Shown: positions 1-64,000 of the stretch, piece by piece
Layout: each line of letters begins with the position of its first letter
Position numbering within the stretch: the first letter of the stretch is position 1
Assembly: GCF_900199635.1 (NCBI RefSeq)
Contig: NZ_LT962687.1
Coordinates: forward strand, 1,349,501 to 1,413,500
Length of the DNA stretch: 64,000 nucleotides
Direction: 5' to 3'
Source: Anaerotruncus massiliensis (ex Togo et al. 2026)
Lineage (GTDB): Bacteria > Bacillota > Clostridia > Oscillospirales > Ruminococcaceae
Position numbers and translations under genes: made by a program
Notes under the pieces: model-generated
What the model was told of the DNA's origin: nothing
Databases searched by the model: none
What the model saw: only the letters and a program-made list of their open reading frames with translations

Positions 1-1
1 G

Positions 2-1423
2 GACCTCGACTACTGCGATTCGGTCACCAACATCATCACCTCCCAGGGGGTGAACGCGGAGTACGCCGTCGGCGTGACGGCGGATAACTTCGCGCAGATG
101 TTTTCCGCGATGGACGACCCCTATATGCAGGGGCGCGCGGCGGACGTCAAGGACGTGTCCGAGCGGCTGGTGAACGTGCTCTGCGGCGTGCAGAGCGCGG
201 GGGTTGACTCGGCCGGGCCGGTGGTCATCGCGGCGGACGACCTCGCGCCGAGCGAGACGGTCCAGCTCGACAAAAACAAGATTCTCGCGTTCGTGACCAA
301 GCGCGGCTCGGCCAACTCCCACACCGCGATCCTGGCGCGCACGATGAACATCCCCGCCGTGATCGGCGTGGGGGATGTGCTGGAGGAGGCCTATAATGGC
401 CGCGAGGTCATCGTGGACGGCTTCTGCGGGCAGATTTACGTCGACCCCGACGCGGAGACGACGGCGGCCCTGCGCGAAAAGTGGGAGAAGGAGAACGACA
501 AGCGCCGCCTGCTCCAGGAACTGCGGGGCAAGGAAAACGTCACGGTCGACGGTCAGAAGGTGCTCATCTACGCCAACATCGGCAGCCCCTCCGACATGGG
601 CGCGGTGCTCGCCAACGACGCGGGGGGCATCGGGCTCTTCCGCAGCGAGTTCCTCTACCTCGAGAGCAGCGGCTACCCGAGCGAGGAGGAGCAGTTCGCC
701 GCGTACCGCACCGTCGCGGAGACGGCCGCCGGCAAGCGGGTGGTCATCCGCACCCTCGATATCGGCGCCGACAAGCAGGTGGATTACTTCCAGCTGCCCA
801 AGGAGGACAATCCCGCGATGGGCTACCGCGCCATCCGTATCTGCCTGACGCGGGAGGACGTCTTCAAGACCCAGCTGCGCGCCCTCTACCGCGCGTCGGC
901 GTTCGGCAACATCGCGATCATGTTCCCGATGATCACCTCCGTATGGGAGGTACGCGAGATCAAGCGGATTGCCGCCGAGGTGCGGGAGGAGCTGAAGGCG
1001 GCGGGCATCCCCTATTCCGAGGAGGTCGAGCTGGGCATCATGATCGAGACGCCCGCGGCGGCGATGATCAGCGACCGGCTCGCGCCGGAGGTGGATTTCT
1101 TCAGCATCGGCACCAACGACCTGACCCAGTACACCCTGGCGATCGACCGCCAGAACCAGAAGCTGGAGCGGTTCTATGACGCGCATCACCCGGCGATCCT
1201 GCGGCTCATCAAGCTGGTGGCGGACAACGCCCACAAGGCGGGCATCTGGATGGGCATCTGCGGCGAGCTTGCCGCGGACCCCGAGCTGACCGAGACCTTC
1301 CTCGCCATCGGGGTCGACGAGCTGTCCGTTTCGCCGCCCTACGTGCTCGAGCTGCGCCGCCGCGTCCGGGAGACGAACGTGGCGGAGGTCCGTGAAAAAC
1401 TGCTCGCGGCGTTTATGGAGTAA
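2..1423 (+). CDS. ptsI: Phosphoenolpyruvate-protein phosphotransferase (PTS enzyme I), 5'-truncated
   Basis: Enzyme I takes phosphate from phosphoenolpyruvate and passes it to HPr, starting the sugar phosphotransferase cascade in the cytoplasm. The reading frame is open from base 2, so the N-terminal HPr-binding part (about 100 of the usual 570 residues) lies outside the window. Visible are the phospho-histidine swivel motif GSANSHTAILART, and the PEP-binding TIM barrel with GIMIETPAAA and FFSIGTNDLTQYT. The catalytic cysteine is in GICGELA near the C-terminus. A strong hairpin follows the stop, so this is the last gene of its unit; HPr is probably upstream. The family call is certain, only the start is missing. 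Confidence 0.97.
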   Translation, partial: DLDYCDSVTNIITSQGVNAEYAVGVTADNFAQMFSAMDDPYMQGRAADVKDVSERLVNVLCGVQSAGVDSAGPVVIAADDLAPSETVQLDKNKILAFVTKRGSANSHTAILARTMNIPAVIGVGDVLEEAYNGREVIVDGFCGQIYVDPDAETTAALREKWEKENDKRRLLQELRGKENVTVDGQKVLIYANIGSPSDMGAVLANDAGGIGLFRSEFLYLESSGYPSEEEQFAAYRTVAETAAGKRVVIRTLDIGADKQVDYFQLPKEDNPAMGYRAIRICLTREDVFKTQLRALYRASAFGNIAIMFPMITSVWEVREIKRIAAEVREELKAAGIPYSEEVELGIMIETPAAAMISDRLAPEVDFFSIGTNDLTQYTLAIDRQNQKLERFYDAHHPAILRLIKLVADNAHKAGIWMGICGELAADPELTETFLAIGVDELSVSPPYVLELRRRVRETNVAEVREKLLAAFME

Positions 1424-1450
1424 AGGTAAATCACTTGGCAGTAAAACGAA

Positions 1451-1489
1451 GCGGCCCGCACAGCCTCAATGGCTGTGCGGGCCGCTTTT
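1451..1489 (+). terminator. Rho-independent terminator of ptsI
   Basis: A perfect 15-bp stem (1451-1465 with 1471-1485) and a 5-base loop are followed by TTTT. It lies 27 bases after the ptsI stop. Confidence 0.93.
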
Positions 1490-1541
1490 GCAGCTGCTAC
1501 AAGAATCGCGTTAAGTAAAGTTGCTTTACAGGAAACGCCGG

Positions 1542-2099
1542 TCAGTCGTGCTGGTCCCAGAGCGCGGCGAGCTGCTTCTGCCCGGCGGTGGTCATCCGCT
1601 TGGAGATGTTCCCGCGGATGAAATCCTGGTTGTCGATGTAGAGGCCAAACTCTGTACGGTCGTCCTCATCCGCGAGGGTGGACAGGTCATGGCAGCCGTT
1701 AAAGAAGAGCAGATTCACGCGGTAGATTTCATTGAGCACGCCGAAATAGAACTTGTTTTGGCGGCTGTTGGCTTTGGTGGCTTCCAGAACCTGCCGCAGG
1801 GCGTTCTGCATCGTCTCGTGCCGTTCCCGCACATAGGCGTCGCAGCCGCGCCGCAGGACCTCCTGCATCTCGGGGGACTGCTGCTCGAAGGGGAGCATCC
1901 GGACGGCGCCGTCCGCGAGCGTTTCCGTGGCGGGCTTGCAGCTCAGCCCGGAGAGGGTGTGGTTGGCGGCCTCGGCAAAGGCGATGCCGAACGGATCGCA
2001 CATCCGCCGGATCTTCTGGTGGGCCTGATTGATGACAATGAAGGCGATGACGATCAAAACCATCATCATCCCATAGGCCAGCAGGTATGTTGAATCCAT
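1542..2099 (-). CDS. Hypothetical membrane-anchored protein, 185 aa
   Basis: Function not recognised. The N-terminus (residues about 5-24, rich in M, V, I and L) is a single transmembrane segment with no signal-peptidase site, so the protein is probably a type II/N-in anchor. The remaining 160 residues are charged and helical. The start ATG is preceded by GAGGAACTGTTT. It is a single-gene unit with its own promoter at 2153-2181, and it converges on ptsI. Nothing in the neighbours points to a role. Confidence 0.75.
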   Translation of the reverse strand: MDSTYLLAYGMMMVLIVIAFIVINQAHQKIRRMCDPFGIAFAEAANHTLSGLSCKPATETLADGAVRMLPFEQQSPEMQEVLRRGCDAYVRERHETMQNALRQVLEATKANSRQNKFYFGVLNEIYRVNLLFFNGCHDLSTLADEDDRTEFGLYIDNQDFIRGNISKRMTTAGQKQLAALWDQHD

Positions 2100-2152
2100 A
2101 AACAGTTCCTCGCTTCTGGCCGCAAAGCGGCCTGATAATCTGTATTTTTTCT

Positions 2153-2181
2153 AGTATACCGCAGAGGAAAGGGCTCGTCTA
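2153..2181 (-). promoter_or_regulatory. Probable sigma-A promoter of the 185-aa gene
   Basis: Read on the minus strand: -35 TAGACG (2176-2181), 17-bp spacer, -10 TATACT (2153-2158). The -10 is strong and the -35 is 4/6. Confidence 0.6.
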
Positions 2182-2203
2182 TATGAAATGTGCACAAAAA
2201 TGG

Positions 2204-2240
2204 AAAAAGCCGGGCGCGCGATCCTCGCGCGCCCGGCTTT
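2204..2240 (-). terminator. Terminator after the InlB-repeat surface protein
   Basis: A perfect 15-bp GC-rich stem (2206-2220 with 2226-2240) sits just past the stop at 2251. On the minus strand it is followed by TTTTTCC and more T residues. Confidence 0.88.
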
Positions 2241-2250
2241 CATAAGTCCG

Positions 2251-4956
2251 TTATTTCTTCTTGAGCAGCCCGACAAAGGCGCTGAGCAGGAGGGTGAGCG
2301 CGGCGAGATTCGCATGGCGTTCGCCGCCGCGGCCGGTATTGGGGCCCTGCTTGGTGGGGAGCGCGGACAGAGGCACTTCCTCATCCTCAATCGTCAGGAG
2401 GCCTTCGGGGACGGTTTCGTCCTTAGGCTTGAGGATCGGGGTGGAGGGGGTATCGGGGCGGTCGCTGCCGCTGCTTCCGCCGCCGCCGGGATTGCTGCTT
2501 CCGCCGGTCTTCACATAGTGGAAGATGACGGTATAGACGTTGCTCGGGTCGTACTGGAAGGTGTTGCCGCTGACTTCCACGTCGTTTGCGGATACGGCAA
2601 TCGCATTGTCCGACAGAAGCGCCGGGAACGCCGCGGAGCGGAGCGCCGCGTCCTTCTCGATCAGCTCGCTGCCGAGCTTGTGCTTGAGCTCGGAACGCGC
2701 GTCGCGGTAGGACTGGATATTCGATTCGAGCGATTCGATCTGCTCCTCAAGGGTCGGTTTTTCGTTGCCCTTGCTGTCGCTGTCACGATGGTCATCGGAA
2801 CCCTGCTGAGTATCGGAACCCTGCTGATCGTCGGAGCCCTGCTGATCATTGGAGCCCTGCTGGGCGTCGGAGCCCTGCTGATCATCGGAGCCCTGCTGGG
2901 CGTCGGAACCCTGCTGATCGTCGGAACCCTGCTGATCGTCGGAACCCTGCTGGTCATCGGAACCCTGCTGGTCATCGGAACCCTGCTGGTCATCGGAGCC
3001 CTGCTGATCGTCGGAACCCTGCTGGTCATCGGAGCCCTGCTGATCGTCAGAGCCCTGCTGATCGTCGGAGCCCTGCTGGTCGTCGGAGCCCTGCTGATCG
3101 TCGGAACTCTGTTGGTTTTCATCGAACGCGTCGTCCTTGTCTTCTTCCTGATGCGCCAGCTTTTTCAGCTTGGCGTTGAGCTCGTCGATCTGTCCGGCGA
3201 GATCGCGGTAGTCGTCCAGATCGGCGTCGATCTCGTCGATGCTGGCGTAAACGCCGTCCTTGACCAGCGCGGCCTTGAGCGCGTCGACCTCCTGCTGGAG
3301 GGAGGCGGCGGGAGCTTCCTCCGAAATGGCCTCCGCGGACATCAGGCTGACCGTGTCGGCGGCTTCCTTGGGCTCGGAGGAGACGGAGAAGCTGTCAAAG
3401 CGGTAGCCGCCGAAGCTCTTGATCGCGTCGGACAGATCCACCGGGCCGGCGACTGACGGGGCGTCCATATAGTGGGTTTCGTTGATCTGCCCGTCGGCGG
3501 AGGCGTAGAGGAGTGTGATCCGGTCGACTTCGGGTTTGGGCGGGTCAACGCTCTTTTCAGTCCACTTGGCGTGGAGCGTGAGATTTTCGGTGACGGTATC
3601 GGAGCCAAAGTTCCATGCTTCGGCGAAAGTGCCGTCATCCTTGTACCAACCGGAGAAGTCGCAGTTTTCTTTGGACGGGTCGGTGGGCCTGTCGATCGTG
3701 CTCCCCCGGGCGATGCCGGTGATGGAAGCCACATCGGAGCCGCCGTTGCTGTCAAAGGTGACGGTGAAGGTCTCAGCAGCTTTTGGAGTGGCGGTGTAGT
3801 AGGCGGATACAACGCTGTCGTCCTTAATTCGGAAGGGCGCGTTTTCAACCGTACTTCCAAAATGTCCGCTGCCGCTTTCTTTATTCCATTTTACGAACTC
3901 GTAGTCATAGTTCTCCGTATCAAAGCCGGATTTGTTGGCTTCCGGGTAGATGACGATACCGTTGCCGTCGGATGGCAAATCATAAGGTCCATAGGAATCT
4001 GTTTTGGAAAGCTCGCCGTTTATATGGGTCATGACCGTCAAGTTGGCAGTGCTCGGGGTGACGGGCTTTCGTTCCGCATGATAGTTTGCGCGGATGGTGG
4101 TAGCGGCGTTTCCGGTCTTGAAAGAGGTGCTCTCGCTGCCGGCGTTGGTAAAGGTGCCGTTTCCGATTTTTATGCTCCATCCCTGGAAGGTATATGTGAA
4201 CGCGTCGGTATTGAATTTGGCTTTATCCGGGGCAATTTGAACGGTGGTCCCGGCAGCATAAGCATCGCTGCCCGTGCCCTCGCCAACTTTTACGTTGTCG
4301 ACGAGTGTTTCGACGGTCAGTTGATACTTCTGGGTCTGTTTCCATACCGCGTAAAGCGTCCGGGACGTTCCGTTGCTCAGGGAGTAGGAGCCACCGGGCT
4401 GATATTGAGCGGCCGTGCTCCCCGAGGAAGTCGACCAGCCCTGAAACTCATACCCGCTGCGGGTGGGGCGGTTACCGCTGAGCGTAATGGAGGACGCCGT
4501 CGTGCTTCCGGACTGTGCCGACGGCATGTTGGAAACCGTATCATTACAATTCTTATTATAGGTAATAGAATACGATGTTGCAGCCCGCTCGAAATAATAC
4601 GAGCATATGTTACCGCCGTTAAAAAGTGAAAAGCTGCTGCCAGGCTGGCGCTGACCACTGTTGGTCAGAACATAAGTACATTTGACGCCATCCATCTGAA
4701 AGATATCCTCAGCTTTTGGTAGTTTAAAACTTTTGTTATTAACATTGTATTTTCCCAAGTCAATTACCAAATTCCCAGAGCTAGTGCTACATGAATAACC
4801 ATTTATTTTCGTAATTCCACTTTTAAAGGGGACATTGATTAGTGCGGCGCGAATGGTTACTGTTGAGTTTGCAGCCGCCAGCGCGCTCACCGGAACGAGC
4901 GTCAGTACGAGCAGAGCCGCGATGAGGGCCGCCAAGAGCTTCTTCATGTTATGCAT
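2251..4956 (-). CDS. Large secreted surface protein with InlB B-repeats and a DQQGSD tandem-repeat stalk
   Basis: Likely a cell-wall-associated surface or adhesion protein of 901 residues. The order is: signal peptide (KK, long Leu/Ala core, ALAAA); an InlB/Listeria-Bacteroides repeat ending LYAVW; two related modules of about 80 residues ending in RANYH and SAYYT; a second InlB repeat ending LHAKW; a helical stretch; a run of about 18 hexads of consensus DQQGSD; another coiled region; a Gly/Ser/Pro linker; then GPNTG, a hydrophobic stretch and a final KKK. That end looks like an NPxTG-type sorting signal; a true LPxTG is absent (LPTKQ occurs instead). The start chosen is the ATG at 4956, 9 bases after AGGAGG; a second ATG lies three codons further in. 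It overlaps the stop of the upstream small gene, so translation is probably coupled. Ligand unknown. Confidence 0.85.
2791..3119 (-). repeat. 18-bp in-frame tandem repeat, about 18 copies, coding DQQGSD
   Basis: On the plus strand the unit reads roughly GGAGCCCTGCTGATCGTC, with variation at a few fixed positions (GGA[A/G]CCCTGCTG, then [A/G]TC or GGC). The number and length are multiples of three, so gain or loss of units changes stalk length without a frameshift. Confidence 0.93.
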
Positions 4957-5212
4957 CTTCCTTTTCCTCCTGCTTCTGCGCCGGGACTGTACCGGCGTCC
5001 GAATCATTCCAAGCCGCGACCGCTTTCTCGTCCGGGCCCCGCGAATCCAGCGCGCTGTCCATGAGCTGAATGAGTTCCAGCGTGCTTCTAAACCGCTGGG
5101 TCTTTTTCTTGTCGAGCCACTGGATACTGCCCTGCCAGGTGGCGTTCTGACGGAACTGCACCTGGATGAGGAACGAAGCGGGGTCCATCGGTTTTCCCGC
5201 CGGATCGCTCAT
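4949..5212 (-). CDS. Small conserved hypothetical protein coupled to the surface protein
   Basis: 87 residues, no signal peptide or membrane segment, with a central FRQNATWQGSIQWLDKKKTQ and FRSTLELIQLMDSAL. From memory, small proteins with this TWQG...FRS.LEL pattern recur beside repeat-rich surface proteins in clostridia, but no function is established to my knowledge. The start is set at the ATG at 5212, preceded by AGGAAGGG; upstream in-frame starts at 5290 and 5281 have no good binding site. The stop TAA overlaps the start region of the surface protein (ATGCATAA), which suggests coordinated expression. Confidence 0.7.
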   Translation of the reverse strand: MSDPAGKPMDPASFLIQVQFRQNATWQGSIQWLDKKKTQRFRSTLELIQLMDSALDSRGPDEKAVAAWNDSDAGTVPAQKQEEKEDA

Positions 5213-5493
5213 CTTTGTCCACACCCTTCCTGTTATTTCCGTGGAGTTCGGCTTTTTTAACAGAACCCCAGCATTTGCCATTGGTAACAACCAAAATATA
5301 GCATTTGGTAATCACACGCCAGTCACAAAACAATATTTTATCTAGTTTGTGACAGAAATTTTATATTTTTCCCAAGAAAATCAATGATTTATAGCTTTTT
5401 GGCGGGAACGAAAAATGTGGATCAGTCACACAATATATCCAATTAATTGGGAAATTGACCTTTGTGTAACGGGATCTCTTTTCCGCCGCGCCA
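5213..5493. other. AT-rich intergenic region between divergent units, with an inverted repeat
   Basis: No gene is seen here. The stretch is far more AT-rich than its surroundings and holds a perfect 8-bp inverted repeat, GTCACAAA (5322-5329) and TTTGTGAC (5346-5353). It also holds a direct repeat of TTGGTAA (about 5281-5287 and 5304-5310). It must contain the promoter for the leftward surface-protein unit, but no convincing -35/-10 pair could be chosen. Confidence 0.5.
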
Positions 5494-5522
5494 TTGTCTG
5501 CGCGGGGGAACTATGGTATACT
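5494..5522 (+). promoter_or_regulatory. Sigma-A promoter of the ThrE-type exporter operon
   Basis: TTGTCT (5494-5499), 17-bp spacer, TATACT (5517-5522). Transcription should begin near 5529, which excludes the in-frame TTG at 5494 as the start codon and supports the TTG at 5563. Confidence 0.8.
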
Positions 5523-5562
5523 GTTACGGGATTTTGCAGTTCGGTACGGAAGGGGAAGGGCC

Positions 5563-6318
5563 TTGGACTACAACGAGCTATTGCACGTCTCGGCGGACGT
5601 GGGCAGCGAGCTGCTCGAGAGCGGCGCGGAGACCTACCGCGTGGAGGAATCGGTCTACCGGCTGGTGAGCGCCTACGGTGCGCGGGAGGCGAACGTCTTC
5701 GCGGTGCCGACCTGCATCATCGTGTCGATCACGCTTGGGGACGGCAGCACGGTCAGCAAGACCCGCCGTATCTACGCGCGTGGCACCAACCTCGACCGCA
5801 TCGACCTTTTGAACGCCCTCTGCCGGCGCATCTGCCGAGGGGAGGTCCCGCTGGAGGAGGCGTACGGCGAGCTGGAGGCAATCCGCCGTCTGGGCGGCTC
5901 CCCGCCCGCGCGGCGGTGCGCAGGGTATGTGCTGATCGCGTTTTCCTTCGCCCTCTTTTTCGGGGGGACGCTCGCGGACGCGGGCTGCGCGGCCGTCATT
6001 GGGCTGGCGATGTTCTTTGTCGTATTTGCGCTGGAACGCTGGAAGGCCAACGCCGTCTTCGTCAACATCATCGCAAGCGGCGTCACAATGATGCTCGCGG
6101 TGGCCGCCGTGGGGCTGGGACTGGGACAGAACATCGACAAGATGGTCATCGGCGCGCTCATGAACCTCGTCCCGGGCGTCGCGATCACCAACGCGATGCG
6201 GGACATCATGGCGGGGGATTACCTTGCCGGACAGGCCCGCCTCACCGAGGCGCTGCTCACCGCCGCGGCGATGGCGCTCGGCGCGGGTGCCGCGCTCGCC
6301 GTCGCGCGGATGCTGTAG
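5563..6318 (+). CDS. Threonine/serine exporter, ThrE N-terminal-domain subunit
   Basis: Predicted inner-membrane half of a two-gene ThrE-type exporter for small hydroxy amino acids. It has 251 residues. The soluble N-terminal part carries the family pattern SGAETYRVE and a cysteine/threonine-rich FAVPTCIIVSITL. Four to five hydrophobic segments follow from about residue 125, including NLVPGVAITNAMRDIMAGDY, typical of the ThrE domain. The start is the TTG at 5563, right behind a GGAAGGGGAAGGG binding site. The second subunit begins 12 bases downstream. In Corynebacterium both halves are one polypeptide; the split form is usual in Firmicutes. Confidence 0.9.
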   Translation: MDYNELLHVSADVGSELLESGAETYRVEESVYRLVSAYGAREANVFAVPTCIIVSITLGDGSTVSKTRRIYARGTNLDRIDLLNALCRRICRGEVPLEEAYGELEAIRRLGGSPPARRCAGYVLIAFSFALFFGGTLADAGCAAVIGLAMFFVVFALERWKANAVFVNIIASGVTMMLAVAAVGLGLGQNIDKMVIGALMNLVPGVAITNAMRDIMAGDYLAGQARLTEALLTAAAMALGAGAALAVARML

Positions 6319-6330
6319 GGAGGGGATCTG

Positions 6331-6786
6331 ATGGAACTGTTATTGCCCTGCCTCTACTCCTTTATGGGGTGCGTCGGCTACTGCCTGGTCTTCAACATCC
6401 GCATGCGCAAGCGGATGCTGCTGCTCGCGTCGCTCGGCGGCGCGGTCGGCTGGTGCGTCTACCTGCTCTGCGGCTGGCTCCAGAACGACATCACCCAGTC
6501 GTTCGCCGCGATCCTTGCGGTTGCGGCCTATTCCGAGATCATGGCGCGCCTCCAGAAATCCCCCGCCACCGTCTACCTCATCGTGGGCCTCATCCCGCTG
6601 GTGCCGGGCGGCGGCATCTACTACACGATGGAATACTGCATCAACGGCGATATGATGAACTTCATGAACACCGGCATCCACACGCTGGGCATCGCGGGCG
6701 CGCTGGCGATCGGCATCCTGCTCGTTTCCGCCTGCGTGCGGATCCTCAACAACATCCAGCGCCGGAAGCGCCGGGAGACTGCATAA
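6331..6786 (+). CDS. Threonine/serine exporter, ThrE_2-type subunit
   Basis: Partner membrane subunit of the exporter. It has 151 residues with about four transmembrane segments, and the conserved loop GLIPLVPGGGIYYTME near residues 90-105 that marks the ThrE_2/DUF3815 half. ATG is preceded by GGGAGGGG. The C-terminus is a short basic tail. It is co-transcribed with the gene before it and followed by a strong hairpin. The exact substrate is not shown by the sequence. Confidence 0.9.
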   Translation: MELLLPCLYSFMGCVGYCLVFNIRMRKRMLLLASLGGAVGWCVYLLCGWLQNDITQSFAAILAVAAYSEIMARLQKSPATVYLIVGLIPLVPGGGIYYTMEYCINGDMMNFMNTGIHTLGIAGALAIGILLVSACVRILNNIQRRKRRETA

Positions 6787-6790
6787 TAAA

Positions 6791-6825
6791 AGGAAGGACG
6801 CGGCCATGGCCGCGTCCTTCCTTTT
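6791..6825 (+). terminator. Bidirectional terminator between exporter operon and PqqD-like gene
   Basis: Long inverted repeat (6791-6805 with 6808-6822) followed by TTT on the plus strand and preceded by AAAA, so it could also serve the leftward unit ending at 6865. Confidence 0.85.
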
Positions 6826-6864
6826 TCCGCTTGTCCGGCGGACATCCGGGCAAAGTTCAATGGA

Positions 6865-7218
6865 TCATTCTGTATTCCACCGGATGAACCGGTATTCCCG
6901 CAGCAGCTCGATAAACCGCACGAGGCGCGGGTAGAGCGGCGCGGCCTCCTCCCCGAACCGCGCTTCCAGCAGCGCGCCGATCTCCCCGACCGGGCGGGCG
7001 CCGTCGATTTGGAGCCATACGAAGCTGCCCTGCCGGTCGAGGTCGATCCTGCTTGCCGCGGGCCGTCCGAAGCACCGCTGCGCCACACGGTTGAAAAATC
7101 CCCGGTGCGCGGCCGTCAGCGTGACGAGTCCCGGCTCCCGCTCCCGCCAGGGAAGCCCGGGGTCGCGCAGCGGAATGAATTCGAGGTAGTTGCGGGACCG
7201 GCGCTCACGCCGCGTCAT
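6865..7218 (-). CDS. PqqD-like protein, 117 aa
   Basis: Resembles the PqqD family (RiPP-precursor recognition, winged-helix fold). The N-terminal half is basic and family-specific. Residues about 58-115 show the PqqD pattern: SFVWLQIDGARPVGEIGALL (compare VWxxxDGxxTVxEI) followed by a helical FxELLREYRFI ending. True PqqD proteins chaperone a precursor peptide to a radical-SAM enzyme, but no precursor or radical-SAM maturase is adjacent. It overlaps the end of the OPT transporter gene by 14 bases, so the two are translated together and probably act together. The function here is unknown. Confidence 0.75.
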   Translation of the reverse strand: MTRRERRSRNYLEFIPLRDPGLPWREREPGLVTLTAAHRGFFNRVAQRCFGRPAASRIDLDRQGSFVWLQIDGARPVGEIGALLEARFGEEAAPLYPRLVRFIELLREYRFIRWNTE

Positions 7219-9139
7219 GGCGGTTGCGGAGGGCCGCGCCCAGCAGGGAGAGGATGAGCAGGCCGAAGGCCGCGAGGGAGAGCAGGGCCGCCCAGCCGCC
7301 GAGCCCGGAGGTCAGGCGGGAGAGGTCGATGGCGCTGCCCAGGCTGACCGCCTCGCCGGCGGCGTCTTTGCCGACCGGGATGATGGCGAAGACGGCCAGC
7401 AGGATGCCGATGAGCCCCTCGCCCGCGATCATGCCGGAGGTGTAGAGGACGCCGCGCTCAACCGTGTCCCTGCGCGCCTCTTCGGAGCGGCACCGGCGCT
7501 TTTCAAACCACAGGCGGACGAGGCCGCCCGTCATGATCGGAACGGAGAGGTGGATGGGCAGATAGATGCCCACCGCGAAGGGGAGCACAGGGATGCGCAG
7601 AATCTCGGCGGCGACGCCGATGCCTGCGCCCGCGAAAACGAGGGTCCAGGGGAGGTTGCCCTCCATGACCCCTTCGACGACCATCTTCATGAGCATCGCC
7701 TGGGGGGCGGGCAGCTCGGTGGAGCCGTAGCCCCAGGCCATGTCGAGCAGGTAGAGCACGCCGCCGATCGCGAGCGCGGCGGCGGCCACGCCCACCAGCT
7801 CGCCGAGCTGCTGCTTGCGCGGGGTTGCGCCGAGAATATAGCCGGTCTTGAGGTCCTGTGAGGTGTCGCCAGCGATCGCGGCGATGATGCAGATGACCGA
7901 CCCGATGGCGATCGCGCCCATCATGCCGCCCTGCCCGGCGCTGCCGGTGGATTTGAGGAGCATCGTGCAGAAGAGCAGCGTCGCGATCGCCATGCCGGAG
8001 ACGGGGTTGTTGCTCGAGCCGACAAGCCCCACCAGCCGGGAGGAGACGGTCGCGAAGAAGAACCCGAACACCGCGATGCATACCGCGCCGAGCAGCGTGA
8101 CGGGGATGGGCGGGAAGAGCCAGATAAAGACGATGGTGATGAGCACGAGCGCGCCGATGACCCCCATCGGCAGGTCGCGGTCGGTGCGCAGGCCGGTGCC
8201 CTTTTCGCCGCCGTAGCCCTTGACCGCCTGCCCGAAGGTGCGCACGATGAGAGGCAGGGACTTGACAAGGCTGAGGATGCCGCCTGCGGCGACCGCTCCC
8301 GCGCCGATATATTTGATATAGCTGTTCCAGATGTCGGTGGACGCCATCTTGGAGATCGGCTTGAGGCCGGGGAAGAGCAGGACGTCCCCGCCGAAGAGGG
8401 CAATGAGGGGCATGAGCACCAGCCAGCTCACAACGCCGCCCGCCATCATATAGGAGGCGATGCGCGGCCCGCAGATGTAGCCGACGCCGAGCAGCGCGGG
8501 CAGGACGTCGACCCCGACGCCCGCGCCGCGGTAGCTGCCGATCTCATAGTGCACCTCGCTGGGGAAGAGCTTGAGCCCGTCCGCGATGAACTTGTAGAGC
8601 GCGGCCAAGCCCAGCCCCGCGAAGACGGTGCCTGCCTTGGAGCCGCCCTGTTCGCCCGCGAGCAGGACCTCGGCGCAGGCGGTGCCCTCGGGATAGGGGA
8701 GCACGCCGTGCTCCCGGACGATGAGCGCCTTGCGCAGCGGCACCATGAAGAGCACGCCGAGCACGCCGCCGCACAGCGCAATCATTGAAATTTCCACGAG
8801 GGAGGGCGCACTGCCGCCCCACTCCTTCATCCACATGAACATGGCGGGCAGGGTGAAGATCGCGCCGGCGGCGACCGATTCGCCCGCCGAGCCGATCGTC
8901 TGGACCATGTTGTTTTCGAGGATGGAGTCCCGCCGCAGCAGCACGCGGATGATCCCCATCGAGATGACCGCCGCGGGGATCGAGGCGGACACGGTCATGC
9001 CGACGCGCAGCCCGAGATAGGCGTTCGCGCCGCCGAAGAGCACCGCCAGCAGGCAGCCGAGCAGCAGCGAGACGACGGTGAACTCGGGCGCGACCCGGTC
9101 GGCGGGTACAAAGGGTTTGAAATCCGGTTTTTCTTCCAT
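7205..9139 (-). CDS. OPT-family oligopeptide transporter
   Basis: Proton- or ion-coupled importer of small peptides (or metal-peptide chelates), 644 residues with about 14-16 hydrophobic segments. The start has the OPT signature LLLGCLLAVLFGGANAYLGL, and an internal ENNMVQTIGSAGESVAAGAIFTLPA stretch is also typical; together they place it in the prokaryotic OPT group. ATG is preceded by GGAAGGGG. It lies 97 bases downstream of a cytosolic dipeptidase gene on the same strand, and overlaps the PqqD-like gene downstream. Import followed by hydrolysis is the simplest reading. A short GC-rich hairpin without a T-tract lies in the gap before it. Confidence 0.93.
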   Translation of the reverse strand: MEEKPDFKPFVPADRVAPEFTVVSLLLGCLLAVLFGGANAYLGLRVGMTVSASIPAAVISMGIIRVLLRRDSILENNMVQTIGSAGESVAAGAIFTLPAMFMWMKEWGGSAPSLVEISMIALCGGVLGVLFMVPLRKALIVREHGVLPYPEGTACAEVLLAGEQGGSKAGTVFAGLGLAALYKFIADGLKLFPSEVHYEIGSYRGAGVGVDVLPALLGVGYICGPRIASYMMAGGVVSWLVLMPLIALFGGDVLLFPGLKPISKMASTDIWNSYIKYIGAGAVAAGGILSLVKSLPLIVRTFGQAVKGYGGEKGTGLRTDRDLPMGVIGALVLITIVFIWLFPPIPVTLLGAVCIAVFGFFFATVSSRLVGLVGSSNNPVSGMAIATLLFCTMLLKSTGSAGQGGMMGAIAIGSVICIIAAIAGDTSQDLKTGYILGATPRKQQLGELVGVAAAALAIGGVLYLLDMAWGYGSTELPAPQAMLMKMVVEGVMEGNLPWTLVFAGAGIGVAAEILRIPVLPFAVGIYLPIHLSVPIMTGGLVRLWFEKRRCRSEEARRDTVERGVLYTSGMIAGEGLIGILLAVFAIIPVGKDAAGEAVSLGSAIDLSRLTSGLGGWAALLSLAAFGLLILSLLGAALRNRHDAA

Positions 9140-9236
9140 GAAAAAACCCCTTCCTGATTGGATACGCCCCCGCGAAAACGCAGGGGGGAACGGGGCCGTC
9201 TGCCCCGCCGTACACAGTCAGGAAGGGGAGACAGCC

Positions 9237-10502
9237 CTACAGCGCCTCGATCGCGTTGGCGAGGATCTGGTAGTTCTTCCAGATCGACTCGAGCGCCCAG
9301 TTTTCATTGGTCTTGTGGTAGGTGACCTCCTCGCCGGGGAAGAGCGCGCCGAACGCCACCGCGTTTTTGAAGGCGCGCGCGTAGGTGCCGCCGCCCGTCG
9401 AGGCGGGCGGGTCGTCCCGGCCGGTGCACTCTTTGTAAACCGCCTGCAGGGTGGCCACGAGGGGGGAGTCCTTTTCCACGTAGAGGGGAGGCTGGAAGAA
9501 CTCGTTCTCCACCGAGAAGCCGAACGGCGCGACGGCCTTTGCGAGCGCCTCCACCACCTGCGCGTCGGTGAAGGTCACCGGCACGCGGATGTCGCATTTG
9601 AGCTCGGCGGAGCGGGCGTCCACCTTGGCGATCGAGGGATTCACCGTTAGTCTGCCCGAAGGCTCGTCGGAAAATGCGACGCCGAATTTTTCGGGCCCCG
9701 CGTTTTCCATAAGACGGAGGAAGGGATGGTCGATCCCCTTGGCGCGCAGCTCGTCGCAGAGCTTCACAAGCGCGTTGACGCCGAGATGGGGGGCCATCGC
9801 GTGGGACGCCTTTCCCGCCGCCTCGTAACGGACGCCGCCGGCCTCCGCTTCCGCGTGGGCGGGCACGACGTTGTAGGCGTTCGGACAGGAGATCGAAAGG
9901 GGCTTCACGCCCTCGTCGAGCGCGCGGTAAATGCGCACGTGCAGGATGCCCTTTTCCGCATAGGTGACGGGATACTCGGAGTCGGGGGTGAAGGCGCAGT
10001 CGGGGGCCTCCTCGGTTTTGCGGTAGCGGGCCATGCACCGCCAGTCGCCCGCCTCCTCGTCGCCGCCGAGGATGAGGCGCACCCGCTTGCCGGGCGTGAG
10101 ACCGCTGTCCGCGACCGCCTTCATGGCGTAGAGGGCGGTCATGGCGGGGCCCTTGTCGTCGCAGGCGCCGCGCCCGTAGAGGCGGCCGTCGATCACGGTG
10201 CCGTCGAAGGGGGGCGCGAGCCAGCCGTCCTCCTCGACGGGGACGGTGTCCACGTGGGCGATGATGCCGACGAGCCGGCTGCCCTCGCCCATCTCGATCC
10301 AGCCGCAGTAGCCGTCGAGGTTTTTGGTGCGGAAGCCGAACTTCCGGCCGAGCGCCAGCATGTATTCGAGCGCGTCGTATACGCCCTTGCCGAGCGGCGC
10401 TTCGTCGGTGACGGGGCCGCAGCCGCCGTTGACGCTCTTGATCTGTAAGAGCCCCCGCAGATCGGCGAGGAACTGTTTTTCATTCAGAGGATAATGTTTC
10501 AT
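9237..10502 (-). CDS. Sapep/PepV-like M20 dipeptidase
   Basis: Metal-dependent cytosolic dipeptidase of the M20 family, 421 residues. Metal and catalytic motifs are all present: HVDTVP (His83, Asp85), GRGACDDKGP (about 111-120), GGDEEAG (about 146-152) and DSEYPV (about 174), with a C-terminal TGGGTYAR and a late His. ATG is preceded by AAAGGAG. It is the first gene of the peptide-uptake cluster with the OPT transporter and PqqD-like gene. PepV and Sapep enzymes of this type cleave dipeptides with D- or beta-amino acids as well as ordinary ones; the substrate is not decided here. Confidence 0.92.
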   Translation of the reverse strand: MKHYPLNEKQFLADLRGLLQIKSVNGGCGPVTDEAPLGKGVYDALEYMLALGRKFGFRTKNLDGYCGWIEMGEGSRLVGIIAHVDTVPVEEDGWLAPPFDGTVIDGRLYGRGACDDKGPAMTALYAMKAVADSGLTPGKRVRLILGGDEEAGDWRCMARYRKTEEAPDCAFTPDSEYPVTYAEKGILHVRIYRALDEGVKPLSISCPNAYNVVPAHAEAEAGGVRYEAAGKASHAMAPHLGVNALVKLCDELRAKGIDHPFLRLMENAGPEKFGVAFSDEPSGRLTVNPSIAKVDARSAELKCDIRVPVTFTDAQVVEALAKAVAPFGFSVENEFFQPPLYVEKDSPLVATLQAVYKECTGRDDPPASTGGGTYARAFKNAVAFGALFPGEEVTYHKTNENWALESIWKNYQILANAIEAL

Positions 10503-10584
10503 GTCCAGGCTCCTTTTGTTGGGATATTGTTAGGGTTGCCGTACTTTCCTAGAATATCACAAACCGTTCCGCATTTCCAGCCGC

Positions 10585-10614
10585 TTGCGCCAAAAGGCCC
10601 TTTTGCGGTAAAAT
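10585..10614 (+). promoter_or_regulatory. Probable promoter of the GNAT gene
   Basis: TTGCGC (10585-10590), 18-bp spacer, TAAAAT (10609-10614), about 30 bases before the ATG. Confidence 0.55.
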
Positions 10615-10644
10615 ACCCGTAGCAAGGATAGAGGGGGAAACGCG

Positions 10645-11145
10645 ATGGTGCGTCCTGCAAAACCGGACGAGCTCGGCAGGATTCTGGAGATTTACGCGGC
10701 GGCCCGACGGTATATGGCGGAAAACGGCAACCCGGCGCAGTGGGGGAGCTCCTATCCGCGTCGGGAGCTGCTCGAGGAAGACCTCAGGCGCGGGCAGCTT
10801 TACGTCGTCACGGAGGGCGATAAGATCCACGGCGCGTTCGTGCTGGCGCTGGGGGAGGAGACGACCTATGCGGAGATGGAAAACGGGGCGTGGGAGCATG
10901 ACGGGCCCTACGGCACGATCCACCGGGTCGCCGGCGACGGCACGGGAAAGGGCGTCTTCGCCCAGTGCGTGGCGTATTGCCGGGGGCGGATGGAGTGCCT
11001 GCGGATCGACACCCATGAAAGGAACGGCACGATGCGGCATCTGATCGAAAAGCACGGCTTCGCGCGGCGCGGCGTCATCCATGTGGAGGACGGCAGCCCG
11101 CGGATCGCGTATGAATTTGACGGGGCTTCGGGAGAAAACGGGTAA
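10645..11145 (+). CDS. GNAT-family N-acetyltransferase
   Basis: Predicted acetyl-CoA-dependent acetyltransferase of 166 residues. The N-terminal RPAKPDELGRILEIYAAAR, a central TIHRVAGDGTGKGVFAQ (acetyl-CoA-binding loop, with the Q/R-x-x-G-x-G/A motif in the variant form found in clostridial GNATs) and IDTHERNGTMRHLIEKHGF are the usual landmarks. The start is supported by AGGGGGAAA eight bases upstream. It is apparently monocistronic. The acceptor substrate cannot be told. Confidence 0.87.
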   Translation: MVRPAKPDELGRILEIYAAARRYMAENGNPAQWGSSYPRRELLEEDLRRGQLYVVTEGDKIHGAFVLALGEETTYAEMENGAWEHDGPYGTIHRVAGDGTGKGVFAQCVAYCRGRMECLRIDTHERNGTMRHLIEKHGFARRGVIHVEDGSPRIAYEFDGASGENG

Positions 11146-11155
11146 ATTTGGCGTG

Positions 11156-11184
11156 TTGACTTTTGGGGCAGCGTGGGGTAGAAT
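11156..11184 (+). promoter_or_regulatory. Promoter of the radical-SAM DNA-repair operon
   Basis: TTGACT (11156-11161), 17-bp spacer, TAGAAT (11179-11184); transcription start expected near 11191, inside the LexA box. Confidence 0.8.
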
Positions 11185-11191
11185 AGGAAGA

Positions 11192-11203
11192 GAACGTATG
11201 TTC
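11192..11203. promoter_or_regulatory. LexA (SOS) box
   Basis: GAACGTATGTTC is a perfect GAAC-N4-GTTC palindrome, the core of the Gram-positive LexA operator. It lies directly downstream of the -10 element, where bound LexA would block initiation. Confidence 0.8.
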
Positions 11204-11220
11204 TATGGAGGATCACCCAC

Positions 11221-12531
11221 ATGGACCTGATGGAAAAACTGGAAATTCTTTCAGACGCCGCCAAGTACGACGCGGCCTGCACCTCGTCGGGCGTCGACCG
11301 CAAGGGGGAGAAGGGCGGCATCGGAAGCTGCGTAAAGGCGGGCATCTGCCACAGCTTCGCCTCCGACGGCCGGTGTATCTCACTTTTAAAGGTGCTGATG
11401 ACCAACTCCTGCGTCTACGACTGCAAATACTGCGTCAACCGCCGCTCGAACGACGTGCGCCGCACGGCGTTCACTCCGCGCGAGCTGGCCGAACTGACGA
11501 TCCAGTTCTACCGCCGCAACTATATCGAGGGGCTCTTCCTCTCGTCGGGCATCCTCAAAAACCCCGATTACACCTGCGAGCGGATGATCCAGGCGCTGGA
11601 GATCCTGCGGGGCGAATACCGCTTCGGCGGCTACATCCACGCCAAGGCGATCCCCGGTGCGGACGACCGGCTGATCGCGCGGCTCGGGCTGCTGGCCGAC
11701 CGTATGAGCGTCAACATCGAGCTGCCGAGCCAGCAGAGCCTGGGGCGGCTCGCGCCCGACAAGTCGAAGGCCGACATTCTGCGCCCGATGGGGCTCATCC
11801 AGACGGGCATCGCGGAGAACTCCTCCGACCTCGTGCGCTACCGCCACGCGCCCAAATTCGCGCCCGCGGGCCAGAGCACCCAGATGATTATCGGCGCGAC
11901 GCCCGACAGCGACCTCCAGATCCTGCGGCTGACCCAGGGGCTCTACAGGAAATACGGGCTCAAGCGGGTGTTTTTTTCAGCGTACATGCCGGTGCAGGAG
12001 GACGCGCTGCTGCCCTCCCTCGACACCCGGCCGCCGCTTTTGCGGGAGCACCGGCTTTACCAGGCGGACTGGCTGCTGCGCTTCTACGGCTTCGACGCCT
12101 CCGAGCTGCTCGACGAGGGGCACCAGAGCTTCAACCCGCTCGTCGACCCCAAGTGCAACTGGGCGATCAACCACATGGACCAGTTCCCCGTCGAGGTGAA
12201 CCGCGCCCCCTATGAGATGCTGCTGCGGGTGCCGGGCGTCGGCGTCAAGAGCGCCCAGCGGATCGTGGCCGCGCGGCGGACAAGCACGCTCACCTTCGAA
12301 GGGCTCAAGCGCATCGGCGTGGTGCTGAAAAGGGCGCAATATTTCCTGCTCTGCTCGGGGAAGATGGCGGAGGGTCTCGTCGTCACCCCCGACGCGGTGC
12401 TGCGCGCGCTCATCTCCGAGCGGGACTACGAGCGGGCGCGGCTGCCGGAGGAGGCGCCCGAGCAGCTTTCGCTCTTTGACCGCAATCCAAACAGGGAGGA
12501 CGTGGTGCAGTGCCTGACCGGACAGATCTAG
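11221..12531 (+). CDS. Putative DNA modification/repair radical SAM protein (TIGR03916 type)
   Basis: 436 residues. The radical-SAM [4Fe-4S] motif CVYDCKYC (Cys64, Cys68, Cys71, a CX3CX2C spacing) follows a cysteine-containing N-terminal region (SCVKAGICHSFASDGRC). After the barrel comes a helix-hairpin-helix-like segment, LLRVPGVGVKSAQRIVAARR, typical of DNA-binding repair proteins, around residues 335-355. This architecture is that of the TIGR03916 family, which is always paired with a TIGR03915 protein; here that partner overlaps it by 22 bases. The reaction is uncharacterised as far as I know. A LexA box in the promoter supports a role in DNA damage. Confidence 0.92.
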   Translation: MDLMEKLEILSDAAKYDAACTSSGVDRKGEKGGIGSCVKAGICHSFASDGRCISLLKVLMTNSCVYDCKYCVNRRSNDVRRTAFTPRELAELTIQFYRRNYIEGLFLSSGILKNPDYTCERMIQALEILRGEYRFGGYIHAKAIPGADDRLIARLGLLADRMSVNIELPSQQSLGRLAPDKSKADILRPMGLIQTGIAENSSDLVRYRHAPKFAPAGQSTQMIIGATPDSDLQILRLTQGLYRKYGLKRVFFSAYMPVQEDALLPSLDTRPPLLREHRLYQADWLLRFYGFDASELLDEGHQSFNPLVDPKCNWAINHMDQFPVEVNRAPYEMLLRVPGVGVKSAQRIVAARRTSTLTFEGLKRIGVVLKRAQYFLLCSGKMAEGLVVTPDAVLRALISERDYERARLPEEAPEQLSLFDRNPNREDVVQCLTGQI

Positions 12532-13322
12532 TCTACCTCTGTGAGGAGAGCCTGGAAGGGACGCTCTGCTGCGTCTACGAGAGCTACACCCGCCGGGAGG
12601 TCCCTTTCGACATCCTGCCGGAGGGCACGCCCACCCTCTACCCGTCGCGCCCGGTCGTCTCCGACGAGGCCCACGCGGCGCGGGTGTGGCGTTCTCTTCT
12701 GAAGCTCGACCCGGAGGCCGCCGCCTGGGTGCGCGACGGCTGGTGCTCCTGCCTGGAGGGCCGGGAATACCGCGCCTACCGGTTTATCCGCGCCCTCTAC
12801 GCCCACGGCCCGCGTATCATGGGCAATCTCGCGGACCCCGACGTGGGGGAGTTTTTCAAGCTCGTTCGGTTCCAGCGCAATGAGGCGCACCTTATGAAGG
12901 AGTTTTTGCGGTTCGCCGACTACGGGGGCGCGCTCGTCTCGGTCATCGAGCCGAAGGCGCTCATCCTCGAGAGTCTCGTGCCCCACTTCACCGGCCGCTT
13001 CCCCGAGGAGCAGTTCATGATCTTCGACAAGACGCACGGATTCGCCCTCTTCTACCGCCCCTACGAGTGGGTGGTGCGCCCGGTGAGCGAGCTGGCGCTG
13101 CCCGTCGCGGACGCACAGGAGCGGAACTTCCGCGCCCTCTGGCGGCGGTATTACGACCGCATCGGCATCGAGGGGCGCTACAACCCCAAGTGCCGGATGA
13201 CCCACATGTACAAGCGGTTCTGGAAGAACATGCTCGAGATGGACCGCGAGACGGGCGTCCTGCGCGCCGACGAGCGCGCCCCGCTGGACGGCCCGTCCGG
13301 ACCACCGCTGCGGCTTGAATAG
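12510..13322 (+). CDS. TIGR03915-family putative DNA repair protein (DUF4130)
   Basis: 270 residues, the usual partner of the radical-SAM protein just upstream. It opens with LVYLCEESLEGTLCCVYESY and ends with NPKCRMTHMYKRFWKNMLEM, both close to the family pattern (an opening YxxxxEGxLxxVxxAY and a closing NP.LQ....P.RYWK). The DUF4130 domain, which is described as uracil-DNA-glycosylase-like, occupies the C-terminal part. Start is GTG at 12510, nine bases after AGGAGGA inside the preceding gene. The two are co-regulated from the SOS-type promoter. The chemical role is unknown. Confidence 0.9.
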   Translation: MPDRTDLVYLCEESLEGTLCCVYESYTRREVPFDILPEGTPTLYPSRPVVSDEAHAARVWRSLLKLDPEAAAWVRDGWCSCLEGREYRAYRFIRALYAHGPRIMGNLADPDVGEFFKLVRFQRNEAHLMKEFLRFADYGGALVSVIEPKALILESLVPHFTGRFPEEQFMIFDKTHGFALFYRPYEWVVRPVSELALPVADAQERNFRALWRRYYDRIGIEGRYNPKCRMTHMYKRFWKNMLEMDRETGVLRADERAPLDGPSGPPLRLE

Positions 13323-13330
13323 GTGATGGA

Positions 13331-13362
13331 AGAGGCCCCGCCGGGTTCCCGGCGGGGCCTCT
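13331..13362. terminator. Hairpin between convergent units
   Basis: 15-bp stem (13331-13345 with 13348-13362) between the repair operon and the leftward PstS-like gene; T-tracts on both sides are weak. Confidence 0.65.
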
Positions 13363-13365
13363 TCT

Positions 13366-14562
13366 CTATGGGTTGATTCCGGCATAGCCGGTCCGTTCAA
13401 TCAGCTCCTGCCCCTCGGGGGAGAGGATCCATTCGAGCAGCGCGTCGATCTGCTCGGTGCTCTGGGTGGTGGCGGCGTAGAATTCGCTCGTCAGCGGGTA
13501 GCGGCCCGCCCGGATGTTCTCCACCGTGGGCGCGACGCCGTCCACCGCGAGCAGCTTGATGCCCTTGTTGCCGACCAGCTGGTCGGCATAGTAGCGGAAG
13601 GAGAAGCCGATCGCGTTCTTGTGGTTGCGGTAGTCGGAGGTCCGCTCGATGATCCCGGACATGAGGTCCTCGACCTGCTCGGTGGGCGGCGTCATCAGGG
13701 GCGCGTCCCCCATGAAGCGGACCAGCGCGCTCTGGCTTCCGCTGCCCTGGTTGCGCTGGAAAGCGAGGATCGGCTCGTCGCGTCCGCCGACCTCCTTCCA
13801 GTTGGTGATCCCGCCGGAATAGATGCCCCTGATCTCCTCCGAGGTGAGGCTTTCGACGGGGTTATTACGGTTGACGAAAAAGACGAACCCCTCCCGGCCG
13901 ATCGGCGTGAAGCGCAGTTCCCGGCCTTCCGCGCGGGCCTCCCCGATCTGTTCCTCCGACGGGTACGCGCCGAACATCACGTCCACCTCGCCTTTGGCGA
14001 GCAGAGCGTAGCCGCCGATCGTGTTGTGGAACTGGAAGGGGCCGTCCGCCGAGCCGAGCGGGAGAATGTCGGACGGATAGACCGCGCCCACAAAGGCGGA
14101 ATAGACCGGGAACAGGGCGGTCGCGCCGTCCACCACCGGGAGCGGCTCGCCGAGCCGCAGGCTTGCCGGGCCATCCAGCCGCGCGACCTTGGAATCCTGC
14201 GCGAAGGGCAGGTAATCGGCCGTGTCGAAGGGCGCGCCGTCTTCGACCGTCAGGTAGCGGTCGTAGGCGTTGTGTGCGAATTGGACGCCCAGGCAGACGG
14301 CGGAAAGCAGGACGACCCCTGCGAAGACGATCCCCACATTCCTCCGGGCCCTGCCCGGACGCAGCAGAATCAGCAGGATGCAGAATACGGCTGCGGCGAT
14401 CGGCAGCAGGGCGAAGAGGACGGAATAACCGGTGGCCAGGGTCAGCAGGAAAAGATAGAGCGCGGCGATCGGGGCCGCGAACACGAGCAGCAGGATGGCC
14501 GCCGTCTGCAAGACGGCGGATGGTTTTCGACCGGAATCGTTCACAGGAGGGCCCCCATTCAC
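13366..14562 (-). CDS. Membrane-anchored PstS-like substrate-binding protein
   Basis: Periplasmic-binding-protein fold of the phosphate-binding (PBP-like, PstS) type, about 398 residues. Instead of a lipoprotein signal it begins with three hydrophobic segments (about residues 17-40, 43-62 and 72-92), so the binding domain is tethered by a small membrane domain. Landmarks are FHNTIGGYALLAKGEVDVMFG, LTSEEIRGIYSGGITNWKEVGG and RNQGSGSQSALVRF, the last two close to PstS phosphate-site sequences. No pstCAB genes are near. Start uncertain: GTG at 14562 or 14544, both with weak binding sites; an ATG at 14649 is less likely. It may act as a sensor rather than a transporter part. Confidence 0.82.
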   Translation of the reverse strand: MNGGPPVNDSGRKPSAVLQTAAILLLVFAAPIAALYLFLLTLATGYSVLFALLPIAAAVFCILLILLRPGRARRNVGIVFAGVVLLSAVCLGVQFAHNAYDRYLTVEDGAPFDTADYLPFAQDSKVARLDGPASLRLGEPLPVVDGATALFPVYSAFVGAVYPSDILPLGSADGPFQFHNTIGGYALLAKGEVDVMFGAYPSEEQIGEARAEGRELRFTPIGREGFVFFVNRNNPVESLTSEEIRGIYSGGITNWKEVGGRDEPILAFQRNQGSGSQSALVRFMGDAPLMTPPTEQVEDLMSGIIERTSDYRNHKNAIGFSFRYYADQLVGNKGIKLLAVDGVAPTVENIRAGRYPLTSEFYAATTQSTEQIDALLEWILSPEGQELIERTGYAGINP

Positions 14563-14670
14563 AGGTTTCTTGGAACGACTCCATATTACCAGAAAAACGG
14601 ACGGGCGGCAAGCCTGGAGACGCGGGTGAAAAATCAGGAACGCTCCCACATCGAGGAGAATAGGCTAATA

Positions 14671-14692
14671 GGGGGCAATCCACAAAGCCCCC
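14671..14692. promoter_or_regulatory. Inverted repeat upstream of feoAB
   Basis: GGGGGC (14671-14676) and GCCCCC (14687-14692) with a 10-base A-rich loop, 30 bases before the feoA start. It could be an operator or mRNA hairpin; no clear promoter hexamers were found. Confidence 0.35.
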
Positions 14693-14721
14693 GAAATTCA
14701 GATAGATTTGGAGAAGAAACC

Positions 14722-14961
14722 ATGAACCAAGATATGATCCCTTTAAACCGCGTGCCGGAAGGGCGCGTCGCACGGGTCATCGACCTGTTTACCACCGGAA
14801 ATATGCGGCGGAGGCTGCAGGACATCGGACTGATTGAGGGGACCGACGTCGAGTGCCTGCAAAAGAGCCCCGCCGGGGACCCGGTCGCCTATTACATTCG
14901 CGGGGCGGTCATCGCGCTGCGCTCGGAGGATTCCCAAAACATACTGGTGCGCTGCAACTAA
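14722..14961 (+). CDS. feoA: FeoA ferrous iron transport accessory protein
   Basis: 79-residue SH3-like FeoA that assists the FeoB transporter at the cytoplasmic membrane. It shows the family order: MIPLNRVPEG, then RRRLQDIGLIEGTDVEC, then VAYYIRGAVIALRSEDSQNILV. The ATG at 14722 is preceded by TTGGAGAAG. feoB starts 25 bases after the stop, a typical feoAB operon. Confidence 0.93.
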   Translation: MNQDMIPLNRVPEGRVARVIDLFTTGNMRRRLQDIGLIEGTDVECLQKSPAGDPVAYYIRGAVIALRSEDSQNILVRCN

Positions 14962-14986
14962 AACGACGACATAGGGGGAGATTTCA

Positions 14987-17131
14987 GTGGGCTTAACATC
15001 CGGTTCCACGGGAAAACGTGCGGTCGACAGCGGCTTTGTCATCGAAAGGGGCGCGGGCGAACGGGTCATCGCGCTGGCGGGCAACCCGAATGTCGGAAAA
15101 AGCACGGTTTTTAACGAGCTGACCGGGCTCAACCAGCATACCGGCAACTGGCCGGGCAAAACGGTCACGAACGCGCAGGGGCGCTATACCCACAAAGGCC
15201 GCGAGTACATCATGGTGGACATCCCGGGTACTTATTCGCTGATGGCGCATTCGGTGGAGGAGGAGGTCGCGCGGGACTTCATCTGCTTCGGGGACCCCGA
15301 CGCGGTGGTGGTCGTGTGTGACGCGACCTGCCTCGAACGCAACATGAACCTCGTCCTCCAGACGCTGGAGATCACCGACCGCGTCGTCGTCTGCGTGAAC
15401 CTGATGGACGAGGCGCGGAAAAAACACATCGAAATCGACTTTGGAAAGCTCTCGGAGAACCTCGGCGTACCGGTCGTGGGCGCGAGCGCGCGCAGCCGGG
15501 AGGGACTCGACGAGCTGATGGACGCCGTGGGACGTGTGGTGGAGAGCGACCGCTGCGAGCCGGTCCGCCTGCGGTATCCGCAGGCGGTGGAGGACGCGCT
15601 CGCACTGCTCGCGCCCGCCGTGGAACCGCTCTGCACGGGCGGGATCCCCGCCCGCTGGATCTCCCTCAAGCTGCTCGCGGACGATACCCAGCTGATCGAA
15701 GCGCTGGGAAGCTATCAGAGATGCAACCTCCTCGCCAACGACGGCGTCGCGTCCGCGCTTCAGCGGGCGCGCGCTCTGCTGGCGGGGCAGGGGTTCTCCA
15801 TTGAAAAGCTGCGGGACATCATCGTTTCCTCCATTGTCCTCCACGCCGAGGAGACCTGTTCGGACGTCGTGACATTCCGCAGGGAGGGCTACAACGACCG
15901 CGACCGCCGGCTTGACCGTATCCTCACCAGCCGTGCCACCGGCATCCCGGTGATGCTCCTGATGCTCGCCGTCGTCTTCTGGCTGACGATCACCGGCGCG
16001 AACTATCCCTCCCAGCTGCTGGCGGACGCCCTCTTCTGGGTGCAGGACCGCCTGACGGAATTCTTCGTCTGGATGGGCGCGCCCCTCTGGGTGAACAGCC
16101 TGCTGGTCGAAGGGGTTTACAGGGTGCTTGCATGGGTCGTTTCCGTCATGCTGCCCCCGATGGCGATCTTTTTCCCGCTCTTTACCCTCCTGGAGGACTC
16201 CGGCTACCTGCCGCGCATCGCCTTCAACCTCGACCGCGGCTTCAAACGCTGCCACGCGTGCGGCAAGCAGGCCCTGACCATGTGCATGGGCTTCGGATGC
16301 AACGCGGCGGGGATCACCGGCTGCCGCATCATCGATTCGCCGCGGGAACGCCTGATCGCGATTATCACGAATAATTTTGTTCCCTGCAACGGGCGGTTCC
16401 CGACCCTTATCGCAATCATCACGATGTTTTTCGTCGGGGGCGCGATGGGCGCGTTTTCCTCCGTCGTCTCGACCCTGATCCTCACCGCGGTCATCGTGCT
16501 CGGCGTGCTGATGACCTTTGCGGTGTCGGCGCTCCTCTCCCGCACGATCCTCAAGGGGGTGCCGTCCTCCTTTACCCTCGAGCTGCCGCCCTACCGCCGT
16601 CCGCAGATCGGCAAGGTGATCGTCCGCTCGATCTTCGACCGGACCCTCTTCGTGCTCGGGCGCGCGATTGCCGTCGCGGCGCCGGCGGGGCTCGTCATCT
16701 GGGTGATGGCCAACGTCACCGTCGGGGATATGAGCCTGCTGGCCCACTGCGCGGGCTTCCTCGATCCCTTCGCGCGGCTGCTCGGGCTGGACGGTGTGAT
16801 CCTCATGGCGTTCATCCTCGGGTTCCCGGCCAACGAGATCGTCGTGCCGATCATCATCATGGCCTATCTCGCGACGGGGAGCATCCTCGATTTCGACAAT
16901 CTCGCACAGCTCAAGACGCTGCTCGTCGACAACGGCTGGACCTGGCTGACGGCGGTGTGCACAATGCTCTTTTCGCTGATGCACTGGCCCTGCTCGACGA
17001 CCTGCCTGACCATCCGCAAGGAGACGCAGAGCTGGAAGTGGACGGCGGTCTCCTTCCTCGTGCCGACGGTGATCGGCATGATCGTCTGCTTCCTCGTCGC
17101 GGGCGCGGCCCGGCTGCTCGGGCTGGCATGA
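14987..17131 (+). CDS. feoB: FeoB ferrous iron transporter
   Basis: GTP-dependent Fe(II) uptake transporter, 714 residues. The N-terminal G domain has GNPNVGKS (residues 32-39), DIPGTYSL, NLMDEA and a guanine-dissociation-inhibitor helical domain. From about residue 320 there are two Gate regions and eight or so membrane helices, with the conserved cysteine stretch CHACGKQALTMCMGFGCNAAG and the NNFVPCNGRFP loop. Start is GTG at 14987, eight bases after AGGGGGAG. It has about 20 residues before the usual FeoB N-terminus. No Fur/DtxR site could be identified by eye. Confidence 0.96.
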   Translation: MGLTSGSTGKRAVDSGFVIERGAGERVIALAGNPNVGKSTVFNELTGLNQHTGNWPGKTVTNAQGRYTHKGREYIMVDIPGTYSLMAHSVEEEVARDFICFGDPDAVVVVCDATCLERNMNLVLQTLEITDRVVVCVNLMDEARKKHIEIDFGKLSENLGVPVVGASARSREGLDELMDAVGRVVESDRCEPVRLRYPQAVEDALALLAPAVEPLCTGGIPARWISLKLLADDTQLIEALGSYQRCNLLANDGVASALQRARALLAGQGFSIEKLRDIIVSSIVLHAEETCSDVVTFRREGYNDRDRRLDRILTSRATGIPVMLLMLAVVFWLTITGANYPSQLLADALFWVQDRLTEFFVWMGAPLWVNSLLVEGVYRVLAWVVSVMLPPMAIFFPLFTLLEDSGYLPRIAFNLDRGFKRCHACGKQALTMCMGFGCNAAGITGCRIIDSPRERLIAIITNNFVPCNGRFPTLIAIITMFFVGGAMGAFSSVVSTLILTAVIVLGVLMTFAVSALLSRTILKGVPSSFTLELPPYRRPQIGKVIVRSIFDRTLFVLGRAIAVAAPAGLVIWVMANVTVGDMSLLAHCAGFLDPFARLLGLDGVILMAFILGFPANEIVVPIIIMAYLATGSILDFDNLAQLKTLLVDNGWTWLTAVCTMLFSLMHWPCSTTCLTIRKETQSWKWTAVSFLVPTVIGMIVCFLVAGAARLLGLA

Positions 17132-17132
17132 C

Positions 17133-17166
17133 AAAAAAGCGTCCCGCATTCAAGCGGGACGCTTTT
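17133..17166. terminator. Bidirectional terminator between feoB and the LDH-like gene
   Basis: Stem AGCGTCCCGC/GCGGGACGCT flanked by AAAAA on the left and TTTTT on the right, so it can stop transcription from both sides. Confidence 0.92.
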
Positions 17167-18111
17167 TCACAGGTCCTTGACGAAGCCGCGCAGGACCTCG
17201 CAGGAGGCATGAAATTTTTCCTCCTCGGCGCCGGTGAGGGGGAGGCGGACGATTTCCTGGACCCCGCCGCGCCCGATGACCGCGGGCACCCCGCAGAAGA
17301 CGCCGTATTCCCCATACTCCCCCTCGAGCAGGGTGGAGACGGGGATGATGCGGTTTTCGTCGTGCAGGATGCACTTGATGATGCCCGCGGCGGTGGTGGC
17401 GATGCCGTAGTAGGTCGTGCCCTTGCGCTTGAGGATTTCCCAGCCCGCCTGGACGGTGTCGTGGACGAGCCGGTCGAGGTCGACCCCCTCGAAGCGGCCG
17501 GGATTGTCCCGCAGGACCTCGGCAAAGGTTTTGCCGCCCACGGTGACGCGCGACCAGGGGACCATCTGGCTGTCGCCGTGCTCGCCGAGCGCGAAGGCGT
17601 GGACGCTGCGCGGGTCGACGCCGACCAGCCCGCCGAGGAGCGCCTTGAGGCGGGCGGAGTCGAGCGCGGTGCCGGTGCCGATCACCTGGCTTTTGGGGAG
17701 GCCGGAGAGCTTCCAGACGTCCTGCGCGATGAGGTCCACCGGGTTGGAGACGATGAGGAAGATGCCTGAGAAGCCCGCCTCCATGACCGGCCCGACGATC
17801 GAGCGGACGATCTCCTTCGAGAGGCCGAGGGTGTCGAGCCGGGTCTGGCCCTCGCGGGGCGGCGGCCCGGCGGTGATGACGACGATGTCCGCGTCGCCGC
17901 AGCCGGCGTATCCGCCGGCCGTCACCCGGATGTTGCGGCCGAGATAGTCGATGCCGTCCCGCAGGTCCATCATCTCCCCGTGGGCGCGCTCGGCGTCGCG
18001 GTCGACGAGCAGGATTTCGTCGCAGAGCCCCTGCGTCAAAAGGCTGAACGCGGTGGAGGAGCCGACGAGCCCCGCCCCGATTATGGCGACCTTGCTGATA
18101 TGCTGTTTCAT
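17167..18111 (-). CDS. L-lactate dehydrogenase-like 2-hydroxyacid dehydrogenase
   Basis: NAD-dependent L-2-hydroxyacid dehydrogenase of the LDH/MDH family, 314 residues. The Rossmann motif IIGAGLVGSS (about 10-19), catalytic Arg (TRLD, Arg91), Asp151 and Arg154 in ALDSARLK, and the proton-shuttle His178 in GEHGD are present. The substrate loop reads AGPPPREGQTRLD: where lactate dehydrogenases have Gln and malate dehydrogenases Arg (the classical position 102), this enzyme has Pro85. Lactate is therefore the default but not a secure substrate. ATG is preceded by GAGGTGATCCC. The gene lies 42 bases downstream of the MATE gene on the same strand. Confidence 0.88.
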   Translation of the reverse strand: MKQHISKVAIIGAGLVGSSTAFSLLTQGLCDEILLVDRDAERAHGEMMDLRDGIDYLGRNIRVTAGGYAGCGDADIVVITAGPPPREGQTRLDTLGLSKEIVRSIVGPVMEAGFSGIFLIVSNPVDLIAQDVWKLSGLPKSQVIGTGTALDSARLKALLGGLVGVDPRSVHAFALGEHGDSQMVPWSRVTVGGKTFAEVLRDNPGRFEGVDLDRLVHDTVQAGWEILKRKGTTYYGIATTAAGIIKCILHDENRIIPVSTLLEGEYGEYGVFCGVPAVIGRGGVQEIVRLPLTGAEEEKFHASCEVLRGFVKDL

Positions 18112-18153
18112 GGGATCACCTCGAGAGAATCATTTCTCCCTAGTATGCCCCAA

Positions 18154-19494
18154 TCAGTCGAGCAGATGCTTCGAGCGCCAGTTTCCGCTGCGCCAGCGCA
18201 GGAAGGAGACGAGCCCGCGGAAGCACTCGTCGCAGGTCATGGCGATCCAGATGCCGGGCAGCCCGAGCCCGAGGACGACGCCGAGCAGGTAGCCGCCGCC
18301 GACCGCGACCGTCCAGACGGTGGTGACGTTGAGGCAGATGGGGAAGCGGATGTCGCCCGCCGTCTGAAGGGCGCGGAATAGGACGATGTTGGCCGCGCGG
18401 CCGAGCTCGAGCAGGATTTCGATGCCCATGATCGTGCGGCACATGGAGAGCACCTGCGGGTCGCTTGTAAAGAGCCCGAAGAGCGGCTCGCAGAGCAGGA
18501 AGAGCAGCAGCGAGATTACAAAGGAGACGAGCATCGCGGCGCGCAGCGTCGCGTTGACGCGGCGGTCGGTCTCCTCGACTTTTCGCGCGCCCATCAGGTA
18601 GCCGACGATGATCTGGGTGGCCTGCGCGATCGCGGACCCGTAGATGTAGGAGAGCATCGCAAACATGTTGGAGTAGGCGCGCGCCGTGATGACGTAGATG
18701 GGCAGGGAGTTGCACATCGTCTGGATGACGATCTGGGTCAGGTTGTAGGAGATTGACTCGCCGCCCGAGGGGATGCCGATCTTGAGCAGGCGCTTCAGAT
18801 GGTCGACGGGGAAGGGCCGCAGGTTCCGGAAGTCGACGGGGGTGCGGATCGTGCGCTTAAAGAGCCAGATGACGATGACGACGCCGACCAGGCGGGACAG
18901 GTCGCTCGAGATGGCGGCGCCCGCGACGCCGAGCATGGGGATCGGCCCCATGCCGCCGATGAGGACAAAGTTCCCGGCGATGTTCAAAAGGTTGATGACG
19001 ATCGAGATGAACATCGTCTGCTTGGTGAGGCCGTGCGCGCGGAAGAAGGCGACGAAGGTCAGGTGGATGGCCTGCAGGGGCATGCCGACGCCGATGATGC
19101 GCAGGTAGGCGCCCGCCTCGGGCATCAGTTCCGCCGGGACCCCCATCAGCCCGTAGATCTGCGTGGAAAAAAAGGTGAGGGCGACGAAGATGACAAGCGA
19201 GAGCGTGACGTTGACCACGAGCGAAACGGTGTAGGTCTGGGCGACCCGCTCGGTGCTGCCCGCGCCGATGTACTGGGTGATCAGGATGGTCGCCGCCATG
19301 CAGATGACCGAAAAGGAGATGAGCAGCAGATTGGTGATGACGTTGGCGTTGCCGATCGCTGCGACGGCGGTGGGGGAGGTGCGGGCCACCATCATCTGGT
19401 CGACGTTGCTGACGAGCATCTGGAGGACCAGTTCGACGAAGATCGGCCAGGTAAGTTGGAAGAGGTACCCGCGCGAATTGACATTTTGATCCAT
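18154..19494 (-). CDS. MATE-family efflux transporter
   Basis: 446-residue multidrug/toxin extrusion-type antiporter with twelve hydrophobic segments in two related halves. The opening LTWPIFVELVLQMLVSNVDQMMV and the matching internal IGIPSGGESISYNLTQIVIQTM are the standard MATE half-repeat starts. It has its own promoter at 19529-19556 and may continue into the LDH-like gene. Substrate and coupling ion (Na+ or H+) are not decided by the sequence. Confidence 0.92.
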   Translation of the reverse strand: MDQNVNSRGYLFQLTWPIFVELVLQMLVSNVDQMMVARTSPTAVAAIGNANVITNLLLISFSVICMAATILITQYIGAGSTERVAQTYTVSLVVNVTLSLVIFVALTFFSTQIYGLMGVPAELMPEAGAYLRIIGVGMPLQAIHLTFVAFFRAHGLTKQTMFISIVINLLNIAGNFVLIGGMGPIPMLGVAGAAISSDLSRLVGVVIVIWLFKRTIRTPVDFRNLRPFPVDHLKRLLKIGIPSGGESISYNLTQIVIQTMCNSLPIYVITARAYSNMFAMLSYIYGSAIAQATQIIVGYLMGARKVEETDRRVNATLRAAMLVSFVISLLLFLLCEPLFGLFTSDPQVLSMCRTIMGIEILLELGRAANIVLFRALQTAGDIRFPICLNVTTVWTVAVGGGYLLGVVLGLGLPGIWIAMTCDECFRGLVSFLRWRSGNWRSKHLLD

Positions 19495-19528
19495 AAGCGT
19501 CCCCTGTTCACATCATAATAACGGAGTC

Positions 19529-19556
19529 ATTATAGTACCTGCACGAAAAAAGTCAA
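19529..19556 (-). promoter_or_regulatory. Promoter of the MATE gene
   Basis: Minus strand: TTGACT (19551-19556), 16-bp spacer, perfect TATAAT (19529-19534). Confidence 0.8.
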
Positions 19557-19577
19557 TGGATTTTCAGCACATCGCAC

Positions 19578-19611
19578 AAATAAAGCGGACAGCACAAAAA
19601 TGCTGTCCGCT
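19578..19611 (-). terminator. Terminator of htpG
   Basis: 11-bp stem AGCGGACAGCA/TGCTGTCCGCT (19584-19594 with 19601-19611), followed on the minus strand by TTATTTG. Confidence 0.8.
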
Positions 19612-19627
19612 GTAAGCCCGTGGTTCG

Positions 19628-21532
19628 TTATTTTGACATGAGGTCACAGATGGCGTTGGAGAAGGCGACGGGGTCGTCGATCGACATCCCCTCGATGAGC
19701 AGCGCCTGCGAATAGAGCAGGGAGGCGTACTGTTTCAGCTGGTCGCGGCCGCCCTCGTCCGCGTAGAGCTTCCGCATTGCCGCGAAGACGGGGTGGGAGG
19801 CGTTGACTTCCAGCACCCGCTCCGCCTTGGGCTTCTGCTCGCCGGGCATCGCGCTGAGCACCTTCTCCATCTCGAGCGAAACCATGCCGTCGCTCGAGAG
19901 GCAGACAGGGTGGGATTTGAGCCGGCTGGAGAGGCGCACCTCCTTGACCTTTCCGTCAAGGGCGTCCCGCAGAAAACCGAGCAGGTCCTTGTTCTCCTCG
20001 TTCTGCTTTTTGATCTCTTCCTTTTCCTCCTCGGTCTCCAAACCGAGGTCCTTGTCGGCGACCGACTTGAATTCCTTGTCCTCGTACTTGAAAAGCATCC
20101 GGAGCGCGAACTCGTCGACGTCGTCGGTGAGGTAGAGGATTTCGTAGCCCTGGTCGCGGAGCAGCTCGGTCTGGGGCAGCAGGCCGATCTTTTCCACCGT
20201 TTCGCCGCAGGCGTAGTAGATGTATTTCTGCGACTCCTTCATGCGGCCGACGTACTCCGACAGGGTGACGAGCTTTTCTTCGCTCGACGAGTGGAAGAGC
20301 AGCAAATCCTGCAAGAGGTCCTTCTTGGCGCCGTAATCGTTGTAGACGCCGAACTTGAGCTGGAGGCCGAAGTTCTTCCAGAATTTCTCATATTGATCCC
20401 GGTCGTTTTTGAGCATCGAAAGCAGCTCGGAGTGGATCTTCTTTTCGAGCCGCCCGGCGATCACCTTGAGCTGGCGGTCGTGCTGGAGCATCTCACGGGA
20501 GATGTTGAGGGAGAGGTCCTGCGAGTCGACGAGGCCCTTTACAAAGCTGAAGCAGTCGGGCAGCAGGTCGGCGCACCTGTCCATGATGAGCACGCCCGAG
20601 GCGTAGAGCTGGAGCCCCTTCTCGTAGTCGCGGGAGTAGTAGTTGAAGGGGGCGCGGGCGGGGATGAAGAGCAGGGCGTTGTAGGTCGCCGCGCCCTCGG
20701 TGGAGCTGTGGATGACGAGCGCCGGGTCCTCGAAGTCGAAGTATTTCTCCTTATAGAAATTGTTGTAGTCCTCATCCTTCAGCTCCGACTTGTTCTTCTT
20801 CCAGATGGGCACCATGCTGTTGAGGGTCTCGTGCTCGGTGTAGTCCTCGTATTCGGGCTTGTCCTCGGGGCAGCCCTCCTTGAGACGGCGGGCGGGCATG
20901 TCCATGCGGATGGGGTAGCGGATGTAATCGGAGTACCGTTTCACAAGCGCGGAGACGCGGTGCGGGTCGAGAAATTCGTCGTAGTTCTCCTCCCCCTCGT
21001 TCTCCTTGAGGGTCAGCACGATCTTTGTGCCGTGGCCGTCCATTTCGCAGGGCTCGATCGTGTAGCCCTCGACGCCGCGGCTCTCCCATTTCCACGCCTC
21101 GTCCGAGCCATAGGGACGGCTGTAGACGGTGACGCGGGAGGCGACCATGAACGCCGAATAGAACCCGACGCCGAACTGGCCGATGATGTCAATGTCCTCC
21201 TTGTGCTCGCCGTCCTCCTCCTGCTTGAAGGCGAGGGAGCCCGACTTGGCGATCGTGCCGAGGTTGCTTTCGAGCTCGTCCTTCGTCATGCCGCAGCCGT
21301 TGTCCGTGATCGTAAGGGTGCGGGCGTCCTTGTCGAGGGCCAACTCGATCGAGAAGTCGTCCCTCGAAAGCCCGGTGAGATTCTCCGAAAGGGAGTGGTA
21401 GTAGAGCTTGTCGATCGCGTCGGAGGCGTTGGAGATCAGTTCGCGTAAAAAGATCTCCCGGTGGGTGTAGATCGAGTTGATCATCAATTCGAGCAGCCGT
21501 TTGCTCTCGGCCTTGAACTGCTTGGTGCGCAT
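19628..21532 (-). CDS. htpG: Hsp90-family chaperone HtpG
   Basis: ATP-dependent cytosolic chaperone, 634 residues, the usual bacterial length. The N-terminal GHKL ATPase has [24 protein letters not shown] and [14 protein letters not shown]. The middle domain has the catalytic-arginine region NISREMLQ. The C-terminal dimerisation domain is complete and there is no eukaryotic MEEVD tail. Unlike the textbook Bacillus arrangement, a perfect CIRCE element lies in the 5' untranslated region (21575-21601), so HrcA control is expected. Monocistronic. Confidence 0.97.
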
Positions 21533-21574
21533 GAAACCAGACCTTTCTATCAGAATTTCATTAAAAACGAAAAG

Positions 21575-21601
21575 TTAGCACTCAATCTATTTGAGTGCTA
21601 A
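21575..21601. promoter_or_regulatory. CIRCE element (HrcA operator) upstream of htpG
   Basis: TTAGCACTC, nine bases, GAGTGCTAA: a perfect match to the CIRCE consensus, lying just downstream of the htpG -10 element. Confidence 0.96.
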
Positions 21602-21605
21602 CTAT

Positions 21606-21634
21606 ACTATAATATAAGTCGCAGGAAAAATCAA
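21606..21634 (-). promoter_or_regulatory. Promoter of htpG
   Basis: Minus strand: TTGATT (21629-21634), 17-bp spacer, TATAGT (21606-21611); CIRCE covers the expected start of transcription. Confidence 0.75.
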
Positions 21635-21716
21635 GTCTAAATTGTGAACATTTTCGGCAGTAAAACGCGCTCTTTCCTCCACTCATCTTATAGAAGGACA
21701 AAAAGGGGGGACCGGC

Positions 21717-22058
21717 ATGGGCCGGATCAATCATCTGCTGAAGTTTGCCTGCATCGCGGCGGCGCTGACACTGCTTGCCGCTTCCCCGGCGCTGACCGCC
21801 CGGCCGCCCGAGCCGCCGGCTGAGACGGTCGAGATGCGCCTGCTGCCCGACGACCGCCCGATCCGCGTGACGGGCGACGGCCGGGTTCTCGAGCTGTGCG
21901 CTCCCGCCGCCGGGCAGCTGCCCTCCCACGGCTTTGACGCGGAGCTGACGCCCGTCTACGACACGGCGGAGCCGGTCGACATCGCGCAGATGCCGGTGCG
22001 GGACACGCCGGAAACGCCGGCTCCCCGCGCCTGCCCGTTTGACGGGGAAGCCGTGTGA
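21717..22058 (+). CDS. Small secreted hypothetical protein, 113 aa
   Basis: Not recognised. The N-terminus (KFACIAAALTLLAASPALTA) looks like a signal peptide with possible cleavage after LTA. The mature part is Pro-rich and low in complexity, with a short DDRPIRVTGDGRVLEL segment. The binding site is GGGGGG close to the ATG. The gene stands alone between the divergent htpG and the V-ATPase operon end. The antisense frames are also open here, so the call is tentative. Confidence 0.5.
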   Translation: MGRINHLLKFACIAAALTLLAASPALTARPPEPPAETVEMRLLPDDRPIRVTGDGRVLELCAPAAGQLPSHGFDAELTPVYDTAEPVDIAQMPVRDTPETPAPRACPFDGEAV

Positions 22059-22130
22059 AACGCCGGCCGGCATTGGCCGCGGCAGCGCTGACCGTCCGCC
22101 GCCCGGGAGTCCGGCTGATCAAATGAGGAT

Positions 22131-22162
22131 AAAAAAGGACCGCCTTACGGCGGTCCTTTTTG
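22131..22162. terminator. Bidirectional terminator at the end of the V-ATPase operon
   Basis: AAAAAAGGACCGCC, TTAC loop, GGCGGTCCTTTTT: stem with A/T tracts on both sides. It ends the leftward ntp operon (stop at 22167) and the short rightward gene. Confidence 0.9.
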
Positions 22163-22166
22163 TGGT

Positions 22167-22847
22167 TTAGGATTGGGTATAGGCCTGGCCCGTGTGCTCC
22201 TTGTAGTGGTGCGCTTCCTCGAGCATCATGTCCTTGACCTTCATCAGGCGGATCTGGGTGCTGCGTTCGTTCTCGTCGAGCTTCATCGTGATGTACTTGA
22301 TGTTCTCCCGCAGCTCGGGGATCACGACGTGTTCGAGCGCGTTGACGCGGCGGCGGGTCTTCTCGATCTCGGCCGCCATCAGCTGGCAGGACTTCTCCAC
22401 CTCGGCCAGCCGCAGCAGGTCGGGCAGGATGTCCGAGAGGGACTTGATCGCGCCGTCGAGGTCGGAGGAGGTGAAGGCGAAGCCGTAGGAATAGATGTTG
22501 TTTTCGTCGCCCGAGCGGGTCTTGTACTCGAAGACGGGAATCTCGACGCTCATGACGTTGCGCTCCGACGCCTCGAGGTAAACCTCCTGCATCGGGGCCA
22601 TCATCGCCACGTTGAGCACCTCGTCGTCCATGCCCGCGCGCGCCAGCACGAAATTCTTGTTGGCGGCGGCGATGCCCGCCTCCACGGTTTCGCGCAGGGC
22701 CTTGTTTTCCCGCACCAGCTCGAGGAACTGACGCATCAGCTCGTCGCGCTTATCCTTGAGGAGCTTGTGGCCGCGCGTGGCGGTGACCAGTTTTTTCTTG
22801 AGTCTGGTCAGCTCCATGCGGGTCGGGTTCACCTGTGTTTTTGCCAC
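22167..22847 (-). CDS. ntpD: V-type ATP synthase subunit D (central stalk)
   Basis: Central rotor-shaft subunit of the V-type (A/V) ATPase, 226 residues. It is nearly all coiled-coil with the family opening [15 protein letters not shown] and a closing [26 protein letters not shown]. Start is GTG at 22847, behind AGGAGGGGTGA; that binding site overlaps the stop of subunit B, so coupling is likely. Last gene of the operon. Confidence 0.95.
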
Positions 22848-22853
22848 GGTGCA

Positions 22854-24233
22854 TCACCCCTCCTGCTGGCCGTAATACTGATCGAGGAACTTGTCGTCGA
22901 TACGTTTCAGCTCGCTGCGCGGCAGGATGCGCAGCAGCTTCCAGCCGATGTCGAGGGTTTCCTCGATGTCGCGGTTGGCGTCATAGCCCTGCGAGACGTA
23001 CTCCTGCTCGAACGCCTCCGCGAACTTGGCGTAGAGCTTGTCGATGTCGGTCAGCGCGGCCTCGCCGAGGATGACCATCAGCTCCTTCGCGTCCTTGCCG
23101 CGGGAATAGGCGGCGAAGAGCTGGTTCATCGTGTTCGCGTGGTCGGCGCGGGTCTTGCCGACGCCGATGCCCTTGTCCTTCAGTCGGGAGAGGGAGGGCA
23201 GCACGTCGATCGGCGGGGTGACGCCCTTGCGGTAGAGCTCGCGCGACAGGATGATCTGTCCCTCGGTGATGTAGCCGGTGAGGTCGGGGATCGGGTGGGT
23301 CTTGTCGTCCTCGGGCATCGTCAGGATGGGGATCATCGTGATCGAGCCGGTCTTGCCCTTCTGGCGTCCGGCACGCTCGTAGAGGGAGGCGAGGTCGGTG
23401 TACATGTAGCCGGGATAGCCGCGGCGTCCGGGGACCTCCTTGCGGGCGGCCGAAACCTCGCGCAGTGCGTCGGCGTAGTTGGTGATGTCGGTGAGGATGA
23501 CCAGCACGTGCATGTTCTTCTCGAACGCGAGGTACTCGGCCGCGGTCAGCGCCATGCGCGGGGTCGCGATGCGCTCGACGGCGGGGTCGTTCGCGAGGTT
23601 GATGAAGAGCACGGCGCGGTCGAGCGCGCCCGTCTCGCGGAAGGACTCGATGAAGAAGTTGGACTCCTCGAAGGTGATGCCCATCGCGGCGAAGACGACC
23701 GCGAACTGCTCGTCGGTGCCGCGCACCTTCGCCTGGCGCGCGATCTGCGCTGCAAGCTGGGCGTGGGGCAGGCCGGACGCCGAGAAGATGGGCAGCTTCT
23801 GGCCGCGGACGAGGGTGTTGAGCCCGTCGATCGCGGAGATGCCCGTCTGGATGAACTCCTGCGGGTAGCTGCGGGCCGCCGGGTTCATCGGCAGGCCGTT
23901 GATGTCCATGCGCTTCTCGGGCAGAATCTCCGGGCCGCCGTCGATCGGGCGGCCGAGGCCGTCGAAGACGCGGGAGAGCATATCCTCCGAGACGCCCAGC
24001 TCCATGCTGCGCCCGAGGAAGCGGACGCGGGAGTTGGAGAGGTTGATGCCGGTCGAGGACTCGAAGAGCTGGACCAGCGCGTCGCTGCCGTTGATCTCCA
24101 GCACCTTGCAGCGGCGCTTTTCGCCGCTGGCAAGCTCGATCTCGCCCAGCTCGTTGAAGGTGACGCCCTCCACGCCGCGGACCAGCATCAGGGGGCCTGC
24201 GACCTCCTGTATGGTACGATATTCCTTCGGCAT
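22854..24233 (-). CDS. ntpB: V-type ATP synthase subunit B
   Basis: Non-catalytic nucleotide-binding subunit of the V1 head, 459 residues. It begins [22 protein letters not shown] and lacks a proper P-loop ([14 protein letters not shown] at the equivalent place), as expected for B subunits; the [23 protein letters not shown] motif is intact. Its ATG overlaps the stop of subunit A (TAATG). Confidence 0.97.
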
Positions 24234-26008
24234 TAGAACTCCTCCTTCTGTTTGGCCGCGAGCTCGGCGATCTCGCTGGCGAGCTCCCGCTGGATCGACT
24301 CGTACTCCGGTCCGATCTGGTCGGGCAGGATGTACTTGAAGCGGCCGATCTGCTCGCGCACCGGCAGGTTGACGAGGGAATCGACCGGGATGCCCTTGGA
24401 GAGGCCCTCGACCGCCGCGTCGTAATAGTCGAGCACGAGCTTCATCATCGTGAACTGCTTGGGCAGCGGGGTGTAGGTGTCGACATCGTGGAAGGAGTTC
24501 TGGTGCAGGAAGTCCTCACGGATCGACCGCGCGGCCTCCAGCTTGATGCGGTCGGGCGCGGACAGCGCGTCCATGCCGACGAGCTGGACGATCTCCTGCA
24601 GCTCCGATTCCTCCTGCAACAGCAGCATCATCCGCTGGCGCAGGGAGGACCACTCGGCCGCAACGTTCTCGTTGAACCATTTCTCGGTGGTATCGGTGTA
24701 AAGGGAATAGCTTGTCAGCCAGTTGATGGCGGGGAAGTGGCGCTGGTAGGCCAACTGGGCGTCGAGGCTCCAGAAGACCTTGACGATGCGCAGCGTCGCC
24801 TGCGAGACCGGCTCGGAGATGTCGCCGCCCGGAGGGGAAACGGCGCCGATTGCCGAAAGGGAGCCCTCGCGGCCCTCGGAACCGAGCGTGATGACGCGGC
24901 CGGCGCGCTCATAGAACTGCGCGAGGCGGCTGCCGAGGTAGGCGGGGTAGCCCTCCTCGCCGGGCATCTCCTCGAGTCGGCCGGACATCTCGCGCAGGGC
25001 TTCCGCCCAGCGGGAGGTCGAGTCGGCCATCAGCGCGACCGAGTAGCCCATGTCGCGGAAATATTCGGCGATCGTGATGCCGGTGTAGATCGACGCCTCG
25101 CGCGCCGCGACGGGCATATCCGACGTGTTCGCGATCAGCACGGTGCGCTCCATCAGGCTGCGGCCCGTTTTCGGGTCCTTCAGCTCGGGGAACTCGTTGA
25201 GCACGTCGGTCATCTCGTTGCCGCGCTCGCCGCAGCCGATGTAGACGACGATGTCCGCCTCTGCCCATTTCGCCAACTGGTGCTGGATGACCGTCTTGCC
25301 CGAGCCGAACGGACCGGGGACGGCGGCCACGCCGCCCTTGGCGATGGGGAAGAGGGCGTCGATGACGCGCTGGCCGGTGACCAGCGGCATGTCGGGGGAG
25401 AGCTTTTCCTTGTAGGGGCGGCCGCGGCGGACCGGCCAGCGCTGCATCAGCGTCAGGGGCTGCTCGGTCCCGTTGGCCGTCTCGATGACGGCGACCGTCT
25501 CGGTGATGTTGTAGTCGCCCTCTTCGATCGACTTGATCGTGCCGACGACCCCCACGGGGACCATGATCTTGTGCAGGACGATCTCGGTCTCCTGCACGGT
25601 GCCGATCACGTCGCCCGCGACAATCGCGTCGCCCTGGCGGACGACGGGGGTGAAGTGCCATTTCTTCTCCCGGTCGAGGGAGGGGACTTCGACGCCGCGC
25701 GCGAGTGAGTTGCCGATCTTCGCGCGGATCTCCTCCAGCGGGCGCTGGATGCCGTCGTAGATATTCGAGATGAGGCCGGGGCCGAGCTCGACACTCATCG
25801 GCACGCCGGTCGATTCCACCGGCTCGCCGGGGCCGAGGCCGGAGGTCTCCTCATAGACCTGGATCGACGCCTCGTCGCCGTGGATCTCGATGATCTCGCC
25901 GATGAGGCGCTGCCCGGAAACGCGCACCACGTCGAACATGTTGGCGTCGCGCATCCCCTCGGCGATGACCAGCGGGCCGGCCACCTTTTTGATCGTACCT
26001 TTGCTCAT
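24233..26008 (-). CDS. ntpA: V-type ATP synthase catalytic subunit A
   Basis: Catalytic subunit of the V1 head, 591 residues, hydrolysing or making ATP. The Walker A GPFGSGKT is near residues 232-239. The characteristic V-type insertion (non-homologous region, about residues 115-190) and the catalytic glutamate in GCGERGNEM are visible, as is [26 protein letters not shown] start; 79 bases separate it from subunit F upstream, the second-largest gap inside the operon after that between H and I, and no terminator is seen there. Confidence 0.98.
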
Positions 26009-26087
26009 AGCTTGCTTTCACCTGCTCTATTCCGGTTTCGGAGGCCCCGCAGCGGCGGGGTCCGCGAAAGCCCTATTTTGCCGGCGG

Positions 26088-26408
26088 TCAGTTGCCGCCG
26101 AAGATGATGTCGGAGCCAACTGCCTGCTCCACCGATTTTTTCACGTTCCGGATGCCCATGCCGGTGTTCCCCGAGACGCCGGGGATGGGGATGATGGCGG
26201 GGAGGCGCTGGGCGCGGTAGCGGTCGATCTCCGTTTCGAGCTGGGCTGCGAGCGCCTCGGTGACGTAGACCACCGCGTAATCGCCCTCCGCGAGCCTGCG
26301 CAGCTGCTTTGCGGCCTCGACCGGGTCGGTGACCGGGAAGGTGTCCAGGCCGAGCGCCGCGAAACCGTAGATGCTGTCCCGGTCCCCCATGACTGCTGTC
26401 CTATACAT
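26088..26408 (-). CDS. V-type ATP synthase subunit F (NtpG-like)
   Basis: 106-residue Rossmann-like central-stalk subunit. It starts TAVMGDRDSIYGFAALGLDT and contains YAVVYVTEALAAQLETEIDRY and PAIIPIPGVSGNTGMGI, all standard for the family. It overlaps the end of subunit C by 8 bases. Called NtpG in the Enterococcus nomenclature. Confidence 0.95.
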   Translation of the reverse strand: MYRTAVMGDRDSIYGFAALGLDTFPVTDPVEAAKQLRRLAEGDYAVVYVTEALAAQLETEIDRYRAQRLPAIIPIPGVSGNTGMGIRNVKKSVEQAVGSDIIFGGN

Positions 26409-27372
26409 ACATCTCCCTGATCCTTTCCCGGATCGACGCCTCCGGCAAATCGTTGAGCTTGCCGGAGAGGATGATCCGCACGCACTTGATCTCGTTTTCC
26501 CGCCCGAGGATATAGGCGGCGAGCGGCCCGATGCCGAACGCCTGGAACTGCTGCGGGCGGATCGACTCGATGATCACGTTGTCGCACCACCGCTCGAACG
26601 CGGAGGGCGACTGCTCGAGCGCCGAGACGGCGGCCGCGTAGTCGGTCGTGGAGAGGTAGTCGCTGACCGCCTCGAGGCTGTCGGCGGCCGCGCGCGCGAG
26701 CTGGTAGACGTCGAGCGACCGGCAGGGCGCCAGCGCGCGGCGGATAAATTCGAGGGACTTGCCCGTCTTCTGGCAGCGCACGGCGGTCTTGATGTCCGCC
26801 GCCGCGACGGTGAGCTCGGCATATTTGGCGATCAGCTCACTGTCGCTCTCCCGCCCGGCGCGCTCGATCGCTTCGAGCGCGGCGCGGTCGATGACGATGT
26901 CGCAGAGCTGGCCGTCCCGGGTCTGGGAGAGGGCGGTATACGCCTCCTCGGCCGGGGCGCGCATCGCCTCGGGCAGCAGGCCGAATTCCTTCTGGCGCAC
27001 GGCGTCGAGGATCGCGCGATAGTCGACCGTCCCGTGTGAAATGAAGATGCCGAAGTCCTCTTCGCCGGTGCAGACCAGCTTGACCGCGGCCTTGAGATTG
27101 TGGTAGTCGTTGGCGTAGAGGAAGACGTCGAAGACCGACATGTCCTCCACCAGCTCCCCGATCAAGCTCCAGGTCTTCTCCCGCTCGGCCGCGAGCATGC
27201 GCTCGGCGCCGATTCCGGGCTCGCCGTCCCCCCAGCCGCGGTCGGCCAGCAGGCGCATGCACTCGTCGTAGCTTTTGGCCGCGAGCAGCTGTTCGATCGC
27301 CTGTGAGTTGAGGAGGGAGAGCTCCTTGGAGCGGATACGCGCAACGGCATAGGTATATAACGAATCGGACAT
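26401..27372 (-). CDS. ntpC: V-type ATP synthase subunit C
   Basis: Subunit C/d (AC39 family), 323 residues, which sits between the membrane rotor and the D/F central stalk. It opens with LYTYAVARIRSKELSLL and is all-helical with the internal repeats of the family (NDYHNLKAAVKLVCTGEED). ATG at 27372; 22 bases follow the stop of subunit E. Confidence 0.94.
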   Translation of the reverse strand: MSDSLYTYAVARIRSKELSLLNSQAIEQLLAAKSYDECMRLLADRGWGDGEPGIGAERMLAAEREKTWSLIGELVEDMSVFDVFLYANDYHNLKAAVKLVCTGEEDFGIFISHGTVDYRAILDAVRQKEFGLLPEAMRAPAEEAYTALSQTRDGQLCDIVIDRAALEAIERAGRESDSELIAKYAELTVAAADIKTAVRCQKTGKSLEFIRRALAPCRSLDVYQLARAAADSLEAVSDYLSTTDYAAAVSALEQSPSAFERWCDNVIIESIRPQQFQAFGIGPLAAYILGRENEIKCVRIILSGKLNDLPEASIRERIREMYV

Positions 27373-27394
27373 TGCCTAACCTCCTTTGCGCGAA

Positions 27395-27979
27395 TTAAGA
27401 GAAGAGCAGCTCCTGGACCCGGTCCTGCAAACGCTCGCGCGCCGCGTAGAAGAGCGCCTCGATCGAGCAGTTCTCCTCGATGCCGCCGTAGCTGAGCACG
27501 AAGCCGCCGTCGATGTCGCGGGTCTCCCGCGAGACGGTGAGCTTTCCGTTCGCGGATTTCGCGAGCGAGGTCTCGAAGCTGGCAGGCAGCCGCCCGAGGT
27601 CGGCGGGGGAGAAGAGCAGCTCGCCCTCCTGCGGGAGGGAAAACTTGCTGATCATCTTGAGGATCAGCGCGAAATAATCGGAATCGGGGAGCTTGTAGAT
27701 CGACTGGCGGGCGCTTTCGATCGCTTCGCCGATGATCTCCTGCTTGGCGGCGAGCACCGCGCGGCGCTGCGCCAGTTCGGCGGCGGATCTCGCGGCGGCC
27801 AGATGGTTCTGCACGTCGGTTTTCGATTTGGCCAGGATCGCGCCGGACTGCGTCCGCGCGTCCTCCGCCGCCTTCGCGGCGAGCTGCCCGGCCTCCTCCT
27901 TCGCCTGTGCGACGACCGCGTCCGCGGCCTGCTGCGCCTCGTCCCGAATCTGCTGTACAATTTTTTCTAGTCCGGTCAT
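27395..27979 (-). CDS. ntpE: V-type ATP synthase subunit E (peripheral stalk)
   Basis: 194-residue peripheral stalk subunit. It has a long N-terminal coiled coil rich in Ala, Glu and Gln, then a globular C-terminal domain ending ARERLQDRVQELLF with a GGFVLSYGGIEENCSIEALF segment typical of subunit E. It would pair with the small coiled-coil subunit encoded first in the operon. Confidence 0.93.
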   Translation of the reverse strand: MTGLEKIVQQIRDEAQQAADAVVAQAKEEAGQLAAKAAEDARTQSGAILAKSKTDVQNHLAAARSAAELAQRRAVLAAKQEIIGEAIESARQSIYKLPDSDYFALILKMISKFSLPQEGELLFSPADLGRLPASFETSLAKSANGKLTVSRETRDIDGGFVLSYGGIEENCSIEALFYAARERLQDRVQELLFS

Positions 27980-28025
27980 AGCAGAATTCTCCTTACTTTG
28001 AAAGTGCGGAACATTCCGCCGGGGA

Positions 28026-30522
<2,497 letters not shown>

Positions 30523-30562
30523 GAAACGGATGCCTCCTTTTTCATGAAATTGGGCAGGGGGA

Positions 30563-30871
30563 TCAGATCAGCTCGGAGAGAATCAGGCGACGGACCTCGG
30601 CCCCCTTTGCATCCGCGCTGGCGCGCAGCGAAGCGATTTCCTTCTTGACGGATTCGAGCGCCTCGCTCTGCATGGCTTCGCCCTGTTGCTTTGCTTCGGC
30701 AAGCGCCGCGTCCGCCGCGGCTTTCGCCCCGGCGACCGCCTGGCCGACCGCTTCGGCGGCGTCGGCTTTCGCGCGCGAGAGAATCTCCTCCCGTTGGCGT
30801 GCCGCCTCCTGTTCGATCTGTTCGGCTGCAAGCTCCGCTTCGCGGACAGCCCGAATGGTCTCCTGTTCCAT
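30563..30871 (-). CDS. V-type ATP synthase small stalk subunit (G/H, NtpF-like)
   Basis: 102-residue pure coiled coil, Ala/Glu/Gln-rich, first gene of the V-ATPase operon. It matches the NtpF/subunit H position and composition of Enterococcus and partners subunit E in the peripheral stalk. The start is the ATG at 30871: GGTGGTGAT, one mismatch from the GGAGGTGAT anti-SD complement, precedes it at the correct spacing. A GTG at 30886 lies inside this site and is unlikely. Confidence 0.88.
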   Translation of the reverse strand: MEQETIRAVREAELAAEQIEQEAARQREEILSRAKADAAEAVGQAVAGAKAAADAALAEAKQQGEAMQSEALESVKKEIASLRASADAKGAEVRRLILSELI

Positions 30872-30957
30872 AGTATCACCACCCACTTATCTGATTTTAC
30901 TTGATCCGTGTATGGAAGGCCCCATGGCCGGGTAAACGTCGTTGGGATATCTTGTAT

Positions 30958-30986
30958 AGTATACCGCCTTTTTTAGGAAGAATCAA
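30958..30986 (-). promoter_or_regulatory. Promoter of the V-ATPase operon
   Basis: Minus strand: TTGATT (30981-30986), 17-bp spacer, TATACT (30958-30963). The leader to the first start codon is about 80 bases. Confidence 0.83.
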
Positions 30987-31231
30987 CAAAGCGCGGCCCG
31001 CTGGAGAAAAAATACGATAATTTTTTATTATCTTTCCACAAATTGGGCCGCTGGCACGCGATCGGGCATTTCCCAGCCCGTTGGCCACATTATTACAATA
31101 AAAAAGGAAAAAACATACTGATATTGTACTATATAAAGGCAACAGAATCAAGGTGTTATCGGAAGTAATTTTGTGAAAAATAATAATTTATTATTTTGCA
31201 GAAACACAATGGAAGAAAAAACCGTTTGGGG
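30987..31231. other. AT-rich intergenic region, no gene seen
   Basis: Lies between the divergent V-ATPase and surface-protein promoters. It is rich in A/T runs and holds a near-palindrome AAATAATAATTTATTATTT around 31176-31195. No reading frame with a credible binding site was seen. Confidence 0.5.
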
Positions 31232-31260
31232 TTGAACGGGAAGGGAATCCGTAGTAAAAT
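31232..31260 (+). promoter_or_regulatory. Promoter of the anchored surface protein
   Basis: TTGAAC (31232-31237), 17-bp spacer, TAAAAT (31255-31260), leaving a leader of about 120 bases to the ATG at 31387. Confidence 0.72.
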
Positions 31261-31386
31261 GGCGGTAGAAGGCGGCCCGCGTCAATCATAGCATGCCGCG
31301 CCGGGGCCGTAATTAGACAGATTTACCGGATTGTCGGAAAACGAGACGGTTTTCGCAATCTGTATGGACAGATCGGGGGAGACGGG

Positions 31387-33006
31387 ATGATCAGAGGCCG
31401 ACGCATAGGGTACCGGTGGCTGGCCGCCGTGCTGGCCCTGCTGTTCGCGTGCGCGGGGCTGCCCGCGTTCGCGGAGGATGCGGTCGAACCGGCCGTTTCT
31501 CCGACGGAAAAGACGCTGGAGGAGGGGAACAAGCTCGCGGATATCGCGTTCACCGCGAGGGACGGGAATGATACCGTGCTGGGTCGTTTTGCCTGGGCGC
31601 CCGGAGTCCCCTATGATCAATCTCTTACGCAAGCGGATTCCGGATCTTATACGGTCATCTTTACGCCGGAGCCTGCCGAGCAAAACGGGAAGGTTTATTC
31701 AGAAGCGCGGCAGGCGGTCGCCGTCACCGTTATGCCGAAGGAATCACCCGACCCCGCCTACGACACCGCGTCCGCGATTACCGACGCGGTCCGCGGCATC
31801 GCCGATCGGTCGGACGACGAGGTCCGCCGCATCGCCGAGGCGATGCGCGCGCTCAGCGGCCGCGAGCAGGACAGGCTCTCCCGGTCGACGCTCGAAAAGC
31901 TCGACGCGGAGTACTGCAAGCGCTTCGGGTACACCCATGAGACGACGGTCGACGTGCGCGACGACGGCGTTTCGAGCAACCGCATCCCGCGCGGTTCCCA
32001 CGCCTACGGCGTGGCGGCCGCCACCGGGGGGAACCGCACGGTGAAGCTCTACCAGCAGAAGCCGTCGGGCAGCTCGGTGCTCCAGTTTGAACTGGAGGTG
32101 GACGGCGGCTCCGCCTCACTGCCCGCGCCGATCGTCATATACGTCGCACTTCCCGGCAATATCAGCAGTTCCCGCGATTACTACCTGAAAAGCACGGACG
32201 GGGAGATCTCCGCGAGCGTTTCGCGCGACTATCTCGCCTTTACGACCAGCACCCTCGGCCGGTTCCGCCTCTACCGGGAGCGCTCCTCCGGCCGGGACGA
32301 CGATGACGATGATGACGACGACTGGTACCGTTATCGTTCCCGGAACACCGGCCGGGATTACGTCGTCACCTCCTTTTGGGAGCCGGTGATCGACGCGGTC
32401 CACGACGCGAAGGAGGGCGACCGCCTGCGCGTCAACATCGGCGCCCGCACCGAGATCCCCGCCGACCTGCTGCGGGAACTGAAAGGCCGCCGTGTCATGC
32501 TGGTGCTGAGCCCCTCGCGCGGGGACAGCGTTACGATCCGGGGGGAGGAGGTCGTCTCCATCCCCGTTTCGCGCGACTACTACACGATGAACAATCTGCT
32601 TTCCCTCTATGAGCGGGGGGACCGCTTCGACGATCCGCCCGCCTCCGGTGAGGCGGCTCCCGCCGTTCCGGCGGCGCCCCCCGTGGCCCGGCCGCCGGCG
32701 GCTTACGTCCCGGCCGCGCCCGTTTACGCGCCTCCGGCCGCGTCTTCCGCCCCGGCAGAATCCGCCGTGAGCGTGTCCGAGCCCCCTGAGGAGGAGCCGC
32801 TTCCGGACGTGGAGATCGCGGCGGAGGAGGACGACCCGCCCGCATCCTCCGAGGAGCAGCCCGCCAAGCCGCAGGAGCCGACCGGCGGCGAGGAGAACCC
32901 CTTCGGGCTGGCGTTATTCGCGGCGGCCGCGGTGGCGGCGGCGGCCCTGCTCTCCTGCGTGCTGACGCTCGCCATCTGGGGAGCGCGGCGCAGGAGGGGA
33001 AGATAG
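31387..33006 (+). CDS. Hypothetical secreted surface protein with C-terminal membrane anchor
   Basis: Function not recognised; 539 residues. The signal peptide (RRIGYRWLAAVLALLFACAGLPAFA) is followed by a possible Ig-like stretch (TLEEGNKLADIAFTARDGND to SGSYTVIFTP). Then come a helical DEVRRIAEAMRALSGREQDRL and two beta-rich modules with the same ending pattern (SRDY). Between them lies a run of nine Asp residues, probably calcium-binding or flexible. A Pro/Ala-rich linker from about residue 420, an acidic stretch, a transmembrane helix and a basic tail ARRRRGR complete it. No sortase signal. Monocistronic. Confidence 0.8.
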   Translation: MIRGRRIGYRWLAAVLALLFACAGLPAFAEDAVEPAVSPTEKTLEEGNKLADIAFTARDGNDTVLGRFAWAPGVPYDQSLTQADSGSYTVIFTPEPAEQNGKVYSEARQAVAVTVMPKESPDPAYDTASAITDAVRGIADRSDDEVRRIAEAMRALSGREQDRLSRSTLEKLDAEYCKRFGYTHETTVDVRDDGVSSNRIPRGSHAYGVAAATGGNRTVKLYQQKPSGSSVLQFELEVDGGSASLPAPIVIYVALPGNISSSRDYYLKSTDGEISASVSRDYLAFTTSTLGRFRLYRERSSGRDDDDDDDDDWYRYRSRNTGRDYVVTSFWEPVIDAVHDAKEGDRLRVNIGARTEIPADLLRELKGRRVMLVLSPSRGDSVTIRGEEVVSIPVSRDYYTMNNLLSLYERGDRFDDPPASGEAAPAVPAAPPVARPPAAYVPAAPVYAPPAASSAPAESAVSVSEPPEEEPLPDVEIAAEEDDPPASSEEQPAKPQEPTGGEENPFGLALFAAAAVAAAALLSCVLTLAIWGARRRRGR

Positions 33007-33107
33007 GCGAAAACAGTTGACTTTCCGCAAGTTTGTGCTATATTGAAGACAGAGTCCGGGGTCCGGAATTTAGAATGACATCTTCACACCCTCACCCCCT
33101 ATAGCAT

Positions 33108-33146
33108 GGAGCGGTCCGCGCATCTGCGCGGGCCGCTCCGCTTTTT
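33108..33146 (+). terminator. Terminator of the surface protein gene
   Basis: 14-bp stem with one G-T pair (GGAGCGGTCCGCGC / GCGCGGGCCGCTCC), short loop, then GCTTTTT. Confidence 0.88.
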
Positions 33147-33156
33147 GTGTGAAAAA

Positions 33157-33196
33157 GTAAGAGAATTGTAAGAAAACTGTTGCAAAATCAGTAAGA
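33157..33196 (+). promoter_or_regulatory. Direct repeats GTAAGA upstream of the efflux operon
   Basis: GTAAGA occurs at 33157, 33168 and 33191: an 11-bp step, then 23 bp. This helical spacing is typical of sites for OmpR-family response regulators. It ends 35 bases before the -35 of the efflux promoter. Confidence 0.5.
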
Positions 33197-33231
33197 ACCG
33201 TCCGGTATGCTCTTTTTGTGTGAAATAGATG

Positions 33232-33260
33232 TTGACATTTTTTTAGCAATACTGTATTAT
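33232..33260 (+). promoter_or_regulatory. Promoter of the MacAB-like efflux operon
   Basis: Perfect TTGACA (33232-33237), 17-bp spacer, TATTAT (33255-33260). A leader of about 140 bases precedes the first gene. Confidence 0.88.
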
Positions 33261-33407
33261 TGTACCGTTATGTTAATACAATAGGCGGAAATAATTTCAC
33301 ATGTCTGAATCCAAACGGCGGGGAATGTCGTTTGTATCAACGGAGTTTCATGGCAGCCGGGCGGGCGCCCGGCGGAAAAAGATTCTTGAACGAAGGAGTT
33401 ATGAGGA

Positions 33408-35090
33408 ATGCTTGGGATAAAAAAGAAAAATCCGGAATCTGCCGCGGCGGGCGCGGAACAGGAGGCGCCGAATTCGACCGCCGGGGTGAATCAGGACATC
33501 GCACGCTTCACCAAGCGCAAATCCCATAAGAAGCGGATTGCCATCGCAGTGGTGGCGGTCGTGGTGGTCGGTGCGATCGGATGGAAGTTCCTGTTTGCGA
33601 GCGCGCCGGCGATGGCTCCGGTCATGTCCACCGCCTTGCAGAAGACCGAGCTGGTCAACAGCATCAGCCTGACCGGCACGGTGGAAAGCGCGGAGGCTTC
33701 CTATGTACATACGACCCTCAACAGCACGGTGAACACCGTTGCGGTAAAGGTCGGGGACCACGTGGAGGCGGGCGACCTGCTCGCCCAGCTCGACACCTCC
33801 GATCTCGAGCTGTCGATCGCGGAACAGCAGGCGGTCATCAGCAAGATTTCCCGCCAGAACCAGTACGCGATGGAAAACGCGCAGAAGAAGCTCGAGGATG
33901 CCAAGAGCGACATCTCCAACAACGTGGACGCGGAGCTGATCGCGGCGGAGAACGCCCTGCGCAGTGCGCAGCAGAACCTGAACGATGCGCGCCGCGACCT
34001 CAACGAGCACAAGGATGATCTCGAGTACGCGGACGATGTCATGAACAACCTTGAGAAAAAACTCAACCGCGCGCGCAACGAATACCAGGACGCGGAAAAG
34101 AAATACCAGATCGCCGAGCGGGAACACAAGGATAACGGCACCCCGATCCCGCAGGACGTCATCGATGAGCTTGACCGTTCGGAGAAGGCTTACGATGAGG
34201 CGCTCAAGGAGTGGCAGAAGAACGACAACGAGTACGGCGGCGACCTGAGCAGCTACAGCAAGGAGTACCGCTCCGCGCGCATCGCTTATGAGAACGCGCT
34301 CGCCAACAAAAACGCGATTGAAAACAGCGTCAACCGCAATCTCGACAACCTCGAAACAAGCATCAAGGGGCAGGAGATCGACGGCGACCTCACCTCCCAG
34401 CAGATCTCGCTCAAAAAGCTGCAAAAGGATCTCAGCGAGTCGACGGTTACCGCTCCGATCTCCGGCACGGTGACGGCGGTCTACGCCAAGGAGGGGGTCC
34501 CGGCGGCGGGGCTGCTCTTTGTGGTCGAGAACACCGACGACCTGGTCATCAAGACCGCACTCAAGGAGTACGACGTCGCGACGGTCCAGGAGGGGATGCC
34601 CACCGAGATCAAGTCGGACGCGACCGGCGAGGAGGTCTTCGAGGGGACGGTCGGGCGCATCTACCCGACGGCGGTCAAGGCGTCGGACGGCTCCACCAGG
34701 ACGGATGGCGGCGTTGAGTTCGAGACGGAGGTCTCGATCAACGATCCGGCTTCCACCGGGCTGCGCGTCGGCATGAACGTCCGCCTCAACATCGTCACGC
34801 AGAAGAAGGAGAACGTCTGGGCCGTCCCGTTTGAGGCGGTGGGCACCGACGCGCAGGGCCAGAGCGTGGTCTATGTCGCCAAACCGAACGAGGAGGGCGC
34901 GATGATCGCGACCGCCGTTCCCGTGACCACCGGCATGGAGACCGACTTCTACCTCGAAATTTCTTCCGACGGCCTTGCGGACGGCGACCAGGTGCTCTCC
35001 GACGCGAGCACGGTCATTCCCGGCATGCCCGTCACGCTGGCGGCCGGCATGGGCGGCGCGGCTCCCGCGGGCGCCGTGATGGAGGGCTGA
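33408..35090 (+). CDS. Efflux adaptor subunit (HlyD/MacA-like, YknX type)
   Basis: Membrane-fusion-type adaptor for an ABC efflux pump, 560 residues. A basic cytoplasmic N-terminus precedes one membrane helix (about residues 44-62). A biotinyl-lipoyl half-motif follows (VAVKVGDHVEAGDLLAQLDT), then an unusually long coiled coil (about 145-320). The second lipoyl half (STVTAPISGTVTAVYAKEG) and beta-barrel domains follow. Start is the ATG at 33408 after AAGGAG. It is first in a three-gene operon with an ATPase and an FtsX-type permease. In Firmicutes such YknXYZ systems export peptides or toxins; no substrate can be named. Confidence 0.92.
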   Translation: MLGIKKKNPESAAAGAEQEAPNSTAGVNQDIARFTKRKSHKKRIAIAVVAVVVVGAIGWKFLFASAPAMAPVMSTALQKTELVNSISLTGTVESAEASYVHTTLNSTVNTVAVKVGDHVEAGDLLAQLDTSDLELSIAEQQAVISKISRQNQYAMENAQKKLEDAKSDISNNVDAELIAAENALRSAQQNLNDARRDLNEHKDDLEYADDVMNNLEKKLNRARNEYQDAEKKYQIAEREHKDNGTPIPQDVIDELDRSEKAYDEALKEWQKNDNEYGGDLSSYSKEYRSARIAYENALANKNAIENSVNRNLDNLETSIKGQEIDGDLTSQQISLKKLQKDLSESTVTAPISGTVTAVYAKEGVPAAGLLFVVENTDDLVIKTALKEYDVATVQEGMPTEIKSDATGEEVFEGTVGRIYPTAVKASDGSTRTDGGVEFETEVSINDPASTGLRVGMNVRLNIVTQKKENVWAVPFEAVGTDAQGQSVVYVAKPNEEGAMIATAVPVTTGMETDFYLEISSDGLADGDQVLSDASTVIPGMPVTLAAGMGGAAPAGAVMEG

Positions 35091-35092
35091 GC

Positions 35093-35828
<736 letters not shown>

Positions 35829-35842
<14 letters not shown>

Positions 35843-37112
35843 AAACATTTCCCTGGCGGTCGCGGGCCTGCGCGCCAACAAGATGCGCGCGCTGCTCACG
35901 ATGCTCGGCATCATCATCGGTATCGGCTCGGTCATCACGATCGTTACCGTCGGCGACGCGATGACCAATTCGGTCACCGCCGTCTTCAACGACATGGGCG
36001 CGAATTCCTTTCAGCTCTTCCTGTCCGACAAACCGGATGAAAACGGGGCTTTAAATTATAACCGCAGCTATGAAGCGGAAGACTATTTGAATGACGACAT
36101 CCTCAGCCTCTACACAGAACGGTTTGCCGACGAGATCGAAAACTGGGCCGTCACCGTCAACGCGGGCAACGGCCGGGCGCAGGTGGGCCGCCGCCAGACC
36201 GACGCATGGGTTTACGGCGTCAACGCCGATGCCCTGGGCATCCAGAACATCACCCCGATCGCCGGGCACGACCTCAACGACCGGGAGGTCAGCGGGGAAA
36301 AGTACGTGGCGGTGGTCTCCAAGGGCATGCTTGAAAAGCTGATGCCCGGCGTCTCCCCGCAGCAGGCGCTTGGGCAGGAAATTAAAGTGCGGCTCACCGC
36401 GGGGCTCTATACCTTCAACGTCGTGGGGGTCTATGACTACCAGATCTCCGGCATGATGGCGAGCATGGCGGGGGACACCAGCCGGCAGATGTTTATCCCC
36501 GTGGGGGTGGCCAAGCAGATCGCCAAGGACGGCGGCGCGGAGGCCAAGAACGTCGACGGCTACTATGCCGTGCAGGTCAAGGCGAAAGCGGGCGTGGACG
36601 TGCAGGACTTCGCGGACCGTTCCACGGAGTATATCAACCGCTCCTTCTACCGGGACAACAAATATGTGAAAATCGAGTCCCAGAACATGGACAGCATGAT
36701 CGGCCAGATGACGGCCACCCTGGGCACGATGAAGATGGCGGTTTCGGTCATCGCGGCGATCTCCCTGCTGGTGGGCGGCATCGGCGTCATGAACATCATG
36801 CTCGTGTCGGTGACCGAGCGGACCCGCGAGATCGGCACCCGCAAGGCGCTCGGCGCCAAGAACAGCGCCATCCGCGTGCAGTTCATCGTCGAATCGATGA
36901 TCATCTGCCTGATCGGCGGCGTCATCGGCGTTTTGCTCGGAACCACGCTCGGACGGCTCGGTTCGGTGGTGCTCGGCGCGCCGAGCTGGCCCTCGCCGGT
37001 CGTCGTGCTGGTGGCCGTCACCTTCTCGATGGCGATCGGCGTCTTCTTCGGATATTATCCCGCGAACAAGGCGGCGAAGCTCGACCCGATCGAGGCGCTG
37101 CGCTACGAATAA
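35829..37112 (+). CDS. ABC transporter permease (FtsX/MacB type)
   Basis: 427 residues with the MacB topology: one membrane helix near residue 20-45 (RALLTMLGIIIGIGSVITIV), a large extracytoplasmic domain, then three helices from about residue 300. The conserved GGIGVMNIMLVSVTERTREIGTRKALGAK stretch identifies the FtsX domain. Start is the GTG at 35829 behind AAAGGGGGG, inside the ATPase gene. Together with the two preceding genes it makes a complete tripartite exporter except for an outer channel, which a Gram-positive does not need. Confidence 0.95.
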
Positions 37113-37120
37113 AACTTACC

Positions 37121-37150
37121 AAAAAGGACGGGCAAAAGCCCGTCCTTTTT
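37121..37150 (+). terminator. Terminator of the efflux operon
   Basis: AAAAAGGACGGGC, AAAA loop, GCCCGTCCTTTTT: perfect 13-bp stem including the T-tract. Confidence 0.93.
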
Positions 37151-37154
37151 GGAA

Positions 37155-37182
37155 TTGCGCCGGTCGGACAACATGGTATAAT
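37155..37182 (+). promoter_or_regulatory. Promoter of the aldolase gene
   Basis: Perfect -10 TATAAT (37177-37182), 16-bp spacer, weak -35 TTGCGC (37155-37160). Confidence 0.72.
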
Positions 37183-37227
37183 AGAGATGTTCAGGCAACC
37201 CGATATTTTGGAAGGAGCTGTTTTTTT

Positions 37228-38166
37228 ATGCCGTTGGTCACTACCACCGAAATGTTCAAGAAAGCCTATGAGGGCGGATACGCGGTCGGCGCGTTCAACG
37301 TCAACAACATGGAGATCGTCCAGGGGATCACCGAGGCCGCTTCCGAGCTGAAAGCGCCGGTCATCCTTCAGGTTTCAGCGGGCGCGCGCAAATACGCCAA
37401 GCACGCCTACCTGGTCAAGCTGGTCGAGGCCGCCGTGGTCGACTGCCCCGAAATCCCCATCGCGCTGCACCTCGATCACGGCGCGGATTTTGAGATCTGC
37501 AAATCCTGCATCGACGGCGGGTTCACCTCGGTCATGATCGACGGCAGCTCCCGCGCCTTCGAGGACAACATCGCCGAGACCCGCAAGGTCGTCGAATACG
37601 CCCACGCGCGCGGCGTCGTGGTCGAGGCCGAGCTGGGCAAGCTCGCCGGCATCGAGGACGCCGTCAACGTCGCGGCGGACGACGCGCAGTTCACCAACCC
37701 CGCCGAGGTCGAGGAGTTCGTCAGCAAGACGGGCGTCGACTCGCTGGCCATCGCCATCGGCACCAGCCACGGCGCTTTCAAGTTCAAGCCCGGCCAGAAG
37801 CCGCAGCTGCGCTTCGACATCCTCGAAGAGGTCAGCCGCCGCCTGCCCGGCTTCCCGATCGTCCTGCACGGCGCTTCCTCCGTTCCGCAGGACCTCGTAA
37901 AGGTCATCAACCAGTTCGGCGGCGCGATGCCCGACGCGATCGGCATCCCCGAGGAGATGCTGCGCCAGGCGGCCACGATGGCGGTCTGCAAGATCAACAT
38001 CGATTCGGACGTGCGCGTGGCGATGACCGCCGCCATCCGCAAGTACATGGCGGAGAACCCCAGCCACTTCGACCCGCGCCAGTACCTGACCCCGGCGCGC
38101 ACCGCGGTCAAGGAGATGGTCTCCCACAAGATCACTGAAGTGCTCGGCTGCGCCGGAAAGGCGTAA
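37228..38166 (+). CDS. fba: Class II fructose-1,6-bisphosphate aldolase
   Basis: Zinc-dependent aldolase of glycolysis, 312 residues. Catalytic Asp83 and zinc ligand His84 lie in HLDHG; other ligands are in VEAELGKLAG, GTSHGAFK and IVLHGASSVP. The final NIDSD...RVAMT binds the substrate phosphates. The A/B subtype resembles the tagatose-bisphosphate/fructose-bisphosphate group of Firmicutes. ATG is preceded by GGAAGGAG. Monocistronic between its promoter and a strong hairpin. Confidence 0.96.
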   Translation: MPLVTTTEMFKKAYEGGYAVGAFNVNNMEIVQGITEAASELKAPVILQVSAGARKYAKHAYLVKLVEAAVVDCPEIPIALHLDHGADFEICKSCIDGGFTSVMIDGSSRAFEDNIAETRKVVEYAHARGVVVEAELGKLAGIEDAVNVAADDAQFTNPAEVEEFVSKTGVDSLAIAIGTSHGAFKFKPGQKPQLRFDILEEVSRRLPGFPIVLHGASSVPQDLVKVINQFGGAMPDAIGIPEEMLRQAATMAVCKINIDSDVRVAMTAAIRKYMAENPSHFDPRQYLTPARTAVKEMVSHKITEVLGCAGKA

Positions 38167-38181
38167 GCGGTTTTCACCCGG

Positions 38182-38216
38182 AAAAGCCCGGCGGACGGCG
38201 TCCGCCGGGCTTTTTT
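38182..38216 (+). terminator. Terminator of fba
   Basis: AAAAGCCCGGCGGA / TCCGCCGGGCTTTT stem with a 5-base loop and six T residues. Confidence 0.94.
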
Positions 38217-38264
38217 GCGTCAGGGCGCGCCCGGCGCGCATAGGATGGGGCAGGAGGTGAGCGC

Positions 38265-38444
38265 ATGGCTTCGTACTATTACGGTCCGCGTCCGGTCCAG
38301 ACCCCGATGCGGCACCACGGGCGCAACTGGCCGACCAATATCAATACCCCCGGCGTGCACGCCTTTCAGAGGGGGCCGCGGAGCATCTTTGAGGAGCAGG
38401 AGTATTTCCGCACCGATCCATACGGCCGCCCGCTGCCCCGCTGA
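38265..38444 (+). CDS. Tiny Tyr/Pro/Arg-rich hypothetical protein, 59 aa
   Basis: Not recognised. The ATG follows AGGAGGTGA at ideal spacing, one of the best binding sites in the window, and the frame ends just before a GC-rich hairpin. The protein starts MASYYYGPRPVQTP, has a basic middle (HHGRNWP) and ends TDPYGRPLPR; it is soluble and lacks hydrophobic segments. The composition is reminiscent of small spore-coat or structural peptides, but that is only a resemblance. A second tiny gene lies just beyond, on the opposite strand. Confidence 0.68.
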   Translation: MASYYYGPRPVQTPMRHHGRNWPTNINTPGVHAFQRGPRSIFEEQEYFRTDPYGRPLPR

Positions 38445-38452
38445 GGGAAAGG

Positions 38453-38480
38453 AAGCGGCGGGGCGCCCGCCCCGCCGCTT
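38453..38480. terminator. Hairpin between two tiny convergent genes
   Basis: AAGCGGCGGGGC / GCCCCGCCGCTT, perfect 12-bp stem with a 4-base loop; ends both the rightward and leftward tiny genes. The T-tract is short. Confidence 0.75.
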
Positions 38481-38500
38481 TGATCTATGGAAAGCCGGCG

Positions 38501-38674
38501 CTACCCTTCGGCCATCATCCGCTGGGCGAACCGGCGCATGTCCTCAATCGAGTGGATCTCGCCGGCATGCTCGTTGATCGCGAGCTTCACCTCCAGCGGG
38601 AGCGCGTCGAAATAGCCGGCCATCGTCACGTCCGCGCCGAACCCGAACGAAAAGAAGTTCGGATAATCCTGCAT
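38501..38674 (-). CDS. Tiny conserved-looking hypothetical protein, 57 aa
   Basis: Not recognised. ATG at 38674 follows GGAGGTGATTTTC, a near-perfect binding site. The sequence has a hydrophobic, aromatic start (QDYPNFFSFGFGADVTMAGYF) followed by LPLEVKLAINEHAGEIHSIED and a basic helix with RRFAQRMM. The L-P-x-E-V...I-x-E-H pattern looks like a short helical protein-interaction module. From memory, similar small clostridial proteins exist, but I cannot name a family. It converges on the other tiny gene. Confidence 0.66.
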   Translation of the reverse strand: MQDYPNFFSFGFGADVTMAGYFDALPLEVKLAINEHAGEIHSIEDMRRFAQRMMAEG

Positions 38675-38737
38675 GAAAATCACCTCCGCAGATAGCTTGC
38701 GCGGAATTTGCGATTCCATGTGAGCAATTTCTGGATA

Positions 38738-38770
38738 GGAAAAAGGCCGGGCGCATGCCCGGCCTTTTTT
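38738..38770. terminator. Bidirectional terminator after the antiporter gene
   Basis: AAAAAGGCCGGGC, GCAT loop, GCCCGGCCTTTTTT: perfect 13-bp stem. It ends the leftward antiporter (stop at 38779) and stands between it and the 57-aa gene. Confidence 0.9.
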
Positions 38771-38778
38771 GTCAGCTG

Positions 38779-40089
38779 TTATTTTTTGGAGGCGGTTTCG
38801 CGCTCTTCGCGCCGCTTGCCCTTTTCGCGGAGGTTGTCGTTGATGTCGATCATCCGCTGCACCGCGAGATCGAAGTCCTTGATCTCCTCGTACTGCTCGA
38901 CGAGCGGGCTGGTGGCGAGATCGCTGTAGGTTTTCTCCTTTTCGCGGTAGACCAGCTTGAGCAGGACCGGCGTGACGATGGTCGTCACGACCACCATGAT
39001 CACGACCGGGCCGAAGAAGTCCTGCTTCATCAGTCCGGAGGAGATCCCCTTGTTCGCGACGATGAGCGCGACCTCTCCGCGGGAGATCATGCCCACGCCG
39101 ATGCGCCTGCACTCCTCATTGGAATAGCGGCAGAGCTTCGCGCCGAGCCCGCAGCCGACCACCTTGGAGACGATCGACCAGAGCACGAGCAGGACGGAGA
39201 AGAGAACGATCGCCGTGCTCATCTGCGGCAGGACCACCTTGGTGCCGATGCTTGCGAAGAAGATGGGGGAGAGCAGCATGTAGGATACCGTCTCAAAGCG
39301 GGTGGCGACATAGGTGACCTTGGTGGTGTTGGAGATGATGAGCCCGGCGATATAGGCGCCGGTGATGTCCGCCACGCCGAAAAACCGTTCGGCCGCAAAG
39401 GCGTAGAGCAGGCAGAAGGCGAAGGAGATCACCGCGTAGCGGCGCTTGTCGTCATGCCCGGTCATCCATTTTTCGATCAGCTTGTGCAGCAGGACGCCGA
39501 CGGCGAGGCTCAGCGCGAAGAACGCGACGATCTTGACGAGCACGGCCACGATGTTGACGCTCGGGTCGGAGACGCTCGTGATAAGGGTCAGCGCGATGAT
39601 GCCGAGGATGTCGTCGATGAGAGCCGCGCCGAGGATCGCGTTGCCGGAACGGGTGGAGAGCTTGCCCATCTCCTTGAGCGTTTCCACGGTGATGCTCACG
39701 GAGGTCGCCGTCAGGATGACGCCGATGAAGAGGTTCTGCAAAAAATTTTCGCCGCCGCGGTTGAAGAACCAGGAAAGCAGGAATCCGCCGGCGAGCGGGA
39801 CGAGCACGCCGCACAGCGCGATGACGAAGGAGGCGCGCCCCGACCGCTTGAGCTCGGCGATGTCGGTTTCAAGCCCGGCGGTGAACATCAGGACGATGAC
39901 GCCGATCTCGGCGCACTGGTCCAGGAAGGCGGTCTCATGCAGGACGCCGAGCATGGCAGGGCCGAGCACCAGCCCCGCGAGCAGGGCGCCGACCACCTGC
40001 GGCATGGCGATCCGCTTGGTCAGGATGCCGAGCAGCTTGGTGCTCAGCAGGATGATCGCCACGCTGAATAAAAAATTGTAGGATTCCAC
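38779..40089 (-). CDS. CPA2-family cation:proton antiporter (KefB/NapA-like)
   Basis: 436 residues with about twelve membrane helices; a monovalent cation/H+ exchanger. Typical signatures are [20 protein letters not shown] near the start, [18 protein letters not shown], and [38 protein letters not shown], in which the paired Asp residues form the ion site. It has a short charged C-terminal tail (about 50 residues) and no TrkA-N domain. Which ion (Na+ or K+) is exchanged cannot be read out; with a sodium ATPase in the genome, Na+ is plausible. Confidence 0.93.
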
Positions 40090-40250
40090 GGGAATCCCCT
40101 CCCTTCCACAAGAGCCCTCCCGGGCGATTTTTAAAAAACATCACCCAGTATAGTCCTTGCGGAGGCAATTTGCAACATGAAATCTGGTCAAGAAATGTAT
40201 AACATCGCGGATGAATTTGGCTAATTTGTCGATGAATTGCGGAAGCCCTC

Positions 40251-40279
40251 TTTTCATCGCGCGCCGGATATGTTATAGT
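40251..40279 (+). promoter_or_regulatory. Possible promoter of the DUF362-ferredoxin gene
   Basis: TATAGT (40274-40279) with TTTTCA (40251-40256) at 17 bp; the -35 is weak. Confidence 0.45.
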
Positions 40280-40315
40280 GTGATAAGAAAAATATGGAAG
40301 GGAAGAAAAGGCTGA

Positions 40316-41422
40316 ATGAAACCCTCAAAGGTCTATTATACCAATCTGCACACCACGCTTGAGGAGAACCTGCTGCAAAAGCTCCGCAGGCTCGTCAAGG
40401 CCGCGGGGATCGATTCGATCGATTTCAAGAACAAATACACGGCGATCAAGATCCACTTCGGGGAGCCGGGCAACCTCGCGTTCCTGCGCCCGAACTTCTC
40501 CAAGGTGATCGCGGACATCGTCAGGGAAAACGGCGGCAAGCCGTTTTTGACCGACTGCAACACCCTATATGTCGGGCGGCGCAAGAACGCGCTCGACCAC
40601 ATCGAGGCGGCCTATGAAAACGGCTACACCCCCTTTTCGACCGGCTGCCAGATTTTGATCGGGGACGGGCTCAAGGGCACCGACGAGCAGATCGTCCCGA
40701 TCGACGGGGAATATGTGAAGGAGGCGAAGATCGGCCGCGCGGTGATGGACGCGGACATCGTCATCAGCCTCACCCACTTCAAGGCGCACGAGTGCACCGG
40801 AATCGGCGGCGCGATCAAAAACCTCGGCATGGGCTGCGGTTCCCGCGCGGGCAAGATGGAAATGCACTCGGCGGGCAAGCCGTTCGTCGACCGGAGCCTC
40901 TGCGTCAGCTGCGGCATGTGCTTTAAGAACTGCGCGCACGGCGCGATCTCCTTCCCCGGAAAAAAGGCGCAGATCGACCACGACAAGTGCGTCGGCTGCG
41001 GGCGCTGCATCGGCGTCTGCCCGGCCGACGCGGTGCAGGCCGCGCAGGACGAGGCGTTCGACATCCTCAACAGGAAGATGTCCGAGTACGCTTGGGCGGT
41101 CGTCAAGGACCGTCCGGGCTTCCACGTCAGCCTGGTGCTCGACGTGTCCCCCTTCTGCGACTGCCACCCTGAAAACGACGTGCCGATCGTGCCCGACGTG
41201 GGCATCTTCGCCTCCTTCGACCCGGTGGCGCTCGACACCGCCTGCGCCGACGCGGTCAACGGGCAGCCGGTCCTTCCCGACAGCCTGCTTGCCAGGCGGG
41301 GCGCGGAAGAAAAGGACCACTTCCATGCGCTGCACCCCGACACCAACTGGCGGGTCGGCATCGAGCAGGCCGTCAAAATGGGGATGGGAAGCGCGGAATA
41401 CGAGCTGGTCGAGATCGAATAA
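40316..41422 (+). CDS. DUF362 domain protein with two [4Fe-4S] ferredoxin clusters
   Basis: 368 residues. The N-terminal three-quarters is DUF362 (VYYTNLHTTLEENLLQKLRRLVK start; GEPGNLAFLRPNF; DADIVISLTHFKAHECTG). In the middle to C-terminal region it carries a bacterial dicluster ferredoxin with CVSCGMCFKNCAHGA and CVGCGRCIGVCPAD. The function of DUF362-ferredoxin proteins is not established; they are common in anaerobes and thought to be electron carriers or maturases. Monocistronic, between its promoter and a hairpin. Confidence 0.9.
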   Translation: MKPSKVYYTNLHTTLEENLLQKLRRLVKAAGIDSIDFKNKYTAIKIHFGEPGNLAFLRPNFSKVIADIVRENGGKPFLTDCNTLYVGRRKNALDHIEAAYENGYTPFSTGCQILIGDGLKGTDEQIVPIDGEYVKEAKIGRAVMDADIVISLTHFKAHECTGIGGAIKNLGMGCGSRAGKMEMHSAGKPFVDRSLCVSCGMCFKNCAHGAISFPGKKAQIDHDKCVGCGRCIGVCPADAVQAAQDEAFDILNRKMSEYAWAVVKDRPGFHVSLVLDVSPFCDCHPENDVPIVPDVGIFASFDPVALDTACADAVNGQPVLPDSLLARRGAEEKDHFHALHPDTNWRVGIEQAVKMGMGSAEYELVEIE

Positions 41423-41426
41423 CAGG

Positions 41427-41459
41427 AAAAAGCCTCCCGCATACTGCGGGAGGCTTTTA
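41427..41459. terminator. Bidirectional terminator between DUF362 and PRPP synthetase genes
   Basis: AAAAGCCTCCCGCA / TGCGGGAGGCTTTT, 14-bp perfect stem, 3-base loop. Confidence 0.93.
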
Positions 41460-41487
41460 TTGTTTCGTGAAGCCGGGGAGGCCGCCG

Positions 41488-42645
41488 TCACTGGGCGCGG
41501 TAGCCGCGCTTGAGAAGCAGCTGGCGGATTTTCTCGTGCGGGTCGATGATCGCGCTGACCGACATGTCGTGGTTGATCGCGGCGATGAAGTAGGCGATAT
41601 ACTTGGAGACGTCGACCTCGTGGAACCACTCGCGCGAGAGCAGCTCGGGAGAACGGTAGGTGAGGTTGGTGCCGAACACGCCGGAGAGGAGCCCCTCCTC
41701 GTAGGCCCGGTCGAACTCGTCGAGGCCGTTGGTAAAGATCGCGTAGGCGGCGTAGGCGAAGATGCGGGAAGCGTTGCGCTTTTTCAGCTCGCGCGCGACC
41801 TCGAGCATCGACTCGCCCGACGAGATGATGTCGTCCGCGATGAAGACGTCCTTGCCCTCGAGGGAGTTGCCGAGATACTCGTGCGCCACGATGGGGTTGC
41901 GGCCGTTGACGACGCGGGCGTAGTCGCGGCGCTTGTAGAACATGCCCAGGTCGATGCCGAGCACGGAGGCGTAGTACATGTTACGGCTCATCGCGCCCTC
42001 ATCGGGGCTGACGACCATCAGGTGCTCGCGGTCGAGCCGGATGTCCGGGATGCTGCGCAGCAGGCATTTGAGGACCTGGTAGGAGGGGGAGACGTTGTCG
42101 AAGCCCATGAGGGGGACCGCGTTCTGCACGCGCGGGTCGTGCGCGTCGAAGGTGACGATGTTGGAGACGCCCATGTTCTGGAGCTCCTGGAGCGCCACGG
42201 CGCAGTCGAGCGACTCCCGGTAGTTGCGGCGGTGCTGGCGGCTGCCGTAGAGCATCGGCATGATGACCGTGATGCGGTGCGCCTTGCCGCTGGCGGCCTG
42301 GATCAGCCGCTTCAGGTCCTGAAAATGGTCGTCGGGGGACATGGAGTTCTGGTGTCCGAAGATGTTATAGCTGCAGCTGTAGTTGCCGACGTCCACGATG
42401 AAGAAAAGGTCGTCCCCGCGGATGGTCGACTTGATAAGGCCCTTGCCGTCGCCGGAGGAAAAACGGGGACATTCGCTTTCGACGATGTAGCTTTCCTTGT
42501 AAAGGGGGCTGCCCTCCGCCCATTTCACGAGGTGCGCGTCGATCTTCTCGGTCAGCTCGCGCGCGCCGGTCAGGCTGATCAGCCCAAGTTCCGCCACCCG
42601 GTCACCCGACCGGAAGATGTCTTCCGCATCAATCTGCCCTGCCAT
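41488..42645 (-). CDS. Divergent ribose-phosphate pyrophosphokinase (PRPP synthetase)
   Basis: Predicted to make PRPP from ribose 5-phosphate and ATP in the cytoplasm. Matches to the family include DAHDPRVQNAVPLMGFDN, the flexible catalytic loop FYKRRDY and the PRPP-binding VFIADDIISSGESM. It has 385 residues, about 70 more than the classical Prs. The N-terminus carries an extra segment (AEDIFRSGDRVAELG...) and the PRPP loop has SSGES where classical enzymes have DTAGT. Such long forms are common in clostridia and often accompany a canonical prs. Start ATG follows AAAAGGAGCG. Confidence 0.88.
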   Translation of the reverse strand: MAGQIDAEDIFRSGDRVAELGLISLTGARELTEKIDAHLVKWAEGSPLYKESYIVESECPRFSSGDGKGLIKSTIRGDDLFFIVDVGNYSCSYNIFGHQNSMSPDDHFQDLKRLIQAASGKAHRITVIMPMLYGSRQHRRNYRESLDCAVALQELQNMGVSNIVTFDAHDPRVQNAVPLMGFDNVSPSYQVLKCLLRSIPDIRLDREHLMVVSPDEGAMSRNMYYASVLGIDLGMFYKRRDYARVVNGRNPIVAHEYLGNSLEGKDVFIADDIISSGESMLEVARELKKRNASRIFAYAAYAIFTNGLDEFDRAYEEGLLSGVFGTNLTYRSPELLSREWFHEVDVSKYIAYFIAAINHDMSVSAIIDPHEKIRQLLLKRGYRAQ

Positions 42646-42667
42646 TCATAACGCTCCTTTTCGTTCC

Positions 42668-42687
42668 GCGGTCCCCAAAGGGACCGC
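42668..42687 (-). promoter_or_regulatory. Leader hairpin before the PRPP synthetase gene
   Basis: GCGGTCCC (42668-42675), CAAA loop, GGGACCGC (42680-42687): perfect 8-bp stem ending about 10 bases before the ribosome binding site. No T-tract, so probably an mRNA-stability or translation element. Confidence 0.4.
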
Positions 42688-42742
42688 CGATCCTTATCTG
42701 CGGCCCGAATTATGCAAAATCGGGTCGAAAAAATACAATTTG

Positions 42743-42771
42743 ATTATACATGATCGTTTCAGGATTGTATA
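42743..42771 (-). promoter_or_regulatory. Probable promoter of the PRPP synthetase gene
   Basis: Minus strand: TATAAT (42743-42748), 17-bp spacer, TATACA (42766-42771), giving a leader of about 90 bases. Confidence 0.55.
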
Positions 42772-42875
42772 CGCTTTTCATCCCAGAATCTAAAAAATGG
42801 GTAATATCTACAAATTTCGATCTCTGCTCGGGAGAGATTTGTCCGTTGCCGTCATGCGCCGCTTTAAAGGAAGAA

Positions 42876-42914
42876 AAAGGCCGGGACCGCACGTGCGGTC
42901 CCGGCCGGTTTTTT
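42876..42914 (-). terminator. Terminator of the CofE-like gene
   Basis: GC-rich stem GGCCGGGACCGCA / TGCGGTCCCGGCC with a 2-base loop, preceded by TTTT and followed by TTTTTC on the minus strand; it starts directly at the stop codon. Confidence 0.92.
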
Positions 42915-44105
42915 CTAGTCGGCGAAATTGTCGAAATATCCCTGGATGAGGACGATGGGCGTGCCCTTGTCTCCGCTGCCGCTCGTCAGGTCGCACAGGC
43001 TGCCGATCAGGTCGGTCAGGCGGCGGGGAGTGGTGCCCTGCGTCTCCATCGTGCCCTTGAGGTCGGCCTTTTTGTTGCGGATGTACTCGGAGACGGCCTG
43101 CTTGAGCTCGCTGCCCGAGAGGTCGCGGAATTGGTTGTCCGCGAGGTATTTGAGCTTGACCTCGTTGGGCAGGCCGCTGAGCCCCTCGGTGAATCCAGGG
43201 CTGACGACCGGGTCCGCGAGCTCCCAGATCTTGCCCACCGGGTCGCGGAAGGCGCCGTCGCCGTAGACGAGCGCCTCGATCTGCCTGCCGGTCGCCTCGC
43301 TCAGCTTGCGCTGCAGGTCGTGCGCGAAGGCGGCGCAGTCGCGCGGGAAGAGCTTGACGCGGCTCTCGGTCGACTTGTTGCTGCCGAGCAGGCCGTAATC
43401 GGCGTTGAAGCCGCTTTCGTTGACAGGGGCGGAGAGGATGTCGTCGAGGCCGTAGACCGTCTCGGCGCCCGCCGCGCGCAGAAGGCGCTTGGTGCGCTCG
43501 CGGGTGTGGATGTCGCAGCAGAGGACGTGCTTCGTATGGTCGAGGACGGCGGTGGGACGGTTTGCGAAGATAATTTCCACGTCGGCCCCCTCCTCGCGGA
43601 TGAGGGAGGCGTAGTATTCGACGTAGTCCACGCCGGTGAACAGGTGCTTATTCTCCCCGAAGAGCGCGCGGTAGCGCTTCTCGTCGAGCACGTCGGCCCA
43701 CGGGTTGACCCCGGCGGCTTCGAGCTTTTCCTCCGAAACGAGGGTGTTGCCCACCTCGTCGCTCGGATAGCTGAACATCAGCACAATCTTTTTCGCGCCG
43801 CGCGCGATGCCGCGCAGGCAGATGGCGAACCGGTTGCGGCTGAGGATGGGGAAGATCACGCCGATGGGGTGGTCGCCGAATTTGGATCGGACGTCCTCCG
43901 CGATGTCGTCGGTGGAGGCGTAGTTGCCCTGCGCCTTGGCGACGACCGCCTCGGTCACGCCCACGACGTCGCGGTCGTGGAAGGAAAAGCCCTCGCTTGC
44001 GGCGGCTTCGAGCACGGAATCGGTGACGATCTGCGCGAGGTCGTCCCCCGGCCGGATAATCGGGGCGCGCACGCCCCGGACAGTGGTACCGATCATTCTT
44101 GACAT
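42915..44105 (-). CDS. Coenzyme F420-0:L-glutamate ligase-like protein
   Basis: 396 residues resembling the CofE/FbiB ligase family as found in clostridia. The conserved opening IRPGDDLAQIVTDSVLEAA, the DRDVVGVTEAVVAKAQG stretch and GDHPIGVIFPILSRNRFAICLRGIARG are recognised from memory of annotated homologues. Most such Firmicutes lack F420, so the natural substrate is doubtful; an amide or peptide ligase reaction is the conservative guess. Start ATG follows CGGAGGG. No F420 biosynthesis genes are in the window. Monocistronic. Confidence 0.72.
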   Translation of the reverse strand: MSRMIGTTVRGVRAPIIRPGDDLAQIVTDSVLEAAASEGFSFHDRDVVGVTEAVVAKAQGNYASTDDIAEDVRSKFGDHPIGVIFPILSRNRFAICLRGIARGAKKIVLMFSYPSDEVGNTLVSEEKLEAAGVNPWADVLDEKRYRALFGENKHLFTGVDYVEYYASLIREEGADVEIIFANRPTAVLDHTKHVLCCDIHTRERTKRLLRAAGAETVYGLDDILSAPVNESGFNADYGLLGSNKSTESRVKLFPRDCAAFAHDLQRKLSEATGRQIEALVYGDGAFRDPVGKIWELADPVVSPGFTEGLSGLPNEVKLKYLADNQFRDLSGSELKQAVSEYIRNKKADLKGTMETQGTTPRRLTDLIGSLCDLTSGSGDKGTPIVLIQGYFDNFAD

Positions 44106-44271
44106 GAGTGAATCCCTCCGATGGCGGCTGATCCGCCGGTTTGCACGCCGGAACGGCGCGGCGGCCCTCCCTGCGGGAAGGCCGTACCTTAATCCCCATT
44201 ATACAGGAATTCGCCGTAAGATACAATGATTCTGCAAAAAAGCGGAAAAAAATTTGCGCCTCCCGCCAAAA

Positions 44272-44302
44272 AAACAAAAAGGACGGAATCAACCGTCCTT
44301 TT
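44272..44302 (-). terminator. Terminator of the 59-aa gene
   Basis: Minus strand: AAAAGGACGG / CCGTCCTTTT stem with TTTTTGTTTTTTT following. Confidence 0.88.
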
Positions 44303-44312
44303 CAGCGGCCCG

Positions 44313-44492
44313 TCAGGGCTCCACCTGCACCACGCTGAATTCTTCGCCGCAAAAATCCGACTTTCTGAAGTAACGCCTGGCCATATTGGTGGTGGAGAAG
44401 GGCTTGGCAAGCGCGATATCGTTCAGAAGAATCCGCGTGTTGAAGAGATAGCGGCTGTCGCCCTGCCGTTGGATCCGGATGACGTAATGCAT
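44313..44492 (-). CDS. Small hypothetical protein, 59 aa
   Basis: Not recognised. It begins MHYVIRIQRQGDSRYLFNTRILLNDIALA and ends with FCGEEFSVVQVEP. It is beta-rich and basic in the middle, with no signal peptide. The start is the ATG at 44492, after AAGGAAG; the upstream ATG at 44516 would place its own start inside the purine-rich region. A strong terminator follows 10 bases after the stop, which argues for a real transcription unit. Confidence 0.6.
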   Translation of the reverse strand: MHYVIRIQRQGDSRYLFNTRILLNDIALAKPFSTTNMARRYFRKSDFCGEEFSVVQVEP

Positions 44493-44633
44493 CGCCTGAC
44501 ACTTCCTTTCCTCCATTTTGTGCGCAGAGCAGGAGTGTCAGTATAGCACGCTTTGGATTCCAGAACAAGTAATATCAGGGAAATTTCAGCGTATTATGTA
44601 AAATTCGGAAGTCCGATTGTCGCAAAAAAGACA

Positions 44634-44664
44634 AAAACGCCCGCCGGTTCAACCGGCGAGCGTT
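44634..44664 (-). terminator. Terminator overlapping the end of the DUF6179-like gene
   Basis: Minus strand: AAAACGCTCGCCGGT, TGAA, CCGGCGGGCGTTTT then TGTCTTTTTT. The stop codon (TGA) forms the loop, so the last codons are part of the hairpin. Confidence 0.82.
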
Positions 44665-45989
44665 TTGGACAGGGCGCGGATGCGTTCCCGGCAATCGGCG
44701 CCGAGCCGGTTGAACCAATCGGCGAACGCCTCCTGCCATTCGATTTCGTCGAGCGGGCGCAGCGCCCTCTCCTCCCACACCGCCCGGATCCGGCCGAGCA
44801 GCAGGGCGGCGGTCGCCTCGTCAAAGGAGGAAAAGATTTCCGCGTATTCGTCGTCGAAGACGCACCCTGCGCCGAGCAGGTCGCAGAGGTCGTCGAGGCT
44901 GCGCAGCTCCTCCCGGATGATCCGCGCCTTGCGCGCGGCGTCGTCGCAGAGGAGCACCTCGTCGGCGACAGCGCTGAACGCGTCGTTGTCAAGGCGTTCC
45001 CCATCGATGAAGAGGAGCGGCGCGTCCTCCTCCGCGACGACAGCGAAGGGGGTGAGCGCGCCGCCCGCGCGGTTGACTTCCCCGGCGAAACGCGCGGCCC
45101 CCTCGCGGATATAATCGTTGAGGCGGGCGTTTTCAAAGGCGCAGGAATCGATCAGGCCTTCCGCGGCCCGCAGCAGCAGCGCCGCGCGCTGTTCGGCGGC
45201 GAGGGGGCGAAGCCGCTCCTCCAGCCCGGCGCGTTCCCCGGCGCCGAGCGCCGCGTCCTCCCGGCCGAGCAGGCGGGCGAGCAGCAGGTTTTGGAGCGTG
45301 ATCGTAAAGAGGTTCACATAGGCCTCGGCGGGGGAGGTGCGGTTTTGGCGCGCCCAGCCGCGCAGCAGGCCGTCCAGCACCGGCGCGAACCGGCCGCAGA
45401 AGCGGTTCTCCAGCGCGAGCGACTCGAGCCGCTCGCGCACGCCGAAGATCCCGCTCGCGGAGACCTCCCGCGCGAGCGGGTACTCGGTGAGCACGACGAA
45501 GTCGCCCGGGTGCCTGCGGACCTTCCAGTCCCGCAGGTACTGGGGGAAGGTGACGTCGAGCAAAATCCGGTAGCCCTCGTTGACGGTGGGGGTGCGGGTC
45601 GCGCGCACCCGGGAGAGCAGGCCTTCGCAGGCGCGCTCCTCCCGGTCCAGAAGCCCGGTCCCCATCCGGTAGAGCGCGTCCATCGAGTGTTCCCGGAGCA
45701 GCGCGAGGCTCTCCTGCGGGGTCGGAGCGTGTTTGAGCGCCACGTCGATGCAGTAGCCGATATCGTCCATCAGCTGGTCGGCGGTCTCCGCGGGGACGGA
45801 GCTGCTCTCGCCGCGCGTAATCTCCTCGATCTGCGACCGGAGGAGCCCCAGCAGCCCCTCCTGCATCGCGGCCAGCGCGCGTTCGTCCAGCAGGCCCGCG
45901 CCCGCCGCCCGCCGCATGAGCGAGGCGGTGTAGACGCCGTAATCGATCCCGTCGAGCGGGGTTCCGCTTAAAAGCGAACGGTTCTCCAC
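44649..45989 (-). CDS. Uncharacterised DUF6179-like protein, 446 aa
   Basis: 446 residues, helical, Glu/Leu/Arg-rich, no signal peptide or membrane segment. Landmarks are ESSSVPAETADQLMDDIGYCID and TVNEGYRILLDVTFPQYLRDW. From memory it matches clostridial proteins annotated DUF6179; the name should be checked. GTG start at 45989 behind GGAGGAGGACG. It overlaps the preceding gene by 22 bases, and the pair appears as a two-gene unit. No catalytic motif can be pointed to. Confidence 0.72.
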   Translation of the reverse strand: MENRSLLSGTPLDGIDYGVYTASLMRRAAGAGLLDERALAAMQEGLLGLLRSQIEEITRGESSSVPAETADQLMDDIGYCIDVALKHAPTPQESLALLREHSMDALYRMGTGLLDREERACEGLLSRVRATRTPTVNEGYRILLDVTFPQYLRDWKVRRHPGDFVVLTEYPLAREVSASGIFGVRERLESLALENRFCGRFAPVLDGLLRGWARQNRTSPAEAYVNLFTITLQNLLLARLLGREDAALGAGERAGLEERLRPLAAEQRAALLLRAAEGLIDSCAFENARLNDYIREGAARFAGEVNRAGGALTPFAVVAEEDAPLLFIDGERLDNDAFSAVADEVLLCDDAARKARIIREELRSLDDLCDLLGAGCVFDDEYAEIFSSFDEATAALLLGRIRAVWEERALRPLDEIEWQEAFADWFNRLGADCRERIRALSKTLAG

Positions 45990-46501
45990 TGTTCGTCCTC
46001 CTCCACCGCGTAATCGCCGGCCTCCCCGGCGGGCTTGTCCGTTTCAAGGGGCGCCTCGACGCTGCCGTAGGCGCGCACGTTGCGCGCCATCGTTTCCATG
46101 TCGCGTCCCGCGAGCAGTTCGAGCGAACCCTCGCAGTCGCCGTCAAAGCACTGCTTCATCACGGCGATCAGCTCGTCGTCGGGCAGGGAATCGAGCGTGT
46201 CGTTTTTGAGGTAGTAGAAGAGCTCGGTCAGCGCGCAGAGGGTGTCGGCATAGTTCTGCCCGTCGACGTAGGCGGAATCGCAGAACGCTTCGGCGAGCTT
46301 TTCGAGCACGCCGGGGCCCACCTCGATGCGGCGGCTGTTTTTAAGCGCGTCGGTCCGTACCTTGAGCAGCGCGACGGCGTCTTCGTGGGTCAGCGACAGG
46401 CCGTAGGGGCGGGTGAGGTCGTTGAGTCGAAGCAGTTCGTCGGCGTCGCGGCGGATCAGCGCGTCGTCCTGCCGGCTGAGTAGGGAGAGAAGTCCGCTCA
46501 T
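45968..46501 (-). CDS. Uncharacterised DUF6323-like protein, 177 aa
   Basis: Soluble, helical, 177 residues, start ATG after AAAGGAG. It carries LLRLNDLTRPYGLSLTHEDAVALLKVRTDALKNSRRIEVG and LCALTELFYYLKNDTLDSLPDDELIAVM, which I recall from clostridial proteins annotated DUF6323, found next to DUF6179 genes. The overlap with the next gene supports a shared complex. Function unknown. Confidence 0.72.
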   Translation of the reverse strand: MSGLLSLLSRQDDALIRRDADELLRLNDLTRPYGLSLTHEDAVALLKVRTDALKNSRRIEVGPGVLEKLAEAFCDSAYVDGQNYADTLCALTELFYYLKNDTLDSLPDDELIAVMKQCFDGDCEGSLELLAGRDMETMARNVRAYGSVEAPLETDKPAGEAGDYAVEEDEQWRTVRF

Positions 46502-46530
46502 GCCATTCAGCTCCTTTTACAGATTGGTAC

Positions 46531-46559
46531 TTGACAAAACCCGGGGAGTGTGCTATGGT
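46531..46559 (+). promoter_or_regulatory. Candidate rightward promoter in the DUF6323 upstream region
   Basis: TTGACA (46531-46536), 17-bp spacer, TATGGT (46554-46559), pointing away from the DUF6323-like gene and into a hairpin with a T-tract 60 bases on. Confidence 0.45.
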
Positions 46560-46565
46560 GTAGAA

Positions 46566-46654
46566 GGAAAAATTTATGATTTTTCAGAAAAATTCAACAA
46601 AGACTATCATAACACAAGCCGGGCGGGATGTCAAGCAGCCGCCCGGCTGTTTTT
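46566..46654 (+). ncRNA. Candidate short RNA, about 90 nt
   Basis: Span from the start expected for the promoter at 46531-46559 to the end of a terminator-like hairpin (46617-46626 with 46639-46648, then GTTTTT). No reading frame with a binding site lies inside. The 3' end is GC-rich while the 5' part is A/T-rich. This is inferred from signals only. Confidence 0.3.
46571..46600 (-). promoter_or_regulatory. Possible promoter of the DUF6323/DUF6179 unit
   Basis: Minus strand: TTGTTG (46595-46600), 18-bp spacer, TAAATT (46571-46576). It overlaps the region of the candidate rightward RNA. Confidence 0.45.
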
Positions 46655-46700
46655 ATCGCCTTTTGGGCGGACATCTGCCGGGCGGAAGGGCCGCAAACTG

Positions 46701-46735
46701 AAGAAGCGCCGCATCCACCGGATGCGGCGCTTCTT
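46701..46735 (-). terminator. Hairpin after the ABC permease gene
   Basis: AAGAAGCGCCGCATCC / GGATGCGGCGCTTCTT, perfect 16-bp stem, 3-base loop, 15 bases past the stop at 46750; T-tract poor. Confidence 0.68.
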
Positions 46736-46749
46736 GTGAGAGGGGGAGA

Positions 46750-47580
46750 TCATTCGAGGTTGAGCCTGTGGGAGAGGATGTAGTTGGTCAGGATAAAGTA
46801 GACGACCGAGAAGATGACCGTGATGATGAGGGTCGGGATCACGATCATATGCATCGCGCCGACGAATTCCCGCGCGAAATCGTAGGCCCCGTAGCCGAAC
46901 TGGTAGGCCCCGTAGCTGCCGTAGGGGATCGTATGGTCGTAGATGCGCCCGACCAGGGAAAAATAGAGGTTGGTGATGATCTGCTCGACGATGCTCAGCC
47001 CGATATAGGCGCCGAAGGCGGTGAGCACCCGGTGCTTGCCGACGAGATGGCCGATCGAGATGGCGGCGTAGATCATGAGCACGCTGCCGATCGTGCCGAT
47101 GAGCATCAGGAAGACGAACTCGAAGAAGAGGGTGACCTCGCTGATGCCGACATAGTGCGCCAGGAAATCGGACAACTGGCGGAGGAATTCGGGGATCTCC
47201 CGAAGCAGATCTAGGCTGAACGCCATGATGAAGACCGACAGGACGGTGACGAAGGTGCAGATGGCCAGCCACATGATCGAGACGATCAGCTTGCTGGCGA
47301 TCAGCTGCCAGGTCCGGACGGGCAGGGTGAACATGAGGTAGCCCTCGTCGCGCAGGAGGTTCTTGTAGAACCGCTGGATCATGACGACATAGACGAGCAC
47401 GAAGAGCGCGATGATGAGGATGACGTAGAGCATCATGGTCAGCACGGCCGCGAAGTCGGGGATGTCGTTGAAGTTGAAAAAGATGTTGTTGAGGATCGCA
47501 AGGAGCAGGATCGCGCCGAACACCGGCAGGAAGAGCCGCGCGGTGGCGCGGATTTCGTATTTGAGCAGTTTTTTCAGCAT
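46750..47580 (-). CDS. ABC transporter permease of a GntR-controlled (YtrA-type) operon
   Basis: 276 residues with six membrane helices, an ABC-2-type permease. It begins MLKKLLKYEIRATARLFLPVFG, typical of these small permeases, and contains GYLMFTLPVRTWQLIASKLI. It partners the ATPase gene that overlaps it by 7 bases. Such operons in Firmicutes respond to cell-wall-active compounds or are involved in export, but the substrate here is unknown. Confidence 0.88.
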   Translation of the reverse strand: MLKKLLKYEIRATARLFLPVFGAILLLAILNNIFFNFNDIPDFAAVLTMMLYVILIIALFVLVYVVMIQRFYKNLLRDEGYLMFTLPVRTWQLIASKLIVSIMWLAICTFVTVLSVFIMAFSLDLLREIPEFLRQLSDFLAHYVGISEVTLFFEFVFLMLIGTIGSVLMIYAAISIGHLVGKHRVLTAFGAYIGLSIVEQIITNLYFSLVGRIYDHTIPYGSYGAYQFGYGAYDFAREFVGAMHMIVIPTLIITVIFSVVYFILTNYILSHRLNLE

Positions 47581-48275
47581 CTGAATACCTCCCGGAAGAG
47601 CGCGTCGACCGACATGCCCTTTTCCTCGCGGATCTGATCGACCGAGGAAACCATGATGATCTCGCCGCGGCTGATGAAAATGACGTCCTCCAGCACCTGC
47701 TCGATATCGGTGATGAGGTGGGTGGAGATGATGATCGTCGCGTTTTCATTGTAGTTGCCCAGGATGGTGTTCAGGATGTAGTCGCGCGCCGCGGGGTCGA
47801 CGCCGCCGATCGGCTCGTCGAGCAGGTAGAGCTGGGCCTCCCGGCTCATGACGAGGATCAGCTGGACCTTCTCCTTGGTGCCCTTGGACATCGTCTTGAG
47901 CCGGTCGTTGGGGTTGATGTTCAGGCGGCTGAGCATGTCATACGCCTTGGCCTCGTTGAAATTTGTGTAGAAATCCCGGAAGAAGGCGATCAGGTCGCGG
48001 ACCTTCATCCAGTCGTTGAGGTAGGTGCGTTCCGGCAGGTAGGAGACGACCTCCTTGGTGTCCGGCCCGACCGGGAAACCCGCGATCGAGAGATCTCCGA
48101 GGGAGGGGGTCAGCAGGCCGTACGCGAGCTTCATAAAGGTGCTTTTGCCGCTGCCGTTGGGCCCGAGCAGGCCGACGATCCGGCCGCGCCCGACGTTCAG
48201 GTTGATTTGATTGAGCGCACAGACTCCGCTTCCGTAGAACTTGGTGAGCCCATGGCATTCCAGTATGGTGTCCAC
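47574..48275 (-). CDS. ABC transporter ATP-binding protein (YtrB-like)
   Basis: 233-residue ATPase. Walker A is GPNGSGKST. In place of a standard LSGGQ signature it has MSKGTKEKVQLILV, a variant found in this subfamily. Walker B is LYLLDEPIGGVD and the H-loop is IIISTHLITD. It begins directly after the regulator gene (0-base gap) and overlaps the permease. The signature variant is usual for YtrB-type ATPases. Confidence 0.93.
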   Translation of the reverse strand: MDTILECHGLTKFYGSGVCALNQINLNVGRGRIVGLLGPNGSGKSTFMKLAYGLLTPSLGDLSIAGFPVGPDTKEVVSYLPERTYLNDWMKVRDLIAFFRDFYTNFNEAKAYDMLSRLNINPNDRLKTMSKGTKEKVQLILVMSREAQLYLLDEPIGGVDPAARDYILNTILGNYNENATIIISTHLITDIEQVLEDVIFISRGEIIMVSSVDQIREEKGMSVDALFREVFRC

Positions 48276-48647
48276 TTATCTTACCTCCTCGGCCGCAGCG
48301 GATTCCACAAGCGCCACCGTCTGGGGCGTGGTGAATCCGAGCGCGCGCATTTTTTGGAAAAAGGCGTCGATCTGTTCCTGTGCGAGGGCTTTTTTTGCCG
48401 CCTCGATCAGCCCCGTATCCTCCGTGATGAACCGGCCGCTCGTGCGCTGGGTATAGAGCAGCCCGTCCCGTTCCAGCTCGGAGAGCGCCCGCTGCATCGT
48501 GTTGGGGTTTACGGCCGCTTCGGCGGCCATGTCCCGAACGGAGGGCAGGCGTTCTCCCGGGCGGTAGAATCCGGAGATAATGCGCAGCTTGATCTGTTCG
48601 ATCAGCTGCGCATAGATCGGGCGGTCATTTTTCAGCTCCCACGTCAT
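48276..48647 (-). CDS. GntR-family transcriptional regulator (YtrA-like)
   Basis: 123-residue repressor with an N-terminal winged helix (PIYAQLIEQIKLRIISGFYRPGERLPSVRDMAAEAAVNPNTMQRALSELERDGL) and only a short C-terminal helical dimerisation part, the YtrA subtype. It is first in its operon with the ABC genes. An inverted repeat overlaps the -10 of the promoter just upstream (48674-48704), so autorepression is expected. Confidence 0.94.
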   Translation of the reverse strand: MTWELKNDRPIYAQLIEQIKLRIISGFYRPGERLPSVRDMAAEAAVNPNTMQRALSELERDGLLYTQRTSGRFITEDTGLIEAAKKALAQEQIDAFFQKMRALGFTTPQTVALVESAAAEEVR

Positions 48648-48673
48648 TGTGTTCAGCTCCTGTCCCGATAGAA

Positions 48674-48704
48674 TTGTATTAATAACCTAACACAATAATA
48701 CGAT
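48674..48704. promoter_or_regulatory. Operator of the GntR/ABC operon
   Basis: Inverted repeat ATTGTATTA (48674-48682) and TAATACGAT (48696-48704), 8 of 9 positions symmetric, 13 bases apart. The right half overlaps the -10 region (48695-48700). Confidence 0.6.
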
Positions 48705-48723
48705 ACCATTTCCAATTTGTCAA
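48695..48723 (-). promoter_or_regulatory. Promoter of the GntR/ABC operon
   Basis: Minus strand: perfect TTGACA (48718-48723), 17-bp spacer, TATTAT (48695-48700). Confidence 0.85.
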
Positions 48724-48735
48724 CCCCTAATTTGG

Positions 48736-48777
48736 AAAAAGAAGAACCCCGCCCCGCGAAAACGGGGCGGGGTTCCG
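48736..48777 (-). terminator. Terminator of the amidase-like gene
   Basis: Minus strand: AACCCCGCCCCG / CGGGGCGGGGTT stem with a 6-base loop, followed by CTTCTTTTTCC. Confidence 0.85.
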
Positions 48778-48787
48778 GGGGAAGCGC

Positions 48788-49276
48788 TCACCAGCGGCGC
48801 GCCCCCTCGATATGGATGCCGCGCGCCTGCGCGTAGACATAGCTTGAGAGGGGGCGGCGGTAGGCGTCGAAGGTGTGGGTGGACACGAGGATGTCGTCCC
48901 CTGTGACTTCCGTCACAAAGAGGGAGTGGTACCATTTGTCCGACGCGTCGCCGAGCTGGATGAGATCTCCCCGCTCCAGCTCCTCGAGCGCCGCCGCCCG
49001 GCCGTAGGGCCCGACCGAGCGGTTGCCCGTCAGAAAGCGGTAGAGATAGGGCACGCCGCTCCAGGCGGCGGCGCGGTCGGAGGCGGAATTGTAGTACCAG
49101 CCGGTATCGCGGGTGAAATTCATGACGCCCGTGCCCGCGTAGAGGCACTGGGAGACGAAGCTGGTACAGTCGCCGCCCATGCCGTCGAAGCTGATGTAGC
49201 GCGGATTGCGGGAAAACGCCCATTTTTCGGCATAGGCGGCGGCCTTGGACCGGTCGTAGGGGATCTGGGTGGGCAT
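48788..49276 (-). CDS. Amidase-domain protein (Amidase_6/CHAP-like)
   Basis: 162 residues, the putative amidase domain of the NlpC/P60-CHAP superfamily. The nucleophile is Cys37 in GGDCTSFVSQCLY, and the histidine is in WYHSLFVTEV. It has no signal peptide, so the enzyme is probably cytosolic or a domain fragment, and its target is unclear. Some spore or cell-wall proteins have this domain. ATG after GGAAAGGAG. Divergent from the cob operon. Confidence 0.86.
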   Translation of the reverse strand: MPTQIPYDRSKAAAYAEKWAFSRNPRYISFDGMGGDCTSFVSQCLYAGTGVMNFTRDTGWYYNSASDRAAAWSGVPYLYRFLTGNRSVGPYGRAAALEELERGDLIQLGDASDKWYHSLFVTEVTGDDILVSTHTFDAYRRPLSSYVYAQARGIHIEGARRW

Positions 49277-49311
49277 AGGGATCGCTCCTTTCCATGGTAC
49301 AGTATATGCAG

Positions 49312-49340
49312 TTGACTTTTTGCCGGGATTCCTTTAAAAT
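49312..49340 (+). promoter_or_regulatory. Promoter of the cobalamin operon
   Basis: TTGACT (49312-49317), 17-bp spacer, TAAAAT (49335-49340), start of transcription near 49347. Confidence 0.8.
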
Positions 49341-49346
49341 TTAAAC

Positions 49347-49412
49347 GACGAAACGCATCCAGTTGGCAGGACCGTGCCATCCGAAAGCAAGCTGCCGCCG
49401 GATGGTTTTTTT
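49347..49412 (+). promoter_or_regulatory. Structured leader with attenuator-like hairpin before cbiD
   Basis: A short leader holds a GGCA/TGCC hairpin (49365-49368 with 49375-49378). Two bases of it are shared with a second hairpin CCATCCG/CGGATGG (49377-49383 with 49399-49405), which is followed by seven T residues, so the two pairings exclude each other. CATCC (49356-49360) could also pair with GGATG. The canonical B12-riboswitch core is not seen. Confidence 0.45.
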
Positions 49413-49448
49413 GATGTTCCGGGCCGATTGAAAAAGGAGGGACGCGCC

Positions 49449-50591
49449 GTGGGCTTCGACCGATATGTGCTGAGCGGCGGGAAACGCCTGCGGTGCGGCT
49501 ATACGACCGGTTCCTGCGCGGCGGCGGCGGCGAAGGCCGCCGCCATCGCCCTGCTGGCGGGGGAGGCCCCCGCGCGGGTGGAGATCGGGACGCCGGAGGG
49601 CGTCCGGCTCGACCTGCCGGTGGAGGGCTGCGTGCTGGGACAGGGCTTTGCCCGGTGCGCCGTGCGCAAGGACGCGGGCGACGATATCGACGCGACCGAC
49701 GGCGCGCTCGTCTGCGCCGAGGTGCGCCTCGGCGGGGAGGAGATCGTGGTCGACGGCGGCGAGGGGGTCGGGCGGGTCACCCGCGCGGGCCTCGAGCAGC
49801 CGGTGGGCGCGGCAGCCATCAACCGCGTCCCGCGGCTGATGATCGCGCACGAAGTGCGCGGCGCGCTCGAAGAGCGCGGCTGCCGTGCCGGGGCAGCGGT
49901 CGTGATTTCGGTCCCCGGCGGGGCCGAAATCGCGGCGCGGACCTACAATCCGCGGCTTGGGATCGAAGGGGGGATCTCGATCCTCGGGACGACGGGCATT
50001 GTCGAGCCGATGAGCGAGGCGGCGCTCGTGGATACGATCCGGGCCGAGCTGAAGGTGCTTCGCGCGGCGGGAAACGGCCCCGTGCTCGTGACCCCCGGCA
50101 GCTATGGGGAGAACTTCTCGCGGGACGCGCTCGGATTGAGGGCTTCCCGCGCGGTGCTCTGCAGCAACTTCGTAGGCGAGACGCTCGACTGCGCCGCCGT
50201 CCTCGGCTTTGAGGGGGTGCTGCTTGTCGGTCATCTCGGCAAGTTCGTGAAGCTCGCGGGCGGCATCTTCCAGACGCACTCCCGCGTCGCAGACGCGCGC
50301 ATGGAGATTTTGGCGGCGCACGCCGCGCTGGCCGGTGCGGATTCGGCGCTGATCGGGGAACTGTTCGGCTGCGCCACGACCGACGCGGCGGCCGACCTGC
50401 TGGACGCGGCGGGGCTTCTGTCCCCGGTGATGCGTTCGGTGACGGAACGGGCGGAAAAGCAGGTCAAACGGCGCGCCGGGGAGCTTCTGGCGGAACTGGT
50501 GATCTACACCAACGCGCGGGGAATCCTGGGGCAGAGCGGGGGAGCGGCAGAAATGCTGGAACGGCTGAGGGAAACGGAGGCGGCAAAATGA
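49449..50591 (+). CDS. cbiD: Cobalt-precorrin-5B C1-methyltransferase CbiD
   Basis: Methylates C1 of the contracted corrin macrocycle in the anaerobic pathway. 380 residues with the signature KRLRCGYTTGSCAAAAAKAA near the start and a long family-specific body. Start is the GTG at 49449, eight bases after AGGAGG; in-frame upstream codons lie in the leader hairpin. First gene of the cob operon, overlapping cbiL by 4 bases. Confidence 0.95.
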   Translation: MGFDRYVLSGGKRLRCGYTTGSCAAAAAKAAAIALLAGEAPARVEIGTPEGVRLDLPVEGCVLGQGFARCAVRKDAGDDIDATDGALVCAEVRLGGEEIVVDGGEGVGRVTRAGLEQPVGAAAINRVPRLMIAHEVRGALEERGCRAGAAVVISVPGGAEIAARTYNPRLGIEGGISILGTTGIVEPMSEAALVDTIRAELKVLRAAGNGPVLVTPGSYGENFSRDALGLRASRAVLCSNFVGETLDCAAVLGFEGVLLVGHLGKFVKLAGGIFQTHSRVADARMEILAAHAALAGADSALIGELFGCATTDAAADLLDAAGLLSPVMRSVTERAEKQVKRRAGELLAELVIYTNARGILGQSGGAAEMLERLRETEAAK

Positions 50592-51274
50592 ACGGGACAC
50601 TCTATGGCGTGAGCGTCGGGCCGGGCGACCCGGGGCTCATTACCGTCCGGGCGGTGGAGGTGATCCGCGCCTGCGGCGTGATCGCGGTGCCGCGCTCGTC
50701 GGACGGCGCGGAGCGGGTCGCGCTTGGGATCGCGGAAAACGCGGTGCCCGAACTCGGCAAAAAGGAGCTCGTCGAGCTTTCGATGCCGATGACGCGCGAC
50801 CCGGACAGGCTCGAGGCCGCCCGCGCCGCCGCGGTGGAGTCATTGGCGGCGTATCTGCGCGCGGGAAGGGACGTCGCTTTCCTGACGATCGGGGACGTGA
50901 CCGTCTATTCCACCTACGGCTACCTGCATGAGCGTGTAAAGGCAATGGGCTTTCCGGTGGAGATGATTGCCGGGGTGCCCTCCTTCTGCGCGGCGGCCGC
51001 CCGTCTGGGGGAGCCGCTCACCGACGCGGCAAAGCCCCTGCACATCATCCCCGCGCCCTACGAGGGCTTGGAGGAGGCGCTCGGCCTGCCGGGGACCAAG
51101 GTGCTGATGAAATCGGGGAAGTACTTCGGGGAGGTGCGGCGGCTGCTCGCCGGGCGCGGCGTTGACGCCCGGATGGTCGAGCGTTGCGGGCTTTCCGGCG
51201 AACGGGCCTACCGCTCGCTTGCCGACGCGCCCGAGGACGCGGGTTACCTTTCGATCATCGTGGTAAAGGAGTGA
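50588..51274 (+). CDS. cbiL: Cobalt-precorrin-2 C20-methyltransferase CbiL
   Basis: SAM-dependent methyltransferase of the tetrapyrrole methylase family, 228 residues. YGVSVGPGDPGLITVRAVEVI, FLTIGDVTVYSTYGYL and IIPAPYE are the usual sites. It adds the C20 methyl in the early cobalt pathway. ATGA overlap with cbiD. Confidence 0.94.
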   Translation: MNGTLYGVSVGPGDPGLITVRAVEVIRACGVIAVPRSSDGAERVALGIAENAVPELGKKELVELSMPMTRDPDRLEAARAAAVESLAAYLRAGRDVAFLTIGDVTVYSTYGYLHERVKAMGFPVEMIAGVPSFCAAAARLGEPLTDAAKPLHIIPAPYEGLEEALGLPGTKVLMKSGKYFGEVRRLLAGRGVDARMVERCGLSGERAYRSLADAPEDAGYLSIIVVKE

Positions 51275-51281
51275 CGGCCTG

Positions 51282-52037
51282 ATGGTGCATTTTGTGGGGG
51301 CGGGCTGCGGCGCGCCCGACCTGATCACCCTGCGGGGACACCGGCTGCTGTCCGAGGCGGATGTCGTAATCTATGCGGGTTCCCTTGTGAACCCCGCCCT
51401 GCTCGGGGCTGTCAAGCCGGACTGTGAAATCCATGACAGCGCCGGGATGACTTTGGAAGAGGTGTTCGCGGTCATGCGGGCCGCCGAGGCCGGCGGGAAG
51501 ACGACGGTGCGCCTGCACACGGGCGACCCCGCGCTCTACGGCGCAATCCGGGAGCAGATCGACCTGCTGAAGGAAGCGGGCATCCCCTATGACGTGACGC
51601 CGGGGGTCAGCGCCTTCAGCGGCGCGGCGGCTGCGCTCGGCGTGGAATATACGCTGCCCGGCGTCTCCCAGTCGGTCGTCATCACCCGGATGGCGGGCCG
51701 CACGCCGGTGCCCGAACGGGAGGAGATCGCCTCCTTCGCCGCCCATGGCGCGACGATGGTGGTCTTCTTGAGCGCGGGCCTGCTGCCCGCGCTGCGGGAG
51801 CGGCTGCTCGCGGGCGGATACCGGGAGGACACGCCCGCCGCGATCGTCTACAAGGCCTCGTGGCCGGATGAAAAATGCGTGGCCGGCACGGTCGGAGACC
51901 TGCCCGCGATGGCGGAGGAAAACGGCATTTCCCGTATGGCGCTCATCCTCGTCGGGGAGTTCCTCGGTGAACAGTACGACCGCTCAAAGCTCTACGACCC
52001 CGCCTTTTCCCACGGCTTTCGGGAGGCGGAACAATGA
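51282..52037 (+). CDS. cbiF: Cobalt-precorrin-4 C11-methyltransferase CbiF
   Basis: 251-residue SAM methyltransferase with FVGAGCGAPDLITLRGHRLL, AGSLVNPALL and RLHTGDPALYGAIREQ, the CbiF pattern. It methylates C11. It begins 7 bases after cbiL and overlaps cbiG by 4 bases. Confidence 0.95.
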   Translation: MVHFVGAGCGAPDLITLRGHRLLSEADVVIYAGSLVNPALLGAVKPDCEIHDSAGMTLEEVFAVMRAAEAGGKTTVRLHTGDPALYGAIREQIDLLKEAGIPYDVTPGVSAFSGAAAALGVEYTLPGVSQSVVITRMAGRTPVPEREEIASFAAHGATMVVFLSAGLLPALRERLLAGGYREDTPAAIVYKASWPDEKCVAGTVGDLPAMAEENGISRMALILVGEFLGEQYDRSKLYDPAFSHGFREAEQ

Positions 52038-53068
52038 AGCTCGCGATCGCGGCGTTTACCGGACGGGGCGCGGAGCTGGCGAACCGGCTGGCGAAAGCTC
52101 TCGCGGACGCGGGGAGCCCCCCGCCCGAGGTCGCGGTTTTCGGGCGCGCGGGGGACCCCGGACGGAGCCTGCGCGACTGGACGGAAAGGGCGTTTTCCCA
52201 CGCCGGCGGCATCGTGTTTGTCGGCGCGTGCGGCATCGCGGTGCGTGCGGTCGCGCCCTTCGTCAGGGACAAATTGACCGACCCGGCGGTCGTCGCGGTC
52301 GACGAACGGGGAAAATACGCCGTGGCGCTGCTGTCGGGGCACGCCGGGGGAGCGAACGCATTGGCGGCCAGGGTCGCCGATGCGGCCGGCGGAACGCCGG
52401 TCGTCTCCACCGCCACTGACCTCGCCGGGATTTTCGCCGTGGATGTGTGGGCGGCGGAGCGTTCGCTCCATCTCGGTGAGCGGGCGCTCGCCAAGGAGGT
52501 TTCGGCAGCGCTGCTTGCCGGAGAGACGGTCGGCTTCGCGTGCGACTTTCCCGTTGCGGGCGCGCTTCCCGCTGGGCTGGCGGACGGCTCCGCCGCGCTG
52601 GGAATCTGCGTCACGCTCGACGCGGCAAAGGAGCCCTTTCTGCGCACCCTGCACGCCTTTCCGCGCGTCGTGACGGTCGGGGCCGGCTGCCGCAGGGGCA
52701 TTTCCGCGGAAATGTTCGAGCGGGAAATCCTCGAGGCGCTCGGCGATGCCAGGATTCCGCTCGCGGCGGTCCGCCAGCTCGCGACGATCGACCGCAAGGC
52801 GGAGGAACCCTGTATCCTGGCGTTCTGCGAAAGGTACGGCCTGCCGCTCGCGGCCGCCTCCGCGGAGGCGCTTTCCGCCCTCGAGGGGGAGTTCACACCG
52901 TCGGAGTTCGTGCGCGGGACGGTGGGCGTGGACAACGTCTGCGAACGCGCGGCGCTTTACGCGTCGCGGGAAGGGCGCGTCATCATGAAAAAACATGCTG
53001 CGGGCGGCGTGACGGCCGCTGCCGCGGTGGACCGCTGGACCTGCGGGTTCGGGGAGGAAACAGGATGA
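52034..53068 (+). CDS. cbiG: Cobalt-precorrin-5A hydrolase CbiG
   Basis: 344 residues. It opens the C20-to-C19 lactone of cobalt-precorrin-5A, releasing acetaldehyde. N-terminal (KLAIAAFTGRGAELANRL; VFVGACGIAVRAVAPFVRDKLTDPAVVAVDE), middle and C-terminal (GAGCRRGISAEMFEREI) CbiG domains are present in order. ATGA overlaps link it to both neighbours. Confidence 0.94.
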   Translation: MKLAIAAFTGRGAELANRLAKALADAGSPPPEVAVFGRAGDPGRSLRDWTERAFSHAGGIVFVGACGIAVRAVAPFVRDKLTDPAVVAVDERGKYAVALLSGHAGGANALAARVADAAGGTPVVSTATDLAGIFAVDVWAAERSLHLGERALAKEVSAALLAGETVGFACDFPVAGALPAGLADGSAALGICVTLDAAKEPFLRTLHAFPRVVTVGAGCRRGISAEMFEREILEALGDARIPLAAVRQLATIDRKAEEPCILAFCERYGLPLAAASAEALSALEGEFTPSEFVRGTVGVDNVCERAALYASREGRVIMKKHAAGGVTAAAAVDRWTCGFGEETG

Positions 53069-53796
53069 AAAAGCTCTATGTCGTGGGGCTGGGCCCCGGC
53101 GACGAACAGAATATGACCGGCCGCGCGCGCGCGGCGCTCGAAGAGAGCGAGGTCATCGTGGGCTACACGGCCTATGTCGACCTCATCCGCGCCCGTTACC
53201 CGGAAAAGGCGTTCCTCGCCACCGCGATGCGCGGGGAGGTGGAGCGCTGCCGCATGGCGCTGGAGGCGGCCTGCGGGGGCAGGACCGTCGCGGTGGTGTC
53301 GAGCGGGGACGCCGGGGTCTACGGCATGGCGGGGCTCGTCTACGAGCTCGCACAGGGGTACGACCCCATCGACATCGAGGTGGTGCCGGGCGTGACGGCC
53401 GCGTGCAGCGGCGCGGCGCTGCTCGGCGCGCCGCTCATCCACGACTTTGCGGTCATCTCGCTCAGCGACCTGCTCACCCCGTGGGAGCTGATTGAACGGC
53501 GGCTCGACGCGGCGGGCAGAGCGGACTTCTGCATCTGCCTTTACAACCCGGCGAGCCGCCGCCGCGCCGGCTACCTGCGGCGCGCGTGCGACATCCTGCT
53601 GCGCAGCCGTGCGCCCGAAACGGTCGCGGGGCTTGTGCGCAACGCGGGGCGGGCGGGGGAGTCCGCCCGCGTGCTGACCCTTGGGGAGCTGCGGGAGGCG
53701 CAGGCGGATATGTTCACGACCGTGTTTGTCGGCAACTCCCAGACCAAGAAACTGAGCGGCGGCATGGTGACGCCGAGGGGGTACCGGGATGCCTAA
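53065..53796 (+). CDS. cbiH: Precorrin-3B C17-methyltransferase CbiH
   Basis: SAM-dependent enzyme of 243 residues that methylates C17 and contracts the ring. KLYVVGLGPGDEQNMTGRARAAL, VSSGDAGVYGMAGLVYEL and LYNPASRRR are family sites. Start is the ATG at 53065 (ATGA overlap with cbiG); the frame is open further upstream but that region is cbiG. It overlaps cbiJ by 8 bases. Confidence 0.95.
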   Translation: MKKLYVVGLGPGDEQNMTGRARAALEESEVIVGYTAYVDLIRARYPEKAFLATAMRGEVERCRMALEAACGGRTVAVVSSGDAGVYGMAGLVYELAQGYDPIDIEVVPGVTAACSGAALLGAPLIHDFAVISLSDLLTPWELIERRLDAAGRADFCICLYNPASRRRAGYLRRACDILLRSRAPETVAGLVRNAGRAGESARVLTLGELREAQADMFTTVFVGNSQTKKLSGGMVTPRGYRDA

Positions 53797-55036
53797 TTTC
53801 TTTGTGTTTGCCGGGACCACCGAGGGCAGGCGGCTGGTGGAGTTTCTCAGCCGGTGCGAGGGGACGAACGTCTGCGCGGGGGTCGCCACCGAATATGGAA
53901 AGACCCTGCTCCCCGAGGGGGTGCAGGTCTTTGCCGAGCGACTGGACGCGGAGGGAATGGCCTCCCTGCTTCAATCGCTGCGGTTTGACTGCGTGGTCGA
54001 CGCGACCCACCCCTATGCCGCCCTTGCGACCGAAAATATCCGCGCCGCCTGCGCGGCGACCGATACCCGGTACCTGCGTCTCTCCCGGCCGTCGAACACG
54101 CCTGAGGGCTGCGTCTATGTCGAGAGCGCCGAGCGCGCGGCGGAGGTGCTCGCCGCCACGACGGGCAAGGTGCTGCTCACCACCGGCAGCAAGGAGCTGG
54201 ACGCGTTCGTGCGGGTGCCGGGTTACCAGGAGCGCATCTACCCGCGGGTGCTGCCGACCGTCGAATCGGTGCAGCGGTGCCTCGCTCTGGGTTTCCGGGT
54301 GCAGAACGTCATTGCGATGCAGGGGCCCTTCTCCCGCGAGATGAACGGGGCCACGATGCGTCAGATCGGCGCGTCGATCCTGGTGACCAAGGAGTCGGGC
54401 GACGCGGGCGGTTTTTCCGAAAAGCTCGGCGCGGCGCGGGACGCGGGCGCGGTGGCCGTCGTGATCGGCAGGCCGCGCGAGGAGAGCGGTCTGCCCTACG
54501 AGGACGCGGTGGAGGCGCTCACCCGCGACTTTGCCCTGCGGCCGGCGGACGCGGAAGCGGAACCTGCGGCGTATTTCCCGCTCTTCTCCAGGCTGTCGAA
54601 CTGCAAGATCGCGCTCTTCGGGGGCGGTGCGGCCGCCCTCTCGAGCGCTGCCGCGCTGCTGCCCTTCTGTCCGGGGCTTGTGGTGATCACGCCGCAGCCG
54701 TCCGCCGAGCTCGAGTCGCTCGGCGTGCAGATCGTGCGGCGCGCCTACATGAAGGGGGACTGCGCGGGATGCCGGATCGTGATCGCCGCGACCGACAACC
54801 CCGACGTCGACCAGGCGATCTGTGAGGAGGCGCGCGCGGCGGGGATTCCCGCCGACGTGCCCGGTTCGCCCGAGCTGTGCGATTTTTATCTGCCCGCCCT
54901 GCTGCGGCGCGGCGGCGTGGTCGTCGGCGTGTCGGCGGGCGTGGACGAAAAGAAGCGCGCGCGGGAGATCGCGCGGGAGCTTTCCGGGCGGCTGGACCAG
55001 ATCCTGCCCGGTCCGGAGGCGGACCATCGGGAATGA
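53789..55036 (+). CDS. cbiJ: Fusion of precorrin-6A reductase (CbiJ/CobK) and precorrin-2 dehydrogenase
   Basis: 415 residues in two parts. Residues 1 to about 255 are precorrin-6A reductase: FFVFAGTTEGRRLVEFL, DATHPYAALATENIRAAC, LLTTGSKELDAFV and ILVTKESGDAGGFSEKL. Residues about 265-405 are a SirC/Met8p/CysG-N type precorrin-2 dehydrogenase: YFPLFSRLSNCKIALFGGGAAA (NAD-binding), IVIAATDNPDVDQAICEEAR and PELCDFYLPALLRRGGVVVGVS. The gene would reduce precorrin-6A late and oxidise precorrin-2 early (for sirohaem or sirohydrochlorin). The fusion is clear in sequence; both activities are inferred. Confidence 0.91.
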   Translation: MPNFFVFAGTTEGRRLVEFLSRCEGTNVCAGVATEYGKTLLPEGVQVFAERLDAEGMASLLQSLRFDCVVDATHPYAALATENIRAACAATDTRYLRLSRPSNTPEGCVYVESAERAAEVLAATTGKVLLTTGSKELDAFVRVPGYQERIYPRVLPTVESVQRCLALGFRVQNVIAMQGPFSREMNGATMRQIGASILVTKESGDAGGFSEKLGAARDAGAVAVVIGRPREESGLPYEDAVEALTRDFALRPADAEAEPAAYFPLFSRLSNCKIALFGGGAAALSSAAALLPFCPGLVVITPQPSAELESLGVQIVRRAYMKGDCAGCRIVIAATDNPDVDQAICEEARAAGIPADVPGSPELCDFYLPALLRRGGVVVGVSAGVDEKKRAREIARELSGRLDQILPGPEADHRE

Positions 55037-55058
55037 ACGGCGAGAGGAGGGGAACGCG

Positions 55059-56252
55059 GTGAAAGTTTACGTGATCGGGATGGGCGTGGGGAATCCCGCC
55101 CTGCTGACGGGGGAGGCGCTGGACGCGGCGAAAAGCTGCCGGGTGCTCGTCGGCGCGCGGCGTCTGCTGGAGGCGTTTCCCGGCGCCGCGCAGAAAATAG
55201 AGGCCTCCTCGCCCGCGCGGATGGCCGAGGCGGTCCGCGCGCACGAGGGCCCCGCGGGCGTGCTTGTCTCGGGGGACGTCGGGTTTTACAGCGCGGCGCG
55301 AAGCCTCGGGGCCCTGCTGCCGGAGGCCGAAATCCGATTTCTTCCGGGAATCTCCAGCTTGCAGTATTTCTGCGCGCGGCTGGGGACCGCGTGGGACGAC
55401 GCGCGGGTCGTGAGCCTGCATGGACGCGACTGCGACTTCTGCGGGATCGCCGCGTCCAGCCCCAAGGTGTTCGCGCTGACGGGCGGCGAAAACAGCCCCG
55501 GCGCGCTCTGCGCCCGGCTTCGGGAAGCCGGGCTCGGCGCGGTGCGGGTGGAGGTCGGCGAACGGCTCTCCTACCCGGACGAGCGCGTCACGGGCGGGAA
55601 CGCGGCGGAGCTCGCGGGACGGGCGTTCGACCCGCTGAGCGTCATGCTGGTACGGAACCCGGACGCGCGGCCGCTTCCGGCGGCCCATGGCCTGCCGGAC
55701 GGCGCGTTTTTGCGCGGCGGGACGCCGATGACCAAAGAGGAGGTCCGCGCCGTCTCGGTCGCGAAGCTGCGCCTGCGGCGGGGGATGACCGTCTGGGACG
55801 TGGGCGCCGGCACCGGCTCGGTGAGCGTCGAGATCGCGCGGGTGCTCGGGGAAGGCGCGGTCTATGCCGTCGAACGGGAGCCGGATGCGCTCGCGCTGAT
55901 CGAACAAAACCGCGCGAAATTCGGCCTTTGGAACCTGCGCCCGGTGGCGGGGAGCGCGCCCGGCGTACTGGGGGAGCTTCCCGCGCCCGACGCCGTCTTC
56001 GTCGGCGGCTCGTCGGGGAACCTCGCGGAGATCGTCGGCGCGGCGCTCGAAAAAAATCCCGGCGCGCGGATCGTCGTGAACGCCGTCACGCTCGAGACGG
56101 TCACGGAGGCGCTCGGCTGCTTCGGGCGGCTTTCCCTGAGGGAGCCCGACGCGGTGCAGCTTTCGGTCTCCCGCGTGCGGGAAGCCGGGCATTACCACAT
56201 GATGCAGGCCCAGAACCCCGTGTGGGTCCTGAGCGCGGGAGGGAGCGAATGA
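55059..56252 (+). CDS. cbiET: Bifunctional cobalt-precorrin-7/6B methyltransferase CbiE-CbiT
   Basis: 397 residues: CbiE (residues 1 to about 200; VYVIGMGVGNPALLTGEAL and FLPGISSLQYFCARL) methylates C5, and CbiT (about 210-397; DVGAGTGSVSVEIAR Rossmann SAM site, then VFVGGSSGNLAEI) methylates C15 with decarboxylation. The fused form equals CobL of the aerobic pathway. Start is the GTG at 55059 after AGGAGG; the gap after cbiJ is 22 bases. ATGA overlap with cbiA. Confidence 0.94.
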   Translation: MKVYVIGMGVGNPALLTGEALDAAKSCRVLVGARRLLEAFPGAAQKIEASSPARMAEAVRAHEGPAGVLVSGDVGFYSAARSLGALLPEAEIRFLPGISSLQYFCARLGTAWDDARVVSLHGRDCDFCGIAASSPKVFALTGGENSPGALCARLREAGLGAVRVEVGERLSYPDERVTGGNAAELAGRAFDPLSVMLVRNPDARPLPAAHGLPDGAFLRGGTPMTKEEVRAVSVAKLRLRRGMTVWDVGAGTGSVSVEIARVLGEGAVYAVEREPDALALIEQNRAKFGLWNLRPVAGSAPGVLGELPAPDAVFVGGSSGNLAEIVGAALEKNPGARIVVNAVTLETVTEALGCFGRLSLREPDAVQLSVSRVREAGHYHMMQAQNPVWVLSAGGSE

Positions 56253-57616
56253 CGGTCCAGTTTCCGCGCCTGCTGGTCGCCGCGCCCGCGAGCGGCAGCG
56301 GCAAAACGACGGTCACCTGCGCGCTGCTGCGCGCGCTGGCCGGGCACGGCCGACGGGCGGCCGCGTTCAAGTGCGGGCCCGACTACATCGACCCGATGTT
56401 CCACCGGGAGAGCGTCGGCGCGGCCTATTCCGCCAATCTCGACCTCTTTCTTTCCGACGGGGACACGGCGCGCCGCCTGCTCGCGAAGGGCGCGGAGCAT
56501 GCGGATATCGCCCTCATCGAGGGCGCGATGGGCTATTATGACGGGATTGCGGTTTCGTCCGACGCGTCGGCCTACGCCGTCGCCCGCGCGACCGGTGCGC
56601 CCGTCCTGCTCGTCGTCTCCTGCCGGGGGATGGCGGCCTCCGTTGCCGCACAGGTCAGAGGCTTTACAGGCTACCGGCCCGACGCAAACATCGCCGCGGT
56701 GCTGCTCAATCACCTTTCCGCCGCGCGCTACCCCGAAGTAAAGGCGCTCGTCGAGCGGGAATGCGGCGTCCCGGTCGCCGGGTACCTGCCGCCGATGCCC
56801 GGCTGCGCGTTTGAAAGCCGCCACCTCGGCCTCGTGACCGCCGGGGAGGCCGCGGAGCTCGGGCGGAAGCTGGACGAGCTCGCCGGGGCGCTGGAACGGA
56901 CGGCGGACCTGCCGATGCTGCTCCAGATCGCGGAATCCGCGCCGCCGCTCTCCTATGAACCGCCTTGTCTGTCCCGCGTTGAGGGAAAGCCCCGGATCGC
57001 CGTGGCGCGGGACGCGGCGTTCTGTTTTTACTACGAGGATACCCTTTCGCTGCTGCGGGAGATGGGGGCGGAGCTTACCTTTTTCAGCCCGCTTTCGGAC
57101 GCGACGCTGCCGGAGGGCGCGGGCGGGCTCCTGCTCGGCGGCGGATACCCCGAGCTGTACGCGGAAACGCTCTCCCGCAACGAACCGATGCGCCGCGCGG
57201 TCAGGGCCGCGATCGAGGGCGGGATGCCCGCCATCGCGGAGTGCGGCGGTTTTTTGTACCTGCACCGGAGCCTTGAGGATGCGGACGGGAACGCCCATGC
57301 GATGGCGGGCGTGATCGCGGCGGAGGGTTTCCGGACCGGGCGGCTCGGGCGGTTTGGGTATGTGACGCTCACCGCGCGGGAGGAGAACCTGCTCTGCGGC
57401 GCGGGGGAGACGCTGCGCGCGCATGAATTCCACTATTGGGACAGCACCGGCCCGGGCGCCGCCTTTGCGGCACAAAAGCCGCAGAGCTCCCGCGGCTGGG
57501 ACTGCGTACACGCGGGGAGGACCCTCTACGCGGGGTTCCCGCACCTCTATCTGGCGGGCGCGCCAAAGGCCGCCGAGCGCTTTCTGCGCGCGGCTGCCGA
57601 CTACCAAAGGGGATGA
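56249..57616 (+). CDS. cbiA: Cobyrinate a,c-diamide synthase CbiA
   Basis: ATP- and glutamine-dependent amidation of cobyrinic acid at the a and c side chains, 455 residues. The N-terminal DethiobiotinS-like domain has the P-loop ASGSGKTTV, with FKCGPDYIDPMFH. The C-terminal class I glutaminase has GGGYPEL and the catalytic Cys in ECGGFLYL, with a late AHEFHYW. ATGA overlap with cbiET; five bases before cobT. Confidence 0.95.
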   Translation: MTVQFPRLLVAAPASGSGKTTVTCALLRALAGHGRRAAAFKCGPDYIDPMFHRESVGAAYSANLDLFLSDGDTARRLLAKGAEHADIALIEGAMGYYDGIAVSSDASAYAVARATGAPVLLVVSCRGMAASVAAQVRGFTGYRPDANIAAVLLNHLSAARYPEVKALVERECGVPVAGYLPPMPGCAFESRHLGLVTAGEAAELGRKLDELAGALERTADLPMLLQIAESAPPLSYEPPCLSRVEGKPRIAVARDAAFCFYYEDTLSLLREMGAELTFFSPLSDATLPEGAGGLLLGGGYPELYAETLSRNEPMRRAVRAAIEGGMPAIAECGGFLYLHRSLEDADGNAHAMAGVIAAEGFRTGRLGRFGYVTLTAREENLLCGAGETLRAHEFHYWDSTGPGAAFAAQKPQSSRGWDCVHAGRTLYAGFPHLYLAGAPKAAERFLRAAADYQRG

Positions 57617-57621
57617 GACGG

Positions 57622-58680
57622 ATGAATCTGGAAGAAGCACTCAGGCAGATCACCCCGCCCGACGAACGGGCCGGGCAGGAAGCAAAGGCGCGGTGGGACA
57701 GCATCGCAAAGCCGCTCGGGAGCCTCGGGCTGCTGGAGGAGGCGGTCATCCGCATCGCGGCGCTCACCGGAAGCGCGCGGGTGGAGCTGGACAGGCGATG
57801 CGCGGCCGTCTTCTGCGCCGACAACGGCGTGGTCGCCGAGGGCGTGACCCAGACGGGCAGCGAGGTGACCGCCGTCGTGGCGGAGAACTTCACGCGCGGG
57901 GACGCGAGCGTCTGCGCGATGGCGCGCGCCGCGCGCTGCGACGTGATTCCCGTGGACATCGGCGTCGCGCGCGACCTGTCGGGAGAGGGGCTCGTCGTCC
58001 ACAAGCTCGGCTACGGGACGGGCAACATCGCCCGCGGCCCCGCGATGACGCGGGAGCAGGCGCTCGACGCGCTGTCCTTCGGGATTTCCCTCGTGGGGGA
58101 ACTGAAGCAGAAGGGCTACCGGATCATCGCCACGGGTGAGATGGGCATCGGCAACACCACGACGAGCAGCGCGGTGACCGCCGCGCTCCTCGGCCTTCCG
58201 GCCGAGGAGGTGACGGGGCGCGGCGCGGGACTCACGAGCGAGGGGCTCGCCCATAAGATCAAAACGGTCGAACGTGCGCTCGTCGTCAACCACCCCGACC
58301 CGAACGACGGTGTCGACGTGCTCGCCAAGGTGGGCGGCTTCGATCTCGCGGGGCTGGCGGGCGTCTTTCTGGGCGGCGCGGTCCACCGCGTGCCCGTGCT
58401 GATCGACGGGTTCATTTCGGCGGCGGCGGCGCTGGCCGCGGCGCGCATCTGCCCCGCCGTGAAAAAGGCGATGCTCGCCTCCCATCTCTCCGACGAGCCC
58501 GCGGCGGCGCTGGTGCTCGGCGCGCTCGGCCTGCGCCCGCTCATCACGGCGGGCATGTGCCTCGGCGAGGGGACGGGCGCGGTGGCGGCGCTGCCGCTCC
58601 TCGACATGGCGCTGGCCGTCTACCGGGAGATGAGCACCTTCCGGGAGATCGAGATCGACGCCTACCAGCCGCTCAGTTAG
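57622..58680 (+). CDS. cobT: Nicotinate-nucleotide:DMB phosphoribosyltransferase CobT
   Basis: 352 residues. It makes alpha-ribazole phosphate from the lower-ligand base and nicotinate mononucleotide. The family start PKLG-like KPLGSLGLLEE, VFCADNGVVAEGVTQTG, GEMGIGNTTTSSAV and the catalytic-glutamate region MCLGEGTGAVAALPLLDMAL are present. Start is the ATG at 57622; an ATG nine bases earlier abuts the binding site. Lower ligand cannot be predicted from sequence. Confidence 0.96.
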   Translation: MNLEEALRQITPPDERAGQEAKARWDSIAKPLGSLGLLEEAVIRIAALTGSARVELDRRCAAVFCADNGVVAEGVTQTGSEVTAVVAENFTRGDASVCAMARAARCDVIPVDIGVARDLSGEGLVVHKLGYGTGNIARGPAMTREQALDALSFGISLVGELKQKGYRIIATGEMGIGNTTTSSAVTAALLGLPAEEVTGRGAGLTSEGLAHKIKTVERALVVNHPDPNDGVDVLAKVGGFDLAGLAGVFLGGAVHRVPVLIDGFISAAAALAAARICPAVKKAMLASHLSDEPAAALVLGALGLRPLITAGMCLGEGTGAVAALPLLDMALAVYREMSTFREIEIDAYQPLS

Positions 58681-59211
58681 GTGGGCGGGGTGCTGACGCT
58701 GATCATCGGCGGGGCCGCGAGCGGAAAATCGGAATATGCCGAGCATCTCGCGGCGGCGGCCCCCGGGCCGCGCGTCTACCTCGCCACGATGCGCCGCCAC
58801 GACGCGGAGTGCGAGGCGCGGATCGAAAAGCACCGCGCCGCCCGCGCGGGGCGCGGATTTGTCACCTGCGAGCGGGAGGCCGGCCTTTCGGGGCTGGCGC
58901 TCCCGGCCGGGACCCGAACGGTGCTGCTGGAGGACCTCGGCAATCTCGCCGCCAACGAGCTCTACGGCGGCGCGGGGGAGGGGGCGTTTGACGCGGCGCT
59001 CGCGGGGATCGACGAACTTTGCGTGCGGGCCGCGCGGGTCTATGTCGTCTCCAACGAGGTCTTTTCCGACGGCGCGCCCTACGACCCCGGTACACGGCGC
59101 TATATCGAACTGCTCGGCGCGCTCAACCGGGCGCTTGCCGCGCGGGCGGACCGGGTCGTGGAGGTCGTCTGCGGGATACCGCTCATCTGGAAGGGAGGAA
59201 CAACGGAATGA
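58681..59211 (+). CDS. cobU: Adenosylcobinamide kinase/guanylyltransferase CobU
   Basis: 176 residues. It phosphorylates adenosylcobinamide and transfers GMP to it. Walker A is GGAASGKS, then YLATMRRHDAECEARIEKHRAAR with the candidate guanylylated His, and VVSNEVFSDGAPYDPGTR with EVVCGIPLIWKGG, the clostridial form. Start GTG at 58681 abuts the cobT stop; a GTG at 58690 is possible. ATGA overlap with cobS. Confidence 0.93.
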   Translation: MGGVLTLIIGGAASGKSEYAEHLAAAAPGPRVYLATMRRHDAECEARIEKHRAARAGRGFVTCEREAGLSGLALPAGTRTVLLEDLGNLAANELYGGAGEGAFDAALAGIDELCVRAARVYVVSNEVFSDGAPYDPGTRRYIELLGALNRALAARADRVVEVVCGIPLIWKGGTTE

Positions 59212-59981
59212 AAAAGCTGCTGCGCTCGCTGGCGATGGCCTTTTCGATGTATTCCATCCTCCCGGCTCCGCGCGTCGAATGGAAAGCGGAGAACATGCGA
59301 TACGCCTTCTGCTTTTTCCCGCTGATCGGCGTCGTGATCGGCGCGGCGGAATTCGGCTGGCTGTGGCTCTGCCGCCTCTTTGGCGTCGGGCCGGGGCTGA
59401 CCGCCGCCGTCGCCACGGCGATCCCCGTCCTGCTCTCGGGCGGCATCCACCTCGACGGGTTCTGCGACACCTCCGACGCGCTCGCCTCCCACGCCCCGGC
59501 CGAACGCAAGCTCGAGATCATGAAGGACCCGCATATCGGCGCCTTCGGCGTGATGGCCTGCGTCCTCTGCCTGCTGCTCACCTTCGGCCTGTGGACCCAG
59601 TACCGCTTTCATCCGCGCACGGCGGGGATGCTGGCGCTGGGATTTGTGCTCTCCCGGTCGCTCAGCGGGCTCACGGTCGTCTCGATGCGCTGCGCCAAGC
59701 CGGGCGGGCTGGCCGCCCTCTTTTCGGAAAACGCCGCGAAGGGGCGGGTGCGCGTTCTGCTGGCGGCGCTGGCGCTCCTCTGCGCCGCCGCGATGCTGGC
59801 GCTTTCCCCGTCGGCGGGCGCGGCGGGCCTGCTCGCGGCGCTGGTGGTGCTGCTGCACTACCGCTGGCTCGCCTACCGCTGCTTCGGCGGGATCACCGGC
59901 GACCTCGCCGGGTATTTTTTGACGGTGTGCGAGGCGGCGATCCTCGCGGCGGTCGTGCTCTTTGAGGGGGTGCTGCTGTGA
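59208..59981 (+). CDS. cobS: Adenosylcobinamide-GDP ribazoletransferase CobS
   Basis: 257-residue integral membrane synthase joining adenosylcobinamide-GDP and alpha-ribazole (phosphate). HLDGFCDTSDAL is the catalytic Asp-rich motif; about six membrane helices and AYRCFGGITGDLAGY near the end are typical. ATG at 59208 overlaps the cobU stop; ATGA-type overlap with the next gene. Confidence 0.95.
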   Translation: MKKLLRSLAMAFSMYSILPAPRVEWKAENMRYAFCFFPLIGVVIGAAEFGWLWLCRLFGVGPGLTAAVATAIPVLLSGGIHLDGFCDTSDALASHAPAERKLEIMKDPHIGAFGVMACVLCLLLTFGLWTQYRFHPRTAGMLALGFVLSRSLSGLTVVSMRCAKPGGLAALFSENAAKGRVRVLLAALALLCAAAMLALSPSAGAAGLLAALVVLLHYRWLAYRCFGGITGDLAGYFLTVCEAAILAAVVLFEGVLL

Positions 59982-60370
59982 AGCTGGTGATCGGAGGCCG
60001 CGCGCAGGGAAAGTGCGCGCTCCTGCTCGCGCGGGAGGGGCTGTCGCCCGCCGACGTGTGCGACGGGGAGACCTGCCCGCTCAATCCGCCGCCCGAAACG
60101 CCCGTCATCAATCACGTGCACCTGCTGGCGCGGCGGCTGCTCGAGGCGGGGCGCGACCCGGTGGAAATTCTGGCGCGCTATGCCGACGCGCACCCGGACG
60201 CGATCTTTATCAGCGACGAGGTCGGCTGCGGCGTGGTGCCGCTCGACCCGTTTGACCGCGCATGGCGGGAGGCGGCGGGGAGAGTCTGCTGCATGCTCGC
60301 GGAGAAAAGCGATACCGTCCTGCGCGTCTATGCGGGCATCCCGGCGGTCATCAAGGGGGGAGAGGCGTGA
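59978..60370 (+). CDS. Short CobU-like protein with degenerate P-loop
   Basis: 130 residues, homologous to CobU but about 45 shorter. The C-terminal half, SDEVGCGVVPLDPFDRAWREAAGRV...VYAGIPAVIKG, follows the E. coli/Salmonella CobU pattern (SNEVGxGIVP...GIPxxLKG). The N-terminus, KLVIGGRAQGKCALL, keeps GxxxxGK but has Cys where Ser or Thr should follow, and the segment with the RIxxH guanylylation site is missing. It is co-translated between cobS and cobC. Possibly a partner or regulator of CobU, or an altered nucleotidase; not a normal CobU. Confidence 0.8.
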   Translation: MKLVIGGRAQGKCALLLAREGLSPADVCDGETCPLNPPPETPVINHVHLLARRLLEAGRDPVEILARYADAHPDAIFISDEVGCGVVPLDPFDRAWREAAGRVCCMLAEKSDTVLRVYAGIPAVIKGGEA

Positions 60371-60972
60371 AGATCATTTTCATCCGTCACGGTCCCACCC
60401 CGGGGAACCTCGCGCGCCGCTATATCGGGAGCACCGACGAGCCGCTCGCGCCCGGGGCCCTGCCGGGCTGCCCCGCCCCGGCGGCGGAGCGGGTCTACGT
60501 GAGCCCGCTGCTCCGCTGCCGCCAGACGGCGGCGCTCCTCTATCCCGCCGTAGCGCCGGTAACGGTGCCCGACCTGCGCGAATGCGACTTCGGCGCGTTT
60601 GAAAATAAGAGCTATGAGCAGCTTCAAAACGATCCCGCCTACCGCGCGTGGATGGACGACCGCACCGGGACGCTCGCGCCGCCCGGCGGGGAGGACACCG
60701 CCGCCTTCCGGCGGCGGTGCTGCCGCGCCTTTGAGGAGATCGTGGAAAGCTGCCTCGCAAACGGCGTCTCCTCGGCGGCGTTCGTCGTGCACGGCGGCAC
60801 GATCATGGCGGTGATGGAGCGGTTCGCCGAGACGGATTCCCCGCGCGGCTTCTACGACTGGCAGCCGGAAAACTTCGGCGGCTGGACCGCGTGCACGACG
60901 CGGGAGCTCTGGCGGGACCGCCGGGTCCTCACCGGCGTGCGGAAGCTGGGGGAGGGCGCCGCCGATGCTTGA
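60367..60972 (+). CDS. cobC: Alpha-ribazole phosphatase CobC (histidine phosphatase family)
   Basis: 201 residues. The phospho-histidine motif FIRHGPT is at the N-terminus and the second catalytic His is in VVHGGTIMAVM; YVSPLLRCRQTAALLY and LRECDFGAFENKSYEQL complete the phosphatase. It removes phosphate from alpha-ribazole phosphate or adenosylcobalamin phosphate. Start is the GTG at 60367, which overlaps the preceding stop; overlaps cbiB by 8 bases. Confidence 0.9.
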   Translation: MKIIFIRHGPTPGNLARRYIGSTDEPLAPGALPGCPAPAAERVYVSPLLRCRQTAALLYPAVAPVTVPDLRECDFGAFENKSYEQLQNDPAYRAWMDDRTGTLAPPGGEDTAAFRRRCCRAFEEIVESCLANGVSSAAFVVHGGTIMAVMERFAETDSPRGFYDWQPENFGGWTACTTRELWRDRRVLTGVRKLGEGAADA

Positions 60973-61936
60973 CCGGGTGATCGCCATCGGGCTGGGATTT
61001 CTGCTCGACGCGGCCTTGGGGGACCCGCACGGGTTCCCGCATCCCGTTCGGTGGATCGGGCGACTGATCTCCGCGCTGGAAAAATTTCTGCGCGCCCGCT
61101 TCCCCAAATCGCCGCGCGGCGAACGGACGGCGGGGCGGCTGCTCGCCCTGCTGACCGTCCTCATTTCGGCGGGCGCGGCGTGGGGGCTGCTGTGGTTTTC
61201 GCGGCGCCTTCTGGGCCGGTGGGCCGCACTCGCGGTAGAAACGGTCCTCTGCTACTGGCTTATCGCCGCGCGCTCCCTGCGCGACGAGAGCATGAAGGTC
61301 CACGCCGCGTTTGCGGCGGGCGACCTGCCCGGTGCGCGGCGGGCCGTTTCGATGATCGTCGGGCGGGACACCGCCATGCTCTCCGAAGAGGGGGTCGCCA
61401 AGGCGGCGGTCGAGACGGTCGCGGAGAACACGGGCGACGGGGTCGTCGCGCCGCTCTTTTTCCTCGCGCTCGGCGGCGCGCCGCTCGGCTTCCTCTACAA
61501 GGCGGTCAACACCCTCGACTCGATGGTCGGCTACAAAAACGACCGCTACCGGGAGTTTGGACGCTGCTCCGCGAAGCTCGACGACCTTCTCAACTGGATT
61601 CCCGCGCGGCTTTCCGCGCTCCTCATGATCGCGGCCGCCGCCCTCTGCGGGCTTGACGCGCGCGGCGCGGCGCGCATTTGGCGGCGGGACCGCCGAAACC
61701 ACCAGAGCCCCAACAGCGCGCAGACCGAGGCGGCCTGCGCCGGCGCGCTGGGGGTGCGCCTCGCGGGGGACGCCTGCTACGGCGGCGTACCCGTAAAAAA
61801 GCCCACGATCGGCGACAGCCGCCGCGCCGTGGAGCCGGAGGACATCCGGCGGGCCAACCGGCTGATGTACGGGACCTCCCTGCTGGCACTGGGGATGTTC
61901 CTCTCGGTAAAAATACTGATTTTATACCATCTATAA
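60965..61936 (+). CDS. cbiB: Adenosylcobinamide-phosphate synthase CbiB
   Basis: 323 residues, polytopic. It attaches aminopropanol phosphate to adenosylcobyric acid. It begins IAIGLGFLLDAALGDPHGFPHPVRWIGRLI and contains DLPGARRAVSMIVGRDTAML, VAENTGDGVVAPLFFLALGG and NTLDSMVGYKNDRY, all family sites. It is 10 bases upstream of cobD. Confidence 0.94.
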   Translation: MLDRVIAIGLGFLLDAALGDPHGFPHPVRWIGRLISALEKFLRARFPKSPRGERTAGRLLALLTVLISAGAAWGLLWFSRRLLGRWAALAVETVLCYWLIAARSLRDESMKVHAAFAAGDLPGARRAVSMIVGRDTAMLSEEGVAKAAVETVAENTGDGVVAPLFFLALGGAPLGFLYKAVNTLDSMVGYKNDRYREFGRCSAKLDDLLNWIPARLSALLMIAAAALCGLDARGAARIWRRDRRNHQSPNSAQTEAACAGALGVRLAGDACYGGVPVKKPTIGDSRRAVEPEDIRRANRLMYGTSLLALGMFLSVKILILYHL

Positions 61937-61946
61937 AGGAGAACAC

Positions 61947-62999
61947 ATGGACAGACAGCTTCACGGCGGCGATACCTACGGGCATCCGTCCGCGCTCGAC
62001 TTTTCCTCCAACACAAGCCCGCTCGGGCTTCCGGAGAGCGTCCAAGCGGCGCTTGCCGGTTCGGTCGGCGACTGGGACGGCTATCCCGACCCGCTCTGCC
62101 GCGACCTGACGGCGGCGATTGCGGCGGCGGACGGAGTGCCCGCCGCGTGGGTCCACTGCGGCAACGGCGCGGCAGACCTCATCTTCCGCGTGGCGCAGGC
62201 GTTAAGGCCCCGCCGCGCGCTCACGCTCGCGCCCACCTTTTCGGAGTACGAATACGCCCTCGCGGCGGCGGGGTGCGAGACGGCCTTCCATCCGCTGCAC
62301 GAGAAGGACAACTTCGCGCTGACCGACACGATCCTGGGCAAGCTGAGCCCCGCGCTCGACCTCGTGATGCTCTGCAACCCCAACAACCCCACCGGCCAGC
62401 CCGCCGACGGGGAGCTGCTGCGCCGCATCCTCAAAAAATGCGCCGACTGCAAGATCACGCTTGTGGTCGACGAGTGCTTCGTGCCCTTCCTTGACGAGCC
62501 GGAGGCGCACACCCTCAAGGGAGAGCTCGCGGCGCATGGGAATCTCATCCTCCTGCGGGCGTTCACCAAGCTCTACGCGATGGCGGGCCTGCGGCTCGGC
62601 TATCTGCTCTGCGCGAACCCTGAGACGATCGAGGCGGTCTGCGCCTGCGAGCCGCCGTGGAACGTCTCGCTGCCCGCGCAGACGGCGGGGATCGCCGCCC
62701 TCGCGGACGGGGAGTACGTCTCCCGCGTGCGGGAGGTCGTCAAGGCGGAGCGGAAATACCTCGCCGGGGAGCTGCAAAAGCTCGGCCTGCGGGTGCTTGG
62801 GTCGCGGGCGAACTACCTCTTCTTCAAGTGCAACGCCTGCCGCGACCTCGACGCGCTGCTCGAACAGCGCGGCATCCTCATCCGTCCGTGCGGCAATTTC
62901 CGGGGACTGGACGAGCGGTTTTACCGCGCGGCGGTCAAGACGCACGCGCAGAACGAGCGGCTGGTCGAGGCGCTTACGGAGATTTTGAAGGGGGCGTAG
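61947..62999 (+). CDS. cobD: Threonine-phosphate decarboxylase CobD
   Basis: PLP enzyme of 350 residues, supplying the aminopropanol phosphate. The PLP lysine lies in [17 protein letters not shown], like that of Salmonella Cob[25 protein letters not shown] and [10 protein letters not shown] are typical class II aminotransferase fold sites. ATG after AAAGGAG. Two bases before cbiP. Confidence 0.92.
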
Positions 63000-63001
63000 G
63001 C

Positions 63002-64000
63002 TTGGCGAAGGCGATCATGGTGCAGGGGACCTCGTCGGGCGCGGGCAAGAGCCTGCTGGTGGCCGCGCTCTGCCGGATCTTCCGGCAGGACGGCTATTCC
63101 GTCGCGCCCTTCAAATCGCAGAACATGGCGCTCAACTCCTTCATCACCGACGAGGGGCTCGAGATGGGCCGCGCGCAGGTGGTGCAGGCCCAGGCAGCGG
63201 GGATCGCGCCGTCGGTGCGCATGAACCCCATCCTGCTCAAGCCCTCCTCCGACACCGGTTCGCAGGTGATCGTGAACGGCGAGGTGCTCGGCGACATGAG
63301 CGCCGCCGAATATTTTAAAAGGAAGCGGGAACTCGTCCCGAAGGTCGTGGAGGCGTATGAATCGCTCGCGGCGCAATACGACGTGATCGTACTTGAGGGT
63401 GCGGGCAGCCCGGCGGAAATCAACCTCAAGGCGGAGGACATCGTCAATATGGGCATGGCGCGGCTTGCCAAGGCGCCCGTCCTGCTGGCGGGGGACATCG
63501 ACCGGGGCGGGGTGTTCGCCTCGCTGGCGGGCACCGTCATGCTGCTGGAACCGGACGAGCGCGCGATGGTGCGGGGGCTCGTCATCAACAAATTCCGCGG
63601 CGACCGGGAGATTCTGCGGCCGGGGCTCGACCAGATCGCGGACATCACCGGCGTGCCGGTCGTGGGCGTGGTGCCCTGGCTCGACGTTGACATCGACGAC
63701 GAGGACAGCCACTCCGAGCGGCTCACGGGCCGCGGCGGCCCTGCGCTTGTCGACATCGCGGTCGTGCGCCTGCCCCGCATCGCCAACTTCACCGATTTCG
63801 CCCCGCTCGAGCGGATCCCCGGCGTCTCGGTGCGGTATGCCGCGTCGCCTGCCGCGCTGGGAAATCCCGACCTCATCGTCCTGCCGGGCAGTAAGAACAC
63901 GATGGAGGACCTTCTGTGGCTGCGGCAGAACGGGCTGGAGGCCGCCGTCAAAAAGCACGCGGCGGCGGGCGGCGCGGTGCTGGGCATCTGCGGCGGCTAC
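63002..64000 (+). CDS. cbiP: Cobyric acid synthase CbiP, 3'-truncated by window end
   Basis: Amidates the b, d, e and g side chains of adenosylcobyrinate diamide. 333 codons are visible of about 500. The N-terminal P-loop domain reads [22 protein letters not shown] and [23 protein letters not shown]; the glutaminase domain begins near the end ([23 protein letters not shown] with the catalytic Cys). Start is the TTG at 63002, supported by AGGGGG upstream and the family N-terminus. Confidence 0.94.

Follow-up and report, generated by a model that had tools for sequence, protein, structure and literature searches.

A conserved radical-SAM/DUF4130 operon of Anaerotruncus massiliensis, very likely under SOS control

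When would a bacterium need a radical-SAM protein and its partner of the DUF4130 family, and on what would the two act? The question is raised by positions 11156 to 13322 of the window, by which we mean the whole stretch of 64,000 nucleotides of Anaerotruncus massiliensis DNA analysed here (contig NZ_LT962687.1, positions 1,349,501 to 1,413,500), where a first-pass annotation made from the letters alone had tied such an operon to the LexA regulon through a perfect GAAC-N4-GTTC palindrome at its promoter. The features that bear on the answer are these:

11156 to 11161, forward strand: -35 hexamer TTGACT (promoter scan; TTGAC constant across six aligned promoters)
11179 to 11184, forward strand: -10 hexamer TAGAAT after a 17-nt spacer (promoter scan; three letters constant across the six promoters)
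11192 to 11203, forward strand: predicted LexA box GAACGTATGTTC (sequence reading; box of the same type at 56 of 76 orthologues)
11207 to 11211, forward strand: ribosome binding site GGAGG (sequence reading)
11221 to 12531, forward strand: radical-SAM gene, 436 aa, TIGR03916 (NCBIfam, 676.8 bits)
11410 to 11433, forward strand: CxxxCxxC cluster motif, C64, C68 and C71 (constant in 54 of 54 aligned rows)
12187 to 12279, forward strand: helix-hairpin-helix-like segment, residues 323-353 (Pfam HHH_3, E 3e-5; PDB profile match 2duy)
12510 to 13322, forward strand: TIGR03915/DUF4130 partner gene, 270 aa, GTG start (NCBIfam, Pfam)
13343 to 13360, forward strand: terminator-like stem-loop 3' of the operon (weak: five such sites in the region against 2.0 expected)

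The palindrome at 11192-11203 does lie, as had been claimed, directly after a -10 element at 11179-11184. Scanning 10640-13420 returned a single promoter candidate (shuffles average 0.3), and GAACGTATGTTC starts 7 nt past the TAGAAT of this TTGACT-17-TAGAAT promoter. With the start site placed from the -10 element, the box would be expected to span roughly +2 to +13 of the mRNA, where a bound repressor would block initiation. The nearest likely gene before the operon on this strand, a 166-aa ORF with no match in NCBIfam, stops at 11145, ahead of the promoter. At the other end of the radical-SAM gene the start of the DUF4130 gene overlaps the stop by 22 nt, an identical overlap being seen again in other orthologues, and both proteins score above their NCBIfam cut-offs, in agreement with the operon of a radical-SAM and a TIGR03915 gene that had been proposed.

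By itself the palindrome proves nothing, since the bare 12-mer occurs at chance frequency: the window has one GAACN4GTTC where 1.02 are expected, and the genome has 36 where a reversed-pattern control has 32. It was a weak basis for the first-pass reading, and yet that reading turned out right. The identity of GAACGTATGTTC as a LexA box follows from its context, because the genome encodes LexA and carries identical or nearly identical boxes at lexA, recA and dinB. The LexA search gave one match (58.6 bits against a cut-off of 23.7), a protein of 193 aa with LexA_DNA_bind and Peptidase_S24 domains, whose gene has GAACATACGTTT about 60 nt ahead of its ATG; recA has GAACAAATGTTC about 0.1 kb ahead of its likely ATG, and the identical GAACGTATGTTC stands just ahead of the likely ATG of a gene for a dinB-like Y-family polymerase (IMS domains). 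A LexA regulon with the Gram-positive type of box is thus indicated by the encoded LexA, by a GAACN4GTTC-type box at the operon's promoter and by like boxes at lexA and recA, and the tie to LexA made by the annotation is borne out here as well as by conservation upstream of orthologues. A stricter form of the box, RAACNTAYGTTY, occurs at five places in the 3.15 Mb genome (in the control, once on one strand and not at all on the other); three of them precede lexA, dinB and the radical-SAM/DUF4130 operon. The surroundings were inspected for nine of the 36 GAACN4GTTC sites besides the operon's own (L008, L012, L013, L016 and L240-L244); two of these are the sites already described at dinB (L013) and recA (L240), and of the other seven, several of which fall within or across reading frames, none was assigned to the regulon. 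As side observations, the remaining RAACNTAYGTTY sites lie ahead of a gene of PfkB type (L018) and one with collagen repeats (L019), and GAACRNWYGTTT has four matches in the genome (L236-L239).

The box is kept upstream of orthologues far beyond chance. An order-wide search of 297 genomes found TIGR03916 above cut-off in 79, and 82 loci were examined, comprising 76 full-length orthologues (the window's copy included) and six of a paralogue group; three of the 79 genomes stand outside the 76, two with contig-end fragments (G081, G048) and one, G025, whose copy groups with the paralogues. RAACN4GTTY occurs within 200 bp of the start in 56 of the 76 orthologues (55 of 75 with the window's own copy excluded), whereas 200 dinucleotide shuffles averaged 1.3 and never exceeded 5, and 200-bp windows inside the gene contain it in 2.9% of cases. 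Counted by genus, 38 of the 49 contain at least one boxed orthologue. The inner bases, too, depart from chance: of 72 sites, 70 have A or G at position 5 and 62 have T or C at position 8. When six promoters are aligned, TTGAC, three positions of the -10 hexamer and AGAAC...GTT stay constant while the flanks vary. As judged with a crude promoter pattern, some sites lie past the -10-like hexamer and others within the spacer. A second set, the best 80 of 591 relatives from named loci and partly overlapping the first, has the box within 250 bp in 50 of 80 (shuffle mean 1.8, maximum 6); among its taxa are Paenibacillus auburnensis, Desulfosporosinus acididurans, Lachnospiraceae and Coriobacteriales. 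For lexA itself, 19 of 23 relatives show a box of the kind within 250 bp, a figure that comes without a shuffle control and becomes 19 of 24 if L234, a boxless second lexA-like gene of G041, is counted. The DUF4130 gene lies downstream in 74 of the 76 orthologues and in 78 of the 80 among the best 80 of 591, so that the partner called obligate by the annotation is nearly constant, with two of the 76 lacking it downstream. The paralogue group (L097-L102; 35.6-41.4% identity), tallied separately, has the box at two of its six loci and DUF4130 at none, and the box is therefore not an exclusive marker of the radical-SAM/DUF4130 pair.

The 20 boxless orthologues comprise four that follow dinB, five that lie behind a gene for an XRE-S24 protein and 11 that do neither. 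The dinB-led loci (L106, L107, L109 and L110) all run in the same direction as dinB, with a 0.3-kb gap between dinB and the pair in L106, and three of the four have a box at the head of dinB, the head in L110 falling beyond the stretch taken. The S24-led loci are L104, L105, L108, L111, in which another gene intervenes between the S24 gene and the pair, and L112, in which there is a 0.3-kb gap. In six of the remaining 11 a site with one mismatch lies within 110 bp; shuffling gives 1.9 on average, and 3 of 300 shuffles reach at least 6. L070 has a box at -275, and L088 (G121) has one at -687, before a co-directional ORF whose end is 48 nt from the pair (L115); for L084 just 87 bp of upstream sequence was available. 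In G007 and G058 no box, dinB or S24 gene was found upstream of the pair, and G007 also gave no LexA match. G170 has the box and no LexA match, which counts against the LexA reading. So do the 21 loci, among the 30 boxless ones of the best 80 of 591, that have neither S24 nor dinB upstream, although one of them (L149) has a box at -691 before a co-directional ORF.

The S24-led arrangement was found in 12 genomes, five belonging to the order and seven found by way of the named loci (the L155 record, Gemmiger sp. An194, has site coordinates identical to those of G243 and was tallied once). LexA searches of these 12 gave no match in eight and weak matches in four, at most 24.8 bits, of which two lie just above the cut-off of 23.7, and the translations of the four, as we read them, contain no LexA-like peptidase part. 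Completeness is 99-100% for the five genomes of the order, and the others are mostly metagenome assemblies or drafts, for which the absence of LexA carries less weight; LexA was matched in 23 of 25 other genomes (30 genomes searched), the exceptions being G170 and G007. Aligned with LexA, all 12 S24 proteins retain the Ala-Gly site as well as the corresponding Ser and Lys residues. Eight of the 12 have an ACAACN5GTTGT palindrome ahead of the S24 gene, and at least six (G243, G177, G272, G225, G282 and G314) have one in the recA promoter. Its per-genome totals are not clearly raised (12 against 9 in the control, and 21 against 14, one genome being common to both sets), so it is the placement of the sites, not their number, that is informative. 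Part of the agreement between promoters is due to shared descent within one family; the spirochaete Brucepastera also has the S24 gene and the palindrome ahead of the pair. We lean, with reserve, towards the view that an XRE-S24 repressor has replaced LexA in those relatives in which no LexA is recognisable (records named Faecalibacterium, Gemmiger and Ruthenibacterium, and Brucepastera), where it would bind ACAAC-N5-GTTGT, repress itself, the pair and recA, and be inactivated through RecA-stimulated self-cleavage, the pair then being a core SOS effector that follows the damage sensor of each lineage. On our reading the pair shares an operon with the LexA replacement in these genomes. HdiR of Lactococcus and FddR of Francisella, in the portion of PMC13148647 consulted, are likewise HTH and Peptidase_S24 repressors that serve instead of LexA; here, in contrast, the repressor gene precedes the radical-SAM pair, and the likeness is one of domains, not of clade membership. 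A narrow search of the open-licence literature found no report of an S24 substitute for LexA in Faecalibacterium or Gemmiger.

What the pair might do under such control has to be approached through the proteins themselves. The radical-SAM protein belongs to TIGR03916 (rSAM_link_UDG; 676.8 bits against a cut-off of 343.5), a family that we take to be COG4277. Besides the CxxxCxxC motif, C20, C43, H44 and C52 are each kept in 49 of 49 rows of the main group and C312 in 43 of 49; among the five paralogue rows C20 is retained in one and C43 in none. To judge from this alignment, the five residues may form a second metal site. The helix-hairpin-helix-like (HhH) segment noticed at first pass was recovered by Pfam HHH_3, at 24.5 bits just below the curated cut-off of 27, and matched the ComEA-related 2duy (E 4e-5) among PDB profiles. 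The predicted structure (pLDDT 89.7) has a radical-SAM core, and its Foldseek rows, with HydE at their head and BioB, LIAS and viperin among them, have query TM-scores of 0.31-0.40; as neighbours of a model they appear to reflect this common core and name no reaction. Among NCBIfam models, TIGR03916 alone matched at E 0.001 or better, the spore photoproduct lyase model giving no match, and the single PHROGs match was weak and generic to radical-SAM proteins (E 0.0065). An anti-phage defence system was considered and rejected, PADLOC models matching neither protein (0 families).

The partner is a TIGR03915 protein (198.9 bits against 112.25; PF13566, 146.5 against 27), with a predicted structure of pLDDT 90.1 for which Foldseek found nothing in the PDB at E 0.001 or better, the top match being 8a8k with E 7e-3 and TM 0.38. 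It matches TIGR03915 alone, and no UdgX domain is present in the operon. UdgX is, in the passages of PMC10359453 consulted, a uracil-DNA glycosylase that bonds covalently to an AP site of its own making. A scan of partial proteins found no UdgX above the cut-off in the genome (121.9 against 189.95); its two PF03167 genes are located away from the operon and agree with UDG family 4 and with deoxyinosine glycosylase. On plasmid pAvCG78a of Agrobacterium vitis (L287), a radical-SAM gene is followed by a TIGR03915 domain, as here, but that domain (residues 10-251) is fused to a TIGR03914 UdgX domain (253-487), whereas the DUF4130 protein here is free.

The mechanism that we favour would begin with a LexA dimer that silences the operon by occupying GAACGTATGTTC in the start region of a sigma-A-type promoter. 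DNA damage would give rise to RecA filaments, these to self-cleavage of LexA and this to induction, whereupon a single mRNA would yield both proteins, the second presumably through translational coupling. The radical-SAM protein would hold DNA through its HhH and, with DUF4130, apply a 5'-deoxyadenosyl radical to a damaged nucleotide. The box, the promoter-like hexamers, the gene overlap and the conservation can be read directly at the level of sequence. Control of the operon by the SOS response is, on such evidence, highly probable, and the explanation as a whole, a two-gene SOS operon whose products act on a damaged nucleotide, is probable. For radical chemistry directed at a DNA lesion, suggested by the family, the HhH, the SOS control and the UdgX fusion in Agrobacterium, we would give about even chances; the last three are also why a DNA lesion is favoured as the substrate, and from them we infer a role in DNA repair.

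That the palindrome is a product of chance and the operon constitutive seems scarcely credible: the observed and expected counts of the bare pattern, in the window and genome-wide, would allow it, but not readily the boxes at 56 of 76 orthologues against 1.3 in shuffled sequence, the half-sites that stay constant in six promoters while their flanks vary, or the identical and nearly identical boxes at dinB, lexA and recA. If SOS control is granted, the labour might still be divided differently, the radical-SAM protein modifying DUF4130 or supplying a small-molecule cofactor and DUF4130 alone acting on DNA. The near-constant pairing (74 of 76) would suit such an arrangement, as would the cofactor enzymes HydE, BioB and lipoyl synthase that lead the Foldseek rows and the residues C20, C43 and C52, which could carry a second cluster; we nevertheless consider it unlikely, for the HhH-like segment resides in the radical-SAM protein and the Foldseek rows, with their query TM-scores of 0.31-0.40, reflect the common radical-SAM core.

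A direct reverser of UV lesions resembling spore photoproduct lyase would also combine a radical-SAM family with SOS control, and DUF4130 is described, in the section of PMC3765255 consulted, as associated with SplB-like radical SAM photolyases. We think this improbable, as the NCBIfam match is to TIGR03916 alone, no entry named for spore photoproduct lyase is among the 50 Foldseek rows listed or the 13 PDB sequence matches, and an excerpt of PMC8565304 lists SplB (COG1533) and COG4277 as separate SOS genes. More improbable again is a nuclease system in which DUF4130 is a diverged DHH phosphoesterase of the RecJ or NrnA kind. DHH proteins do hold the top Foldseek ranks, 8a8k at E 7e-3 and a phage exopolyphosphatase at E 9e-4, but query TM-scores do not exceed 0.38 among the matches listed, and hhalign probabilities of 0.2% against seven short (NrnA-type) and 0.1% against 29 long (RecJ-type and other) DHH proteins led us to reject the hint.

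The LexA link of the radical-SAM/DUF4130 pair has already been predicted and is not new. LexA control of the CAC3343-CAC3344 operon of C. acetobutylicum was predicted in 2013 from footprinting and expression data, according to the text available from PMC3828012, and this operon, whose products would be TIGR03916/03915 members to judge from the name, resembles the one here; that prediction concerns one species, whereas the present survey is wider and includes alternative wirings. In Bacteroidetes, the available part of PMC8565304 places COG1573-COG4277 within the SOS network, a pair that we equate with UDG/UdgX and TIGR03916 and that is SOS-controlled like the pair here; it includes the uracil-DNA-glycosylase part, whereas DUF4130 is free here, and the LexA motifs differ. 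The same source cites UDG-based repair under SOS control in Verrucomicrobia and Alphaproteobacteria. A LexA-controlled radical-SAM gene, as here, is also found in the Gram-positive core SOS regulon (PMC7739468) and in Streptomyces (vnz_31145; PMC9380542), where the family, unstated for the core regulon, may be SplB or TIGR03916 as far as the passages of these sources go. The breadth across clostridia, the three wirings and the S24 substitute were not found in the literature searched, and the S24 wiring is the freshest part.

What emerges is very likely a conserved SOS-controlled operon of a known kind. Its steady SOS control over a large anaerobic clade points to DNA damage as the time at which to seek the reaction, and to the partners with which it would be carried out. 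Since the TIGR03916/TIGR03915 pair occurs in many bacteria, this control gives a handle on its chemistry, and the LexA-less, S24-wired relatives offer a clean test case for a substitute SOS regulator in common gut bacteria.

Further layouts of the SOS operon are predicted from two loci, L115 (genome G121) and L149, since in each a short gene headed by a LexA-type box (RAACN4GTTY) runs co-directionally into the radical-SAM pair. The box is also kept in two of the six loci (L097-L102) that make up a paralogous radical-SAM group of 36-41% identity, a group in which DUF4130 is absent, as are most N-terminal cysteines. In the radical-SAM protein of the window (11221-12531), C20, C43, H44, C52 and C312 are conserved, and the extra cysteines among them, which lie outside the radical-SAM motif, suggest a second metal site.

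The radical-SAM and DUF4130 pair is also present, adjoined by glycyl-tRNA synthetase genes, in a record titled Acinetobacter phage MD-2021a (L289, CAKLQH020000003.1), which could represent either DNA of a bacterium or a phage of large size. Elsewhere in the window's own genome, a LexA-like box, GAACGTATGTTT (L019:1501-1512; G000:C7:812438-812449), lies upstream of a collagen triple-helix repeat gene, where it could be a chance occurrence or could mark a surface or phage protein linked to the SOS response.

Among relatives in which no LexA can be recognised, the operon of the XRE-S24 repressor (HTH plus Peptidase_S24) and recA have a palindrome in common, ACAAC-N5-GTTGT, found at these loci:

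Heads of the S24 repressor operon: L246, L248, L253, L294, L295, L297, L300
Promoters of recA: L245, L247, L251, L252, L256, L299

Judged by this shared motif, the XRE-S24 repressor is a candidate LexA substitute in these relatives.
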